A stretch of 64,000 nt of DNA from an uncultured Lachnospiraceae bacterium (GTDB taxonomy: Bacteria; Bacillota; Clostridia; Lachnospirales; Lachnospiraceae), in assembly GCA_947173495.1 (NCBI GenBank), contig CAMWFQ010000002.1, forward strand, positions 124,001 through 188,000. Direction: 5' to 3'. Shown here one piece after another: positions 1 to 64,000 of this stretch. The notes beneath the pieces are model-generated. The model was not told the origin of the DNA and did no database searches. It saw only the letters and a list, made by a program, of their open reading frames with translations. The translations under genes and the position numbers were made by a program. Numbering within the stretch: the first letter of the stretch is position 1; each line of letters opens with the position of its first letter.

Positions 1-2129
1 GCCGCATTTCCCTCCACATATTTCTTTAAGCCGTGATACAGCGTGGATTTAAACAGCGGCTTTGCGATAAAGCCTTCGATTCCCGTATTGACGATCTCTT
101 CCTCAATCTCATTCCAGCCATAGGCTGAGATCAGGAAAATTGGAATATCCTTACCCACCCTTTTGTGAATTTCATGTATGGTCTGCAGCCCGTCCATATT
201 GGGCATCTTCCAGTCGATCAGCACAAAACGGTAATCGTCGTTTCTCCGGTGCCGTTCTGCAATCATTTCTACCGCATTCCTGCCGTCCATCGTCCATTCT
301 GCGTGAACGCCCAGCTCTTCCAGATTGGAAACCGCGCTCAGACAAAGCTGCTCATTGTCGTCCACTACCAGTATGTTCCATGCCGGAAGTTTCATTTCCT
401 GTATGGATTCCGCCTTCTTCAAATCCAGAATAATATGGAAAGTGCTCCCTTTTCCCGGCTCGCTGACGAGTCCGATCCTTCCTCCCATGAGGTCCACGAT
501 TTTCTTGGAGATCGCGGTGCCCAGCCCGGTTCCGGTCGTTCTCTGCACCACATCCGAATCGTCTCTGGAAAAAGCATCCCAGATCTTCTCCTGAAACTCT
601 TTTGACATTCCAATACCATTATCCGCAACTTCTATATGCGTGCATACATATTCTCCGCCCTTGGCAGAAGGCTCCTGATAAAGATATACGTCAATCCTGC
701 CCTCCTCCTGGGTAAATTTAACCGCATTGGACAAAAGATTGATCAGAACCTGATTCAGGCGTACCTCGTCACAATATACCTCCTCCGAGAGAATGTCTCT
801 GATAAAAATATCAAAATACTGATGTTTGGCCTTCACCTGAGGCTGCATAATATTTACGGCATCATCCATGATCTCCTTCAGGGAAAGCGGATTCATATTC
901 AATGTCATCTTTCCGCTTTCAATCTTGGACATATCCAGTACATCATTGATCAGCCCCAGAAGGTGTTTACTGGAGAGCAGAACCTTTTTCAGACAGTCCT
1001 CTATCCGTTCCGGATTGTCCGAATTTTTCATGGCAATCTCCGTCATTCCTATGATCGCGTTCATCGGGGTACGGATATCATGGCTCATGCTGGATAAGAA
1101 TTCGCTCTTTGCATGACTGGCGCGGACCGCTTCCCGCTTTGCTTTGTCCAGATTTCGCATCTGCTCCGTAGCCAGTTGCATATATTTGACAAAGACCACT
1201 ACCATAGCGATCAGAATGATCATGGAAGAAGCCAGCATGATTCCCAGTCTCACTTTATCCAGTCTTGTGATTGCCTCATTTAAAACACTGGTCTTCATCA
1301 CACTGATCAGGTACCAGGTCGTATTGTCAGAAAGGGGGGCGCAATAGATCTGCTGTTCTTCTCCGCCCACGGATATATTATCACTATAGATTCCATGAAC
1401 ATCCATTGCCTCTCTCAGCAGCCGGGCATAATCTTCCTTCTCTTTTCCGTTGTAGACATCATAGATCTCCATGATCCGCTCAAAATAGTTACTGCGAAAA
1501 GCGTCCCCGCTTCTCACTACAAAATAGCCTTCCTTATCAATGATATGAGAATATACCCTTCCATTCTCTTCGTCCAGATACAACACACGGGTCAGATAAT
1601 CCATGGAAATTCCCGCCACCAGAGCGGCGGTCTTTTCTCCATCCTCCAGGGTATAGGCGGCCGGCTGACCCAGCATCAGGAACTTGTCTCCCTGTTCATT
1701 GATTCCCTGGGCGACAATTTCTTTCTTCGTCTGCAGTGTTTCTACAACATCGCTTCTACTGCTGAAATCAATATCATCTCCGAATATTTTCACCAGTCTC
1801 CCATCCGCTGTACAGAATCCCAGATAGGTGAAATTCCTGATCGAAGCACTGTCAGTAAGCTTCTCCTCCATCTTTTCTTTGTATTCCGGTGAATCCTGAG
1901 AGACACTGCTTACAATTCCCGATACCTGCTCCAGACGCAGGCTGATGATTGATTCAAATTTCTGCTGCAGCTGCGTATTCACTTCTTCCATGTATATTTC
2001 GCTTATTTCCCGGATGGATTCCTTGGTCTTGTTCGTCATCACATACGTCAGACTGACAAATACGACCACACACACAAGCGCCATCATTACAAAGCTGTAT
2101 AATAAAAATCTTCTTGTTTTATTTTTCAT
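1..2129 (-). CDS. Hybrid sensor histidine kinase with C-terminal receiver domain (truncated at the left window edge)
   Basis: Minus-strand reading from ATG at 2129: N-terminal TM segment (MKNKTRRFLLYSFVMMALVCVVVFVSLTYV), extracellular sensor region, H-box AKSEFLSSMSHDIRTPMNAIIG near 1100, HATPase motifs (NLLSNAVKFT, DNGIGM, GTGLG), then a receiver domain (ILVVDDNE...LIDWKMPNMDG). The ORF runs off position 1. Confidence 0.9.
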   Translation of the reverse strand, partial: MKNKTRRFLLYSFVMMALVCVVVFVSLTYVMTNKTKESIREISEIYMEEVNTQLQQKFESIISLRLEQVSGIVSSVSQDSPEYKEKMEEKLTDSASIRNFTYLGFCTADGRLVKIFGDDIDFSSRSDVVETLQTKKEIVAQGINEQGDKFLMLGQPAAYTLEDGEKTAALVAGISMDYLTRVLYLDEENGRVYSHIIDKEGYFVVRSGDAFRSNYFERIMEIYDVYNGKEKEDYARLLREAMDVHGIYSDNISVGGEEQQIYCAPLSDNTTWYLISVMKTSVLNEAITRLDKVRLGIMLASSMIILIAMVVVFVKYMQLATEQMRNLDKAKREAVRASHAKSEFLSSMSHDIRTPMNAIIGMTEIAMKNSDNPERIEDCLKKVLLSSKHLLGLINDVLDMSKIESGKMTLNMNPLSLKEIMDDAVNIMQPQVKAKHQYFDIFIRDILSEEVYCDEVRLNQVLINLLSNAVKFTQEEGRIDVYLYQEPSAKGGEYVCTHIEVADNGIGMSKEFQEKIWDAFSRDDSDVVQRTTGTGLGTAISKKIVDLMGGRIGLVSEPGKGSTFHIILDLKKAESIQEMKLPAWNILVVDDNEQLCLSAVSNLEELGVHAEWTMDGRNAVEMIAERHRRNDDYRFVLIDWKMPNMDGLQTIHEIHKRVGKDIPIFLISAYGWNEIEEEIVNTGIEGFIAKPLFKSTLYHGLKKYVEGNA

Positions 2130-2190
2130 GTCTGTTTTCTTTCATGATCCCTGTTGTAAGTAACATTATGCCTGATATTTTTTCTTTTCT

Positions 2191-2219
2191 ATTGTACCTC
2201 TTTCGGACCTGATTGTCCA
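2191..2219 (-). promoter_or_regulatory. Putative sigma-A promoter of the sensor kinase (TGGACA-17 nt-TACAAT)
   Basis: Minus strand: TGGACA (2219-2214), 17-nt spacer, TACAAT (2196-2191), about 60 nt upstream of the start codon. Confidence 0.5.
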
Positions 2220-2242
2220 CAAAGATCAGAAGAGGGCGGGTG

Positions 2243-5200
2243 TCACATTACAAAATCAAACAGGCTGATCTGATTTGATTCAGGCAGCTCTCCCAGCAGA
2301 TGCAGATCATCCATCATATCCACCACCGTCTTTGACACCTTCGTTCTCTCCCGGAAGTCCTGCTTGGACAGAAACGCGCCTTCCTTTGCAGCCTCCACAA
2401 TCGCATCCGCCGCCTTTTCTCCCAGTCCGTCAATGCTGTTTAAAGAAGGCATCAGTCTCTTTTCATCCACGATCTGAAAGTTTCTGGAATGAGCCGTAAA
2501 GATATCGATGGGCACAAAATCAAAGCCTCTGGCGTACATCTCCTGCACAATCCTCATATCTCTGTAGGAATCCTGCTCTTTTTTGGTAAGCGTATCGCTT
2601 CTTTTTTTGTAATCCTTCATCACCTTTTCCAGATGCTCCTGTCCCTGACACATCAGCTCATAGGAAAAGGCAGAGGCTCGGATTGAGAAAAACGAAGCAT
2701 AATAGGCAAGAGGATAGTTGATCTTGCAATAGGCGATCCGCCAGGCCATCATCACATAGGCGGCGGCATGCGCCTTGGGAAACATATACTTGATCTTTTT
2801 ACAGGACCAGATGTACCAGTCCGGCACATTCTTTTCCTTCATGGCTGCTTCCCATTCCGGCTTCAATCCCTTTCCCTTACGCACACTCTCCATAATTGTG
2901 AATGCCAGAGCGCTGTCCACTCCCTGATTGATCAGATAGATCATAATATCATCACGGCAGCAGATAGCCGTTGATATGGTGGCTTTTCCATCCAGGATCA
3001 GCGTCTGGGCGTTTCCCAGCCACACGTCGGTCCCATGTCCCAGTCCGGAGATCCGGATCAGATCTGACAGGCTTTTCGGCTCCGTATCCAGAAGCATCTG
3101 GATTACAAAGTCTGTTCCGAACTCCGGTATTCCCAGAGATCCTACCGGGCAGCCGTCGATCTGCTCCGGCGTGATTCCCAGCGCGGAGGTATCCTGAAAC
3201 AAAGACATCACCTGCGGATCATCCAGCGGGATCTTCGTAGGGTCGATCCCGGTCAGGTCCTGCAGCATACGGATCATGGTGGGATCATCATGTCCCAGAA
3301 TATCAAGCTTCAGGAGGTTATGATCGATGGAGTGATAGTCAAAATGGGTGGTGACAATATCCGTCGTCATATCATTGGCCGGATGCTGAACCGGCGTAAA
3401 GGAATTAATATCCTCTCCCACAGGCAGCACGATAATACCGCCGGGATGCTGCCCGGTGCTTCTTCTGATTCCTGTACACCCGCCCACAATACGGTTGATC
3501 TCACAGACACGCTTTCTGCTTCCCCGTTCTTCATAATAATTTTTTACATAACCAAAGGCTGTCTTGTCAGCCAGCGTGGCGATGGTTCCGGCCCGATAGG
3601 TTTGTCCCGCGCCAAAGATCACCTCTGTATATTTATGCGCCTTACTCTGATACTCCCCGGAAAAATTCAGATCGATATCCGGCTCTTTATCTCCTTTAAA
3701 TCCCAGGAAAGTCTCAAAGGGAATATCAAATCCATCCTTTACAAGGGGCTTTCCGCACACCGGACAGAGTTTGTCCGGCAAATCACACCCCGCATTTCCC
3801 GCGCAGGCTTTCACCTCCGGCGAATCAAAGTCACAATAAAAACAGCTGGGGCATCTGTAATGGGCACTCAGTGAATTCACCTCTGTAATTCCCGCCATAA
3901 ACGCCACAAGAGAGGAACCTACAGAGCCTCTCGACCCTACCAGATAGCCATCCTCCACCGACTTCCATACCAGCTTCTGGGCAATGATATACATCACCGC
4001 AAATCCGTTGGTGATAATAGAATGGAGCTCTTTTTCCAGACGTGCCTTTACCACCTCCGGAAGCACTTCTCCGTAGATCTCATGGGCACGTTTATAGCAG
4101 ATATCCTTCAGGGTCTTATCGCTGTCCGGGATAACGGGAGGACACTTATCCGGACGAACCGGTGAGATCACATCAATCCTGTCTGCAATCTTATTGGGAT
4201 TGGTAATGACCACCTCCCGGGCCTTACTGCTGCCAAGATAAGAAAATTCCTCCAGCATCTCCTCTGTCGTCCGCAGATACAATGGCGCCTGGTCGTCCGC
4301 ATCTGCAAAATGCTTTCCCGCCATAATGATCCTGCGGTAGACCTCGTCTTCCGGATCCAGGAAATGAACATCGCAGGTGGCAACCACCGGTTTGTGAAAC
4401 TCTTCTCCCAGCGCAACAATCCTCCGGTTCATATCCATAATATCCTCCATACTGTTTATGGCGGATATCTTCTCTGATTCGATCATAAATTTATTGTTTC
4501 CCAGCGGCTGAATCTCCAGATAATCATAAAAATTCACCAGACGGGCAATTTCTGTCTCCGATTTTCCTTCCAGCAGCGCTCTGTACAATTCACCGGCCTC
4601 ACAGGCGCTCCCCAAAATCAGCCCTTCCCTGTGCTTCAGCAGAAGGCTCTTCGGCACCCTCGGCCGCTTGCTGTAATAAGTCAGATGAGACTCCGATACA
4701 AGGGTATAAAGGTTCTCCCGTCCGATATTATTTTCAGCCAGAATAATGGCGTGATAGGAAGGCAGCTTTTTCACAATGTCCGGACTGGAATCCCCCATGG
4801 CATTGACCTTCGCCAGCGTGTCCGCCCCTTCCTCCTTCAGCATCGGAATAAATTTCACAAAAATCTCAGCGGTAGCCTCCGCATCATCCACTGCCCGATG
4901 ATGATTTTCAAGAGATACGCCCATGGTTTTGGCCACCGCATCCAGGGTGTGTTTCCCCTGATGAGGCAGCAGAATCCTGGCGATCCCAACCGTATCCACA
5001 CAGGTAAACGCCCTGCTGATCCCCATCCTTGCGGCGTTTTCTCTGATAAAGCTCATATCAAAGCCCGCATTGTGGGCCACCAGTACCGCCTCGCCGCAGA
5101 AACGGAAAAATTCGGGAAGCACCTCTTCGATCATGGGCGCATCCTTCACCATGCTGTCATTGATACCTGTCAGCTTTTCAATCTCAAAAGGAATGGGCAC

Positions 5201-6712
5201 ATCGGGATTTACAAAGCTGGAAAACCTCTCCGTAATCGCGCCCGCACATACCTTCACCGCCCCGATCTCGATGATCCTGTTATTCACCGGAGAAAATCCT
5301 GTGGTCTCAATATCAAATACCACAAAATCCGCACTGAAATCCTGTCCCTTTTCATCTGTGACAATCTCTTTCAAATCATCCACCAGATAGGCTTCCATAC
5401 CGTAAATGATCTTGAAAAAATCCTGTTTATCCGGCTGCGCTTCCCCCGCTTCCTTTCGTCTTGCCTTCTCTGCCTTCCACAGATCCTCCCACACATGATT
5501 GGCGTCGGGAAAAGCCTGAACTACTCCATGATCCGTAATGGCAATCGCCGGATGCCCCCACTGATAGGCGCGCTTTACAATGTCCTTTGCCTCGGAAACG
5601 CCGTCCATATCGCTCATCTTGGTGTGGCAGTGAAGCTCCACCCTCTTGAGCGTGCTTTTATCACTCCTTGAGGTGGTAAAATCAGGAATCTTTTTCACTC
5701 CTGCCAGAGAGCCTATGGTCAGTTCGTTGTCAAATTTATCGATGGTGGTCACACCCTTGAGTTTTACAAACGCGCCTTTTTTCAATCCCTCCTTCAGCTC
5801 ATCCAGCTGATCATTGCGGGAAAAAAGCTTGATGGTCATGGTATCGGTAAAATCTGTCACATCAAACATCACAATGGTCTTTTCATTCCGGATCTCACGA
5901 AAATCCTGACTGATGATCTTTCCCCGGATGACCACCTCTCCCATATCGCCGATCACTTCCTCAATAGGAATGGCTTCCTCCTCAAAATCCCTGCCATAGA
6001 TTACATCCGGATTGTCGGAGCGCTTCAGAGGGCGCCTGAAGTCCCCCCTGCCTGCTTTTCCGCCTTCCCCTCTGCGAAAGTCCTTCTTTTCTCTGGAAGC
6101 AAGCTCGTCCACACTTCCCTGTTTTTGCGGTGTCTGCACGTCGGGAGCCTTCTCCGGTACCGGCCGGACAAAGACCGGCTCTTCCTCTCTTCGAGCCTTC
6201 TTTTCTATGTATTCCATCTTACAGACAAGCGGCAGTCCGCACCGCTCATTAAAGATCTTTTCCAAGATCCGCACAAGCTCTCCGGATTTGCTCCTTGCAG
6301 GTACCGAATCCTCCACCTCAAGTTTCAGTTCGTCCTCTCTGGGAAATGAAATCTTTGCTCCCTTAAACAGGCAGTATTCAACAGGGCTGTACTCCTTAAG
6401 CTCAAGCAAAATACTGTCCTCATACACATTTAGCAGCTTCTCTGGCGTATACTGCTCTGACAGCTGAAATTGTTCATACAGCTTAAGCGTCACATTATGA
6501 AGCGCAAACAGCTGCTTCTTGATCTCCGCCTCCACCCTGAAAACAGCGTCCTTGGGAATCAGATGTCCGGAACGTATTCTGACCCTGATAAAGTCTCTGC
6601 TTTTTGTAGCCGAAACCTTTTCCACCTGAACCTGTTCAAAAAGCTCCTGTATTTTCCTGTCCAGTTTTAGTGTGGGAAACACCTCAAAAAACTGCTTTGC
6701 CACTGTTTGCAC
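2243..6712 (-). CDS. polC: DNA polymerase III alpha subunit, PolC type (Gram-positive)
   Basis: About 1490 aa with OB-fold, PHP (HCHTKMSDMDG), embedded exonuclease (FVVFDIETTGF) and polymerase motifs. The likely start is GTG at 6712 (VQTVAKQFFEVFPTLKLD), just after the ispG stop; the longer ORF start at 6829 overlaps ispG. Confidence 0.97.
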   Translation of the reverse strand: MQTVAKQFFEVFPTLKLDRKIQELFEQVQVEKVSATKSRDFIRVRIRSGHLIPKDAVFRVEAEIKKQLFALHNVTLKLYEQFQLSEQYTPEKLLNVYEDSILLELKEYSPVEYCLFKGAKISFPREDELKLEVEDSVPARSKSGELVRILEKIFNERCGLPLVCKMEYIEKKARREEEPVFVRPVPEKAPDVQTPQKQGSVDELASREKKDFRRGEGGKAGRGDFRRPLKRSDNPDVIYGRDFEEEAIPIEEVIGDMGEVVIRGKIISQDFREIRNEKTIVMFDVTDFTDTMTIKLFSRNDQLDELKEGLKKGAFVKLKGVTTIDKFDNELTIGSLAGVKKIPDFTTSRSDKSTLKRVELHCHTKMSDMDGVSEAKDIVKRAYQWGHPAIAITDHGVVQAFPDANHVWEDLWKAEKARRKEAGEAQPDKQDFFKIIYGMEAYLVDDLKEIVTDEKGQDFSADFVVFDIETTGFSPVNNRIIEIGAVKVCAGAITERFSSFVNPDVPIPFEIEKLTGINDSMVKDAPMIEEVLPEFFRFCGEAVLVAHNAGFDMSFIRENAARMGISRAFTCVDTVGIARILLPHQGKHTLDAVAKTMGVSLENHHRAVDDAEATAEIFVKFIPMLKEEGADTLAKVNAMGDSSPDIVKKLPSYHAIILAENNIGRENLYTLVSESHLTYYSKRPRVPKSLLLKHREGLILGSACEAGELYRALLEGKSETEIARLVNFYDYLEIQPLGNNKFMIESEKISAINSMEDIMDMNRRIVALGEEFHKPVVATCDVHFLDPEDEVYRRIIMAGKHFADADDQAPLYLRTTEEMLEEFSYLGSSKAREVVITNPNKIADRIDVISPVRPDKCPPVIPDSDKTLKDICYKRAHEIYGEVLPEVVKARLEKELHSIITNGFAVMYIIAQKLVWKSVEDGYLVGSRGSVGSSLVAFMAGITEVNSLSAHYRCPSCFYCDFDSPEVKACAGNAGCDLPDKLCPVCGKPLVKDGFDIPFETFLGFKGDKEPDIDLNFSGEYQSKAHKYTEVIFGAGQTYRAGTIATLADKTAFGYVKNYYEERGSRKRVCEINRIVGGCTGIRRSTGQHPGGIIVLPVGEDINSFTPVQHPANDMTTDIVTTHFDYHSIDHNLLKLDILGHDDPTMIRMLQDLTGIDPTKIPLDDPQVMSLFQDTSALGITPEQIDGCPVGSLGIPEFGTDFVIQMLLDTEPKSLSDLIRISGLGHGTDVWLGNAQTLILDGKATISTAICCRDDIMIYLINQGVDSALAFTIMESVRKGKGLKPEWEAAMKEKNVPDWYIWSCKKIKYMFPKAHAAAYVMMAWRIAYCKINYPLAYYASFFSIRASAFSYELMCQGQEHLEKVMKDYKKRSDTLTKKEQDSYRDMRIVQEMYARGFDFVPIDIFTAHSRNFQIVDEKRLMPSLNSIDGLGEKAADAIVEAAKEGAFLSKQDFRERTKVSKTVVDMMDDLHLLGELPESNQISLFDFVM

Positions 6713-6713
6713 C

Positions 6714-7769
6714 TCATATTTTCCAATTTTCAAGTTCCTCTCGAAGGACGGAAAGCAACTTGTCCTCCGGCACCTTCCTGACGATTTCTCCTTTTTTAAA
6801 CAGAAGGCCCTCTCCGATGCCTCCCGCAATTCCGATATCCGCTTCCCTTGCCTCTCCGGGGCCGTTCACGGCGCACCCCATGACGGCCACCTTAATATCC
6901 AGGGGGAACTCCTCCACGACGGCCTCTACCTGATTTGCCAGCCCGATCAGATCGATCTTCGTCCTCCCGCAGGTGGGACAGGAAACCAGCTCGATTCCCC
7001 CCTGCCGCAGGCCCAGCGTCCTTAAGATCAGCCTGGCCGCCCGGACCTCCTGCACCGGATCTCCCGTGAGAGATACCCGTACGGTATCTCCGATCCCCTG
7101 ATTCAGGATCAGTCCCAGTCCCAGGGCAGATTTGATATTGCCGCTGAAAATTGTACCCGCTTCCGTGATTCCCACATGGAGCGGATAATCTGTTTTCTCC
7201 GCCAGCATCTCATGGGCCTTTACGCACATCAGCACATCGGAGGACTTGATACTGATCACCAGATTCTCATATCCCGCCTCTTCGATCATATGTACCTTAT
7301 CCAGCGCGCTCTCCACAATTCCCTCTGCCGTAACACCGTGATACTTTTCCACCAGCTCCTTCTCAAGAGAGCCGCTGTTTACTCCTACACGAACAGGAAT
7401 CTCTCTCTCCTTCGCGGCGGATACTACTGCTGCCAGCTTCTCTTTTCCTCCAATATTTCCCGGATTGATCCGGATCTTGTCCGCCCCGTTTTCGATGGCT
7501 GCAATCGCCATTTTATAATCAAAATGAATATCCGCCACCAGGGGAATCGAAATCTGCTTTTTGATCTCGGAGAGGGCCGCCGCCGCCCCGGCATTCGGCA
7601 CCGTACAACGGATAATCTCGCATCCCGCCTTCTCCAGCCGGTGTATCTGAGCTACTGTAGCCTCTACATCCTCTGTGGGTGTGTTGGTCATAGACTGGAT
7701 CAATATGGGACTTCCTCCGCCGATGACCCGGTTTCCTATCTTAATTACTCTTGTGTTATCTCTGATCAT
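6714..7769 (-). CDS. ispG: 4-hydroxy-3-methylbut-2-en-1-yl diphosphate synthase (flavodoxin)
   Basis: [35 protein letters not shown]... with conserved [11 protein letters not shown] and [10 protein letters not shown] motifs. GGAGG SD precedes the ATG at 7769. Confidence 0.97.
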
Positions 7770-7915
7770 ACATTTGTCCTCCGTGCCTTTGTAAATGCTG
7801 TCGGGCTGCTTTTTCATATTTTGGGCGGGTCTCAAGTTCAGAAACCCTCTTGCAGGCAAGCTTACATCAAATTTCAGTCCTTTGCCCCGGTATCATGTTA
7901 TTATACTATGCCGAT

Positions 7916-7955
7916 TGAAAAAAAGAAAGCGGAGTGAAGGTCTTTTCCACTCCGC
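7916..7955 (-). terminator. Rho-independent terminator of the large surface-protein gene
   Basis: Minus strand: GCGGAGTG-loop-CACTCCGC followed by TTTCTTTTTTT, just after the stop at 7968. Confidence 0.8.
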
Positions 7956-7967
7956 ATGATTCCTTTT

Positions 7968-10900
7968 TCAATCCTTTTCAAACTCGCTCCGGCGTTTCTT
8001 CTTTCGCGGTCTGAGTGCTGTTATACCTCCCATGGATCCCAATGCCATGGTCAGCCACAGCGGCATCATTCCCATATCCGCCGTATCGGGAGTACTTCCC
8101 CAGCCCAAAGGAACATCCTCCTCCAGAATATAAACATAAGTTTCCTTCTCCGGATCCCACATCCTCACATAAGCCCTGGGAACCCCCTCTTCCCAGATGA
8201 TGATTCTGTCCGGGCTGTCAGGATCATTAGGGTCAGGCAGCTCTGTCGGGTATCCCGGATTATCGGGATCCTCTCCATTCCCGGGCTCCGGGCTGCTGCC
8301 CGGCTCCGGCGTGCCGCCTGGAACCGGCGTATGGTCTGGGGCAGGCGTACGGTCTGGATCCGGCGTTTCGTCCGGTCCGGGAGTACTGTTTGGATCCTCC
8401 GTTACTTCCGGCCCCGGCGAGCTGTTCGGATTCCCCGAAGGACTGGAAACCGGCGTCTGACCGGGCTCGCCTGTGGCTCTGGGTGTGGGCGTAACGGCAG
8501 GTTTTCTTGTTCTGCCGGACGTTGGTGTACTGCCAGGAATTCCTGTGGCTGCCGGTGCAGGTGTAGCGCCTGGCACGATAGAGGCTGAAGGCTGCGGCGT
8601 ACCACCCGGCACCACGGAAACTGTAGGAAGCGGTGTACCGTCCGGTACCATGGAAGCTGTAGGCTGCGGCGTACCGTCCGGCGTTTTCGTCGGCACAGGA
8701 TCCGGCGTTTTATCCGGGTTCTCCGGTATCTCAGGGTCAGGTGTCCTGTCAGGATCTCCCGGGCCGCCCGGATCCGGGCTCTTATCCGGATCCTTCGGAT
8801 CTTCCGGCCCCGGTTTGTCCGGGTCTGTGGGCACATCTGTCCCCCGGACATAACGCAGAATGATTACCTCGTTTCCGGCTTCGGTGGCGGTTACCAGGGA
8901 TTTGCCTGCAATTGCTTCATACTCGTCATCCGCATCATCCAGAAGTCCATATCCATCATTATAATGGGTATAAACCGATTCCACTCCCCCATGAGTATAA
9001 TTCAGCTCCCATTTGACTCCTTCCGCTTTAAATGTTTCATTCAGAGGAGCTGTCCGTCTTTCTATCTCCCGCATTCCCTCAAAGGTATAGGCATAGCCAT
9101 CATTACTCTCCAGCGTCCCGGCGAAGGAGCTGTCTCCCGTATCCTCGCCCGGCCCCAGCGGAACGCTTCTGGAGGAACCGCCGTTCACCGCTTCTTCACC
9201 TTCCCCTGCTTCCGGGGAATCCTCCTGCTTTTCACGGAAATAATATTCATGGACAATGTGATAGGAGCCTTCTCTTATATTGTCCCCGCTCAGCGTCCGG
9301 TAATAACGCAGAATAATGATCTGATTTCCCTCTTCTGTAGCATAGGCTCCCTGCATTTTGGTATCTGCCGTATAATCACTATCCTCTATAATACCATAGG
9401 CGGGATTATCGTAGGTATAGGTATGATATTCGCCATTTACACTGAAATTAGTCGGATTTGTCTCCCTTTCAACAGGACTTCCTCCGGCGGGGACAAGATC
9501 GCCGTTCTCATCTTTACGACAGGAGCCGTCAACCGTATACAGGATTCCATGATTTTCCGGCGTCAGCTCGCCTGCATCGACCGTTCGTATTTCGCTGGTG
9601 CCTTCCAGGTGATCGCCATCCTTATCCCTCAGATAATATACATGGATAACCTTATAGGATCCGGTCCCGGGTACTTCCGGCTTACGGTAATAGCGCAGAA
9701 TGATGATCTGGCTGCCGTCCTCAGTTGCCGTCACATTCCCCTTACCTTCTTCTACCCAATATTTATATTCTTCACCCTTCGGCCCTGTTCCTGTCTTTGC
9801 ATCATCGGGAACAGAGTACCCTGCTTTCATCATCCTGCTGTTCATCGGACTTTCAGAAGGCGTTGGACTCATGGATGGCGTTGGAGTCTCAGATGGTGAC
9901 GGAGTCACAGTTGGAACCGGGCTTTCTGTGGAACCGGGCGTCCCGCTGGGTTCAGGGCTTTCCGACATTTCCTGCCCCCCGCCAGGTGTCGCTGTCCCGG
10001 CAGGATCCTTTTCTTCTTCCGGCGTTTCTGTTTCAGCCGGTTCCGGTTCCGGCGTCGCCTCTGGCATGTCTGTCGGTTCCGGCTCTTCTGTGGCATCCGG
10101 TGTTATCACGGGTGCTTCCGGTTCTGCGGCGGGCGCAGACGTTTCAACCGGTTCCGGTTCCGGCGTCGGTACAGAAGGGACAGCCTGATCCGGATCGTCC
10201 CGGCTCTCAGTCGGTTCCGGCTCCTGTATCAGATTCAAATCTCCGGTCTGTTCTGCCTTCAGCAGATCTTTTGGCGTGTCCTGATTCCTGAAAAAAATCT
10301 TAAGTATCGGAATTCCCGGTCTTCCGGAAAGGGCCGACAATTCCGTCTCCGCAGTATATTCCTTTTCAGTCTGTCCGCCTCCCACGGTGGGTTCGTCGGT
10401 ATTTGCAGGGTCGGGATCCGGCAGAGAATCCGGCGTCTCCAGCGGCTTCGGTGTCTCCGGGTCCTGGTCCGGATCGGAAGGCAGCGTCGGTTCTGAAAGT
10501 TCCGGTGTCTCTTCCGGAGCAGACGACTCCAGCGGCTCCGGTGATTCCGGGTCTTCTGACGGTTCCGGCGTCTCCGCAGGATAAAGCGCTTCCGGTGTCT
10601 CTGATACCTCCGGGGATTCCTCCGGTTCCGGAGATATCAGTTCTCCCGAAGGCTCCGGGGAAACAGACGCTTCAGGAGAGCCTGACGGGCCGGGGGATTC
10701 CAAAGCTCCGGCGCGTGCGGCGTCCAGCCTTCCATTTTTCTGATTCTCTTCTACCACCATGCCATATTCGCTCTCAAAATAGGTATAGTGGTAAGAGTTA
10801 TTATTATAATTGTGTAAGTATTCCTTTGTTACATTCTGATCGCTGTAAGTCTTCGAGTGATTGATCGCCAGTCCGCCAACCGTGCTGACCAGGCTTGTTC

Positions 10901-12872
10901 CTTCCGGCGTATAGCTTCCATCCGGATTCTCCAGATAATACTCATGTATGATACGGTAAGCTCCCTTCTCCTTTTCAAAGGTATTGGTAAAGGTTACCTG
11001 CGCATTTGAGCCGCCATACACACCTACCGTGCTGCTGTCATTGTAGGTCATCTGGAATCCGGCATTCTTATCATCCAGGGCCCTTACCTGATAACTTCCT
11101 TCCGTCAGCATAAGGGATTCGTCTTTCTCTCCTGCCTGCAGCGTCACAGTTTTAACTTCTTTCTCTCCGCCTTCTTCCATTTTGACCACTGCAAACTGAT
11201 AGCTTCTTCCTCCATCGCTGCCTGCCGGCTTTTGGATCGTAAGCTGCCGTGTGTCATAAATCGTGATGTCGAAGGTACTCTCCGCGCTGGTAACGCTTTT
11301 CACATCATCCTCTACCGTGATGGAAAAAGGTTTTTTCGGCACTTCGATTACTTTCTCTTTCACCTTACAGTTACCGGGATTCTGGATCTCAATCCTTTTA
11401 TCTGTCCCGGCTGTGAGCGATACAGTCTGAACCCTTCCCTTTGCATCCGCAACGGTATATTCATAGGTTGCTCTGTGGTTCGGATCTCCGGAATCGTCCG
11501 GTTTGGAGATCGTAATCCAGCTTTCGCCATTCCTGTCCGGATCAACCGTTATGTTATAAGTAACATCCGCTTTTGAACATGATTTCGTATCTGTAATATA
11601 GGTATGTTCCGTCCAAGCCAGAGAAATTTTTTTAGCTGACTGATTACTCAGTTCTCTGACACTAAAATAAAGTCTTCCTTCAACGGGAATGATACTGTTG
11701 GAAAATGAACTTCTCTTACTGCCCTTAAGCGCATTACTTGTCAAATACGATATGATGCTGGTATCATCTGCCTTTAAAGTCCCGAATTTAATCTTATAGG
11801 TGTCAGTATCCAGCAGATTTTTATTATTGGCATTCTTCAGCGGTCCGCATGTAACGCCGTCAATAACATCCCCACTTACAGAATACCAGTAATTCCTGCC
11901 GGCTTCAAAACTAAGCGTCGCCGTTTTATTTTTGCTTTCTTTCTTCGGGGCCGTCAGCGTATAGCCGCCTCCTGCCCCCTGGTAAGTCCGGGACACCTCC
12001 ACGGTATAATCGCCCTTAGGCAAATGCTCCAGTTTATAGCTTTCTCCTGACCGAACATCCACCTCCCGCTCAAGATAAGAGCCCCGGTAAATATTATAGT
12101 GGTGAATAATCGGGACGCCTACTGATTCAACGGAGGGCGCTGTAATCGTCACACTTCCCGAATTTCCATTAATATGTACTGTACCATCCTCCCCTGCGGC
12201 AATATCTTCCGTTCTGGGGCCGACTGTAATGTCAAACCCCTCCGCCGTCAGCTCCTCAACGGTGTAGATTCCTGCCGGCAGATGATCAAACACCTGCTCT
12301 CCTCCGGATGCAATCTCAACATTTCCTGAATCATAGACGGCGTCTGTTCCGTCTCCCTGCACGCCGGAAACACGGAAAAAGACGTTGGACATGATTTCTC
12401 CTTCCTTTGGCTCCGGTCTTTTGACTCTGATCATTCCATTGGGCTTACTGATGCTGATGGTAGAGCTGCGTCCCGATACCCACATGGAGCTCTCGCACTG
12501 AACGGTACTCATTTCCCATTCATTTCCATCCGCATCCGTAATATCATCTCCCGCCTGATTCGTCAGCTCTACCACCGTAATATCGGTAGGGCCATCAAAC
12601 GTCACTGTTTTCTTCTCCCGGTCATTTGGATTAATCGTAACATCTCTCTCCACCAGTCTCCGTTCTCCGCCGGATCTGGTATATCCCTCAATGTGAAACG
12701 TATAATCCCTGTTCTTGGCTGCATCCGGCGCTCCTTCCGCCAGTATTTTCTGAATCACCAGGCTGTAAGATCCCGGCGCATCCTCCGCAAACACTGCAGT
12801 TCCCAGCGCCAGCATGGCGAGCAAAAAGAGTACACTGATCTGAAGCAGTTTTTTTCTGCTTTTTCTCCTCAT
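7968..12872 (-). CDS. Large cell-surface protein: signal peptide, SpaA/Cna-like and MucBP-like repeats, Pro/Glu/Ser/Thr-rich spacers, C-terminal sorting-like signal
   Basis: 1634-aa ORF. N-terminal signal peptide (MRRKSRKKLLQISVLFLLAMLALGTAVFA), at least three repeats of the form (Y)xIxHxYYxR...ATExGNxxIILRYxR, long PEPS/GTPxP spacers, and C-terminal TPDTAD + hydrophobic segment + RPRKKKRR tail. Confidence 0.85.
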   Translation of the reverse strand: MRRKSRKKLLQISVLFLLAMLALGTAVFAEDAPGSYSLVIQKILAEGAPDAAKNRDYTFHIEGYTRSGGERRLVERDVTINPNDREKKTVTFDGPTDITVVELTNQAGDDITDADGNEWEMSTVQCESSMWVSGRSSTISISKPNGMIRVKRPEPKEGEIMSNVFFRVSGVQGDGTDAVYDSGNVEIASGGEQVFDHLPAGIYTVEELTAEGFDITVGPRTEDIAAGEDGTVHINGNSGSVTITAPSVESVGVPIIHHYNIYRGSYLEREVDVRSGESYKLEHLPKGDYTVEVSRTYQGAGGGYTLTAPKKESKNKTATLSFEAGRNYWYSVSGDVIDGVTCGPLKNANNKNLLDTDTYKIKFGTLKADDTSIISYLTSNALKGSKRSSFSNSIIPVEGRLYFSVRELSNQSAKKISLAWTEHTYITDTKSCSKADVTYNITVDPDRNGESWITISKPDDSGDPNHRATYEYTVADAKGRVQTVSLTAGTDKRIEIQNPGNCKVKEKVIEVPKKPFSITVEDDVKSVTSAESTFDITIYDTRQLTIQKPAGSDGGRSYQFAVVKMEEGGEKEVKTVTLQAGEKDESLMLTEGSYQVRALDDKNAGFQMTYNDSSTVGVYGGSNAQVTFTNTFEKEKGAYRIIHEYYLENPDGSYTPEGTSLVSTVGGLAINHSKTYSDQNVTKEYLHNYNNNSYHYTYFESEYGMVVEENQKNGRLDAARAGALESPGPSGSPEASVSPEPSGELISPEPEESPEVSETPEALYPAETPEPSEDPESPEPLESSAPEETPELSEPTLPSDPDQDPETPKPLETPDSLPDPDPANTDEPTVGGGQTEKEYTAETELSALSGRPGIPILKIFFRNQDTPKDLLKAEQTGDLNLIQEPEPTESRDDPDQAVPSVPTPEPEPVETSAPAAEPEAPVITPDATEEPEPTDMPEATPEPEPAETETPEEEKDPAGTATPGGGQEMSESPEPSGTPGSTESPVPTVTPSPSETPTPSMSPTPSESPMNSRMMKAGYSVPDDAKTGTGPKGEEYKYWVEEGKGNVTATEDGSQIIILRYYRKPEVPGTGSYKVIHVYYLRDKDGDHLEGTSEIRTVDAGELTPENHGILYTVDGSCRKDENGDLVPAGGSPVERETNPTNFSVNGEYHTYTYDNPAYGIIEDSDYTADTKMQGAYATEEGNQIIILRYYRTLSGDNIREGSYHIVHEYYFREKQEDSPEAGEGEEAVNGGSSRSVPLGPGEDTGDSSFAGTLESNDGYAYTFEGMREIERRTAPLNETFKAEGVKWELNYTHGGVESVYTHYNDGYGLLDDADDEYEAIAGKSLVTATEAGNEVIILRYVRGTDVPTDPDKPGPEDPKDPDKSPDPGGPGDPDRTPDPEIPENPDKTPDPVPTKTPDGTPQPTASMVPDGTPLPTVSVVPGGTPQPSASIVPGATPAPAATGIPGSTPTSGRTRKPAVTPTPRATGEPGQTPVSSPSGNPNSSPGPEVTEDPNSTPGPDETPDPDRTPAPDHTPVPGGTPEPGSSPEPGNGEDPDNPGYPTELPDPNDPDSPDRIIIWEEGVPRAYVRMWDPEKETYVYILEEDVPLGWGSTPDTADMGMMPLWLTMALGSMGGITALRPRKKKRRSEFEKD

Positions 12873-12940
12873 TTCAGAAATCCTCCTTATTGTCAGAATG
12901 ATCCGGTGCCAATCCTGCCCCGGATTTTATATTACGTAAT

Positions 12941-12980
12941 TTTCTAAAATAATTTTAGAAATTTTTACCAACTCTGTCAA
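12941..12980 (-). promoter_or_regulatory. Putative sigma-A promoter (TTGACA-17-TAAAAT) overlapped by a 21-bp palindrome
   Basis: Minus strand: TTGACA (12980-12975), 17-nt spacer, TAAAAT (12957-12952). The -10 lies inside TTTCTAAAAT-A-ATTTTAGAAA (12941-12961). Confidence 0.7.
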
Positions 12981-13130
12981 GAAAATATTACATTTTATCA
13001 GAAAACGTCACAATGAAAAGGGGTGTGATCCTCCCCTGCCTTTTCAGATTTTTAAATAGGGCTTGAAAATGATTTTTAATAGATTTACCCTTTATCTAAG
13101 GATATCCTTAGAACACTTAACGGAGAAAGG

Positions 13131-13218
13131 TTGAAAATTAAAATTTTCAACCACGAGATTTGTGTCTGCGCGCTGCTTGCCACAAACTCGTTATGCACAG
13201 AAAGCAGCGCAGAAATGG
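13131..13218 (+). repeat. 88-bp structured dispersed element, copy 1
   Basis: TTGAAAATTAAAATTTTCAACCACGAGATTTGTGTCTGCGCGCTGCTTGCCACAAACTCGTTATGCACAGAAAGCAGCGCAGAAATGG. 82 of 88 positions match the minus-strand sequence at 19050-19137. Confidence 0.9.
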
Positions 13219-13231
13219 TGTAAAAAATGAC

Positions 13232-14211
13232 ATGAATCAAGAAAAAATAGAAGCGTTTGAAAAGGTCGTAATGCGTGATTATGGAAATATTGCAGGTATC
13301 GTTGTATTAAAAGATAATGAGACATTATACGAAAATTACTTTAATGAATGTACCGTTAACAGCCGGATTCATATCTATTCCGTAACGAAAAGTATTATTT
13401 CCATACTGACAGGAATTGCCATGGACAAAGGTTACATCAAAAGTCTCGACCAGAAAGTATTGGATTTTTCCCCGAATATGAAATCAGGAAAAGAGAGAAA
13501 ACCATACAAAATATTACACTGAGAAATTTATTAACAATGACTGCACCCTATCAATATAAATTTAATCCCTGTATAAAATATTTTACAAGCGATAACTGGG
13601 TAAAATTCTCACTCGATTTATTGGGTGGCAGAGGACGGGTTGGCACATTCAGATATACGCCCCTGATTGGTCCGGATATTATGTCCGGTATTCTTGTCAG
13701 GGCAACGGGACAATCTGTCATAAATTTTGCACGGGAAAATTTGTTTGATCCATTGGGAATTGTCGTTGAAAAGAATATTATTTTTCATAGTAAAGAGGAA
13801 CAGCTTGCCTTTAGTCAGGCTACGAATATCAGCGGCTGGGTGGCAGATTCTATGGGTGTAAATGCGGCAGGCTGGGGACTTACGCTCTCCCCCGCCGATA
13901 TGGCGAAAACAGGTCAATTATATTTAAATCATGGAATATGGAATCATAAACAAATTGTCTCGGCAAAATGGGTCCATGAAAGTACGGAGGAGCATAGTCG
14001 ATGGAAAGCTCAAAATCTGCCGTACGGATATTTATGGTGGATTTATAAAGATGGCTTTGCAGCCATGGGAGATGGCGGAAATATTATTTATGTCAACACG
14101 AAAAAAAATATGGTAATTTCAATCGCCTCTCTGTTTAAGCCAAAAGTCAGGGATCGGATTGAACTTATTCAGACGTATATCGAACCGCTATTTGATCAAT
14201 GCGGATCATGA
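13232..14211 (+). pseudogene. Serine hydrolase / class C beta-lactamase-like protein, frameshifted
   Basis: Two adjacent ORFs (13160-13522, 13537-14211) encode consecutive parts of one beta-lactamase-family domain (SVTKS in the first, remainder in the second). Removing one GA from GAGAGA at 13493-13498 restores ...MKSGKEKTIQNITLRNLLTMTAPY... The probable real start is ATG at 13232. Confidence 0.85.
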
Positions 14212-14258
14212 ATTTCCCGTTTATCGAAGTATAATCAGGATAATATACATCAGCCTGA

Positions 14259-14298
14259 CGGCGGTTTTGAGACAACAGTCAAAACCGCCGTTTTCTTT
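14259..14298 (+). terminator. Rho-independent terminator downstream of the serine hydrolase
   Basis: CGGCGGTTTTGA-gacaacag-TCAAAACCGCCG followed by TTTTCTTT on the plus strand; 12-bp perfect stem. Confidence 0.9.
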
Positions 14299-14323
14299 GC
14301 TCCTGCATCCTTCGGAAAATTCG

Positions 14324-15616
14324 CTACTCTTCCTCCGCCAGCCTCCGCGCCTCCTCCAGACTGATCCCCCTCTCCCGGGCGATGCGCGCCAGATCTTCAT
14401 ATTCATACTTTACCCGTGAAACGCCGTAACCAGAAGAACTTTTCCGGCGTACCTCCCCCAGAGACGTATGAAGCGTCTCTATCTTCCTCTCCAGAACATA
14501 CCGCTGCATCACTGTCTCACGCACTCCCAGCGTAGTGGTATGTCTGAACAGAAGTCCCAGCATCTTCTCTCTGTCCTGTTCTGTACATATCACATGAATC
14601 ACCGTGCCGGGGCGGGATTTTTTCATTCCTGCGGCGATGGTATAAACCTCGCGGGCGCCGCTCTCAAGCAATTGCTCCATAGCAAATCCCATCTCCTCCG
14701 CCGTCATATCATCCACGTTACAGGAAAGCTCCAGCATCCGTTCTTCCTCTCCTCCGCTCTCCCCCAGCATGGCCCTGACACAGTTTGCCCTTGGGAAATC
14801 CTTCTTTCCCATTCCGTAGCCCACAGCCTGTACCTTCATCACCGGCATATCTCCGAACCGGGATCCGAAATATTTTAAAAGCGCTGCTCCGGTAGGCGTA
14901 CATAATTCTCCGGAAATACTTCCTCCGTATATGGGCACCTCCTTCAGGATATACGCTGTGGCAGGAGCCGGAACAGGAAGAATCCCATGAGCGCACTTCA
15001 CCTGGCCGCTCCCCACATGAACGGGAGAAATCACCACCTGATCCGGCGCCAGCTCTTTCATCAGCAGACACACCGCCGTGATATCTGCAATGGCATCCAT
15101 GGTCCCCACCTCATGAAAATGAATTTCCGAAACCGGCACTCCATGGGCATGACTTTCCGCCTCCGCGATCAGAGCGTAAACCCTGAGAACATCCTCCCTC
15201 ACCTTCTCCGGAAGGTCCAGATGGGAAATGAGATGCTCGATCTCATGCATTCCCCTGTGAATATGCCCATGACTGTGGGTATGTTCTTCGTGATGATCCT
15301 CATGATCTTCATGGCTGTGACCATGGCCTTCGTGATAATGTTCATGGTCTTCATGGCCGTGACCATGGCCTTCGTGGTGATGGCCTTCGTGGTGATGCTC
15401 CTCTCCCTCCTCTGTGCCGCCCACAAGGACAACTGCATGGGTTCCGGTAATTCCGCACTTCACCGCTTTCTCTTTTTTTACCTCTACATCCAGCACAGAC
15501 AGAATCTTATTCAGTTTGTTAAAAAACAGGTCGGAATCAGGCAGAAGCTCCGTCAGAGCCGCAGTCAGCATATCCCCGGCCGCTCCCATTCCGCAGTCTA
15601 AATATAATGTTTTCAT
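14324..15616 (-). CDS. larC: Nickel-pincer cofactor biosynthesis protein LarC (single full-length frame, His-rich insert)
   Basis: 430 aa; MKTLYLDCGMGAAGDM start, VSEIHFHEVGTMDAIADI, CTPTGAALLK, LELSCNVDDMTAEEMG motifs of the LarC (DUF111) family. His-rich stretch near residues 75-130. Confidence 0.95.
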   Translation of the reverse strand: MKTLYLDCGMGAAGDMLTAALTELLPDSDLFFNKLNKILSVLDVEVKKEKAVKCGITGTHAVVLVGGTEEGEEHHHEGHHHEGHGHGHEDHEHYHEGHGHSHEDHEDHHEEHTHSHGHIHRGMHEIEHLISHLDLPEKVREDVLRVYALIAEAESHAHGVPVSEIHFHEVGTMDAIADITAVCLLMKELAPDQVVISPVHVGSGQVKCAHGILPVPAPATAYILKEVPIYGGSISGELCTPTGAALLKYFGSRFGDMPVMKVQAVGYGMGKKDFPRANCVRAMLGESGGEEERMLELSCNVDDMTAEEMGFAMEQLLESGAREVYTIAAGMKKSRPGTVIHVICTEQDREKMLGLLFRHTTTLGVRETVMQRYVLERKIETLHTSLGEVRRKSSSGYGVSRVKYEYEDLARIARERGISLEEARRLAEEE

Positions 15617-15644
15617 TGATATGGTCTCCTATTTCCTGTTACGT

Positions 15645-16391
15645 CTATTTCATGTGGTTGATCATGCTTGCCAGATATCCGGCCCCGAATCCATTGTCGA
15701 TGTTTACCACCGACACCCCGCTGGCGCAGGAATTCAACATGGATAAAAGGGCGGAAAGGCCGTGGAAGGACGCTCCGTAGCCCACGCTGGTGGGTACGGC
15801 GATCACAGGGCAGTCCGCCAGCCCCCCGATCACACTGGCCAGCGCTCCCTCCATGCCCGCAATGGCAATGATCACGCTTGCTCCCATGATCTCATCCAGA
15901 TGCGCCAGTGTCCTGTGCAGTCCTGCCACCCCCACATCATACAGGCGCGCCACCCGGTTGCCCAGAACCTGAGCGGTCAGGGCCGCCTCCTCCGCAACAG
16001 GGATGTCGCTTGTCCCCCCGGTGGCTACCACGATGGTTCCGATTCCATCCGGCTCCGGAAGTTTTCCTGCAATTCCCACTTTCGCCTGGGGATAGTAGGT
16101 CAACTCACAGCTTTTTCCAACCGCTTCCGCCGCTTCCTTATCTATTCGGGTGATCAGTACCGGATCCTGCCCGTTTTTTTTCATCACATCCAATATCCCG
16201 CTGATCTGCTCCGGCGTCTTTCCCGCTCCATAGATTACCTCCGCCGCTCCCTGGCGCACCCTGCGGTGAAGATCCACCTTCGCGTAGCCAATATCCTCAA
16301 AGGGCTCCGCCTTAATCCTGATCAGAGCCTCCTCCACCGATATCTCCCCCGCCTGCACTGCCTCCAGCAGCTTTTTCACTCCACTGTTCAT
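15645..16391 (-). CDS. larB: Nickel-pincer cofactor biosynthesis protein LarB (AIR carboxylase-like)
   Basis: 248 aa; PurE-like core VVATGGTSDIPVAEEAALTAQVLG and VIAVPTSVGYGASFHGLSALLSMLNSCASGVSVVNIDNGFGAGYLA. Start overlaps the larE stop (ATGA). Confidence 0.95.
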   Translation of the reverse strand: MNSGVKKLLEAVQAGEISVEEALIRIKAEPFEDIGYAKVDLHRRVRQGAAEVIYGAGKTPEQISGILDVMKKNGQDPVLITRIDKEAAEAVGKSCELTYYPQAKVGIAGKLPEPDGIGTIVVATGGTSDIPVAEEAALTAQVLGNRVARLYDVGVAGLHRTLAHLDEIMGASVIIAIAGMEGALASVIGGLADCPVIAVPTSVGYGASFHGLSALLSMLNSCASGVSVVNIDNGFGAGYLASMINHMK

Positions 16392-17134
16392 CCGCGCACC
16401 TCCAAATCCAAAAGAACCTCTTCATAATATTTTTTCAGCTCCTGCAAAATTTTCCGGCGCATTTTAAGTACCGGCAGGAGCTCCTCCTCCGGTACCTGTA
16501 TCTTTGCCCTGCCTCCATCCATACGTACCCGGAAGTTTCTGAACCCCAGAGAGAATAAAAAGTTTTCCGCCTGTTCCGTTTTCTGCAGCTTTTCCTCTGT
16601 AATCCTCTCCCCTGCAGGAATCCGCGTGGCAAGACAGGCATAAGCAGGCTTTTTCCAGGTAAAAAGTCCCTCCTTTTCGGACAGACTCCGTATCTCTTCC
16701 TTCGTCAGACCGCATTCTCTTAAAGGCGAGCGCACGGACAATTCGGCCAGCGCGCGCATACCGGGTCTGTCCGAAGCCTCATCCGAGGCATTGGTTCCAT
16801 CCAGCAAAAGAGAATACCCATCCTCCGCTGCGGCTTCTGCAATGGCCGTAAATATCTTTTTTTTACACCAGTAGCATCTGTCCCCGGGATTTGACGCGAT
16901 CTCCTCCTCCCCCAGCACATCTATCTCCAGAATCCGAAGAGAGGCTCTCAGCTCTCCCGAGAGACGCCTTGCATCCTCCAGTTCAAACTCCGGCTGAAAG
17001 GCAGATCTGACATAGTAGGCGCGGACCTGCGCGCCGCACCGGATCGCGGCGCAGAGCAGGTAGGACGAATCAACTCCTCCCGAAAAGGCAATGGCCGCCC
17101 GGGGATTCCGAATAAAAAAATCCTGTAAGTTCAT
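16388..17134 (-). CDS. larE: ATP-dependent sacrificial sulfur transferase LarE
   Basis: 248 aa; PP-loop AIAFSGGVDSSYLL, DRCYWCKKKIF, LLDGTNASDEASDRPGMRALAEL, RSPLRECGLTKEEIR, KPAYACLATRIP. Confidence 0.95.
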   Translation of the reverse strand: MNLQDFFIRNPRAAIAFSGGVDSSYLLCAAIRCGAQVRAYYVRSAFQPEFELEDARRLSGELRASLRILEIDVLGEEEIASNPGDRCYWCKKKIFTAIAEAAAEDGYSLLLDGTNASDEASDRPGMRALAELSVRSPLRECGLTKEEIRSLSEKEGLFTWKKPAYACLATRIPAGERITEEKLQKTEQAENFLFSLGFRNFRVRMDGGRAKIQVPEEELLPVLKMRRKILQELKKYYEEVLLDLEVRG

Positions 17135-17161
17135 TGTTACCTCCTCTACTTTTTCTCTCTT

Positions 17162-18052
17162 TTATAAATTTCTCTGCCGGGGATCCCCGTTTTTCTGCAG
17201 ATAACTTCCGATATTGGTGATACACAGCAGCGTCGCCACAAGAAACGCCCCGGGAATCAGAACCGTCCACCAGGATCCGTAAATCAGATTATTTCCTGCC
17301 AGAGAAAGCATGCTGCCCCATGAGATCACATCCAGCGGCAGTCCAAGCCCCATGAAGCTCAAAGTGGATTCATACAGAATCGCGCCGCGGATATTCATGA
17401 TTACCATGAACAGGATAGATGACACAAAGTTCGGCGCAAGGTGTCGGCGCAGAATGCGGAAAAATCCCGCCCCCATACACCGCGATGCGATCACATATTC
17501 GCAGCTCCTGATCTGACTCACCTGCGTGCGCACCACCCTGGCAATCCCTGTCCACCCGGTGATTCCGATTACAAAAGAAAGACTCAGAACGTTCGCCTTT
17601 CCCAGAAGCGCCTGTACAAGCACCACAAGTAAAAGGCCGGGGACACATAAAAAGATCTCCATAAACCGCGTCAGCAGCGCATCCGCCCATTTCGGCCCCA
17701 AAGCACCGGCCGTCCCGTAAAATACTGCAATGAGCGTGGAAACAACTGTTGCGCACACACCAATAAACAGTGAAATTCTCCCGCCGTACCAGATCATGGT
17801 AAAAAGGTCCCGTCCCATGGTGTCTGTTCCGAACCAGTGGCGGATGTCCGGTGCCTGACCCGCCTGATACAGATCCATTCTCCCCGGATCCCCTCTGGTG
17901 AACAGCCCGCAGCACACACATCCCAGGATGATCCCCCCGAGTACGATAACAGAAACTATGGGCCGTTTCCCCTCTTTCCTCCGCTTTTCTTCTACCGGGA
18001 GAGAAACCGGCCGGATTCCCACCTGAACAAACCCGTTATCCACCCTTCTCAC
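17162..18052 (-). CDS. ABC transporter permease, DppC/OppC/NikC family
   Basis: 296 aa; HWFGTDTMGRDLFTMIWYGGRISLFIGV and the EAA-like region; start overlaps the upstream permease stop. Confidence 0.93.
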   Translation of the reverse strand: MRRVDNGFVQVGIRPVSLPVEEKRRKEGKRPIVSVIVLGGIILGCVCCGLFTRGDPGRMDLYQAGQAPDIRHWFGTDTMGRDLFTMIWYGGRISLFIGVCATVVSTLIAVFYGTAGALGPKWADALLTRFMEIFLCVPGLLLVVLVQALLGKANVLSLSFVIGITGWTGIARVVRTQVSQIRSCEYVIASRCMGAGFFRILRRHLAPNFVSSILFMVIMNIRGAILYESTLSFMGLGLPLDVISWGSMLSLAGNNLIYGSWWTVLIPGAFLVATLLCITNIGSYLQKNGDPRQRNL

Positions 18053-19053
18053 CTCCCGTCCAGGACATTTTCCGTATTTTTCATCCCTGGATCAATCCAT
18101 GCATTGATCGTCCGGGATATGGCGCTGCAGGTCATCACCAGAATCCCCGAAAACATACTCAGGAGCATCAGCATATTATAGTCCTGATATTGGACACTTT
18201 CATATGCCAGTGTTCCGATACCCGGATAGGAAAATACCATTTCAACGATATAGGTTCCGCCCAGGATATGAGGGACCGAAATCGCCATAAGCCCCAGATA
18301 AACCGGGAGCACATTCCGCAGGCAGTGTCTGAAAAAAACAGTTCTTTTACTCAGTCCCTTGGATCTGGCCAGCAGCACATACTCCGCTCTGGCCTCCTCC
18401 AGAATCCTGTTTCGGATCATATAGGCATAATACCACAAATGATTCGTCACTGCCACTGCCAGCGGCAGGATCAGATGTTGTATTCTGTCCGAAATATCGT
18501 CCTCTCTCCCCGGGGAACAGGCACCGCTTCCGGGGAGCCATCGCAGACTCACTGCAAAAATAAAAACCAGGACCAGGGACAGCCAGAATTCCGGAATGCA
18601 GCTGAGCACTGTCCCCGCTCTGCAGACCAGACGGTCCTGCCATTTATCTTCATGCCAGGCGCACCAGATTCCCAGTCCGGGCGCAAGGATCAGGATCAGC
18701 GCAAGGCTGATTCCTCCCAGCATAAGCGTATTGCCCAGCCGGGCTCCGATTACCTCCGACACATTCCTTTTATATTTATAGGAAATACCGAAATCCCCCT
18801 GCAGGGCGTGTTCCAGCCATCGGATATATTGGGTAAGCACAGGCTCCTTCAGCCCCAGCCTTTCCTCCGCCCTCTCTCTTTCCTCCGGACTCATTTTTTC
18901 CACGCGGTCGCCGTAATAGGATCGAAGCGGATCGCCGGGCGCCAGGCGGGCCACAAAAAATACTGCCACCGAAAGAAACAGCATGCTTACAAGAAAGTTG
19001 AAAATCTTTCGTCCGTAATACAGCCAGATTCTGCCTCTCACTGTTTTCCCCAT
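18049..19053 (-). CDS. ABC transporter permease, DppB/OppB/NikB family
   Basis: APGDPLRSYYGDRVEKMSPEERERAEERLGLKEPVLTQYIRWL..., YIVEMVFSYPGIGTLAYESVQYQDY. The probable start is ATG at 19053 (MGKTVRGRIW), at the end of repeat copy 2; the annotated ORF extends through the repeat. Confidence 0.92.
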   Translation of the reverse strand: MGKTVRGRIWLYYGRKIFNFLVSMLFLSVAVFFVARLAPGDPLRSYYGDRVEKMSPEERERAEERLGLKEPVLTQYIRWLEHALQGDFGISYKYKRNVSEVIGARLGNTLMLGGISLALILILAPGLGIWCAWHEDKWQDRLVCRAGTVLSCIPEFWLSLVLVFIFAVSLRWLPGSGACSPGREDDISDRIQHLILPLAVAVTNHLWYYAYMIRNRILEEARAEYVLLARSKGLSKRTVFFRHCLRNVLPVYLGLMAISVPHILGGTYIVEMVFSYPGIGTLAYESVQYQDYNMLMLLSMFSGILVMTCSAISRTINAWIDPGMKNTENVLDGR

Positions 19054-19137
19054 TTCTGCGCTGCTTTTTGCGCATATCGAGTTTGTGGCAAGCAACGCGC
19101 AGACACAAATCTCGCGATTGAAAATTTTAATTTTCAA
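19050..19137 (-). repeat. 88-bp structured dispersed element, copy 2
   Basis: Reverse complement matches 13131-13218 with 6 mismatches. It lies between the upstream ATPase gene and the NikB-like gene, supplying the ATPase stop codon and ending on the permease ATG. Confidence 0.9.
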
Positions 19138-20032
19138 TCTTTTCCTCCCCTTTCCTCACCAGATGATCCGGTGATATTTCCACCATTTCTCCTGGCCATT
19201 CAAACAGAGCCGGATCATATTCCTGCCATACTCTGTGCCGCTCCCTGCGTGGATCCGGGCAGGGAATCGCACTCAGCAGCGCCTTCGTATAGGGATGGAG
19301 CGGATTTTCGAACAGCTCTCCGGAAGGCGCCGTCTCCACCAGCCGTCCCCGGTACATCACGCCCACTCTGTCGCACAGATATTTTACCACCGAAAGATCA
19401 TGTGCAATAAACAGAATGGAAAACCCATGCTCTGACTGAAGATGCTTAAACAAATTGAGGATCTGGGCCTGAATTGATACATCCAGAGATGCCACCGGCT
19501 CGTCTGCAATCAAAAGAGCCGGTTCCATAGTGAGCGCACGGGCAATGGCGACTCTCTGCCGCATCCCGCCTGAAAGCTGGGAAGGGTACCGGTCCAGGTA
19601 AGAGGCTTCCATCCCCACATAGTGAAGCTGGAATTCCGCCTCTCTGCGAAGAGAACCCCTGGGCGGCCTGATATGATGAATTTCCATCGGTTCTGCAATA
19701 ATTTCCGCAACCTTCATCCTTCCGTTCAGACTGGAGGCGGAATCCTGAAAGATCATCTGACGCGAGGTCTGAAGCATTTTCTTATTCCTGCGGTATGCTT
19801 TCGGGTCACAGATATCGATTCCCCGATACAGAATCTTTCCGGAAAAAGGGCGGTAAATATTCATCAGGCAGTACGCCGCCGTAGATTTGCCGCAGCCTGA
19901 TTCGCCTACCAGTCCGAAAATTTCTCCCCTGCGGATCTGAAAGGACAGATCGTCCACCGCCCTGATCTTTATCTTTGAATTGATTTTAAAATAATGGGTC
20001 AGATGCTGCACATCCAGAAGAACCTCACACAC
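19127..20032 (-). CDS. ABC transporter ATP-binding protein, OppF/DppF/NikE family
   Basis: 301 aa; Walker A GLVGESGCGKST, signature LSGGMRQR, Walker B LLIADEPVASLD, C-terminal oligopeptide/nickel-type extension (NPLHPYTKALLSAIP). Confidence 0.95.
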   Translation of the reverse strand: MCEVLLDVQHLTHYFKINSKIKIRAVDDLSFQIRRGEIFGLVGESGCGKSTAAYCLMNIYRPFSGKILYRGIDICDPKAYRRNKKMLQTSRQMIFQDSASSLNGRMKVAEIIAEPMEIHHIRPPRGSLRREAEFQLHYVGMEASYLDRYPSQLSGGMRQRVAIARALTMEPALLIADEPVASLDVSIQAQILNLFKHLQSEHGFSILFIAHDLSVVKYLCDRVGVMYRGRLVETAPSGELFENPLHPYTKALLSAIPCPDPRRERHRVWQEYDPALFEWPGEMVEISPDHLVRKGEEKIEN

Positions 20033-21080
20033 TGTTTTCTCCTCCCCCTTCAGGTCTGTTTCCGGATAACATATCCGGCCAGGCTAAGGATATATTCTCC
20101 ATCGAAGGAGCGCGGGGATCCAGAAGCCAGGTAGCTGCATAATGGGTATCGCTGATCCGGAACATCGGCGGCTCCTTCTCATAGTCAATGGCCAGCGCAT
20201 ACTCATTTCGACAGGCAAAGGCATCTCCCCGGGGCAGACGGGTCAGAGAAGGCGGCATGCCGGGAATGGTATACAGCTCCTCCCCTTTTTCTGCAAAAAA
20301 GGGGAGCGAGCGCAACAGTCCCCGGGTATAGGGGTGACGCGGATCATAAAAGATATCCTCGCTGGTGCCTGTCTCTATGATTTTACCGGCGTACATCACT
20401 GCGATCCGGTCCGCCACCCTGGCCACCACGCTCAGATCATGGGATACCAGCAGCGTTGCTGTTTTCAGCTTCTTCTGAATCATTAACAGCAGATCCAGGA
20501 TCTGTGCCTGAACCGTTACATCCAGCGCCGTGGTAGGTTCGTCCGCCAGCAGAATACCGGGGTCGCAGGCCAGTGCAATCGCCATAACACTGCGCTGACG
20601 CATTCCTCCCGAAAAATGACAGGGATACATTTTACAGCGCTTTTCCGCCTCCGGGATCCCAGTCAGGTCCATAAGTTCCAGCACCCGCTTCAACACTTCC
20701 TCCCGCTTCATCTTCGGATAGCGGACACGCACAGCCTCTCCGATCTGTTCTCCCACAGATACTGCCGGATTTAAGACGGTCATGGGATTCTGAAAAACCA
20801 TGGAAAAAAGCCTGCCGCGCAGCCGCTCCATCTCTTTCTCCCGATAGTCCGTGATATCCTTACCTGCTGCCAGGATCCTTCCGTTTTTGATCCGGGCATT
20901 TTCAGGCAACAGCTTCATAATGGTTTTGCACAGAACACTTTTTCCACATCCCGATTCTCCTACGAGCGCCAGCACCTCGCCCGGATATAAAGAAAGATTC
21001 ACATTTCTCAGTGCCTTAAGCTCCCCCTGACTGGTATCAAAACTGACGGAAAGATCTCTGATCTCTAAAAGCGATTCCAT
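20025..21080 (-). CDS. ABC transporter ATP-binding protein, OppD/DppD/NikD family
   Basis: Walker A ALVGESGCGKS, signature FSGGMRQR, LLADEPTTALD, DPRHPYTRGLLRSLP. TAATG overlap with the upstream SBP stop sets the start at 21080. Confidence 0.95.
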   Translation of the reverse strand: MESLLEIRDLSVSFDTSQGELKALRNVNLSLYPGEVLALVGESGCGKSVLCKTIMKLLPENARIKNGRILAAGKDITDYREKEMERLRGRLFSMVFQNPMTVLNPAVSVGEQIGEAVRVRYPKMKREEVLKRVLELMDLTGIPEAEKRCKMYPCHFSGGMRQRSVMAIALACDPGILLADEPTTALDVTVQAQILDLLLMIQKKLKTATLLVSHDLSVVARVADRIAVMYAGKIIETGTSEDIFYDPRHPYTRGLLRSLPFFAEKGEELYTIPGMPPSLTRLPRGDAFACRNEYALAIDYEKEPPMFRISDTHYAATWLLDPRAPSMENISLAWPDMLSGNRPEGGGENSV

Positions 21081-22621
21081 TATTCCTCCATGCTCCACTC
21101 CGTAATATTCCAGAAAATCCCCACTCCATGATGTCCCATGACCTTATCGGCATCAATCCCTTTCAGCCGGGCATCCGCCACATAATCTGCATCCACATAG
21201 CAGATAAAGGCAAATGCCGGATCCTGCGCCAGCGCTTTCTGAAACTGGTCATAAGCCTTCCCACGCTCCTCCGGATCATCTGTCTGTCTTGCCAGGGTCA
21301 GATACCGGTCAACCTCCTGATTAGAATAAGCCGAGTAATTGGCGCCCTTATCCGTCCCAAATACTTTATAGGTATGATCATCCGCATCAAAGGGACTTCC
21401 CCAGCCAATCAGGTATGCTTCCTGCCTTTCCCAGTCCACCCGGACCGGAATCTCCACACTGCAGTTTATCCCGATCTCCTGAAGCTGCTGTGCGGCGGCC
21501 TGGGCCATATCAAGACGGACCTGATCGCCTTCTCCCACACTGATCACAAAGCCGACCTCTTCTCCATTCCGCTCATAAAATCCTTTTTCCCCCATAATGC
21601 AGCCGGCTTCCTCCAGTATCTGTCTGGCCTTTTCCGGATTATAGGCGTATTGCTCCACTTCTTCACAATTATAAATATTGCGCTGCAGGGGACCATAAGC
21701 CGTAATCCCATGTCCCAGCAGTACGGTATCGAGTATGGCCTGACGATCCAGGCCATAGCAGATAGCCGGAATCAAATCCCGGTTGGCTTTCCAGTACTCA
21801 TTCCTGAAGTTAAACAGGATTCCTCTGTAATCGGATGTCTTCATACGATAGACTCTGTAGTCCGGATTATCTTCAAATACCATGGAATCTCTTGGCGTCA
21901 GCAGCGCCAGATCCAGCTCCCCGGCCTGCAGCTGCATGGCTTTCGCATTATCGTCCATCACAATCTTAAAGACAATCGTTTCAATCTCCGCCGCTCCCTT
22001 AAAATACGCTTCATTCCTCACCAGCGTGATCGCCTGCCCCTCATCCCAGCTCTTGAGTCTGTAGGGGCCGGTTCCCACGGGATTACGGAAAAAATCCGAC
22101 TCCTGCATATCTTCCCCCTGCAGGCAGTGCTCTGGCAAAACCGGTATCGCCATATAATCAAGAAACGCCGCATTGGGCGCCGCCAGCCGGAACGATATGG
22201 TATGCTCATCCAGTACGCTGATCTCCTGCACATCCTCATAATTGGCCGCATTTTCAGAACCATTCTCCGGATCCTTAATGGCTTCTATGGTGAACATCAC
22301 ATCCTTCGCCGTAAAGGGCACGCCATCATGCCACTTTACATCCTCCTCCAGATAAAAGGTATAAGTACAGGATGCCTCGTCAAAAGTCCACTTGCTCGCC
22401 AGACCCGGAATCACCTGATTCTTCCCATCATGAGCCGTCAGCCCGTCAAACAGAAGCAGATTGATTTCCCCATGCTCGTCCATCGCCGGATTCATACGCG
22501 TATAGTCGCCGCTGCCATACACCAGCACGGAGCCCTTCTCCTCCTCCCTGCCGCAGGCGCAAAGGCCTGACAGCATCGTAATCAGCATCAATAATACTGC
22601 TGTTTTTCCCGTCTTTCTCAT
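21080..22621 (-). CDS. ABC transporter substrate-binding lipoprotein, family 5 (peptide/nickel type)
   Basis: 513 aa; lipobox-type signal (LITMLSGLCAC), SBP_bac_5 features (LASKWTFDEASCTYTFYLEEDVKWHDGVPFTAKDVMFTIEAI, NPVGTGPYRLKSW), C-terminal GHHGVGIFWNI. Confidence 0.95.
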   Translation of the reverse strand: MRKTGKTAVLLMLITMLSGLCACGREEEKGSVLVYGSGDYTRMNPAMDEHGEINLLLFDGLTAHDGKNQVIPGLASKWTFDEASCTYTFYLEEDVKWHDGVPFTAKDVMFTIEAIKDPENGSENAANYEDVQEISVLDEHTISFRLAAPNAAFLDYMAIPVLPEHCLQGEDMQESDFFRNPVGTGPYRLKSWDEGQAITLVRNEAYFKGAAEIETIVFKIVMDDNAKAMQLQAGELDLALLTPRDSMVFEDNPDYRVYRMKTSDYRGILFNFRNEYWKANRDLIPAICYGLDRQAILDTVLLGHGITAYGPLQRNIYNCEEVEQYAYNPEKARQILEEAGCIMGEKGFYERNGEEVGFVISVGEGDQVRLDMAQAAAQQLQEIGINCSVEIPVRVDWERQEAYLIGWGSPFDADDHTYKVFGTDKGANYSAYSNQEVDRYLTLARQTDDPEERGKAYDQFQKALAQDPAFAFICYVDADYVADARLKGIDADKVMGHHGVGIFWNITEWSMEE

Positions 22622-22639
22622 TATTTTTCCGTTTCCTTT

Positions 22640-22790
22640 CTTTTTTCCGAATCGGGCAGGGAGGTTTTCTCCCTACTCGCGCGCCGGGCACCCGTCAGCT
22701 TTTGCTGACATTTTCCTTTGGGTGCCCGTGTGCATAAAAAGGAAGACACACAGCTTCTTTTCCAAGAAGTCATATGTCTTCAGAACATAC
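22640..22790 (-). promoter_or_regulatory. Structured leader with stacked hairpins upstream of the SBP gene
   Basis: Minus strand: GAAGACA/TGTCTTC enclosing CTTCTT/AAGAAG; CGGGCACCC/GGGTGCCCG enclosing GTCAGC-aaaa-GCTGAC; AGGGAG/CTCCCT. Confidence 0.6.
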
Positions 22791-22932
22791 TTTTCCCTAT
22801 TTTACAGGAAACGTCATAATGAAAAATGGATGACCTTTCCCGTCATTTATAAAAAAACATTCAACAAATACCGTACTTCCGATACATCCGAAGCTTCTGC
22901 TTCTTTCCAGCCGCTTCCTGCGGACTATTCTA

Positions 22933-23364
22933 CTATAACGTATCAGCCGCCAGTTTGTCAATCCCTTCGACCGCCTCCTGGATCAGGCGGGAAACATTAT
23001 AATCCGACACCCCCACAATCCTGCAGCCACAGTGTTGAAACGGGATCATAATCTTTGATGCCCGGCTCTGGGCTACCGCCAGCGCCATCCCCGGCGTCAC
23101 TTCTCCCAGCATGGAATCTGCAATCACAATCCCAATCGGTCCCACAATAATATCCGCATTGCGGCATCCCACTACCACTGCATTTTCTCCGGTTGCCCCG
23201 CCGTCTGCTCCTGCCTTGAGCATTGCCGCTGTTGCAGCGCTGTTTGTACCTGCCGCCGTCACATAAGCGAAAGGGAGCCTCTGCTTTATAGCCGTAACCA
23301 GCTGCCGCCCCACTCCTCCGCCCTGGGCGTCGATCACTAATATCTTTATCCCATCCTTCTTCAT
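22933..23364 (-). CDS. DUF3842 family protein
   Basis: IKILVIDAQGGGVGRQLVTAIKQRLP...AAMLKAGADGGATGENAVVVGCRNADIIVGPIGIVIADSMLGEVTPGMALAVAQSRASKIMIP. SD-supported ATG at 23364; an upstream in-frame ATG at 23460 has poor RBS support. Confidence 0.85.
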   Translation of the reverse strand: MKKDGIKILVIDAQGGGVGRQLVTAIKQRLPFAYVTAAGTNSAATAAMLKAGADGGATGENAVVVGCRNADIIVGPIGIVIADSMLGEVTPGMALAVAQSRASKIMIPFQHCGCRIVGVSDYNVSRLIQEAVEGIDKLAADTL

Positions 23365-23477
23365 CTCCAAAACTCCCTCTCCTCTTCGTAATCTTATCAC
23401 AACAGCACACACCAAAAAGCATGATATCAATGTGAGCATTATACCGCAAAGATACCGCATGATGCAATGACCTGTTT

Positions 23478-24797
23478 TTAATCCTCCCGCACCCGGATCC
23501 GGAACACTCTGCTGTTGTACACGTTTCCATCCTCTCCCACCGCTACGATCCGAACATCCAGCCCCTGGCAGGGCAGTCTCTTTGCCGGGAGCTCAAACCG
23601 GACACTGGTATCTGTAGCATAGACCGCATCGTTTTTCAGCAGCAGCTTTCTTCCCTGATCATCCCGCATCTCCACCCACAGAGCCGTCCCCTCCTCTTCC
23701 GCGCATGCGGAAGCAGTATTAGCACAAAGCGTCGGAAAAAGAAGAAGACCAGCGGTCAGGGAGAGCAGGACAGAGAGCAGACCGGAGAACGGTTTCCGGG
23801 TCAGCCAGATATTTTTCTCCTGCCTTAACAGATACTGTTTGTTTTTACGTCTGCCGGATAATACAAGATACATAAGAAGGGTAAACATAAGAGAAAAAAG
23901 AGGTCTTTCAAGATAAGGGAAAGGGAACTGTTCTTCAGGAATCCCCCGAAGCAAAGGCCGGATAAAGCAGAAAGCCGTTATACCGCTGCAAAGAAGGATC
24001 AGAATCTGCCTGCACAAATACAGGCCTCTGAGAAACGGATTGGCCGCGCCGATTCCTTCCAGCTCACGCCAGAGCTCCTCCACCGACTGATACCTTCCGC
24101 CCGATTCCGGAGCCGTACATTTCCGGATCACCTTATCCAGTGCTGCCGGAAGGCTTCTGTCGTACTCGCCCACGGGACGCCTCTCACAGGGCGGATGCGC
24201 AGGATTGGCGCCTGTAAGCATTTCATGGAGCACCGCTCCCAGTCCATACACATCCCAGGTCACGTCTCCTCTGGCATTCTGCCACTGCTCCGGCGGGCTG
24301 TAGCCTGCCGTACCGACGCACAGCTCCCGGTCTGCGCTCCCCTTCTCACAACGGAGCGCTCCTCCAAAGTCGATCAGTTTCAAGCGTCCATCCTGGCGGA
24401 TCATAATATTCTCCGGTTTCAAATCCCGGTAGATTACCGCCGGGTGCCTGCTGTGAAGATAACTTAAAATGCTGCACAGCTCTCCCGTCCACTTGAGCGC
24501 CTGAGCCTCCGGCACTCTTTTATAGCGTTCCAGATACTGCCGAAGCGACATACCTTCAATATATTCCATCACCAGAAAAGTACTCTCCTCCTGTCTGAAA
24601 CAGTCATAAATTCCCGGCAGCCCCGGATGCTCCAGCTCCTTCAGCAATTCGATCTCCGCAAGGAGAAATTCTGTCCTGCTCTCCTTCAATACCACCGGCC
24701 GGTCCAGATTCAAATCCCTGGCAAGGTACACCTTCCCCATACCGCCGCTCCCGATCAGAGAGCATACTTCATACTTGTGTAACAAAATTTCCTGCAT
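23478..24797 (-). CDS. Serine/threonine protein kinase with transmembrane segments and a short extracytoplasmic C-terminus (no PASTA repeats)
   Basis: 439 aa; IGSGGMGKVYLARD, VVLKES, VIYRDLKPENIM, KLIDFGGA, GTAGYSPPEQ, then TM helices and a C-terminal beta-rich region. Confidence 0.95.
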   Translation of the reverse strand: MQEILLHKYEVCSLIGSGGMGKVYLARDLNLDRPVVLKESRTEFLLAEIELLKELEHPGLPGIYDCFRQEESTFLVMEYIEGMSLRQYLERYKRVPEAQALKWTGELCSILSYLHSRHPAVIYRDLKPENIMIRQDGRLKLIDFGGALRCEKGSADRELCVGTAGYSPPEQWQNARGDVTWDVYGLGAVLHEMLTGANPAHPPCERRPVGEYDRSLPAALDKVIRKCTAPESGGRYQSVEELWRELEGIGAANPFLRGLYLCRQILILLCSGITAFCFIRPLLRGIPEEQFPFPYLERPLFSLMFTLLMYLVLSGRRKNKQYLLRQEKNIWLTRKPFSGLLSVLLSLTAGLLLFPTLCANTASACAEEEGTALWVEMRDDQGRKLLLKNDAVYATDTSVRFELPAKRLPCQGLDVRIVAVGEDGNVYNSRVFRIRVRED

Positions 24798-24806
24798 AAA
24801 TCTCCT

Positions 24807-25068
24807 ATTCCAGTTCCGCAGCTTCCCTCCGGTGCCCCTTTACCTGGCACAAATTTTCAGTCACATTCTGTGCCTGCTAATTGTGCCGGGCTCCTTCGGT
24901 TCGCTGCTGTTTTTGATTCCAGTTCCGCAGCTTCCCTCCGGTGCCCCTTTACCTGGCACAAATTTTCAGTCACATTCTGTGACTGCTAATTGTGCCGGGC
25001 TCCTTCGGTTCGCTGCTGTTTTTATTATTCCAGTTCTGCAGCTTCCCTCCGGTGCGCTGCTGTTTTTA
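24807..25068. repeat. Array A of the ~109-bp repeat: units 24807-24915, 24916-25024 and truncated 25027-25068
   Basis: Direct copies of ATTCCAGTTCCGCAGCTTCCCTCCGGTGCCCCTTTACCTGGCACAAATTTTCAGTCACATTCTGTGNCTGCTAATTGTGCCGGGCTCCTTCGGTTCGCTGCTGTTTTT. The third unit has an internal deletion. Confidence 0.95.
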
Positions 25069-25212
25069 TAGTGAACGACAAAAATTTGGGTTTTTGGCGT
25101 TCACTGCGCCGATTTTGCGCTGCGTGAAACGCGGCATTTACCTTTGCAAAATCGTGCGCATCCCCCGGCGCGAGTTATAGTGAACGACAAATTATTTTGT
25201 CGTTCACTATAA
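25066..25212. mobile_element. MITE-like element with 17-bp terminal inverted repeats
   Basis: TTATAGTGAACGACAAA (25066-25082) ... TTTGTCGTTCACTATAA (25196-25212). Internal inverted repeats AGTGAACG/CGTTCACT and CGATTTTGC/GCAAAATCG. The right end is embedded in a perfect 25-bp hairpin at 25167-25220. Confidence 0.65.
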
Positions 25213-25244
25213 CTCGCGCCGTTTGGTTACATCCTGCGCACCTT

Positions 25245-25952
25245 TCAGCCTGTTGTCAGGTATATGGCCGAGAGATTGTCCTGCTCTCCTTTACGCCCGG
25301 CAGAGCGCCCCAGCTCCCGCAGCCGCCTCTCGATCTGCTCTTCCCGGTTCACCTCTTCCGGCGCAAGCACCTGCGGAGCTTCCTCACCGAAGGTTCGATA
25401 AAAGCCGTCTGTACACAGCAGAAAGCCGCTCTTTTTTCGAAGCCTGCCAAAAGAAACTGCCGGATACTGAAACGGAAAACTTCCCATACACTTCAGAAGG
25501 CCGCCGTCCGGGGCGGAATGATCTTCTGTCAGAAGCTTCATCCTTCCCTTTCTGCACAGATAGATCCTGCTGTCTCCCAGATGAAAGATCATATAGCGCT
25601 TTTTCCAGACAAACAACAGGGACACTGTGGCTCCCAGCCTGAATTCCTCCCGCTCCCCATAGCGGCGCAGCTCTTCATTCATACTGTGAAAACAGCGAAG
25701 AAGACTGTTTTTTATGGCCCTTTTCCCCCGCCTTCTCCCCACCAGAGAGACCAGCTGTCCGTAAAAATTCTCCACCAGCTTCTCCGTAATAAACCCGCTG
25801 GCAATCTCCCCTCTCATAAGTCCCCCTATCCCGTCGCTGACTACTGCAAGCGCCACTCTGCCCTGACAGGTCAGTACCTGCTGAAAGGTAAGAGAGTCCT
25901 GATTGATGCTTCTCCCGCCCTGATCCCAATATACTCCGGATACAATCTTCAA
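25245..25952 (-). CDS. PP2C-family serine/threonine protein phosphatase
   Basis: 235 aa; GVYWDQGGRSINQDSL, LAVVSDGIGGLMRGE, FHLGDSRIYL, LLCTDGFY, DNLSAIYL. TTG start at 25952 with AGGAG SD. Confidence 0.93.
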   Translation of the reverse strand: MKIVSGVYWDQGGRSINQDSLTFQQVLTCQGRVALAVVSDGIGGLMRGEIASGFITEKLVENFYGQLVSLVGRRRGKRAIKNSLLRCFHSMNEELRRYGEREEFRLGATVSLLFVWKKRYMIFHLGDSRIYLCRKGRMKLLTEDHSAPDGGLLKCMGSFPFQYPAVSFGRLRKKSGFLLCTDGFYRTFGEEAPQVLAPEEVNREEQIERRLRELGRSAGRKGEQDNLSAIYLTTG

Positions 25953-25968
25953 TCTTTTGTGCTCCTAT

Positions 25969-26199
25969 ATTCCAGTTCCGCAGCTTCCCTCCGGCGCCCC
26001 TTTACCTGGCACTAATTTGCAGTCACATTCTGTGCCTGCTAATTGTGCCGGGCTCCTCCGGTTCGCTGCTGTTTTTATTTTTCCAGTTCCGCAGCTTCCC
26101 TCCGGCGCCTCTTGTCTGGCACAAATTTTCAGTCACATTCTGTGCCTGCTAATTGTGCCGGGCTCCTCCGGTTCGCTGCTGTTTTTGATTCCAGTTCCG
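25969..26199. repeat. Array B of the ~109-bp repeat: units 25969-26078 and 26081-26187, and a truncated 12-bp start 26188-26199
   Basis: Same consensus as array A; both arrays flank the PP2C gene. Confidence 0.95.
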
Positions 26200-26229
26200 T
26201 CGCAATGTTTATTCATTATATAATCTCAC

Positions 26230-26293
26230 AAAAAAAGAATCCATTATACAAAACTGCCAAAATCATAATTTTGGTAATCCTGTACATGGATTC
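26230..26293 (-). terminator. Terminator downstream of rseP
   Basis: Minus strand: GAATCCAT ... CCAAAAT-tatg-ATTTTGG ... ATGGATTC followed by TTTTTTT. Confidence 0.75.
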
Positions 26294-26311
26294 CATGTGA
26301 TATTCTATTAA

Positions 26312-27367
26312 TTATCTAAAAAACTTTGTTAAATCATTAAAAAATACCAGTACCATCAACACCATAAGTGCCACCATCCCCGCCAAATGAACCAATCCTT
26401 CCTTTTCAGGAGGAACCGGCTTTCCACGAAGGGCCTCTACCAGCAAAAATACCAAACGGCCTCCGTCAAGCGCCGGCAGCGGCAGCAGATTCATGATACC
26501 CAGGTTCACGGACAAAAGCAATGCAATGTTGATCATATTCAGCATCACGTCGACAGCGCCATAAGCCTTGGCTGAATCATAAACCTCATCCACTACCTTC
26601 ACAAGTCCCACAGGACCTGACACATCATCCCTGGAAAGCTGCCCTGTCACCAGCATTCCAAGGCTCTTTATTGTTGTTTCCGCATAAAATCCCATAGTAT
26701 AAAATCCGTACCGGAAGGTCTGGGGCACATTACACTTTAAGTACTCCCCTGCCGTGATCCCCATATAATACCGCTGTGCTTCCTCGTCAAAGGCAGGCGT
26801 GACCACCACAGTATCTTCTTTTCCATCTCGCTCATAGGTAATGGTCAGGCTCTCTCCCTTGGTGTTCAGCTGAGAAATCAGTGTCACCTCTCCTCCCAGA
26901 TGAATCTTCTTTCCATTGATTTCCGTAATCACGTCCCCCGCCAGAAGCCCCGCCTTCTCCGCACTGCTTCCCTCATAAACAGTCAGAATCTGAGGTATTG
27001 TGGTACCGCAGACAGATACCAGAATCAGCGCCATGAGATAGGCGGTAAGAAAATTAAACAGGGGGCCTGCAAAAATCGTGGCAAACCTTACCCACACAGG
27101 CGCATTGGGAAAGGCGTGCTCTGAGAGTTCTCCTTTCTCCTTCTCCAGTCCGTCTTCTCCCTCAAACACACAGGCGCCGCCGATGGGAAAAAGCTTTAGT
27201 GAGTATTTGGTACCTCCTCTCTCAAAAGAAAAAAGCGAAGGTCCCATTCCGATAAAAAACTCCACTACATGGATTCTGTTCTTTTTGGCTATGATAAAAT
27301 GACCGAATTCATGGGAAATCACCACCACCAGAAATATAATCAAAAATAAAATAATCGACACACCCAC
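26312..27367 (-). CDS. rseP: RIP metalloprotease RseP (site-2 protease)
   Basis: 351 aa; HEFGHF zinc motif, PDZ domain (GLLAGDVITEINGKKI), NLLPLPALDGGRLVF. Confidence 0.96.
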   Translation of the reverse strand: MGVSIILFLIIFLVVVISHEFGHFIIAKKNRIHVVEFFIGMGPSLFSFERGGTKYSLKLFPIGGACVFEGEDGLEKEKGELSEHAFPNAPVWVRFATIFAGPLFNFLTAYLMALILVSVCGTTIPQILTVYEGSSAEKAGLLAGDVITEINGKKIHLGGEVTLISQLNTKGESLTITYERDGKEDTVVVTPAFDEEAQRYYMGITAGEYLKCNVPQTFRYGFYTMGFYAETTIKSLGMLVTGQLSRDDVSGPVGLVKVVDEVYDSAKAYGAVDVMLNMINIALLLSVNLGIMNLLPLPALDGGRLVFLLVEALRGKPVPPEKEGLVHLAGMVALMVLMVLVFFNDLTKFFR

Positions 27368-27376
27368 TCCGATCTG

Positions 27377-28522
27377 TCACCTCCTGCGAGCATCAATGTA
27401 TTCATGGGCAAAACGTTCCGCTTCCAGAATTTCTGAAAGAGAGGGTGAAGGAACAATCTTATGATGCTCCATTGCCCCCCTGATTAATTCATAAATTTCA
27501 GGAAAACGAATTTTCTTCTCAAGAAACAACGCCACGGCCTTTTCGTTTGCCGCATTATAAACCGTAGGCATACTGCCTCCTTTTCCAATGGCCTCATAAG
27601 CCATGGACAATCCCTGAAAAGTATCTGTATCCGGCTTTTCGAATGTCAGTCTGGCCAGTTCAAAAAAATCCACCCTTTTTCCTTCCAGAGGTCTTCTGTC
27701 AGGATAGAACAGTGCGTACTGAATCGGCAGCTTCATATCGGGGCTTCCCAGCTGCGCCATGATCCCTCCGTCCGCATATTCCACCATGGAATGAATAATG
27801 CTCTGGGGATGCACGACCACCTGAATGTTTTCCGGCTCCATATCAAAAAGCCATCTGGCCTCAATTACCTCCAGCCCCTTATTGACAAGAGATGCCGAAT
27901 CTACTGTGACCTTTTTCCCCATTGACCAGTTAGGATGATTTAACGCATCCTCCACCGTCATGTCTGAAAGTTCCTCTTTCTTTTTTCCCCTGAAGGGTCC
28001 TCCGGATGCTGTCAGAAGGATTTTGCTGACTCTCTGCCGGTTTTCTCCATGCATGGACTGGAAAATCGCACTGTGCTCACTGTCTACCGGAAGAATGGAA
28101 ACCCCTTTTTCGGCAGCCAGGGGCATGATCAGATGTCCTGCCGTCACAAGAGTCTCTTTATTGGCAAGGGCAATGGTCTTTCCGGCTTCAATCGCCGCTA
28201 TGGTCGGCCTGATGCCGATCATCCCCACCACAGCAGTGACCAGAATCTCAATCCCTTCCATCACTGCAATTTCAAGAAGTCCTTCCATCCCGCACAAAAT
28301 GCGGGTATTCGTATCTGCAGTCCGGATACGCAGCTCTCTGGCGGAAGCTTCCTCCCACATCACTGCAGCTTCCGGTGCAAACTCTCTGATCTGCTCCTCC
28401 ATTTTGCGCACATTACTGCCTGCCGCCAGAGCAAGCACCTTCAGGTCCCTGTTTTGCCTTACAATCTCGAGCGTCTGCGTCCCGATCGAACCCGTCGAGC
28501 CTAAAATTCCGATTTTTTTCAT
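27377..28522 (-). CDS. dxr: 1-deoxy-D-xylulose-5-phosphate reductoisomerase
   Basis: 381 aa; MKKIGILGSTGSIGTQTLEIV, LANKETLVTAG, PVDSEHSAIFQ, LTASGGPF. Confidence 0.98.
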   Translation of the reverse strand: MKKIGILGSTGSIGTQTLEIVRQNRDLKVLALAAGSNVRKMEEQIREFAPEAAVMWEEASARELRIRTADTNTRILCGMEGLLEIAVMEGIEILVTAVVGMIGIRPTIAAIEAGKTIALANKETLVTAGHLIMPLAAEKGVSILPVDSEHSAIFQSMHGENRQRVSKILLTASGGPFRGKKKEELSDMTVEDALNHPNWSMGKKVTVDSASLVNKGLEVIEARWLFDMEPENIQVVVHPQSIIHSMVEYADGGIMAQLGSPDMKLPIQYALFYPDRRPLEGKRVDFFELARLTFEKPDTDTFQGLSMAYEAIGKGGSMPTVYNAANEKAVALFLEKKIRFPEIYELIRGAMEHHKIVPSPSLSEILEAERFAHEYIDARRR

Positions 28523-28539
28523 TCCGTACCTCTCTTATA

Positions 28540-29361
28540 TTAGCTGTGTATCAGTAACAGCGTAAGAAAATAAATCATAGGCGCTGTAAAAATCACACTG
28601 TCAAACCGATCCATAACGCCTCCGTGGCCGGGTATCAGCCTTCCGTAATCCTTGATCTCATGATTTCTCTTGATCGCTGAAGCCGCCAGATCCCCCACCT
28701 GGGAAATCACTGCTCCCACACTGCTGATCAGCACAAAAATCCACGTGATCTGCTGATCGCTGATTACCGTCTCAACCACAGCAATCGCATAAACAGCTCC
28801 CACGACGGCAGAGCCCAGCACCCCTCCCAGAGCGCCCTCCACAGACTTCTTCGGGCTCAGGACCGGTGCCAGCTTATGCCTGCCCAAAAGCATTCCCACT
28901 ACATAAGCGCAGGTATCGCAAATCCATGAACTGATAAAAATCATCCAGACCGTATAGATACCATACGGCAGGCTTCTGACCAGATAAATAAAGGAAAGCA
29001 TCACAGGCGCGTAGGCAACGCAAAAAAAAGCGCACATGATCTGTTCGGCGTGATATCGCGGAAAGGTAAACACATACAAAAACATAAAAGCAACAAGAAT
29101 TGTGATCAGTGCCAGAAACAGATAGATCTTATTCTCTGCAAAAACCATCAGAAAATAATAGGCTGTAATTCCTGCATAGCCAATCATTTCCAGACCATTG
29201 AGCCTTTTTGGATCAGAAAGCTTACAGGCCTTCATCAGTTCCCGGAAGGCAGTGAGCGCCAGAAATAAGAGTACCGCTGCAAGCAGATATCCCCCGGTCA
29301 AAATCGTAACCAATGCCAGCACCACCAGAACGATACTGCTCATCAGCCTTGTCATAAACAT
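28540..29361 (-). CDS. cdsA: Phosphatidate cytidylyltransferase
   Basis: 273 aa polytopic; SPKKSVEGALGGVLG and DLAASAIKRNHEIKDYGRLIPGHGGVMDRFDS signature. Confidence 0.96.
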   Translation of the reverse strand: MFMTRLMSSIVLVVLALVTILTGGYLLAAVLLFLALTAFRELMKACKLSDPKRLNGLEMIGYAGITAYYFLMVFAENKIYLFLALITILVAFMFLYVFTFPRYHAEQIMCAFFCVAYAPVMLSFIYLVRSLPYGIYTVWMIFISSWICDTCAYVVGMLLGRHKLAPVLSPKKSVEGALGGVLGSAVVGAVYAIAVVETVISDQQITWIFVLISSVGAVISQVGDLAASAIKRNHEIKDYGRLIPGHGGVMDRFDSVIFTAPMIYFLTLLLIHS

Positions 29362-29373
29362 ACCTACCCCTCC

Positions 29374-30090
29374 CTATACACGGCCGTATCTTCTGTCTCT
29401 ATGATTATATGCCTCAACAGCCTTTAACAATTCTTCCTTTGTGAAATCGGGCCAGGCCACAGGCGTAAAATAGAATTCTGTATAAGCAAGCTGCCACAAA
29501 AGGAAATTGGATATCCGCTGTTCATTACAGGTACGGATCAAAAGATCCGGTTCCGGAAGATTACAGGTATCCAGCATGCCGGAGAGATACTCCTCCGTTA
29601 TCTCCTCGCTTTTGAGCTCTCCCCGCTCCACTCTCCTGGCAATTCGCTTCACAGCACGGACAATCTCGTCTCTCCCGCCATAATTCAATGCAATCTGAAA
29701 GTGCAGTCCATCGTTATTTTCTGTGGACTTCTCCAGCTCCGCTATCCTGCTTCTGATGTCTGCATCCAGACCGGTCTTATCTCCTAATACCCGCACGCAC
29801 ATACGGTTTTTTCTGGCCGTAGTCAGACAGGTCTTCATATAATTCCGCAAAAGCTTCATAAGTGCATCCACTTCGTCTTTCGGCCTGTTCCAGTTTTCTG
29901 TGCTGAAGGCATAGACTGTCAGATACTGTATTCCCATTCGATAGGCTTCCTCGCAGATCACCTCCACCGTCTTCGCTCCCTGCACATGCCCGTAATTTCT
30001 GGGCATTCCCTTGCTTTTTGCCCATCTTCCGTTTCCATCCAGAATGATTGCCACATGACGCGGCATAATCAGCTCTTTTTGCTCCGCCAT
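29374..30090 (-). CDS. uppS: Isoprenyl transferase (di-trans,poly-cis-undecaprenyl diphosphate synthase)
   Basis: 238 aa; MPRHVAIILDGNGRWAKSKGMPR, YGGRDEI, LPEPDLLIRTCNEQRISNFLLWQLAYTEFYF. Confidence 0.98.
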   Translation of the reverse strand: MAEQKELIMPRHVAIILDGNGRWAKSKGMPRNYGHVQGAKTVEVICEEAYRMGIQYLTVYAFSTENWNRPKDEVDALMKLLRNYMKTCLTTARKNRMCVRVLGDKTGLDADIRSRIAELEKSTENNDGLHFQIALNYGGRDEIVRAVKRIARRVERGELKSEEITEEYLSGMLDTCNLPEPDLLIRTCNEQRISNFLLWQLAYTEFYFTPVAWPDFTKEELLKAVEAYNHRDRRYGRV

Positions 30091-30194
30091 AACGATTTTA
30101 CCTTTCCTTCTGTATCTCCAAAAGTGTTACGGAAATAAAGAGGGCACTACGATCAGCTTTTCGATCGCCTGCCCCCCTCCTATTGTATTTGTTG

Positions 30195-30746
30195 TTATAC
30201 GGTAAGAATCTCTTTGGATTTTTCTTCCATAAGCTTATCAATATCTTTAATGTATTTATCTGTCAGCTTCTGCAGATTATCCGTCAGTTCCTTGATCTCA
30301 TCCTCCGAAACCTCCGCCTTGGCCAGCTTTTTAAACGCATCATTTCCATCTCTTCTGATATTGCGTACAGCAACCTTGCTTTCCTCAGCCTTTTTCTTTA
30401 CATCCTTCACCAGATCTTTTCTGCGTTCCTCCGTAAGTTCAGGAAATACAAGACGGATCACAGAACCATCATTGGTGGGATTGATCCCGATATCAGAAGC
30501 CAGGATTGCCTTTTCGATTCCTTTTAGGAGAGACTTTTCCCATGGTGCAATCTGGATCATTCTGGCATCAGGGACTGTCACGTTTCCTACCTGCTGAATC
30601 GGCGTAGGCGTCCCGTAGTAATCCACTCTCAGCTTATCAAGCACATGCGGATTGGCGCGCCCCGCCCTGATGCCCTGGTAATCGTTTACCAGATATTCAC
30701 AGGTCTTTTTCATTTTATCATCATAAACCTTTAATCTCTCATCCAT
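30195..30746 (-). CDS. frr: Ribosome recycling factor
   Basis: 183 aa; IRAGRANPHVLDKLRVDYYGTPTPIQQVGNVTVPDARMI. Confidence 0.98.
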   Translation of the reverse strand: MDERLKVYDDKMKKTCEYLVNDYQGIRAGRANPHVLDKLRVDYYGTPTPIQQVGNVTVPDARMIQIAPWEKSLLKGIEKAILASDIGINPTNDGSVIRLVFPELTEERRKDLVKDVKKKAEESKVAVRNIRRDGNDAFKKLAKAEVSEDEIKELTDNLQKLTDKYIKDIDKLMEEKSKEILTV

Positions 30747-30770
30747 TTTGCAGTCCCTCCCGATATCCTG

Positions 30771-31466
30771 TTATACTGTCACCTTTGTTCCTGTAAATTT
30801 CCCCTTAACCGTATTGACAATACTGTCCTTTTCATTCAGTCCAAACACCAGCATGGGCATCCTGTTATCTCTGGCCAGTATAGAAGCCGTCATATCGACC
30901 GCCTGAAGATTTCCGGCGATCACTTCGTCAATGCTGATCTCATCATATTTCTTTGCATCCGGGCAGACAGCCGGATCGCTGTCATAAATTCCATCGATGG
31001 ATTTCGCCAGAAGAATTGCCTCTGCTTCCACCTCCACCGCCCGAAGCACCACCCCTGTATCTGTTGAAAAATAAGGATGCCCGGTTCCTCCTGCAAAAAA
31101 GACGATCCTTCCCTCTTCAAAATATTCATTAGCGCGGTCCTTCGAAAACAGTTCTGTAAAGCTGCCGCATTCAAAGGGCGTAAGAATCGCCGTCCGCATT
31201 CCGACACTGCGGAAAATCTCTGAGACATAAATACAGTTCATCACTGTGGCCAGCATTCCAATCTGATCGGCTTTTGTACGGTCAATATTTTCGCTGGTCC
31301 GTCCCCTCCAGAAATTACCGCCGCCGGTAACGATTCCTGTCTGAACGCCTTCTTCCGCCAGCTGTTTGACCTGCAGGGCGACCTCTCTCACGGTAGCCTC
31401 GTCAAAGCCTGTCTTCTTTTCTCCTGCCAGAGCTTCCCCGCTCAATTTCAGTAAAATTCTCCGCAT
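30771..31466 (-). CDS. pyrH: UMP kinase
   Basis: RRILLKLSGEALAG, VTGGGNFWRG, FFAGGTGHPYFSTDTGVVLRAVE. Confidence 0.98.
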   Translation of the reverse strand: MRRILLKLSGEALAGEKKTGFDEATVREVALQVKQLAEEGVQTGIVTGGGNFWRGRTSENIDRTKADQIGMLATVMNCIYVSEIFRSVGMRTAILTPFECGSFTELFSKDRANEYFEEGRIVFFAGGTGHPYFSTDTGVVLRAVEVEAEAILLAKSIDGIYDSDPAVCPDAKKYDEISIDEVIAGNLQAVDMTASILARDNRMPMLVFGLNEKDSIVNTVKGKFTGTKVTV

Positions 31467-31481
31467 AACCAAACCCCGCTC

Positions 31482-32324
31482 TTATTTCATTTTTTTGAGT
31501 TCTTCAAAGAAGGATGCCGGATTCACATCTGCATAGCACTGAGAACACATACCTTCAACCACAGCCCCATTATTGATCTGGACTGATTTGGATTTAATAT
31601 CGCCCATAACAATTGCCGTCGCATCCAGAATCACAGGCCCCTTTACATCAATATCGCCTTTAATTGCTCCTGCGATCACGGCACTGCTTGCATAGATATT
31701 ACCGATGATCACTGTGCTCTGTCCCACTTTTATACTGCTGCTGCTCCTGAGTTCACCAGTAATCTTGGCTCCCTCTGCAAAAATTTCCGCTGCCTGCGAA
31801 TTGCCCTGAATAGCACCCGTAATATTCAGTTTACCCAGAGCCTCCACATTTCCGACGATGCTTCCTCTTACATCCAATCCGCCCTCTGTCGCGATATTAC
31901 CATTGATGAGCATGGATTCCGTCAGTACAGATACTTCATCAGAAGTCGTTCTGGAGGAAAGGACGGGCATCTCGGGAACTTTCATTTCTACAGCTGCCTC
32001 CTGATGTTCCTCCACTGCCGGTGTCTGTTCAGCAGGCGCTGCTGTCTCCGCCTCGGCCTGTACTCTCCTGCGCGCTTCCTCAGCAGCCATTTGTTCTCTC
32101 TCAGCCTCTCTTGCTTCTTCTGCTCTCTTTTCCGCCTCTTCCTGCTCTCTTGCCGCCTGTTCAGCAGCCATTCTCTCTCTCTCAGCCTGTTCTTTCCTGG
32201 CCTGTTCAGCAGCAAGTTTTTCCTGTTCCGCCAGCTCTTTCTTTACATCTTCTGCGCTGTCCTCCGGCATCAGCTCATTCACTGCCTGTGACAGATCGTC
32301 CTTTAAATCCGAAAAAAAACCCAT
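31482..32324 (-). CDS. Bactofilin (polymer-forming cytoskeletal protein) with long charged N-terminal coiled coil
   Basis: Starts MGFFSDLKDDLSQ; E/A/R/Q-rich N-terminal half, then a bactofilin beta-helix (LINGNIATEGGLDVRGSIVGNVEALGKLNITGAIQGNSQAAEIFAEGAKITGELRSSSSIKVGQSTVIIGNIYASSAVIAGAIKGDIDVKGPVILDATAIVMGDI). Confidence 0.9.
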   Translation of the reverse strand: MGFFSDLKDDLSQAVNELMPEDSAEDVKKELAEQEKLAAEQARKEQAERERMAAEQAAREQEEAEKRAEEAREAEREQMAAEEARRRVQAEAETAAPAEQTPAVEEHQEAAVEMKVPEMPVLSSRTTSDEVSVLTESMLINGNIATEGGLDVRGSIVGNVEALGKLNITGAIQGNSQAAEIFAEGAKITGELRSSSSIKVGQSTVIIGNIYASSAVIAGAIKGDIDVKGPVILDATAIVMGDIKSKSVQINNGAVVEGMCSQCYADVNPASFFEELKKMK

Positions 32325-32363
32325 TTTAAAATCCTCCATTCACATTACTTTCTGTTATCTTAC

Positions 32364-33305
32364 TTACTCAGCCGTTATATGCTGAATCGGCACAGTATCA
32401 TCACTGATCGGTAAAATTTCGGCATCTCCCCTGCTCTGGATCCGTTCAATGATCTTCGGAAGCGCCTCCACCGTATTGTTTTTGGCAGACGAATCGTGCA
32501 TCAATATCATGCACACATTCTTACCCTCTATCCCGTTTACACAATTATCCACAAGACTGTCCACGCTAATCTGCGCACTGGCGGCATCTCCTGAAGAAAT
32601 ATTCCAGTCATAGTAGGTGATCCCGCACTCATTGAAATAAGAAATCAGCTCCTGCATATCCACCTTACTCACCGTGTTGGAACTTCCGCCGGGGAATCGA
32701 TAAAACCTCGACCAGATCCCCGTCGTCTGATAAAGATATTCCTGCAGGCGGTCCATATCCTCCACAAAGCTTTCCTTAGATTCATAGATCTCATCATACT
32801 TGTGACTGTAGGAATGCATGCCGAGCGTATGTCCTTCGTCTACGATCCTCTGATATGCCCTGACAGAATTTTCATCTGTCTTTCCCACCACAAAAAAGGT
32901 GGCCTTCACATCATATTCCTTTAATATATCCAAAATTCTGTCCGTATTACGGCTGGGACCATCATCAAAGGTCAGATAGACCTGCTTCTGATAATTTTCC
33001 GGCTTCGTCTTCTGTTCCTCATCCCCTGAAACATTCTCCGGATTTTTCTCTCCTTTAAGGGTATCTCTGGAAGATTCTCTGACAGGCGCGACTGTATAAA
33101 CGCTTTCCTTTTCCTCAGCTTCCGTCTCATTCGAAGTCAGAAGTGCCTCAAGCTCATTCACTCTCGTCTGGAGCCTGCAGACACGGAATCCTAATATGAT
33201 GCATATAATAATGGGAATGATGATTGCGGCGGTTATCACAGTCAATATCAGTCTTTTCAGTCGATTCACCCTGTTTCGCCTCTCTGAACTTCCTCCCATG
33301 TACAA
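32364..33305 (-). CDS. Polysaccharide deacetylase (NodB/PdaA-like), membrane anchored
   Basis: N-terminal TM; VYLTFDDGPSRNTDRILDILKEYDVKATFFVVG, HTLGMHSYSHKYDEIY, RFYRFPGGSSN, MILMHDS. Confidence 0.95.
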   Translation of the reverse strand: MYMGGSSERRNRVNRLKRLILTVITAAIIIPIIICIILGFRVCRLQTRVNELEALLTSNETEAEEKESVYTVAPVRESSRDTLKGEKNPENVSGDEEQKTKPENYQKQVYLTFDDGPSRNTDRILDILKEYDVKATFFVVGKTDENSVRAYQRIVDEGHTLGMHSYSHKYDEIYESKESFVEDMDRLQEYLYQTTGIWSRFYRFPGGSSNTVSKVDMQELISYFNECGITYYDWNISSGDAASAQISVDSLVDNCVNGIEGKNVCMILMHDSSAKNNTVEALPKIIERIQSRGDAEILPISDDTVPIQHITAE

Positions 33306-33369
33306 TTCTCCTTATATACACTCTGTTCCTATTGTAACACAAGATGCTTTTGGGGAAAAGAGTCAAATA

Positions 33370-33400
33370 AACAAAAACCCGAAGAATTTCTTCTCCGGGA
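33370..33400 (-). terminator. Terminator downstream of tsf
   Basis: Minus strand: CCCGGAGAA-gaaa-TTCTTCGGG followed by TTTTTGTTT. Confidence 0.85.
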
Positions 33401-33443
33401 TTCTGCCATAATAGATCTGTCATCATCAACTACAGGATTCGAC

Positions 33444-34382
33444 TTATAATCCTGCCTGTGCTGCCACTTCTGCTGCAAAGTCGTCAACCTTCTTTTCGAT
33501 TCCCTCGCCGGTTTCAAAACGTACAAATCTCCTGATGGAAAGCGCCGCATTGTTCTCCTTTGCAACCTGCGCTACATATTGCGCCACTGTCTGCTTGCCA
33601 TCTTCCGCCTTCACATATACCTGCTCCAACAGGCATACTTCTTTTAATTCCTTGTTGAGGCGTCCTGTCACTGCGCCTTCAATCACCTTCTCCGGCTTTC
33701 CTGCCATCTTGGGATCATTGGCAATCTGTGCTTTCAGTATCTCCTTCTCGTGCTCCTTATATTCCTCGGAAACATCTGAGGTAGAAACATATTTAGGGGA
33801 AAGAGCAGCCACCTGCATTGCAAGATTGGTCAGCGCCTCTTTCACAGAATCATTTACCACGTCCGTGTCCGCCTCGACGATAACGCCGATTCTTCCGCCG
33901 CCGTGTACATAAGAAACCACACAGCCATGCGCCGCCTCAACCTTTTCAAATCTTCTGATATTGATATTCTCTCCGATTCTGGCAACCATTTCAACCAGCG
34001 CATCTTTCACTGTCTTGGAAGTATCTTTCTCCCAGGGCTGCGCCATAAAGCCATCCATCTCAGTTCCGTCAAAATTAAGCGCCTGCTCTGCAACCGCTGT
34101 CACAAAGTTCTGGAACTCCTCATTCTTGGCAACAAAGTCTGTCTCGGAATTTACTTCCACAACTGCCGCTGCCTGATCATCCTTAAAGACTACCCTGCAC
34201 AATCCTTCCGCCGCAATTCTCCCGGCCTTCTTTTCGGCCTTTGCCTGGCCGTTTTTCCTCAGGAACTCAACAGCCGCCTCCATATCGCCATCTGTCTGGC
34301 CAAGCGCTTTCTTACAGTCCATCATACCCGCGCCGGTCATTTCTCTCAGTTCCTTTACCATAGCTGCCGTAATATTTGCCAT
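33444..34382 (-). CDS. tsf: Translation elongation factor Ts
   Basis: MANITAAMVKELREMTGAGMMDCKKAL; GGAGG SD upstream of 34382. Confidence 0.98.
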   Translation of the reverse strand: MANITAAMVKELREMTGAGMMDCKKALGQTDGDMEAAVEFLRKNGQAKAEKKAGRIAAEGLCRVVFKDDQAAAVVEVNSETDFVAKNEEFQNFVTAVAEQALNFDGTEMDGFMAQPWEKDTSKTVKDALVEMVARIGENINIRRFEKVEAAHGCVVSYVHGGGRIGVIVEADTDVVNDSVKEALTNLAMQVAALSPKYVSTSDVSEEYKEHEKEILKAQIANDPKMAGKPEKVIEGAVTGRLNKELKEVCLLEQVYVKAEDGKQTVAQYVAQVAKENNAALSIRRFVRFETGEGIEKKVDDFAAEVAAQAGL

Positions 34383-34443
34383 TTTATTTTCCTCCATTAA
34401 CATACCCGCACAATGCTGCGGTTTTTACTGATCCGGACGCCGG

Positions 34444-35217
34444 TTACTCAGCCTCAGCTGCTGCAACTTCCTCAATATCCTGAGCTTCTGCTTCTCCTGC
34501 CGCTTCCATCATCTGTTCTTCCGTTACGTTCTCTTCTCCCTGATTTGCCTCTATGACTGCATCCGCCATTTTGGATACAATCAGCTTCACAGCTCTGATG
34601 GCATCATCATTACCAGGAATGATATAATCCAGTTCTTCAGGATCACAGTTGGTATCGCCAATACCGATCAGTGTGATTCCAAGCGTATGCGCTTCCTGTA
34701 CACAAATTCTTTCCTTTTTGGGATCCACTACAAAAATCGCATCGGGGATTCTGGTCATGCTCTTGATACCGCCAAGATTCTTCTCCAGCTTTTCCCATTC
34801 TTTTCTGAGTGCAATGACTTCTTTCTTGGGAAGAACATCAAATGTCCCATCCTCCGCCATCACTTCAATCGCCTTTAATCTTTCGATTCTGCTGCGGATG
34901 GTCTTGAAGTTGGTAAGCATACCGCCTAACCATCTCTCGTTAACATAGTACATACCGCAGCGCTCTGCTTCCGCCTTCACCGCATCCTGAGCCTGTTTCT
35001 TCGTTCCCACAAAGAGGATCGTTCCCCCCTGGGAAGCAATCTCAAATACGGCCCTGTAAGCCTCATCGACCTTACCTACGGACTTCTGCAGATCTATAAT
35101 ATGAATTCCGTTTCTCTCGGTAAAAATGTAGGGAGCCATTTTGGGGTTCCATCTTCTTGTCTGATGCCCGAAATGAACACCTGCTTCCAGTAACTGCTTC
35201 ATTGAAATAACGCTCAT
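34444..35217 (-). CDS. rpsB: 30S ribosomal protein S2
   Basis: [46 protein letters not shown]. Confidence 0.98.
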
Positions 35218-35363
35218 GTCTTTTCCTCCATTTGGTTTTTCTTCCATATATCCTCTTCTTCTGCTGACCTTCCCTCATTCCGAATAAAAAGATTGAATGA
35301 TATCAGGCACCGGCAGTGAACAGATATACGTGATTTATAGTCACAACGTGGATATAATAGCAC

Positions 35364-35392
35364 AAAAAAGGCCCTCCTGCAAGGGCTTTTTT
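35364..35392 (-). terminator. Terminator at the end of the flagellar/chemotaxis transcription unit
   Basis: Minus strand: AAAAAAGCCCT-tgcagg-AGGGCCTTTTTT immediately after the stop at 35401; possibly bidirectional. Confidence 0.85.
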
Positions 35393-35400
35393 ATGGTTTT

Positions 35401-36102
35401 CTATTCTGATCTCACGAGTATTCTTGCAATTTTATCCATATCTGCATCTGCAGGTATTTCAAAGCGTCCTGTTCTGATCCGCTTGTCATATCCGTTTTGG
35501 CAAAGATAGGTATCCAGCTCCGCTGCCGAGGCTACCACTCCGGCCTCCTCCAGCTTTTTGCTGACACTGAATGAACCGTCGCCGCTTACAATCTCAATGG
35601 TTACGATTTCACCGTTTTCTTCTTCGCCGCTTCCCGCTTCCGGTATGGGTACCGGCGTGGGTTCAGGCACAGTCTCCTCAGACTCCGATATAGAAGCGGC
35701 AGGTAACGTCTCCGGTTCCGGCAAAGGCGTCTGCGCTAAAACCGCTTCCGGTACAGGTGTCGGAGAAGCTTCCGCCCCTGCCAGCGATTCCGGTGTGGGA
35801 GAAACTGCTTCCTCTTCCCCGGAAGGCTCCGGCGACTGAGAAGGCCGGGGCGATTCAGAAACCCCGGCAGAAGCCTCCGGTGTAGGCAACGGCTCAAGCA
35901 CCAGCTTATCAAAATTATCCTCTCTTCCCCCCACAGAATCGGCCAATACCTGACTCTGCTCCGTCATTCCCAGGGCTCTTGCTCTCTCTCTGATCTCATC
36001 ATCGCTAAGGGTTTCCTTTTCTCTGCCGGTCAATATTCCCATGATCAACGTGGTGACTACAATACCTACGCCCAGACCCCTCATATAATATTTCAGGCCC
36101 AT
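35401..36102 (-). CDS. Membrane protein with Pro/Glu/Ser-rich linker and a C-terminal YceG/MltG-like small domain
   Basis: TM near N-terminus, PEPS-rich middle, C-terminal VSKKLEEAGVVASAAELDTYLCQNGYDKRIRTGRFEIPADADMDKIARIL resembling the MltG LysM-like subdomain without the catalytic part. Confidence 0.6.
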   Translation of the reverse strand: MGLKYYMRGLGVGIVVTTLIMGILTGREKETLSDDEIRERARALGMTEQSQVLADSVGGREDNFDKLVLEPLPTPEASAGVSESPRPSQSPEPSGEEEAVSPTPESLAGAEASPTPVPEAVLAQTPLPEPETLPAASISESEETVPEPTPVPIPEAGSGEEENGEIVTIEIVSGDGSFSVSKKLEEAGVVASAAELDTYLCQNGYDKRIRTGRFEIPADADMDKIARILVRSE

Positions 36103-36115
36103 GATCTGTTACCTC

Positions 36116-37012
36116 CTAAACTCCTTCAAATAAGTCAATGACCAGCTTAACCTCCCCGAGCCCCAGACCAAGCTCCCTGGCAATTGCCATATTGGATTTT
36201 CCCGCATTGTGAAGCTCTAAAATTCTTTCTTTATTGCTCTTATCATCACTTTCTTCCATATCCGCCGGCGCCGTTCTCACTTCGCCCTTCATCGGTGGTT
36301 CTTTGGCGGATGCGCCGGTCTCTTCCTTCCCCGCATCCTTCTTTCCTGACCTGGATTTCGCAGGCTTTTGGGAAATATCCTTCGAAGTTCCCTGACCTTC
36401 CCTATTTTCCACAGGTAATGGATGGACTACTTCCACCCGTTCTGCACTGATCGGAGTGAAATCTTCCTTCTTCTCCGTGGGCGCTTCCGTTCCGGGCCTT
36501 TGAGCCATGCCGTTCTCCCCTGTCACTTCCTCTACTCTTTCCTTTATTCTGACCACTCTTTCCTGTACCTCTCTGGCAGTGATCTCGGCGTCTTTTGCAG
36601 TCTGTCTGATTTCTCCTTCCGCTTTTACAGCCTCGCTGACGGTCGCTTTCAGACTGTCATGCTTATCATTCAGCATATCGTAAAGAAATACCACTTCTTT
36701 GTGATTTTTATTGATCTCAGTCAACACAGTGTCTGAGTATTCGTTTACTGCCAGCATTTTTTCATTGGTCAGCCTGTCCATCGCTCTTTCTGACCTTTCC
36801 ATGGCGTAAGTCACGGTTTCGTCAACAATATCGCCAATCTGTGATTTTGCGTTTTCTACTTCCCGGTCCATCACATCCCTGATGGCCTCTTCATCTATTC
36901 TTGTAATGTGATCCGTTTCTCTCTCTTTCCCTGATGGCAGCAGAAAGCCAATTGCATAAGCCGCTATACCCAGCACGATAAGTACGATTTCCACTACTCC
37001 CATAATCTTCAC
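36116..37012 (-). CDS. DUF6115-type membrane protein in the swrB position (C-terminal helix-turn-helix-like segment)
   Basis: N-terminal TM, coiled coil, C-terminal NKERILELHNAGKSNMAIARELGLGLGEVKLVIDLFEGV. Confidence 0.6.
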   Translation of the reverse strand: MKIMGVVEIVLIVLGIAAYAIGFLLPSGKERETDHITRIDEEAIRDVMDREVENAKSQIGDIVDETVTYAMERSERAMDRLTNEKMLAVNEYSDTVLTEINKNHKEVVFLYDMLNDKHDSLKATVSEAVKAEGEIRQTAKDAEITAREVQERVVRIKERVEEVTGENGMAQRPGTEAPTEKKEDFTPISAERVEVVHPLPVENREGQGTSKDISQKPAKSRSGKKDAGKEETGASAKEPPMKGEVRTAPADMEESDDKSNKERILELHNAGKSNMAIARELGLGLGEVKLVIDLFEGV

Positions 37013-37022
37013 CTTTAATCCA

Positions 37023-37340
37023 TCAAATTTTTATATCAAAGCCCCCCTGCCCTTTCAGGAACACTTTTCCTTCGTTCTCGCCATTCTCTTTCTTACGCCG
37101 CTTTCCGCCGTCGCCGGCATAATTTCCATTCCCTTTTTCTTTTGCATCATACTTCCTTTCATGCTTTTCCACCTCGTCCTGCCTGCGGACCTGCCGGACT
37201 CTGGTCTCCACCGTCCGGTCAAACTGGCTCTGGAAATTAGCCTGATTTATCATCCCCTTATTATCTTCGTTCTGCTTAATGTTCGTAAAGTCCTGGGCTC
37301 TTGTCACCTGTCCCTGCAGTTCTAACCGGCTGATCGTCAT
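37023..37340 (-). CDS. Small basic/hydrophilic protein of unknown function in the flagellar operon
   Basis: 105-aa ORF MTISRLELQGQVTRAQDFTNIKQNEDNKGMINQANFQSQF..., positioned co-directionally between fliA and the DUF6115 gene. Confidence 0.6.
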   Translation of the reverse strand: MTISRLELQGQVTRAQDFTNIKQNEDNKGMINQANFQSQFDRTVETRVRQVRRQDEVEKHERKYDAKEKGNGNYAGDGGKRRKKENGENEGKVFLKGQGGFDIKI

Positions 37341-37367
37341 CTGCTGACCACTTCCTTTCCCCGCTTA

Positions 37368-38132
37368 CTACACAGAAAAAATCCCCATATAATTTCCCAT
37401 TCGGTTTTTCATCTTCTGAAGCGCTCTTGTGTGAAGCTGTGAAATCCTTGATTCGGACACCTCCAGCACATTGCTGATTTCTTTCAACGTCAGATCTTCA
37501 TAATAATACAGTAATATGACCTTCTTTTCCTTTTCGGTGAGAAGTTCCAACGCTTTCTGCAGCACTTCCTTCAATTCTTCTTTTTCTATTACCTCTTCCG
37601 GACTTTCAAACCGATGCTGCTCGCTGTGCTCTGCAGGTATTTCACTGCCCGATTCCATAAACTCATTCAGAGAAACCACACCTGTAATTTTCATCTGAGA
37701 CTGCCAGCTTAAATAATCGTCTTCCGTAATTCCAAGACTCTTTGCAATCTCCTCATCTGTCGCAGCACGTCCTGTACTGGTCTCAATCTCTTTTATGACC
37801 GCATCGATCTTCTTCTGCTTCTGTCTGATGGTTCTTGGAATCCAGTCCATCTTTCTGATCTGGTCCAGGATCGCTCCCCTGATGCGAAGGCTGGCATATG
37901 TCTCAAATTTAACAGCTTTCATACTGTCGAATTTATCAATGGCATCTATCAGTCCGAAAATACCATAGCTGACCAGATCCTCATATTCCACATTATATCC
38001 GAGGTACATACTGAGACGTCCGGCCACCAGCTTTACCAAAGGCGCGTATTCCAATATAAGCTTTTCTCTGATTTCAGGCGATTTTATTTTTGCATAACTG
38101 TCCCAGAGCTTATTTCTGCCTGCCTCGTCCAT
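37368..38132 (-). CDS. fliA: RNA polymerase sigma factor for flagellar operons (sigma-28/SigD)
   Basis: 254 aa; YEDLVSYGIFGLIDAIDKFD, ETYASLRIRGAILDQIRKMDWIPRTIRQK, LTLKEISNVLEVSESRISQLHTRAL. Confidence 0.97.
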   Translation of the reverse strand: MDEAGRNKLWDSYAKIKSPEIREKLILEYAPLVKLVAGRLSMYLGYNVEYEDLVSYGIFGLIDAIDKFDSMKAVKFETYASLRIRGAILDQIRKMDWIPRTIRQKQKKIDAVIKEIETSTGRAATDEEIAKSLGITEDDYLSWQSQMKITGVVSLNEFMESGSEIPAEHSEQHRFESPEEVIEKEELKEVLQKALELLTEKEKKVILLYYYEDLTLKEISNVLEVSESRISQLHTRALQKMKNRMGNYMGIFSV

Positions 38133-38153
38133 CGCTACCTCCGATATCCGGAT

Positions 38154-38474
38154 TTACATTCCATTTTCAGAACTGCGTTCCGGTATTTCTCTCTCTTCCT
38201 TACCTTCCATCTCTTTGGCAGTTTCTCCGTTCTCTGCAGCTGCTTCCCTTTCTTTCGCCTGCTTTTCTCTTGCTTCTTCCTCTGCCTTGATCTTATCTAC
38301 AAATGCAGTGACTCTGCCCTGAACCACTACTCCCGCCAGATAAAAAAGAAGAAGCACGATCAGAAGCCTTGGCAGCATCTGTGCCGACGTATAATGAAAA
38401 TAATACATCATGATACTGGCAACTGCTCCGGCAAGAAGCATAAGAAACGGCGCAAACAATTTACTTTTTTTCAT
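38154..38474 (-). CDS. Small membrane protein of unknown function
   Basis: 106 aa with two predicted TM helices and a charged coiled-coil tail; overlaps the cheD stop. Confidence 0.65.
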   Translation of the reverse strand: MKKSKLFAPFLMLLAGAVASIMMYYFHYTSAQMLPRLLIVLLLFYLAGVVVQGRVTAFVDKIKAEEEAREKQAKEREAAAENGETAKEMEGKEEREIPERSSENGM

Positions 38475-38962
38475 ATGATTTTCTCCGGCAACCCTATAGA
38501 ACGAATGTGAAAATCACCGTTCTTTGGATAAAAAATTACAGTTCTGCCGTATGTACTTCCGGTATCCTCCGCAAGAATAGGGATCCTCAGCTCCATAAGC
38601 TTCTTCTTGCTGGCCAGCACATTACGCTCTCCCACACGAATGGCATCATTCTTGCCGACCCCTGCAAACATCTGCGCTCCGCCGGCAATTTTGGCTACCA
38701 TCCTGAAACGGCTTGCCCCCATACGGGTAAGCGCCTCCACCATATCTGTAATTCCTGTGTCTGCAAACTTAGGTCGGTTTGAATTATTATGGATCTCAGT
38801 GCTGTCAGGCAGCATAATATGTGCCAGCCCCCCGATCCCGGTTCTGGGATCTCTGATTGCTATTCCCACACAGGAACCCAAACCTACTGTAATTACTCCA
38901 TCTTCACCCTGGCAGGTCTTCCAGTCTGCCATTCCAACTTTGATTATATTACTCATTTCCAA
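38471..38962 (-). CDS. cheD: Chemoreceptor glutamine deamidase CheD
   Basis: GLGSCVGIAIRDPRTGIGGLAHIMLP, KIAGGAQMF, IRVGERNVLASKKKLMELRIPILAEDTG. Confidence 0.96.
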   Translation of the reverse strand: MEMSNIIKVGMADWKTCQGEDGVITVGLGSCVGIAIRDPRTGIGGLAHIMLPDSTEIHNNSNRPKFADTGITDMVEALTRMGASRFRMVAKIAGGAQMFAGVGKNDAIRVGERNVLASKKKLMELRIPILAEDTGSTYGRTVIFYPKNGDFHIRSIGLPEKII

Positions 38963-39000
38963 GAGTCTCCTGTTTCTTTTTCTTAGGATCTGTAAATAAC

Positions 39001-39636
39001 CTACATAACACCCAGGGAAGACAAAATCTTCTCGTAAGACTCCATATCAGGGATCATAATAAAATATCCGTCTAATTCCACATCATCTGAGAAATTGGTC
39101 TGGATCAGCAGGATATTGTCTCCGTAAATACCGAATTCAACCGCCGGAACACTCAAAAGCGCTCCCGCCATGTCAATTCCAATCTGTGGCACAGAAGGAA
39201 AAATCTTTAACCCGGTAATCCCTGACAGGGCATTTAAATACGCTCCTGTAATGATATTACCCACCTCTTTGACAGCTGAACACTCCATTTCGCCGAAATT
39301 GTATTCTTCGGCTTTGTTCTCATCAATCACCAGCATTCCTGCCATCAGCTTATTCACCATATGAGCGGCCGCCCGTTTATCAATGATAAACATCATACTG
39401 CCTTCCACATCACCTTCCACCTGAAGGTAGATACCCACCATGATTCTTTCTTCTCCGCCAACAATCTCTCCCACTTCCTGAAACTCCAGAAGTCTGACCT
39501 GCGGCACAGACATGTCGATTTTGCTCCCCATAAGCTGCGCAAGTGCTGTGGTAGCATTACCGGCTCCGATATTTCCCAGTTCTTTCAGTACATCAAAATA
39601 CTGACTTGTTATTTGTTCCATACTAAGGTCGTTCAT
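39001..39636 (-). CDS. cheC: Chemotaxis protein CheC
   Basis: MNDLSMEQITSQYFDVLKELGNIGAGNATTALAQLMGSKIDMSVP; GNIITGAYLNALS. SD GGAGG before ATG 39636. Confidence 0.95.
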   Translation of the reverse strand: MNDLSMEQITSQYFDVLKELGNIGAGNATTALAQLMGSKIDMSVPQVRLLEFQEVGEIVGGEERIMVGIYLQVEGDVEGSMMFIIDKRAAAHMVNKLMAGMLVIDENKAEEYNFGEMECSAVKEVGNIITGAYLNALSGITGLKIFPSVPQIGIDMAGALLSVPAVEFGIYGDNILLIQTNFSDDVELDGYFIMIPDMESYEKILSSLGVM

Positions 39637-39769
39637 GGCCCCTCCTACTTTACAGTGTACCCTCCGGCTTTCATAATAATAATCCTCTTCGGGAATTTCT
39701 GATCTCTTCGCATACACTTACGTTATTATAACACAAAATGTGCTTTTCTAAAAGTATCTAATCATGATT

Positions 39770-40501
39770 CTATAAACCTTTTTCCCGTTTTCTGCGTTTG
39801 CTCTCTTCTTTAAAAATAAATCGAATGATTTCTTCCCGTTCTGAATTATCAATGTTAATATACTGAGCGCGGTGTTCATAGGATCCCGGCTTATTCTCCA
39901 GCTCTCTGGACATCAGTATCTTGGCTACCATAGTATAGTCCTTGGGCTTTTCTTCCTTGATCAGCGTATATTTGCAATAAATCAGATCGTCCACCGCATA
40001 GGCGCTCTCTCCCACAAATCTGAGACCTCCCCCGCTGATATCCACAATAATTCCGGGATCCAAAGGCAGGTTTGCCTTCAAATAATTATCGTGTCTTAAA
40101 ACCGCCCTGATCTCATCCTTCTCAAGAGGCCTGGAATACATCTCCAGAGCACATTCCAGCCGGAAAAATTCTCTTCTCTGATTTTTCCTTAAGGTGCTGG
40201 TGGTTTCCAGCAGCAGCACAAAGGCCTTCTCTATTTTATACACATCCAGCACAACAGCCGTACATTCAAATATTCCTCCGCCTGTCATGAAAAACAGGTC
40301 GTATTCTGTGTTTACAGGAAGAGAAATCAACCGGTTTTTCACCATTGGCATATAGATTTCCAGTCTCTCATCCGATTGGATATCATAAACCTGACTCTGA
40401 TAAACCTGCTTCTGCTGATTTAAATCCTGTTCCTCCTCGTCCGCCTGAACGATAGGCCGTATTTCTACCTTGTTTCCCGGCAATACAAATTTTGAAAGCA
40501 T
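39770..40501 (-). CDS. PilZ-domain flagellar brake protein (YcgR-like)
   Basis: YcgR-N-like region plus RREFFRLECALEMYSRP and DISGGGLRFVGE PilZ-type motifs. Confidence 0.88.
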   Translation of the reverse strand: MLSKFVLPGNKVEIRPIVQADEEEQDLNQQKQVYQSQVYDIQSDERLEIYMPMVKNRLISLPVNTEYDLFFMTGGGIFECTAVVLDVYKIEKAFVLLLETTSTLRKNQRREFFRLECALEMYSRPLEKDEIRAVLRHDNYLKANLPLDPGIIVDISGGGLRFVGESAYAVDDLIYCKYTLIKEEKPKDYTMVAKILMSRELENKPGSYEHRAQYINIDNSEREEIIRFIFKEESKRRKREKGL

Positions 40502-40502
40502 T

Positions 40503-41399
40503 TCATCTCCTCCTGTCCGTTTTTCTGATTGGTATGATATGGGCAAAAAAAGCTTCCATTCCCCGTCTGGCCGCTCGTGGTACGGCCTCCTTATTCATCA
40601 ATGTATCGACGATTCTCTCATAAGCAACGGCTGACTTTGCCTTCGGAGACTGCAAAGACACCGGCATCTGCTGCATGACTGCATTTGAAAGCTGATTATC
40701 CTCAGGCACTGCTCCCAGATAGGTAATGGGAATCTTCAGATATCTGCTTACCACCACATCCAGCTTGTTAAAAAGCGCTTTCCCTTCATCCGCTGATACC
40801 ACTCTGTTTGCAATAACCCTCGTCTGTGTCGTCTCACTGGAAAAACGAGGATGCCTGTTCAGCGCTTTCAGGAGAGAGTACGCATCTGTAATAGAAGTTG
40901 GCTCAGAAGTGGTTACCAGCAATATTTCTCCGCTGGCCACCAGAAACTCCAGCACCGCATCAGAAATACCGGCTCCCGTATCTATAAGAATTATATCGGC
41001 CAATGTGTCCAGTTCCACCAGATTCTTGATGATATAGTTCAAATAGTCCATACTCAGATTGGAAAGGCCCGCAATTCCGGAACCTCCTGATATAAATCCG
41101 ATCTCCATGGGTCCCTGCGTAATAATTTCTCTGATACTTTTCCCCTGATAAATCAAATCATAGAAATTATATGTAGGCACTGCTCCAAACATTATTTCAA
41201 TATTTGCAAGTCCAAAATCTGCGTCGAGAATAATAACCCTCTTTCCCTGCCTTCTAAACTGCACAGCCAGATTAATTGCCGTATTTGATTTTCCCACGCC
41301 GCCCTTGCCGCTTGTGACAGCAATCACCCTCGCCAGCGGTCTGGCCCCGGGCGCCGCACCTGCTTTGATTATGTTTCTTAACTGTTCGGCTTGATCCAT
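40503..41399 (-). CDS. flhG: MinD/ParA-like flagellar number regulator FlhG
   Basis: AVTSGKGGVGKSNTAINLAVQFRRQGKRVIILDADFGLANIEIMFG. Confidence 0.95.
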   Translation of the reverse strand: MDQAEQLRNIIKAGAAPGARPLARVIAVTSGKGGVGKSNTAINLAVQFRRQGKRVIILDADFGLANIEIMFGAVPTYNFYDLIYQGKSIREIITQGPMEIGFISGGSGIAGLSNLSMDYLNYIIKNLVELDTLADIILIDTGAGISDAVLEFLVASGEILLVTTSEPTSITDAYSLLKALNRHPRFSSETTQTRVIANRVVSADEGKALFNKLDVVVSRYLKIPITYLGAVPEDNQLSNAVMQQMPVSLQSPKAKSAVAYERIVDTLMNKEAVPRAARRGMEAFFAHIIPIRKTDRRR

Positions 41400-41430
41400 G
41401 TGTCTTCCTCACTTATCCGTGGTAAATCTT

Positions 41431-42663
41431 TCAGCTCTTTTTACCTCCCAGAAGCTGTTTCACCGTCTTTTGAGGATTGAAGTCCTCAATATCGTCAGGT
41501 ACATTCTGCCCACAGGTAACATAAGATAAAGGCGCTCCCGTATAGAGTTTTATATTCAGCAGATTTCCCAGTGTCATAGTCTCATCCAGTTTGGTGAAAA
41601 TCAGCTTGAACTCCGTTATAGATGCATAAGTATCTGCAATATTAATCAGATCTCTGTATTTTGTCGTGGCGCTCAGTACCAGATAAACCTCTCGCTCTGC
41701 CAGATCATCCACAGAATGAATAAAGCCGCTCATAATCTCTCTCTGCGCATCATTCTGATGAGAATGTCCTGCAGTATCCACCAAAATAAAATCATAGTCC
41801 TTAAAATCATTTAAGGATTGTTTCATCTCATCCTCAGAATAAATCACTCTGAAAGGAACTTCCATAATACTTGCGTAAGTGCGAAGCTGTTCGGCCGCTG
41901 CAATCCGGTAGGTGTCCGCTGTAAACAAAACAACCTTTTTCTCCTGTTCCACACTGAATCTGGACGCGATTTTGGCAATCGTCGTCGTCTTACCCACACC
42001 GGTGGGACCTACAAAGAATACCACTTTTGGTCCTTTTTCCGCAGGCTCGATCTCCACAGGCTTTCCGAACTTCAATATCATTTTCTGATAAATATTGGCA
42101 AGCACATAATCAAAGGGAATGTCGGGCTTATTCGCCTTTTCAATCTCATCAATGATCTGGTTCGCATATTGCTCGCTCACCTCATTATTCAGCATTGTAT
42201 TATAAAGCAGCTTCATAAAGCGCTCCAGCTCGCTTTCCTTTTCCTCCAGCGCCGTCCCCGGTTCCTCCGGCTTCTGAAGCTGCTGCTCAAGCAGGACATG
42301 AAGACTGTCAAGCTTTTCTTCTATGGCATGGTTATCGTTTTTGTTTTCCTCCAGTGATTCTGCATCTCCCCTTACCAGCACCTCGCCTTCATCAGGCGCC
42401 GGGAGTTCCGCCCGCTTTACTTCCCTGCGCGGAGGAGGCACCGCCACGGGCGGCATGGCTGTTTCTTTTTTCAGGGCGGCCGTTCTCTCCGATTCCTCTT
42501 CCAGGGCAACCGTCACTTCCGTAAACTGGGGCATCAGAAAACTGAAAAGCCCTTTCCGCTTCACGTTTCGCACATTCATGATCACCACGCCATTGCCCAG
42601 TTCTTTTTTTGCACTTTCTACTGCTTCCGCTTCTGATTTTCCTTGAAATTTTTTGATTATCAT
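41431..42663 (-). CDS. flhF: SRP-type GTPase FlhF
   Basis: FVGPTGVGKTTTIAKIASRF, LFTADTYRIAAAEQLRTYA, DYDFILVDTAGHSH, FTKLDET. Confidence 0.97.
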   Translation of the reverse strand: MIIKKFQGKSEAEAVESAKKELGNGVVIMNVRNVKRKGLFSFLMPQFTEVTVALEEESERTAALKKETAMPPVAVPPPRREVKRAELPAPDEGEVLVRGDAESLEENKNDNHAIEEKLDSLHVLLEQQLQKPEEPGTALEEKESELERFMKLLYNTMLNNEVSEQYANQIIDEIEKANKPDIPFDYVLANIYQKMILKFGKPVEIEPAEKGPKVVFFVGPTGVGKTTTIAKIASRFSVEQEKKVVLFTADTYRIAAAEQLRTYASIMEVPFRVIYSEDEMKQSLNDFKDYDFILVDTAGHSHQNDAQREIMSGFIHSVDDLAEREVYLVLSATTKYRDLINIADTYASITEFKLIFTKLDETMTLGNLLNIKLYTGAPLSYVTCGQNVPDDIEDFNPQKTVKQLLGGKKS

Positions 42664-44693
42664 GCTGTCACCATTCCTACAGACTGTAGCTCAATATTGC
42701 TCTCTATTTCATTATACGATACCACGATCAGATCTTTATAATAATCCTCTGTCAGCCGTTTAAAATACATACGGACAATGGGCGATGTAATAACGATGGG
42801 ATTTTTCCCGAGATTCTCCAGCTTGGCCGTTTCATCTCCCACCGATTTCATAATCATTTTGGTCTTTTCAGGATCAAGCGTCAGATACGCTCCGTTCTCC
42901 GTCTGTTTCACGCTTCCCATAATCTCCTGTTCCAGCCTGGGATCAAGCGTCACCACACTTGTGGTCTCGTTGGCCGGGAAGAATCTGCTGGAAATAGCGC
43001 GTTTCAGGCTCTGTCGTACATATTCTGTAAGAATATCCGTATCCCTTGTAGTGGAGGCGTAATCCGCCAGCGTCTCAAAAATGGTAAGAAGGTCTCTTAT
43101 GGAAATTCCCTCTTTCAGCAGATTCTGCAATACCTTCTGTACCTCGCCAAGGCCCAAAAGCTTGGGCACCAGCTCTTCCACAAGAGAAGGATTGGTCTCT
43201 TTCAGGTTATTGACAAGATTCTGAACATCCTGCCTTGTAAGCAGCTCGGAAATATACTGCCTGATGATCTCCGTCAGATGCGTGGCTATAATAGAAGGCG
43301 GATCCACAACCGTATATCCCATGCTTTCCGCTCTCTCCCGCTGACCCTCCGTGATCCAGATGGCCGGCAGATGGAAGGAAGGTTCAAAAGTAGGAATACC
43401 TGTGATTTCTTCTTCCACATATCCGGGATTCATCGCCATATAATGATCAAAGAGGATTTCTCCCTCGCTTACCTGTATTCCCTTGATCTTGATGATATAT
43501 TGATTGGGATTCAGCTGTATATTATCTCTCAGACGGATAATAGGCACAACCGTACCCAGCTCCAGCGCAATTTGTCTTCGGATCATAACCACACGATCCA
43601 GCAAATCTCCGCCCTGGTTTACGTCCGCCAGAGGAATGATCCCGTAACCAAACTCCAGCTCGATGGGATCCACCTGAAGCAGACTGTTGACATTCTCCGG
43701 CTGCCGGATCTCCTCGGCCGCCATCTCTTCCTCATTGATTTCTCCTTCAATCTGAGCGGTCTCAAGAGTACCCGCAATCATCCTTCCGGTAACGATGAAA
43801 ATAAGCCCCAGCGCCAGAAAGACAAGATCAGGCAAAGGTGTGATAATTCCCAGACCAGCGATAACGGCGCCCACCAGATATAACACCTTGGGGACACCGA
43901 AAAGCTGCTTTACAAGTACCGAACCGAAATCTGCGTCCTTTGAGCCCTTCGTAACCAGAATACCCGTAGAAAGCGAGATCAGAAGAGACGGTATCTGACT
44001 TACCAGACCGTCGCCTATGGTCAGAATTACGTATTTCTGCAGCGCGTCCATGATTTCCATATTCTGCCAGATCACGCCTGTGGCGATCCCGCCGATAATA
44101 TTGACAAATGTGATAATCAGGCCCGCGGTGGCATCTCCCTTTACATACTTAACGGCACCATCCATGGATCCGAAGAAGTTGGATTCCTCCTGAATCTTAT
44201 CTCTGCGCCTCTTTGCTTCCGCATCTGTGATCGCTCCGGTATTTAAGTCTGCGTCTATTGCCATCTGCTTACCCGGCATAGCGTCCAGCGTAAACCTTGC
44301 CGTTACCTCCGCCACACGCTCCGAACCTTTGTTGATCACCATGAACTGAACCAGAATCAGGATAATGAATATAATGCTTCCTACCACCAGATTATCGGCA
44401 CCTACATAGCTTCCAAACGTCGCCACCACCTGTCCCGGGTCTCCGGTGGTAAGGATCAGCCGGGTAGAGGATATGTTCAGTGAAATTCTGAATATCGTTG
44501 TGAACAGCAAAATAGTCGGGAAAAAGGATAAGTCCAGTACTTCCTTGGAAAACATGGTTCCGAAAAGAATGGTAAAGGCTATCGCTATATTACAGGCAAG
44601 CAGCACATCCAGAAACCCCTTGGGAATCGGCACGATCATCATGATAAATGCCGCAAGCACATACGCCGCTACGCCAACATCCGCTTTTTTCAC
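42660..44693 (-). CDS. flhA: Flagellar biosynthesis protein FlhA
   Basis: 677 aa; RVAEVTARFTLDAMPGKQMAIDADLNTGAITDAEAKRRR signature. Confidence 0.98.
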   Translation of the reverse strand: MKKADVGVAAYVLAAFIMMIVPIPKGFLDVLLACNIAIAFTILFGTMFSKEVLDLSFFPTILLFTTIFRISLNISSTRLILTTGDPGQVVATFGSYVGADNLVVGSIIFIILILVQFMVINKGSERVAEVTARFTLDAMPGKQMAIDADLNTGAITDAEAKRRRDKIQEESNFFGSMDGAVKYVKGDATAGLIITFVNIIGGIATGVIWQNMEIMDALQKYVILTIGDGLVSQIPSLLISLSTGILVTKGSKDADFGSVLVKQLFGVPKVLYLVGAVIAGLGIITPLPDLVFLALGLIFIVTGRMIAGTLETAQIEGEINEEEMAAEEIRQPENVNSLLQVDPIELEFGYGIIPLADVNQGGDLLDRVVMIRRQIALELGTVVPIIRLRDNIQLNPNQYIIKIKGIQVSEGEILFDHYMAMNPGYVEEEITGIPTFEPSFHLPAIWITEGQRERAESMGYTVVDPPSIIATHLTEIIRQYISELLTRQDVQNLVNNLKETNPSLVEELVPKLLGLGEVQKVLQNLLKEGISIRDLLTIFETLADYASTTRDTDILTEYVRQSLKRAISSRFFPANETTSVVTLDPRLEQEIMGSVKQTENGAYLTLDPEKTKMIMKSVGDETAKLENLGKNPIVITSPIVRMYFKRLTEDYYKDLIVVSYNEIESNIELQSVGMVTA

Positions 44694-44723
44694 GTCTCTT
44701 CTCCTTTCCTTTTCTTTCCCCTC

Positions 44724-45851
44724 TTATACCTTTCCCTTCAGATGATATACAAAGGCCAGCACCTCTGCAACCGCCTGATATAATTCAGGAGGAATAAGCT
44801 CTCCTACCTCCACGTTTGCATAAAGCATACGGGCCAGAGGCTTATTTTCCACAATTTCAATATCATTTTCTTTCGCCACATCCTTAATCCGCTGAGCCAG
44901 GTAATTCTCTCCCTTTGCCAGCACATAAGGCGCGTCATACTTTTCCGGATCATATTTCACTGCAACCGCATAATGGGTAGGGTTGGTAATCACCACGTCG
45001 GCCTCCGGCAGCTGCTGCATCATCCGCCGCATGGACGCTTCCCGCATGCGCTGCTTCTGCTTTGCTTTAATCTGGGGATCGCCCTCTGCATTTTTGTATT
45101 CGTCCTTGACCTCCTGCTTGGTCATCTTCATATCCTGTCTGAATTTCCATCTCTGGTAAAAAAGATCCAGAAATGCAATGATCATATATACTGCTGCGAT
45201 CCTGATGCCAAGGTCGATCACGATCTCTCCAATCAACCCGATGGCCTGATTTAATGTAATATTATACAGAATAAAGATCTGGCCGACTCTGTCCTGCACA
45301 TAGGAATAGACCACATAGCCGATCACTGCAAGCTTAAGAACCGACTTTACCAGCTCCATAAGTGAATTAGGAGAAAAAATCCTTCCAAATCCTTTCACAG
45401 GGCTCAGCTTACTGAATTTAGGCTGCAGAGGCTTTGTCGTAGGCTTCCATTTAACCTGAACAAGATCACAGATCACAGCTACCGCCACACCAATCAGAAG
45501 AACCGGCGCTATAATAATCAAAAGCCTGACCATCATGCTCCGGATCAGTACCATCATAGAGGCTGTGGGCAGATCGCCATTATACATCTTTATCACATCC
45601 GGCATCTGACCGTACACAAAGCGAAATCCATTGATAAAGCTTGTGCCTATGGAGCCCACATATACCTTCAGAATCAGAAACAGCGCCAGCATACCAAATG
45701 CATTGGCAATCTCCTTGCTTTTGGCTACCTGTCCCTCTTTTCTGGCATCACTCAGCTTTTTCCCCGTGGGCTCTTCGGTCTTTTCACCGCCCGGCCCATC
45801 TTTGGCAAAAAACTGAAGATTATACTGTAATAACAGGCTCTCCGCCTTCAT
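44724..45851 (-). CDS. flhB: Flagellar biosynthesis protein FlhB
   Basis: EKTEEPTGKKLSDARKEGQVAKS; autocleavage NPTH in ADVVITNPTHYAVAVKYD. Confidence 0.97.
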   Translation of the reverse strand: MKAESLLLQYNLQFFAKDGPGGEKTEEPTGKKLSDARKEGQVAKSKEIANAFGMLALFLILKVYVGSIGTSFINGFRFVYGQMPDVIKMYNGDLPTASMMVLIRSMMVRLLIIIAPVLLIGVAVAVICDLVQVKWKPTTKPLQPKFSKLSPVKGFGRIFSPNSLMELVKSVLKLAVIGYVVYSYVQDRVGQIFILYNITLNQAIGLIGEIVIDLGIRIAAVYMIIAFLDLFYQRWKFRQDMKMTKQEVKDEYKNAEGDPQIKAKQKQRMREASMRRMMQQLPEADVVITNPTHYAVAVKYDPEKYDAPYVLAKGENYLAQRIKDVAKENDIEIVENKPLARMLYANVEVGELIPPELYQAVAEVLAFVYHLKGKV

Positions 45852-45927
45852 CCTATGCCCCCTTTGGTATACATTTTCTCATTTTCTCCAGGCCGCGTCC
45901 ACTGGTAAATCGTTACATCTGCCTTTA

Positions 45928-46707
45928 CTACATCATGCTCTCCGTAAAAACCACCACCATATGTTTCATCTGGTCATAGAGAAAGCTTGCCGCATCAGGG
46001 AGCATTGCCGTAGTGAGAAACAGAATGCTCAGTCCCAGAAGTACTTTGATCTGAATTCCGACTGCAAACATATTCATCTGAGGCGACACCTTGGCCAGAA
46101 CTCCCAGAACAGCATTTAAGATAATCATAGATGCAAAAATGGGAAGACAGATTCTGAATCCGATCACAACATAATTTCCCAGAAATTCAAGCAATGCCGC
46201 TAAAAAGGCTTCCTTTGGAAATACGGCGCCATTTATGGGAATCAGTGTGTAAGTCTCGGCAAGCGCCTGCAGAAGATACCGGTGCATTCCTGAAATCATC
46301 AGCATCAGCAGGATCATATAATTATAGTAAACACCTGTAAGTGTAATGTTCTGTCTGGTAGCCGGATCCAGCAGACTTGCCATGGACAGTCCCATCTCCA
46401 TATCCGCGATCTGTCCGGCAAAGGCCACTACGGAAGTACACAGGTTCGCTCCAAAGCCGATGATCAGCCCGGTAACCATCTCCTTCACCACGATTACAAA
46501 ATAACCAATCAATGTATCGTAAACAACTCCCTGGTGAGGAACCGACTGATAGAGCAGAACTGCCACAAAAAAGCTCAAACCGGCTCTGACACGCCTCGGC
46601 ATATTATTCATACTGAAAAAGGGAGCCGTAAACACAAAAGAGGCAACCCGTATCAGAATCAGCAGAAAATATTCCAGATTTGCATACGTGAAATCATATT
46701 CCAGCAT
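45928..46707 (-). CDS. fliR: Flagellar biosynthesis protein FliR
   Basis: 259 aa polytopic, RVASFVFTAPFF, GLIIGFGANLCTSVVAFAGQIADMEMGLSMASLLDP; position fliP-fliQ-fliR-flhB. Confidence 0.95.
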   Translation of the reverse strand: MLEYDFTYANLEYFLLILIRVASFVFTAPFFSMNNMPRRVRAGLSFFVAVLLYQSVPHQGVVYDTLIGYFVIVVKEMVTGLIIGFGANLCTSVVAFAGQIADMEMGLSMASLLDPATRQNITLTGVYYNYMILLMLMISGMHRYLLQALAETYTLIPINGAVFPKEAFLAALLEFLGNYVVIGFRICLPIFASMIILNAVLGVLAKVSPQMNMFAVGIQIKVLLGLSILFLTTAMLPDAASFLYDQMKHMVVVFTESMM

Positions 46708-46713
46708 AAACTG

Positions 46714-46983
46714 CTACCTTACATAACGGCTCATATCCGACCATAAGTTTATCATAAAACCGGACAGTTCACTCAGCATCCAGTTTCCCAGCAAAATAAG
46801 CGCAAGAAATACGGCAAGGATCTTCGGCACAAAGGTCAGAGTCTGCTCCTGAATAGAGGTGACCGTCTGAAAAATACTGACGATCAAGCCAATCACAAGA
46901 GATACCAGAAGAACCGGAGCCGCTACCTTTATCACCAGAAATAAAGCGGAACTGGCAATGGAAGTAACATCATCAATTGTCAT
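46714..46983 (-). CDS. fliQ: Flagellar biosynthesis protein FliQ
   Basis: 89 aa; SLVIGLIVSIFQTVTSIQEQTLTFVPKILAVFLAL. Confidence 0.97.
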   Translation of the reverse strand: MTIDDVTSIASSALFLVIKVAAPVLLVSLVIGLIVSIFQTVTSIQEQTLTFVPKILAVFLALILLGNWMLSELSGFMINLWSDMSRYVR

Positions 46984-47019
46984 ATTTCATCTCTCCTTTC
47001 AGCATCTGTCTCCAGGCTG

Positions 47020-47889
47020 CTAATAAAAGGTACTGATCGTTCCCATAATAATAAGATTCCATCCGTCTGCCAGTACAAACAGAAGTATCTTAAACGGCAT
47101 GGAAATGGTAGTCGGAGGGAGCATCATCATCCCCATACTCATCAACGTAGAAGCCACCACCATATCGATCACAATAAACGGTATATAAATCACAAACCCT
47201 ATCATAAATGCCATTCGCAGTTCCCCCACAATAAAACTGGGTACCAGCACAGCAAGGGAAATTCCTTCAAGCGTTCCATCCCATTCCTCCCCGGAAATGT
47301 CAAGAAACATCTTTACATCCCTGGTCTGGGTCTGCCTGTACATAAATTCACGCAGCGGCTCAATTCCCGCCTTTAAAAATTCCTCCTGGGTAAGTTCTCC
47401 TTCCTCAAAAGGAACCACTGCTTCCTCATAAACCTGCGTCAGGGTAGGGTGCATGATGAAATAGGTCAAAAACAAAGCTAACCCAATCATTACCTGATTG
47501 GGCGGCGCTGTTTGGGTATTCAAGGCTGCTCTTGTAAAATGGAGAACAATGATCACCCTGGTGAAAGAGGTAAGCATAATCAACAGCGTAGGCGCCAACG
47601 CTATCATTGTCAGCGTAAGCAGAATCCGCAGATTCGCATTCACCTCACCGTTTCCATCATTATAAGTCGTAACCGTCAGATTGTTGGCAATATTCAGCCT
47701 TGATAAATCCTCCCTGGACTCAGAGCTGCCCGGCTCATTAATGTAGGTTCTTTCCTCGGGTACGGCAATCTGATCATCATCCACTGTGGCAGCCTGTACT
47801 TCTGACTGAGGAATAACACACAATATGCCCACCATAAGCAGCAGGCATATTATATTTATTATTTTTTTTACGGCAAACTTCTTTTTCAT
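47020..47889 (-). CDS. fliP: Flagellar biosynthesis protein FliP
   Basis: Signal peptide, TSFTRVIIVLHFTRAALNTQTAPPNQVMIGLALFLTYFIMHP, FKILLFVLADGW. Confidence 0.98.
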   Translation of the reverse strand: MKKKFAVKKIINIICLLLMVGILCVIPQSEVQAATVDDDQIAVPEERTYINEPGSSESREDLSRLNIANNLTVTTYNDGNGEVNANLRILLTLTMIALAPTLLIMLTSFTRVIIVLHFTRAALNTQTAPPNQVMIGLALFLTYFIMHPTLTQVYEEAVVPFEEGELTQEEFLKAGIEPLREFMYRQTQTRDVKMFLDISGEEWDGTLEGISLAVLVPSFIVGELRMAFMIGFVIYIPFIVIDMVVASTLMSMGMMMLPPTTISMPFKILLFVLADGWNLIIMGTISTFY

Positions 47890-47898
47890 ATCGTTGCC

Positions 47899-48282
47899 TT
47901 ATTCCTGATCCTTCCCTTTTTCTTTCAGATTTTTTACCTTTTCGAAAATACCGGCAAACTCTGAAGACTGAACTGATGCATCATTCTTACACGTAAGCTC
48001 ATCCTTTTCAAGCTCACTGAGCATATGCACCTCATCCTTTCCAATGGCAATTACCAGATACTTACTCCCTGCCCTTATGATCTGAACATATTTATTCGGA
48101 GCTACCCTGCAAGTCTCTATAATTTCCAGATTCCCATACGCAGTTATTCCTTTCTGATAATTTGCGATCCACCGGGTAACAAACCAGGTGATTGCAAGCA
48201 CAAAAACAAAGAGCAGCAACACTGTAATAAACTGAAGATAACTGTCTGCTTTTGTTGTGACCGAAAGAAGCATATTAACCAA
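47899..48282 (-). CDS. fliO: Flagellar biosynthetic protein FliO
   Basis: Single TM plus FliO-type domain (GNLEIIETCRVAPNKYVQIIRAGSKYLVIAIGKDEVHMLSEL). Confidence 0.85.
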   Translation of the reverse strand: MVNMLLSVTTKADSYLQFITVLLLFVFVLAITWFVTRWIANYQKGITAYGNLEIIETCRVAPNKYVQIIRAGSKYLVIAIGKDEVHMLSELEKDELTCKNDASVQSSEFAGIFEKVKNLKEKGKDQE

Positions 48283-48637
48283 CTACCTTCTTTACAGCTT
48301 CCAATACACGATCAGCCTGGAACGGCTTCACAATAAAATCCTTCGCACCACTCTGAATGGCCTCAATAACCATTGCCTGCTGTCCCATTGCAGAGCACAT
48401 GATAATCTTGGCGTTCGGATCCGCAGCCTTAATATTTTTAAGCGCCTGCAGTCCATCCACCTCCGGCATGGTAATATCCATCAGTACCAGATCAGGCTTT
48501 AATTCATTGTACTTTTCAAACGCTTTTGCACCATTTTCCGCTTCCCCCGCTACGGTATATCCGTTTTTCGTGAGAATGTCCTTGATCATCATTCGCATGA
48601 AAGCCGCATCATCAACAATTAAAATATTTTTTGCCAT
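48275..48637 (-). CDS. cheY: Chemotaxis response regulator CheY
   Basis: 120 aa; ILIVDDAAFMRMMIKDIL, LVLMDITMPEVDG, GAKDFIVKPF. Confidence 0.97.
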   Translation of the reverse strand: MAKNILIVDDAAFMRMMIKDILTKNGYTVAGEAENGAKAFEKYNELKPDLVLMDITMPEVDGLQALKNIKAADPNAKIIMCSAMGQQAMVIEAIQSGAKDFIVKPFQADRVLEAVKKVVG

Positions 48638-48655
48638 TTTTTACTCTCCTACTTC

Positions 48656-49903
48656 TTACTTTATTATTTCAGTTACACGGATACCAAAACTTTCTTCAAT
48701 TACCACAACTTCGCCCTTGGCAACAAACTTTCCATTGACAAGTACATCTATAGGTTCACCGGCAATCTTATCCAGTTCAATAATTGTTCCCGGTGCGAAG
48801 TCCAGAATCTCTGCAATGGACTTTTTCGTTCTTCCAAGTTCAACAGTAACATCCAGAGGAACATCTTTGATCAGGCCTATGTTCTCCTGCCCTGTCATGG
48901 CGCTCAGATCATTGTTGAAGCTTTGGAACTGTGCAGGCTGTATATTCATCCCCTGCATATTCATCTGCGGCATTCCCATGTTCATCATAGGCATTCCCAT
49001 ATTCATCATTGGCATTCCGTTCATGCCGTTCATCCCCATTCCCTGCATTCCATTCATCTGCATTGACATATCCATTTGAGGCATTCCCATCCCCATCTGG
49101 GGCGCACTCATCTGGGGAGTCCCCATATTCATCTGAGCCATATTCTGCTGGCCTGTCATATCAGGCGCAGATGCGGCTGCAGGCGCCGGCGCGGTGGGCT
49201 TTGCAGGTTCCTCGGTCTCCTGATTGGAAAGAAAAACATTATAAAGGCTGGTTGCAAAATCAACCGGATAAAGCTGCATGATTGAGCTGTCAACCAGATC
49301 TCCAATCTGCATTCTGAACGCAATCTTAACAAAATCACCATCCAGAAAGGAATCAATCTCTCCACCGTTTGTAATGTCATTCAGATCCATCAATGTGGCT
49401 GATGGGGGACTGATATCAATCATTTTCCCCATCATGGTCGACATGGAAGTCGCAGCGGCTCCCATCATCTGATTCATCGCTTCAGAGATTGCACTTAAAT
49501 GTAGTTCTCCAAGCTCTCCATCTGTATTGCTGCCGTCGCCTCCCATCATCAGGTCCGTAATAACCTTAACATCATGCTCTTTTAAGATCATAATGTTTGA
49601 GCCATCCAACCCCGCTGTATAATGAATCTGGATGAAAACGCAGGGCCGCTCATAATCCGCCACCACAGTATCCCAGTTTGCCATAGTAACTACCGGCGTG
49701 GTGATATCCACCTTTCTGTTAACCAGTGAAAACAGGGTGGTTGCTGAAGACCCCATACTGATATTGGCGATTTCTCCAATTGCATCTTTTGCATCATCTG
49801 ACAGCACACTCTCATCTATGGACGGCGCGCCTCCTGAAGTTTCGGAAAGATCCATTCCGGTAAGGAGTGCATTTATTTCATCTTGCGAAAGCATCTCATC
49901 CAT
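48656..49903 (-). CDS. fliY: Flagellar motor switch phosphatase FliY with Met-rich linker
   Basis: CheC-like N-terminal region (IGEIANISMGSSATTLFSLVNRKVDITTP), 72-residue Met-rich linker, C-terminal FliN domain (DVTVELGRTKKSIAEILDFAPGTIIELDK). Confidence 0.96.
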   Translation of the reverse strand: MDEMLSQDEINALLTGMDLSETSGGAPSIDESVLSDDAKDAIGEIANISMGSSATTLFSLVNRKVDITTPVVTMANWDTVVADYERPCVFIQIHYTAGLDGSNIMILKEHDVKVITDLMMGGDGSNTDGELGELHLSAISEAMNQMMGAAATSMSTMMGKMIDISPPSATLMDLNDITNGGEIDSFLDGDFVKIAFRMQIGDLVDSSIMQLYPVDFATSLYNVFLSNQETEEPAKPTAPAPAAASAPDMTGQQNMAQMNMGTPQMSAPQMGMGMPQMDMSMQMNGMQGMGMNGMNGMPMMNMGMPMMNMGMPQMNMQGMNIQPAQFQSFNNDLSAMTGQENIGLIKDVPLDVTVELGRTKKSIAEILDFAPGTIIELDKIAGEPIDVLVNGKFVAKGEVVVIEESFGIRVTEIIK

Positions 49904-49910
49904 GATTTAC

Positions 49911-50891
49911 CTAATCCCCCTCTCTTACCACTGACGTTACCCGAACCGCGTAATTCTCTTTGCTGGAACCGGGAAGAGCAGTAAATTTTCTAATGTTTCC
50001 TACAAATACATTCATTTCAGTATCCACTCTGGTATCAAGTCTTATAATATCTCCCACCTGAAGACTCAGGAAATCGCTGACAGATACCTGACTTCTTCCG
50101 AGAACCGCTCTGACCGGCACATCCATCCTCTTAATAAGAGATTCCAGACGCTCCTCATAATCTACATTATCTTCTCTCTGAAGTGTGGAATACCAATACT
50201 TGGTATTTAACTTATCCATTACATCTTCCAGTGTAAAGAATGGGAGACATATATTCATATAACCTTCCGTATCGCCAATCTTAATACCTAAAGAAATCAG
50301 CGCCACCATATCGCTTGGAGCTATTACCTGTGCAAACTGCGCATTCGTCTCTATTCTTTCCAGAATCGGCTCTATTTCAACCACGTTCTTCCAGGGTTCA
50401 TGCATCAGCTGCATATATATCACTAACATCTTCTCCAGAATGTTCATCTCAATTTCTGAAAAATCTCTGTTTTTTTCTAATGGCAGTCCCTGTCCTCCCA
50501 GCATTCTGTCAATCATTGCAAATCCCAGATTGGAAGACAATTCCACAAGTATATTTCCGTTTAAGGGATGAAAATTTACAATTCCCAATATCACCGGATT
50601 CGACAACGCATTACTGAATTCAGAAAAAGTAAGTGTCTCGGAGCTGGACACAGTTACCTGTACACTCTTTCTCAAATAGACCGGAAGATTGGTAGAGATC
50701 AGTCTTCCGTAATGCTCATATATAATTTCCAGAGTCCTTAAATGCTCTTTGGAAAACTTCGCAGGACGGCTGAAGTCATAATCCCTTACCGGCTTTTCTT
50801 TTGTATCCTGCATCTGATCCGCATCCAGTTCACCACTGCTCAGCGCTGCAAGCAAATTATCTATTTCACTTTGAGACAGTACCTCGCCCAC
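49911..50891 (-). CDS. fliM: Flagellar motor switch protein FliM
   Basis: MGEVLSQSEIDNLLAALSSGE, YDFSRPAKFSKEHLRTLEIIYEHYGRLIST. Confidence 0.97.
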   Translation of the reverse strand: MGEVLSQSEIDNLLAALSSGELDADQMQDTKEKPVRDYDFSRPAKFSKEHLRTLEIIYEHYGRLISTNLPVYLRKSVQVTVSSSETLTFSEFSNALSNPVILGIVNFHPLNGNILVELSSNLGFAMIDRMLGGQGLPLEKNRDFSEIEMNILEKMLVIYMQLMHEPWKNVVEIEPILERIETNAQFAQVIAPSDMVALISLGIKIGDTEGYMNICLPFFTLEDVMDKLNTKYWYSTLQREDNVDYEERLESLIKRMDVPVRAVLGRSQVSVSDFLSLQVGDIIRLDTRVDTEMNVFVGNIRKFTALPGSSKENYAVRVTSVVREGD

Positions 50892-50950
50892 GAGTTTTCA
50901 CCTCCTTCATTCTGTCGTAATATTACTGTATCGCCTCTCATAATACGACA

Positions 50951-51469
50951 TCACTGATAGAGCGGGCTGACCAGTGTCACATCAAAAATAAAATCCGAAC
51001 TGTAGAGACCCTGAATCCCTTTTAAAACATCCTGACGAAGCTTCTCCGGATTGTTCTTGGCCTCTTCCATAGTATACTGGCTTACCACGTCGCTGATCTT
51101 TCCTTTGATCAGATCTTCTCTGCTTGTCACGTCCTCGCCATACTTTGCATAATCCTCATGCTTGTTATTCATGGATAAAACCAGCGTAAGCATTGCATAG
51201 TGATCGTTCTCATCCTGCACGCCATCCGCATCCACGCTCTTCTTAAGCAGAATTCTCATATCCGCAATAGTATAGGTTGTCGTGTCTTCCAGAGCGACTG
51301 CCGAGGCATCCCCCATATCGATATCAAGACTGATAGCCGCTGCCACATCCCCTACAAGATCAGCCGTCTTCCGGTTCGTGCTGACCACGCTGAACATCAT
51401 GATAGATGTGAGCACAATATTTACAACAAGCAACGCCAGTATCACAATTGATATAAAATTTCTTTTCAT
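50951..51469 (-). CDS. fliL: Flagellar basal body-associated protein FliL
   Basis: 172 aa, single N-terminal TM, fliL position between motB and fliM. Confidence 0.85.
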   Translation of the reverse strand: MKRNFISIVILALLVVNIVLTSIMMFSVVSTNRKTADLVGDVAAAISLDIDMGDASAVALEDTTTYTIADMRILLKKSVDADGVQDENDHYAMLTLVLSMNNKHEDYAKYGEDVTSREDLIKGKISDVVSQYTMEEAKNNPEKLRQDVLKGIQGLYSSDFIFDVTLVSPLYQ

Positions 51470-51491
51470 AACAGGTACGACCTTTCTCTTA

Positions 51492-52298
51492 TTAATAGGA
51501 GCTTAATGCATTATATATTTTGATTTCAACTCTTCTGTTCCGCGCTCTGCCTTCCACAGAAGAATTATCCGCCACAGGAATATATTCTCCTCTTCCCGAA
51601 TGCTTGATCATTCCCGGATCCAGCGTTGTATTTTCCGTCAGATAATAAAACACGGACAGCGCACGCCCGCTGCTCAGTTCATCATTATTGGAGTATTTGG
51701 CTCCTGACATTGGAACATTATCCGTATGCCCTTCAATCTCAATAATTCCCTGGCTGAATCTTTGCAGAATAATTCCCAGCTGATTCATAAGTGCCATGGC
51801 TTCTTCTTTAATCTCCACGCTCCCCGAATCAAACAGAAGCGTTCCATTCAGTGTAAGCTGCACATACTGAGAAGTAAATTCAATATCAATCTCATTCTCC
51901 AGATTTTTTTCTTCCAGGACCTCTTCAATCCTCTCAGCCAGCTCCTCCGATTCCTTAAGCTTGGCTTCCTCGATAACCTCCACAGCATCCTGCAGTTCTT
52001 CCGGCATCATATCGCCCTCCGGAGACTTCCCGGTACTGTTGATGTAATCGTCGAGTTCGTTCAACTGGCTGACCCCCATACCAATCATGACGCCATCTCC
52101 AATTGCCATGGCTCCCGCCGAAAAAATACTGAAAGTCTGATTAAAGGATGCCGCCATAAGTTCAAACTTCTGCGCATCCACTGTCGACATGGAAAAAAGC
52201 ATAACGAAAAAGCAAAGGAGCAGATTCATCAGATCCGAAAACGTCGCCATCCATGCGGGTGAGCCTTTCGGCGCCTCTTCCTGCTTTCTCTTAGCCAT
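51492..52298 (-). CDS. motB: Flagellar motor protein MotB
   Basis: SPAWMATFSDLMNLLLCFFVMLFS plug/TM, OmpA-like GHTDNVPMSGAKYSNNDELSSGRALSVFYYL. Confidence 0.96.
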   Translation of the reverse strand: MAKRKQEEAPKGSPAWMATFSDLMNLLLCFFVMLFSMSTVDAQKFELMAASFNQTFSIFSAGAMAIGDGVMIGMGVSQLNELDDYINSTGKSPEGDMMPEELQDAVEVIEEAKLKESEELAERIEEVLEEKNLENEIDIEFTSQYVQLTLNGTLLFDSGSVEIKEEAMALMNQLGIILQRFSQGIIEIEGHTDNVPMSGAKYSNNDELSSGRALSVFYYLTENTTLDPGMIKHSGRGEYIPVADNSSVEGRARNRRVEIKIYNALSSY

Positions 52299-53082
52299 CG
52301 TCTTCACCTCCGCCTTCGCCTATGGTCCTGTCTGCAGGTGCAAGGAAGGATTTCAGCTTTTCTTCTATTACTCTGGGATTCTCTCCTGCCTGAATGGAAA
52401 GAAGTCCTTCTATCATAATCTCCTTGATCATGATCTCATTTGCATTATTCGCTTTCAGTTTGCTTGCAACAGGCGAGCAGATCCAGTTTGCAAGGAGAGA
52501 TCCATACAATGTTGTAATCAACGCCACTGCCATGGAAGGACCGATACTGGAGGGATCATCCATTTCGTAAAGCATGTTTACAAGACCTACCAGCGTACCA
52601 ATCATACCCCAGGCAGGACCCATGGTTCCCAAACCTTCCCAAAATTCAATCTTATTTTTATGTCTGCTCTCCGTACTGATCAGTTCTGTCTCCATAATAC
52701 CACGGACCAGCTCTGCATCGGTACCATCGACAATCAGAAGAATTCCCTTTTTCATGAATTCATCATCAAGATTCCCCGCCGCTTCTTCCAGAGAAAGAAG
52801 ACCTTCTTTTCTTGCAACATTAGAGAGATCTATGATTTTCTGAATCATCCCTTTTACATCTGAACTGGGAGCTTTAAATATCAAAAGGAAACTTTTCAAT
52901 CCTGCGATATAATCAGAAAGAGAATTAGATGCCATAACGGCAAAGAAGGCACCGCCGAACGTAATAATTGCAGATGCAACATCCACATATCGTCCTACAT
53001 TTGCGATGGTCGCCGCATTGATGATACCAAATGCAAGCATACCAAAACAGAGTACCAAACCAAGAATTGACGCTAAATCCAC
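52291..53082 (-). CDS. motA: Flagellar motor protein MotA
   Basis: MDLASILGLVLCFGMLAFGI, LGTMGPAWGMIGTLVGLVNML, ALITTLYGSLLANWICSPVASKL. Confidence 0.96.
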   Translation of the reverse strand: MDLASILGLVLCFGMLAFGIINAATIANVGRYVDVASAIITFGGAFFAVMASNSLSDYIAGLKSFLLIFKAPSSDVKGMIQKIIDLSNVARKEGLLSLEEAAGNLDDEFMKKGILLIVDGTDAELVRGIMETELISTESRHKNKIEFWEGLGTMGPAWGMIGTLVGLVNMLYEMDDPSSIGPSMAVALITTLYGSLLANWICSPVASKLKANNANEIMIKEIMIEGLLSIQAGENPRVIEEKLKSFLAPADRTIGEGGGEDDG

Positions 53083-53103
53083 AACTTTTCACCTTTTTCT
53101 GCG

Positions 53104-53289
53104 TTAATCCGCAAAAATTTCCTTTCTGTATGATTTTACAAGATTTTTCACTTCTTGTCTACCTTCTTTTACAATTAATTTTCTTCCTGTGGTAAAGGCG
53201 ATCACCGTATCGGGGGTCTCCTCCACAAGCTCTATCAGATCAGGATTTATTAAAACCCTGCTTCCATTCAATTTCGTAACTTCTATCAT
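53104..53289 (-). CDS. flbD: FlbD/SwrD family flagellar protein
   Basis: MIEVTKLNGSRVLINPDLIELVEETPDTVIAFTTGRKLIVKEG. Confidence 0.95.
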   Translation of the reverse strand: MIEVTKLNGSRVLINPDLIELVEETPDTVIAFTTGRKLIVKEGRQEVKNLVKSYRKEIFAD

Positions 53290-53399
53290 TATATCACTTC
53301 TTTCTCTTTGTTTCCACTTTAATTTGTATGTAATTCATTATAAAATAATGGTAACGTTTTTTTTCGCTATAGTGCATTTTGATGGAACAAAATTGATCT

Positions 53400-53432
53400 C
53401 AAAGGGAACCGGATGTTTTCCGGTTCCCTTTG
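53400..53432 (-). terminator. Perfect 14-bp stem hairpin between flgE and flbD (attenuator or processing site; weak U-tract)
   Basis: CAAAGGGAACCGGA-tgttt-TCCGGTTCCCTTTG at 53400-53432. Confidence 0.6.
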
Positions 53433-53493
53433 AAGTAACATTTTCAGCTTTATCTGTCTGCTCCTGTATCTCAATCACCTGTCATGAGAAGGA

Positions 53494-55077
53494 TTATCTC
53501 TTCAGATTGGTCAGTTCCTCTAACAGGGTATCTGATACGGTGATAATACGGCTGTTTGCCTGGAAACCTCTCTGAGTGGTAATCATCTCTGTAAACTCAG
53601 AGGCCAGATCCACATTACTCATCTCCAGAACGCCGGATTCCATATAACCACCATCCTCCGTGATATCATCGCCGATTCCGTCAAACTCGCCCGAGTTCAT
53701 GGTTGCGGAATACAGATTATCTCCTTCCTTGGCAAGGCCGGAAGGATTGGCGAAGTTTGCAACGGCAATCTGCCCCAGAAGCTTGGTCTGTCCATTGTCA
53801 TAATTGGCATTGATCATACCATCCTTGGCAACCGTAATACCTGTCAGCTCGCCTACCTTACGCCCGGAGCCCAGACCCGTAGGATCGCCGGCCAGAGCGC
53901 CGATGGTGGATGTGCCGTTTTTGTTGTAGTTGAAGGACCCGGAAAAATCCAACGTAATGTTCTGGAAGTTGGCAGCGCCCAGAGTCAGAACTCCGGTCCC
54001 GTTGGAAGATGCCGGTGTCGCGCCGCTTGCAGTAGCTTTGTCTCCCACATAGGCAAAGGTGCCTTTTCCCTCTACGTACTGAAGAACCAGGGCATTCTTT
54101 ACATTTTCCGCTGTCTTGGTAACGGTAGTCGTAGGAGGAGTTCCACTGGTTACCGTTCTGGAAACCATTTCCTTGATCGCCGTTCCATCTGACAGGGTAA
54201 TATCCTGCTGTCCCTGGCCGAAACTGATATTCTGCCCCACCGCGGTAAGTATTTTGTTTCCATTATTATCATATCTGAAGTTGCCGTCATCATCCAGCTC
54301 ATACATAATGGAATCGCCTTTTGAATCCAGCACATCATCCAGCTTCACATAGAACGTTCCGGCTTCGGTAGCCGCTCCGGCCACATCCGGACCGCCCGCC
54401 GCGTTGTTGGCCTCCGCACTGAGCGCATGCACGCTTAATCTGGCGGTATACTTATACCCCTGGTTATCGAAGAACTCAAGGTTCATCACCCTTCCGGAAT
54501 CACTGTTCACGTCCGTGTCATATTTATCCACCAGTCCGTCCACCGTTGCCAGGGTAGTGGCTGCGGGAGGATAGGTCATATTTTCAGTGGTCATAAGCCG
54601 GAGCGGGGATACCGTATCCTTCTTGATCAGTCCCGGATTAGTAGGATCTACCTGCCATCCCATGACATTGTAGCCGGTGCTGGTCATTGCCAGGTTTCCT
54701 TTGCCGTCAATATAAAAGGAACCGTCGCGTGTAAAGAAATTCTCTGAACCGTTACTTACCACGAAGAAAGAGCTTCCGCTGATCATGATATCAAAAGGAT
54801 CGTTGGTACTCTGAGCAGATCCCTGACTGGCAATTGCCGTTTTGATAGAGCTGGTTTTGGAACCGAGACCAATCTGCCTGGCGTTGACACCGCCCACGCC
54901 TGTCGTCGCATTGGCGCCGGATGCAGCCCGTGTCGTCTGATACATCAGATCGCTGAACACCATGGACTGTGACTTGTATGCTGTTGTGTTTACGTTTGCA
55001 ATGTTGTTACCGATAACATCCATTCTTGTCTGGTGGGTTCTAAGACCTGCCACACCAGAAAACAATGATCTCATCAT
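53494..55077 (-). CDS. flgE: Flagellar hook protein FlgE
   Basis: MMRSLFSGVAGLRTHQTRMDVIGNNIANVNTTAYKSQSMVFSDLMYQTTR; C-terminal SNVDLASEFTEMITTQRGFQANSRIITVSD. Confidence 0.97.
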   Translation of the reverse strand: MMRSLFSGVAGLRTHQTRMDVIGNNIANVNTTAYKSQSMVFSDLMYQTTRAASGANATTGVGGVNARQIGLGSKTSSIKTAIASQGSAQSTNDPFDIMISGSSFFVVSNGSENFFTRDGSFYIDGKGNLAMTSTGYNVMGWQVDPTNPGLIKKDTVSPLRLMTTENMTYPPAATTLATVDGLVDKYDTDVNSDSGRVMNLEFFDNQGYKYTARLSVHALSAEANNAAGGPDVAGAATEAGTFYVKLDDVLDSKGDSIMYELDDDGNFRYDNNGNKILTAVGQNISFGQGQQDITLSDGTAIKEMVSRTVTSGTPPTTTVTKTAENVKNALVLQYVEGKGTFAYVGDKATASGATPASSNGTGVLTLGAANFQNITLDFSGSFNYNKNGTSTIGALAGDPTGLGSGRKVGELTGITVAKDGMINANYDNGQTKLLGQIAVANFANPSGLAKEGDNLYSATMNSGEFDGIGDDITEDGGYMESGVLEMSNVDLASEFTEMITTQRGFQANSRIITVSDTLLEELTNLKR

Positions 55078-55155
55078 AATGAATTGACCTCCTTCATTTA
55101 ACTGCCGTATAACTCCTTCTGTCATTCAGGAGCTTTCAGCCTCCCTAAGGTCCGG

Positions 55156-55554
55156 CTAAATAATTACGGCGCCATCAATATTGGTAAAAATATTATCCGC
55201 TGTATCAGACTGGTTCATAGCCGTCACCACCGTGCTGTTTGGAATATTCACGATAAATGCCAGCTGATCCACGATAACCAGCGATTCTCTGATTCCCTTT
55301 TCCTGCGCTTTCTGGGCGCCCTCTTTCAGCCGCTCCATCTGGCTGTTTGTAAGTTCAATATTCCGGTCCGCAAGCCTTCCCGCCGCATGTTTGGAAAATT
55401 TAACCTCGCCCGCCGCCCGCGCACGGCTGCTTTCCAGAACCTCCTGAAAAGACTTTCCATCCCTGTCTATTGCCGATGCTGCGCTTTTATTCTTCTTCAG
55501 GTACTGATCCTGGAGCTGTTCGATTGAAAGGAATCCTTTATTCTGAATGTTCAT
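55156..55554 (-). CDS. TIGR02530-type flagellar operon protein
   Basis: FQEVLESSRARAAGEVKFSKHAAGRLADRNIELTNSQMERLKEGAQKAQEKGIRESLVIVDQLAFIVNIPNSTVVTAM. Confidence 0.9.
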   Translation of the reverse strand: MNIQNKGFLSIEQLQDQYLKKNKSAASAIDRDGKSFQEVLESSRARAAGEVKFSKHAAGRLADRNIELTNSQMERLKEGAQKAQEKGIRESLVIVDQLAFIVNIPNSTVVTAMNQSDTADNIFTNIDGAVII

Positions 55555-55604
55555 AGCCCTCTCCTCCCTGATTGGTTATTTTCACATTCTGCTGCTATTG
55601 CCGC

Positions 55605-56357
55605 CTACACCGTCTGAGCAGCTCCTGCACTGTCGCCGCCCCCGGCGTCTCCTTCAGACTCTGTGCCTTCGGTTCCGGTTGACTCTCCGGGCTTTTCTTC
55701 GTCCTCATCCTTGTCATCGCCTCCTTCGATCTCTACGATCTCGGCCATGCGCTGCACATACTTCTGAAGCTTTTTGACATATTCATCACTGATATAACCC
55801 TGCTGGTAAGCTGTCATGGAATTATATCCCTTCTGCAATGCCTCTACCGCTTCTTTGTCTTTGATGGTCAGATTGTTTATGCTTGGCAGTCTGTCCATTG
55901 CCGCGATAAACGCTGATGCCAGTTCAAAGGCTGTCTGATAAGTCTCGTCGATCACCGCGTGCACATCATCCACAGAATACAGATTTCCGTCTATGGAGAC
56001 AAACGCTTTGTTTCTTTCATAGGTAACGTATTCCACTGTTCCCTGAATGAGCTTGGTATCTCCCTTACTGTCCGTGGTCTTAACCTCCACCATTTTGCCC
56101 ACCATAGTGGATGCTCTGCTCAGCTCCATGGTTGAGGCCATATTCTGGATCTGCTCTACCTGTGAAAATTGCGCATACTGTGAAATATATTCCGTATTGG
56201 AAGTCGGCTCCAGCGGATCCTGATACTTCATCTGAGCCACTAAGAGCTGTAAGAAAGCATCCTTATCCAGGCCGCTCTGTGCATTGGCTTTCTTGACAGA
56301 ACTTTCTGATGCGCTTTCTACTATTTTTCCGTTTTCAACTACCGCGCTTACTGACAT
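55605..56357 (-). CDS. flgD: Flagellar hook assembly protein FlgD
   Basis: LDKDAFLQLLVAQMKYQDPLEPTSNTEYISQYAQFSQVEQIQNM; long acidic/Gly C-terminal tail. Confidence 0.95.
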   Translation of the reverse strand: MSVSAVVENGKIVESASESSVKKANAQSGLDKDAFLQLLVAQMKYQDPLEPTSNTEYISQYAQFSQVEQIQNMASTMELSRASTMVGKMVEVKTTDSKGDTKLIQGTVEYVTYERNKAFVSIDGNLYSVDDVHAVIDETYQTAFELASAFIAAMDRLPSINNLTIKDKEAVEALQKGYNSMTAYQQGYISDEYVKKLQKYVQRMAEIVEIEGGDDKDEDEEKPGESTGTEGTESEGDAGGGDSAGAAQTV

Positions 56358-56394
56358 ATTTACTCCTTTCCGCACCCCGTGCTACTTTTAACTT

Positions 56395-57789
56395 TTAAGC
56401 CGTATAATCCACCGTATTTCCGTTTGCAGCCATCATCTGAGCCGCCAGCAGATCTTCCTCACTGGCATTCTCTTCCAGCAGAGCATCGATATCCAGATCA
56501 TTCAGATTGATCCTTCTGTGTGATTTTCTGTTACGATCTGAGGCAGCGTGTTCCTCCTGCCCCTGTCCCTGCCAGAGATTTCTCTCAAACCCGTGATTTT
56601 CTACAGTGACCTGAACCGCTTCCACTTTAATCCCCTGCTCTTTGAAGCTTTCCTGAAGTGTGGCTATCTGGCTTTCAATGGCTGCCTTCACAGCTTCATT
56701 CTGTACATGGAACTGAGCTGTGATCTCACCGCCTTTGGATGAAAGCTGGATATGTACGGTTCCGAGACTTTCAGGGTGCAGCTGCATTTCCAGCTGATCC
56801 ATTCCGGGTTTTAACTGGAACTTCATGTAATCCATGATCTGGTTCATAATATCCCTGGTCTGCTCGCTGAAAAAGGGTGTCGTCTGTTCAAATGTCACTT
56901 CCGCTGTCTGGCCATTGTTTTGCAAAGAGGCATCCATCAACGGATTGTGCAGCGCATTCTCTGATTCTCCCCGGCCCGCTTCGCCGCCCTTTTCCTGCCG
57001 GCTGCCGGTCTGATCCTTTGTTACATTTTCTTCTGCTTCTGACGATACGACTTCAAGCGTTTTGACAGCATTTCCATTCTCATCTGCAGACATTTTTACG
57101 GTGTCGTCACCGCTGTGGACCTCCACTGTAATCTGAGGCCGGGCCATCTCCTCCCCTTCTGCCTCTGCCGGCTGTCCCATCTCCTGTCTGCCTTTGCTGA
57201 TCATCTGTTCCAGCCATGCCTGCATCTCCGCCGGTTCCACTCCCACAAGTTCTGCCAGTGAAGCTTTCATTCCCTCCGCTGTTTCCAGGATATTCTGCAG
57301 CTTTGCAAAAAGGGTCTCGTTTGTCAGAAATGCCATCTGATCGCCTTCTCCGCCAAGTGCCAGCACAAGCTCTCTGAGGCTGGACGGATCAAAAAGAGAA
57401 TACAGGGAAATCCCCAGCTCCTCCATGGCCCTTGCCACTTCCTCCTCGCTCACACCAAGCTCTTCCGCGATTTCTTTGATCATGTCCTTTCCGGCTTTTT
57501 CTGCTGCATCGCCTGCTTCTTCTGTCACCTCGCCGGCCTTTTCCGGTTCTCTCGCCGTATCCTGAGACTTCAGTCTCTCTCTGCCGGCTCTGATCCTGTC
57601 CGTTGCAGAAACCTTGCTGCTTTTGTCCGCCACAGCAGCCTTATTCTGGCCCTCTGCCGCGCCACTCTGGGTTCTGCTCATCACATCTCCAAAACTGCCC
57701 GCCCGGTTCATACCGCCTGTCTTTGCAAGACTTCCTCCCCCTACAAAATTCATCAGAGAATTCAGGTCTTTTACAGGTGTACTTGTCAT
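56395..57789 (-). CDS. fliK: Flagellar hook-length control protein FliK
   Basis: C-terminal LKPGMDQLEMQLHPESLGTVHIQLSSKGGEITAQFHVQNEAVKAAIESQIATLQESFKEQGIKVEAVQVTV. Confidence 0.93.
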   Translation of the reverse strand: MTSTPVKDLNSLMNFVGGGSLAKTGGMNRAGSFGDVMSRTQSGAAEGQNKAAVADKSSKVSATDRIRAGRERLKSQDTAREPEKAGEVTEEAGDAAEKAGKDMIKEIAEELGVSEEEVARAMEELGISLYSLFDPSSLRELVLALGGEGDQMAFLTNETLFAKLQNILETAEGMKASLAELVGVEPAEMQAWLEQMISKGRQEMGQPAEAEGEEMARPQITVEVHSGDDTVKMSADENGNAVKTLEVVSSEAEENVTKDQTGSRQEKGGEAGRGESENALHNPLMDASLQNNGQTAEVTFEQTTPFFSEQTRDIMNQIMDYMKFQLKPGMDQLEMQLHPESLGTVHIQLSSKGGEITAQFHVQNEAVKAAIESQIATLQESFKEQGIKVEAVQVTVENHGFERNLWQGQGQEEHAASDRNRKSHRRINLNDLDIDALLEENASEEDLLAAQMMAANGNTVDYTA

Positions 57790-57893
57790 TATTCACATCC
57801 CTCCTGTCTTTATAAGCCCTGCGGATCCTGCTTTGCATTCCGCCGGCTCTTTTTCAAAGTACAAAATTTATATCGGTTTAAGAGGCAGATTTC

Positions 57894-58778
57894 TTAAGGT
57901 TCCGGATCCATCAGTTTGGTGATTCTGGCAGCTGTCTCAGCATTCATCGCCTCCAGGATCCTTCCTCTGTCTTCTGCACTCATTACACCCAGTATCCTCA
58001 CCGCCAGATCAAGATTATCCGTCATTTCTTCAAAAATAGCGGCAGCCGCCTTGGGTTTCATGGAAGAATATGCAGCCGCATACTCATTAATCTCGTCGCT
58101 TTCCTCAAGCTGGGCAATGACCTGCTTATACAAATACTCCGCGGTAGCGGGATCCATCTCCTCATAATACTTCCGGTACTCCTCCAGCCCGGGCCCGTTA
58201 TCCGCATAGACTACTTCCTCATAAAATTCCGTCTTGATCCTCTGGAACTCCATCTGGGAATCCTCAAAGGTCTTAAGACGCTCTACCTGCTCCTGAAGCT
58301 GAGATATGGTTTCAGAATCTTCTGATTTGGAGGACTGGGCTCTTTCCAGCTCCAGCTCCAGCTCTTTGATATAGTCCACCGCCTCCTGCAGACTCTCATA
58401 CCCCCCATACGCTTCTTCTCCGCCTTCCCCCGCAGTTTCCTGCTTAGGCGCGTTCGGAAGAATCTTGTTAATCACAGGAACATCTTTCAGAACCGGTCTC
58501 AACACGTTACTGCCAAAACCTCCAAAGTCCAGCTTGATCACCAGACACAAAATGGCGACCCAGATTAATACAATAATAAAAGTTACCAGAAATACAGACC
58601 CCGTGCCGGAACCCTCCTCATCCATAAGCTCCGCTTCCTGATCTGCTATTTCTCTGGCTCTTGCTTTCGCTGCTTTCTTCTGCTGCTTTTTTTCATTTTT
58701 TAATTTTTTCTTTTCCTCCTTAAGACGCTGGGGATCCATCTGTGCGTCATCAAGGAGAGCTGCATCGACTTTCGGCAT
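57894..58778 (-). CDS. MotE/YlxF-like flagellar protein (TM, coiled coil, MgtE-N-like C-terminus)
   Basis: TM, coiled coil, C-terminal YSSMKPKAAAAIFEEMTDNLDLAVRILGVMSAEDRGRILEAMNAETAARITKLM. Confidence 0.85.
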   Translation of the reverse strand: MPKVDAALLDDAQMDPQRLKEEKKKLKNEKKQQKKAAKARAREIADQEAELMDEEGSGTGSVFLVTFIIVLIWVAILCLVIKLDFGGFGSNVLRPVLKDVPVINKILPNAPKQETAGEGGEEAYGGYESLQEAVDYIKELELELERAQSSKSEDSETISQLQEQVERLKTFEDSQMEFQRIKTEFYEEVVYADNGPGLEEYRKYYEEMDPATAEYLYKQVIAQLEESDEINEYAAAYSSMKPKAAAAIFEEMTDNLDLAVRILGVMSAEDRGRILEAMNAETAARITKLMDPEP

Positions 58779-58801
58779 TCTATATCCACACCTTCCATTT
58801 T

Positions 58802-59263
58802 TTATCTGCGCCCGTGAGTATAGCTGACAAGCTCATCCACTTCCTTTGCTTCCTTTGCATTTTCTTCATGGATGAAAGCTTCAAAAGCTTTCTCCCGGAG
58901 TTTTTCCTGGGTTTTGGTCTCCTGCATGGCAATCTGAAGATTCTGGCGGGCCTGTTCCAGTTCCTTTTCCGCCAGTGCTACCTGGCGCTGCTGGTACGCA
59001 ATAAATTCATCCATGACTGCTACCGCATCGCGGTTCTCAATGATTTCCCGCACCTTAAGACTGTCCCTGCGAAGCGCTCTTCCCTCTTCCTGGTAGGTTT
59101 CTTTTCTGTCTTTTAAAACCTGAAGCTTTTCTTCCTCTTCATCCAGCCGCATTCTGGCGGCGGCAAAATCCATCTTTGCCTGCTCTTCCATTTTCTGCTT
59201 GATGTTCAGAATACTCTGCATTCGATATCTGAATCTGGCCATTTTATGCTGTTCCCTCAGCAA
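58802..59263 (-). CDS. fliJ: Flagellar export chaperone FliJ
   Basis: 153-aa coiled coil MARFRYRMQSILNIKQKMEEQAKMDFAAARMRLDEEEEKL; position between fliI and ylxF. Confidence 0.92.
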   Translation of the reverse strand: MLREQHKMARFRYRMQSILNIKQKMEEQAKMDFAAARMRLDEEEEKLQVLKDRKETYQEEGRALRRDSLKVREIIENRDAVAVMDEFIAYQQRQVALAEKELEQARQNLQIAMQETKTQEKLREKAFEAFIHEENAKEAKEVDELVSYTHGRR

Positions 59264-60575
59264 AGATCTGTTTCAGAAGCGCCACCGACTCTTCAAACGT
59301 AAACCTGTCCCCGACCTCCTGCATCAGGAATTGATTTACCTCCTGTATTTTATGGATTGCATAATCAATCTCCGGGTTGCTTCCGGATTTGTAGGCGCCG
59401 ATATTGATCAGATCTTCCGCTTCATTGTATGTAGCAAGAACATTTTTGAGCCTGCCCGCATAATTCTTATGATCTCTTTCCGCTATCTGACTCATACACC
59501 TGGAAATACTCTGCAGTACATCGATAGCCGGGTAATGATTTTTGTGAGCCAGCTTCCGGTCCAGCATGATGTGCCCATCCAGGATACTTCTTGCGGTGTC
59601 GGTGATCGGCTCATTAAAATCATCTCCATCCACGAGGACGGTATAAAGTCCCGTGATGGAGCCTTTATCTGACCTGCCCGCACGTTCGAGAAGCCTGGGC
59701 ATCTCAGAATAGACGCTGGGCGGATACCCTCTTGACACAGGCGGCTCTCCGCTGGCAAGACCAATCTCTCTCTGCGCCATGGAAAAACGGGTGAGGGAAT
59801 CCATCATCAGAAGTACATCCTTCCCCTGGTCCCTGAAAAACTCTGCCACTGCCGTAGCTGTCTGTGCTGCTTTTTTACGTTCAAGCGCCGGTTTGTCGGA
59901 GGTTGCCACCACCACTACCGAACGTCTCATCCCTTCCGGTCCCAGATCTCTTTCTATAAATTCACGGACCTCTCTGCCCCGCTCTCCAATCAGCGCGATC
60001 ACATTAATATCCGCTTTGGTATTTCTGGCAAACATCCCCATGAGGGTAGACTTTCCCACCCCGGATCCTGCAAAAATACCGATTCTCTGGCCCTTTCCTA
60101 CTGTGATAAGGCCATCCACCGCCTTGACGCCCAGAGGCAGGACTTCATCGATAATCTTCCTGCTCATGGGATCCGGCGGCTTAGCCTCCACCGCATACTC
60201 TTCGCCTGCAGAAGCTTCCCCGCTCTCCATCCTTCCGAGCCCATCCAGCGTATGTCCCAGAAGGTCATTTGCCACCCGGACCTTTAAAGGGGCGCCCGTA
60301 TTTTCCACACTGCTTCCCGGTCCAATCCCCTCTACATTCTGATAAGGCATCAACAGGGTTTTTCCTTCCCTGAATCCTACCACTTCCGCCAGAGCCGGAA
60401 CGGTTTCTTCTTCCCTGACCGACGGATAGATCCTGCAGATATCCCCCAGCTTCGCTGCCGGTCCTGCTGACTCAATGGTAAGTCCTACCACGTTGACTAC
60501 CTTACCGCTCATTTTAAAGAGGTTTTCTTCTATCACACTTTTATATTTTGAAAAATTGATATTCGGCATAATCAA
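59244..60575 (-). CDS. fliI: Flagellum-specific ATPase FliI
   Basis: GIFAGSGVGKSTLMGMFARNTKADINVIALIGERGREVREFIE, SLTRFSMAQREIGLASGEPP. Confidence 0.98.
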   Translation of the reverse strand: MIMPNINFSKYKSVIEENLFKMSGKVVNVVGLTIESAGPAAKLGDICRIYPSVREEETVPALAEVVGFREGKTLLMPYQNVEGIGPGSSVENTGAPLKVRVANDLLGHTLDGLGRMESGEASAGEEYAVEAKPPDPMSRKIIDEVLPLGVKAVDGLITVGKGQRIGIFAGSGVGKSTLMGMFARNTKADINVIALIGERGREVREFIERDLGPEGMRRSVVVVATSDKPALERKKAAQTATAVAEFFRDQGKDVLLMMDSLTRFSMAQREIGLASGEPPVSRGYPPSVYSEMPRLLERAGRSDKGSITGLYTVLVDGDDFNEPITDTARSILDGHIMLDRKLAHKNHYPAIDVLQSISRCMSQIAERDHKNYAGRLKNVLATYNEAEDLINIGAYKSGSNPEIDYAIHKIQEVNQFLMQEVGDRFTFEESVALLKQIFAEGTA

Positions 60576-60593
60576 TTTCTGTCTACCTTTACC

Positions 60594-61457
60594 CTAACTG
60601 GTTTTGTAGGAAAGAAGCTTTAATTTCCTGCCAAGAGCTTCCAGCTCCGTTCCCAGGGAACAATCATAAATTCCTCCCTCAGTCTCGATCATGCACTGAG
60701 ACTGTGAAAGCGTCATATCCGATATAATCTCCAGTCCCTGGGGCAGCGTTCCTGTTTCCTCCAGGATCCTGTCTCTTTCCTTTATGACCTGCGGGTAATC
60801 CTTTCTGGATACATGTACAATATAGCTGGCAGCCGTCTGCATCCTGTGCATTGTATCGATCAGCAGATTCACCACAATAGGAGAATAAACACTTAAATCC
60901 ACTTTAAAAATATGTTCATAGATCCCCGTGAGGTTCTCGATGAATTCCGGTTCCAGTTCCTCCATCCTCTGATGGTACTCCGCTTCCAGCTGGGCCGCTC
61001 TGGCCTGACACTCATTCTTCATCTGCTGAACCTGTGCCATACCCTCTTCATAGCCGCGCTGATATCCTTCCGCCTGCGCCTGTTCCAATGCGCTGACGCG
61101 CATATCCTCTATCTGAGCCCGGGCATCTGTTAACATGCTCTCCGTCTCCTGACGGATTCTTTCCAGTTCCCGTCTGGCATCCTCAAGCTGTTGCTCCAGC
61201 TGCGCCTGCTCCTCCGCAGAGGAGGATCTGAGCAGAGCATTTTTCCCTTCCGGATCCAACAGCGCATCCACTGTCTCGGCATCAATACCCGCAAGAAAAC
61301 CTTCCGGCATCTCGTCGGAAGGCTCCCCCTGAGAATGCCTTTCCGCGGCCGCTTCCTGAAGCCGGGATTTCAACCGATCGTTATAATCTATCATACGGGG
61401 CTCTTCTTTCACTGGAAACCAGTTTCCCTTATAAAGATTACTAGACCACAATCTCAT
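60594..61457 (-). CDS. fliH: Flagellar assembly protein FliH
   Basis: Coiled coil plus FliH/V-ATPase E-like C-terminus; start overlaps the fliG end with SD GGAGG. Confidence 0.9.
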   Translation of the reverse strand: MRLWSSNLYKGNWFPVKEEPRMIDYNDRLKSRLQEAAAERHSQGEPSDEMPEGFLAGIDAETVDALLDPEGKNALLRSSSAEEQAQLEQQLEDARRELERIRQETESMLTDARAQIEDMRVSALEQAQAEGYQRGYEEGMAQVQQMKNECQARAAQLEAEYHQRMEELEPEFIENLTGIYEHIFKVDLSVYSPIVVNLLIDTMHRMQTAASYIVHVSRKDYPQVIKERDRILEETGTLPQGLEIISDMTLSQSQCMIETEGGIYDCSLGTELEALGRKLKLLSYKTS

Positions 61458-62457
61458 CACCTCCGCCTCTGGAAATGACAATCTCACCCATTTCTTCTAA
61501 TTTTCTGATTACACTTACAATCTTCTGCTGTGCCTCTTCAACATCCTTCATACGCACAGGGCCCATGAATTCCATATCTTCCTTGATCATAACCGCAAGA
61601 CGCTTGGAGAGATTGTTGAAAATAGCACTCTGTACCTGTTCATTTGCACTCTTAAGCGCAAGCCCCAGATCATTGTTATCCACATCACGCAGCACTCTCT
61701 GAATGGCACGATCGTCCAGCAGAAGGATGTCTTCGAATACAAACATCTTCTTTCTGATTTCGTCTGCAAGCTCCGGTTCGTCCACTTCCAGAGTCTCCAT
61801 AATCCGTTTCTCCGTACTGCGATCCACTGTATTCAGAATATCCACTACTGCGTCCACACCGCCAATAATCGTATAATCCTGGTTTACCAGGGAAGAAAGC
61901 TTTGACTCCAGCACCTTTTCCACTTCCTTTACCACATCCGGACTGGTTCTGTCCATCACCGCAATACGCCTCGCCACATCCGCCTGTCTCTCCGGCGGCA
62001 GTGCCGAAATAATCAGTGCTGACTGCTGAGGAGAAAGGTAAGAAAGAATAAGAGCAATGGTCTGCGGGTGCTCATCCTGTATAAAATTGAGAAGCTGAGC
62101 CGCATCCGTCTTACGCACAAACTCGAAAGGCTTCACCTGCAGCGATGCGGTAAGCTTTCCGATCACGCTCATAGCCTTTTCGTTTCCAAGTGCCTTCTCC
62201 AGCAATTCCTTCGCATAAGTAATGCCGCCCTCCGCAATATACTGCTGAGCAAGGCATATCTGATAAAATTCCTCTATAATTTCTTCTTTTACCTGAGGTG
62301 TAACGCTTCTTGTGTTGGCAATTTCAAGAGTCAGCTCCTCGATCTCCTCTTCCTTCAGATGTTTGAAGATCTGGGCTGATTTTTCCGGACCCAAAGCAAT
62401 CAGAAGAATCGCCGCTTTCTGTATTCCGCCAATGCCCTCTTCACTGCTTTTGGCCAT
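61441..62457 (-). CDS. fliG: Flagellar motor switch protein FliG
   Basis: GIGGIQKAAILLIALGPEKSAQIFKHLKEEEIEELTLEIA; MFVFEDILLLDDRAIQRVLRDVD. Confidence 0.98.
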   Translation of the reverse strand: MAKSSEEGIGGIQKAAILLIALGPEKSAQIFKHLKEEEIEELTLEIANTRSVTPQVKEEIIEEFYQICLAQQYIAEGGITYAKELLEKALGNEKAMSVIGKLTASLQVKPFEFVRKTDAAQLLNFIQDEHPQTIALILSYLSPQQSALIISALPPERQADVARRIAVMDRTSPDVVKEVEKVLESKLSSLVNQDYTIIGGVDAVVDILNTVDRSTEKRIMETLEVDEPELADEIRKKMFVFEDILLLDDRAIQRVLRDVDNNDLGLALKSANEQVQSAIFNNLSKRLAVMIKEDMEFMGPVRMKDVEEAQQKIVSVIRKLEEMGEIVISRGGGDEIVV

Positions 62458-62499
62458 GCCCGTTCACCTCCTCCTTTGTTTTCCAAAGATTCATATAAA

Positions 62500-64000
62500 T
62501 TATCCCCATTCCTCATTTAACCAGTTCCGCAGGAGATTCGCTGCCGCCTCCGGATTTTCATCTATAAACCGTTCAATTAACTGTCTGGTTTCTGATACCG
62601 GCTCTATTCCGATTCCCTCCAGTTCAACCTCCGGCTGAGACTGAAGAAGGCTTTCCACCGACAGCTCTTCCGGCTGCTCCTGCTCCTTCTCCGTACGCAT
62701 ACTCCTTAAAACCACGAATGCAAGAAGCGCCAGTATCACTACGATCAGAGCGATCTGCATAATATCAGATCCGGAAACATGGAACCCTTCCCTGTCAAAG
62801 AAAATATTCTCCGAGTAGGCAACTATGGCAATATTCTCCGCCGGGAATCCTGTTGCCTTGGCAACCACATCATAAAGCGACTGAGGCACCTCTATCTCCG
62901 TCTGCCCGGCATTCGCCAGCTTGTATTCCTCCCACGATACGCCGTCCAGTTCCCCTCTGGTGTCCACATCTTCTTCTCTGATCAGATTCATGTTGACTGC
63001 AGTAAGAGAAATGGAAGAAGAAGCGTAATTGATAACGCCCGGCGACGTATCCGTATTCGTAATCCGCTCTGAGGGAACATACTGCTTTTCCTGCTCTGTT
63101 GTAGAGGAATTACTTTCGCCGTCATTCTGATAAACATATTCTGTCTGCGTCTGCTGCCCGTTGGAATCTGTTCCCGGTACATTTCCGCCCTCATTGGTGG
63201 ATTCCGAACTGAAGGTTCTCTCGGAAGCGAGATACCCCTGACTGTTTCCGTCCGGAACATAAAACTCATGATCCGTAACCTTGGTGGTAGAAAAATCCAT
63301 GTCAAGATTCACTGCCACCTCCACCTTGTTGAACAGGTTTGTTCCCAGCATCACCTGTCTGACGTCATTCTTTACCTTTGTTTCCCACTGGGATTTCACA
63401 CTCATCTGCGTGCTGGCCGCACCTGCCGATGTATATTCATTGTCACCGGAAAACAGAGTGTTTCCGGCCGTATCCGTAATGATGATCTTTTCCGTTGTTT
63501 TGTTTCCGATTGCGACAGCGGCAGCCCTCGCCATTCCGGCCGCAGTCTCTGCGTTGAATTCGTCCTCAAGTTCCAGAACAATCCACAGTCCGGATTCCTG
63601 TTCCTGCTGCACCAGCGTTCCCACGCTCTCGGGTATGTATAATTCCACCACTGCGCTTTTAACGGACGTGTATTTTCCGATCAGATCATTTGCCAGTCTG
63701 GTTTCCAGATACAGCTCATATCTTCTCTCTTTGTCTGCTTCAGTGGTACTGAATCCACCTTCTGTCACCTCGTCTATGGTATATGTATACGCCTGAATAT
63801 CATTTGCTGCCAAAAGCATACTCGCCTGGGACTGCTGTTTCTTGTTAATCCTGATCTGATAAGCGTCATCCGACACTTCATAGTCCAGCCCTTCATTTTC
63901 CAGGAGATCCGATACCTGAGACGCCTCCTTTTGCGATTCGCAGTTCAGCAGCAAAACATATTGCGGCTGCATCAGTATGGTAGCCAATATTGCAAATGCC
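62500..64000 (-). CDS. fliF: Flagellar M-ring protein FliF (N-terminus beyond the window)
   Basis: NDLIGKYTSVKSAVVELYIPES, LGTNLFNKVEVAVNLDMDFSTTKVTDHEFY, C-terminal TM and FliG-binding tail ENPEAAANLLRNWLNEEWG. The ORF stays open at position 64000. Confidence 0.96.
   Translation of the reverse strand, partial: AFAILATILMQPQYVLLLNCESQKEASQVSDLLENEGLDYEVSDDAYQIRINKKQQSQASMLLAANDIQAYTYTIDEVTEGGFSTTEADKERRYELYLETRLANDLIGKYTSVKSAVVELYIPESVGTLVQQEQESGLWIVLELEDEFNAETAAGMARAAAVAIGNKTTEKIIITDTAGNTLFSGDNEYTSAGAASTQMSVKSQWETKVKNDVRQVMLGTNLFNKVEVAVNLDMDFSTTKVTDHEFYVPDGNSQGYLASERTFSSESTNEGGNVPGTDSNGQQTQTEYVYQNDGESNSSTTEQEKQYVPSERITNTDTSPGVINYASSSISLTAVNMNLIREEDVDTRGELDGVSWEEYKLANAGQTEIEVPQSLYDVVAKATGFPAENIAIVAYSENIFFDREGFHVSGSDIMQIALIVVILALLAFVVLRSMRTEKEQEQPEELSVESLLQSQPEVELEGIGIEPVSETRQLIERFIDENPEAAANLLRNWLNEEWG

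Follow-up and report, generated by a model that had tools for sequence, protein, structure and literature searches.

A probably mobile repeat with two interleaved, covarying stems lies between the Shine-Dalgarno sequence and the start codon of genes in Lachnospiraceae

Introduction

The 64,000-nucleotide stretch of DNA analyzed here (the window), part of the 4.6-Mb, 97% complete genome of a Lachnospiraceae-type bacterium (G000), contains an 88-bp sequence in two copies, one on each strand and each directly upstream of a gene. Its arms can pair in two interleaved stems, which raises the question of what such an element is and how it came to lie so close to the genes that it precedes. The original prediction, made from the window, described a repeated element whose two stems interleave. 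That description holds, but it overlooked where the element sits, namely between a Shine-Dalgarno (SD) sequence and a start codon, as well as the SD that the element itself carries, a variable hairpin between the two 3' arms and frequent truncation at the 5' end.

Two copies of the element in the window

Copy 1 occupies positions 13131-13218 of the forward strand and copy 2 positions 19050-19137 of the reverse strand. They are identical at 82 of 88 positions in an ungapped alignment, whereas the best shuffled 88-mer in the window reached 44/88, and the repeat is therefore as real as first proposed. Copy 1 (all features on the forward strand) begins with a hairpin, GGTTGAAAATT-AA-AATTTTCAACC (13129-13152), a separable module whose sequence varies among copies while its pairing is kept. 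It is followed by the 5' arm of stem A, CGAGaTTTGTG (13154-13164), the 5' arm of stem B, TCTGCGCgcTGCTT (13165-13178), the 3' arm of stem A, CACAAACTCG (13181-13190), a loop that is short in this copy (13191-13201) and in others holds one or more extra hairpins and the A-rich TGCGCAAAA, and the 3' arm of stem B, AAGCAGCGCAGA (13202-13213). The palindrome and the arms lie exactly where they had been predicted, and the hairpin is slightly longer than had been supposed. A further claim, that a C-to-T difference between the copies (13173) preserves a G-U wobble in stem B, is true only in an alternative register, GCTGCTT/AAGCAGC (13172-13178 / 13202-13208); in the B pairing as first drawn, this base falls in a two-base 'gc' bulge.

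The left flank of copy 1 holds a native SD-like sequence, CGGAGAAAGG (13121-13130), which the element cuts off from the gene; this assignment draws on the sequence, on the enrichment of SD sequences across the family and on the empty sites of other copies. At the other end, ATGGTG (13215-13220) marks where the element carries an SD of its own (RRG), which is weak here, and the start codon comes next. The downstream gene belongs to the beta-lactamase family (serine hydrolase); the open reading frame (ORF) at 13232-13522 covers its N-terminal part, and the frame is broken past 13522, so that the gene is split into two frames (13232-13522 and 13537-14211). The frame opened by the ATG at 13227 runs into a stop after two codons. 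A Fur-box-like palindrome, TTGAAAATGATTTTTAA (13062-13080), also lies some 50 bp before copy 1; its likeness to the hairpin of the element may be due to chance.

Copy 2 (all features on the reverse strand) has a native SD, GGGGAGG, upstream (19144-19150) and carries an SD, GGGG, at its 3' end (19048-19051), followed by the GTG start codon (19041-19039) of an ABC transporter permease gene from an oligopeptide/nickel-type operon (18049-19041). The surrounding region (14324-22621, reverse strand) contains larC-, larB- and larE-like genes (nickel-pincer cofactor) and then the oligopeptide/nickel-type ABC transporter, with copy 2 placed between the ATPase gene and the permease gene. The ATPase gene (19127-20032, reverse strand) terminates inside the element, with its stop codon in TTGAAAATTAA, and its C-terminus was thus probably altered by the insertion.

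Copy number and distribution

The search for further copies that the original prediction had called for was productive. BLAST with the window copy returned 47 matches in the same genome, and a covariance model built on 31 copies found 112 at E<=0.01, so that we put the number at approximately 110. An 11-mer from the 3' end of the element, CAGCGCAGAAA, occurs 95 times in the 4.6 Mb and a 12-mer from its 5' end, TTTGTGTCTGCG, 67 times, while the reversed patterns occur 0 times each. Since two contigs (G000:C27:1-141 and G000:C35:9-20) start within copies of the element, the true number may be higher.

Copies within one genome are near-identical. Across genomes, for which species representatives were used, the covariance model had matches in 15 of the 31 genomes searched, nearly all of them from the same genus. 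Many copies are found in G000, G001, G007, G012, G013 and G205, and none in G002, G004, G006, G010 and G011, which belong to the same genus. A scan of GTDB species genomes yielded at least 112 stretches, nearly all from records that name Lachnospiraceae or a genus commonly assigned to this family, with Parablautia, Acetatifactor, Roseburia and Lachnospira among the matches listed. In an even sample of the order (196 genomes), eight had matches at E<=1e-4, mostly within the same family, and at least two of the weakest (L341 and L343) look like chance matches. An origin in phages was rejected, because just one contig in IMG/VR carries a copy (L266, IMGVR_UViG_3300006138_000030).

The element sits at a fixed distance from start codons

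The placement seen in the window is the rule. Among the 97 distinct 3' ends in the G000 genome, 88 are followed by an open frame that starts 4-11 nt past the RRG motif, and for 67 of them the distance is exactly 6 nt; for positions drawn at random from these loci, 86 of 1,940 had a start codon at a distance that matched. The nine 3' ends without such a frame comprise three that precede another copy, one chance match and the remainder, whose frames are short or broken. Copies are always in the sense orientation relative to the gene. On the 5' side, 47 of 101 copies have an SD-like hexamer (at least 5/6 matches to AGGAGG) no more than 16 nt from the hairpin, compared with 6/101 and 14/101 in control stretches further upstream. 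For copies that lack the hairpin, this enrichment was insignificant (6/36 versus 4/36 and 2/36).

A full copy, read from 5' to 3', thus consists of the native SD, 2-5 nt, AA, the hairpin, A, B, a loop of 2-4 nt, A', a loop, B', AAATGRGG, 6 nt and the start codon. The 3' end of the element, GAAATGRGGNNAA, contains a new SD (GAAATGRGG). We found 133 of 194 copies within 200 nt past the end of an upstream ORF on the same strand; many copies are therefore internal to operons, where promoter activity is not needed.

Modular anatomy, truncation and a second family

The element measures approximately 70-180 bp. Its hairpin exists in many variants that pair despite differing in sequence (for example, GATTGAAAATT..AATTTTCAATC, GAGTGAAAG..CTTTCACTC and GTGTGAAAA..TTTTCACAC), and some copies have no hairpin at all (L018, L028, L126 and L300). 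The A'-B' loop contains the conserved TGCGCAAAA and can hold additional hairpins. Some copies are reduced to the final 20-60 nt of the 3' end and still adjoin the start codon.

A second repeat family, ACTGTGAAAAATAAATTTTTCACAGACAAATTTGTGCTGACGCCCAAATTTGC..GGCAGCATGGAGG, has at least six copies in the same genome and shows the same layout (hairpin, A-B-A'-B', SD and ATG) in a different sequence; its loci include L031, L032, L033, L034 and L153, and L226 looks related. Copies are also found stacked: a fam-b copy lies within the SD site of a fam-a copy (L029), and a copy of the first family lies within the SD site of the second family (L226). We looked for an autonomous version in which an ORF would separate A' from B'; this candidate was rejected, as no 5' end had a distant 3' end on the same contig. 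Two of the 5' ends lie at contig ends.

Both stems covary

In 55 distinct cores whose stem B has no bulge, taken with loop L3 removed, 11 of the 20 stem pairs changed on both sides, compared with 5.0 +/- 1.1 in shuffles (0/500) and with 2-5 pairs in slid control structures. Both stems contribute, with seven and four such pairs. In the same 55 cores, 96.2% of stem cells are paired, a percentage inflated by the parsing filter (at least 8/10 pairs per stem), which does not by itself produce two-sided changes. The two findings that would have spoken against the original prediction, a lack of other copies and a lack of covariation in either stem, are both dispelled, because further copies exist in this and in related genomes and both stems covary.

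The two interleaved stems with compensatory changes that characterize an H-type pseudoknot are present. Minimum-energy folding, by a program that has no pseudoknot model, gave the A hairpin in fam-b copies and the B hairpin in the window copy, and A and B could possibly act as mutually exclusive, alternative hairpins. As stem B adjoins stem A without a linker, the structure is sterically tight if all pairs form, a point that counts against the explanation we prefer. This arrangement makes plausible an H-type form in which an invariant TCT serves as the linker loop and B is reduced to seven pairs; in that form both stems would presumably coexist.

Empty sites and insertion junctions

That the element inserts is seen at genes whose orthologs lack it. 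In G000 the trpB gene is preceded by a full-length copy, and in G007 by an independently inserted copy without the hairpin, which follows the SD cleanly; 15 relatives have no copy there and show the native SD and ATG. Two copies are stacked before proB in G000, where 19 relatives have none. At two further genes, the sequence AAAGGGGCGGAGTA-ATG in relatives (L317/L322) corresponds to AAAGGGGTGGAAGA-TTG(element) in G000 (L013), and TTGCAGGAGGTAAAAATC-ATG in a relative (L318) corresponds to TTGCAGGAGGAGATAAGA-TTG(element) (L026). At both of these, the sequence to the left of the element runs collinearly with that of the relatives, through their native SD and spacer as far as the start codon, which places the point of entry a few bases upstream of the start codon. 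Because orthologs without the element have their native SD beside the ATG, the element separates the SD from the start codon and supplies a replacement.

On the right side, bases -4 to -1 of the flank resemble the native bases of relatives (p=0.02, 15 genes) and bases -8 to -5 do not, a comparison of sequences which hints that the right junction may lie no more than approximately 4 nt from the start codon. No target-site duplication was seen in any register, and no register was enriched in 74-115 copies; two cases that looked like duplications (L012 and L114) involve older copies sharing the same 3' end. Terminal inverted repeats were not seen when the ends were compared by eye. In lacking target-site duplications, the element departs from the classical MITE of a DDE transposon.

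A probable mobile element that would restore the ribosome-binding site

The explanation that we favor, and hold to be highly probable, is that of a small non-autonomous mobile element with a structured RNA (a hairpin plus either a pseudoknot or two exclusive stems) that re-supplies a ribosome-binding site. The element would insert in sense orientation, always a short distance (a few bases) 5' of the start codon, and detach the native SD from the ATG; its 3' end would then provide a new SD at the fixed distance of 6 nt, so that the gene could still be translated, presumably at a useful level. The simplest account of the carried SD is that it offsets the damage done by the element's own insertion. 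We infer that an enzyme acting in trans recognizes the structure of the element; the mechanism of mobilization and the role of the pseudoknot are likewise conjectural.

The genome was searched for such an enzyme. No Y1 transposase (PF01797) was found in this 97% complete genome, nor did we find a transposase or integrase tied to the element, which counts against the favored explanation. The genome encodes two reverse transcriptases, neither linked to a copy. One (L307, G000:C5:212140-212760) is a large ORF with a 935-aa frame whose later part is primase-like; judged by its sequence and its neighbors, among them a Cas1-like ORF, it looks like a reverse transcriptase of CRISPR adaptation. The other (L308, G000:C12:105316-105975) has 404 aa, looks like an enzyme of the DGR/phage type and lies beside a small holin-like gene. 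A linked reverse transcriptase as the mobilizer was rejected, as these two are of other kinds. The element also does not resemble a derivative of a group II intron, for which neither intron RNA domains nor a linked intron-encoded reverse transcriptase were found.

If copying nevertheless went through RNA, the element could have spread by target-primed reverse transcription at a nicked SD region, with 5' truncation of the LINE/R2 type. Such a route would explain the excess of 3' ends over 5' ends (95 versus 67), the several copies that consist of 20-60 nt of the 3' end beside a start codon and the copy without a hairpin that sits cleanly behind the trpB SD in G007. The truncations do not require it, however, since the 3' part would also be kept where a gene now depends on the SD of the element. 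Stem cells with G-T outnumber those with A-C (41 versus 21), which would follow from selection on the sense RNA, but the parsing filter biases the number of G-T cells, and no suitable reverse transcriptase was found beside a copy. We regard this route as unlikely, and we are equally doubtful of its broader form, in which elements of one class would target the translation-initiation signal and be copied from RNA by way of the pseudoknot, losing 5' sequence in the process, and each insertion would set a fresh ribosome-binding site at a constant spacing from the start codon.

The strong covariation of both stems, the location in the 5' leader beside the SD and the conserved A-rich A'-B' loop are what a cis-regulatory RNA would show, that is, a riboswitch-like or protein-binding leader of a gene set spread mainly by descent and recombination. 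However, the 79 downstream genes contain 119 Pfam families with no enrichment, and this diversity argues against a regulon and agrees with what a mobile element predicts. Orthologs in the same genus lack the element, and the near-identical copies within one genome, many without the 5' half, and their tandem stacking also oppose this reading, to which we give little credence. It is less probable still that the native SD and a TTG or GTG of the element form a uORF for a leader peptide that couples or attenuates translation, with A and B as alternative hairpins. Most full copies do have an SD and TTG/GTG at the left end, and some short copies are fused in frame to the gene, but the three frames are used nearly equally (44/39/30), stops occur at any point and the lengths of the loop hairpins are not divisible by three; we rejected the leader peptide because the frame from the left TTG/GTG is not conserved. 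Mobile promoters are similar in concept to the element, and its placement directly 5' of genes would suit a mobile promoter or transcription terminator. This is the least credible of the alternatives: the lone promoter-like match (9/12) that overlaps a copy is within the expectation from shuffles, there is no terminator-like site at the copy, and many copies are internal to operons.

If the mobile element that re-supplies a ribosome-binding site is the correct explanation, mobile DNA would prove able to colonize translation-initiation sites in a tolerable way by carrying a replacement SD. The element occupies the most constrained stretch of a bacterial mRNA, from the SD to the start codon, and it has changed the leaders of genes, trpB and proB among them, between related species. 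With copies at approximately 100 genes in a single gut bacterium, it is an abundant RNA element, supported by covariation and absent from Rfam, and its many natural before-and-after pairs would allow one to measure how a pseudoknot upstream of the SD affects translation.

Comparison with known systems

The element does not score at or above the gathering threshold of any Rfam family, and no description of it was found in the open-licence literature. The HDV-like ribozyme, which has the same A-B-A'-B' order, was rejected for want of a Rfam match at E<=10. The TD-2 RNA of Treponema denticola (RF03162) shows a weak full-length likeness, with a hairpin and an A-like stem on the opposite strand. 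It scores 19 bits for the element and 33.5 bits for the second family, both below the gathering score of 48.7; this, the opposite strand and a 4-nt loop of the TD-2 stem that cannot hold arm B led us to reject homology.

REP/BIME sequences are short, dispersed palindromic repeats that have no ORF and are moved in trans by RAYT (Y1) transposases. The element differs from them in that its own genome has no Y1 transposase (PF01797), the enzyme expected of a REP/RAYT or IS200/IS605-derived element, and in that its copies are confined to the junctions between SD and start codon.

In Neisseria, CREN/REP2 is a dispersed element of approximately 150 bp located directly upstream of genes, and it is described as a regulatory element that is induced by contact and associated with a regulon (PMC9031163). 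Both it and the element described here lie directly 5' of genes, but the genes downstream of the latter share no function; the two are set apart here by description.

The closest published idea is that of MIRU (mycobacterial interspersed repetitive units), which a review describes as mobile and as inserting at start codons while hardly affecting the gene (PMC12548453). MIRU contain an ORF coupled to the gene by an overlap of -4 nt (PMC12548453). Like them, the element is a short dispersed repeat inserted at start codons. On the other hand, it has no conserved ORF or -4 nt coupling and instead carries an SD together with a pseudoknot whose stems covary, and MIRU are mycobacterial, whereas copies of the element, compared with them by description, were found in the genomes searched only in those of Lachnospiraceae type and a few others of the same order. 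Thus, the same idea is realized in two different ways, through a coupled ORF in MIRU and through an SD and a structured RNA in the element.
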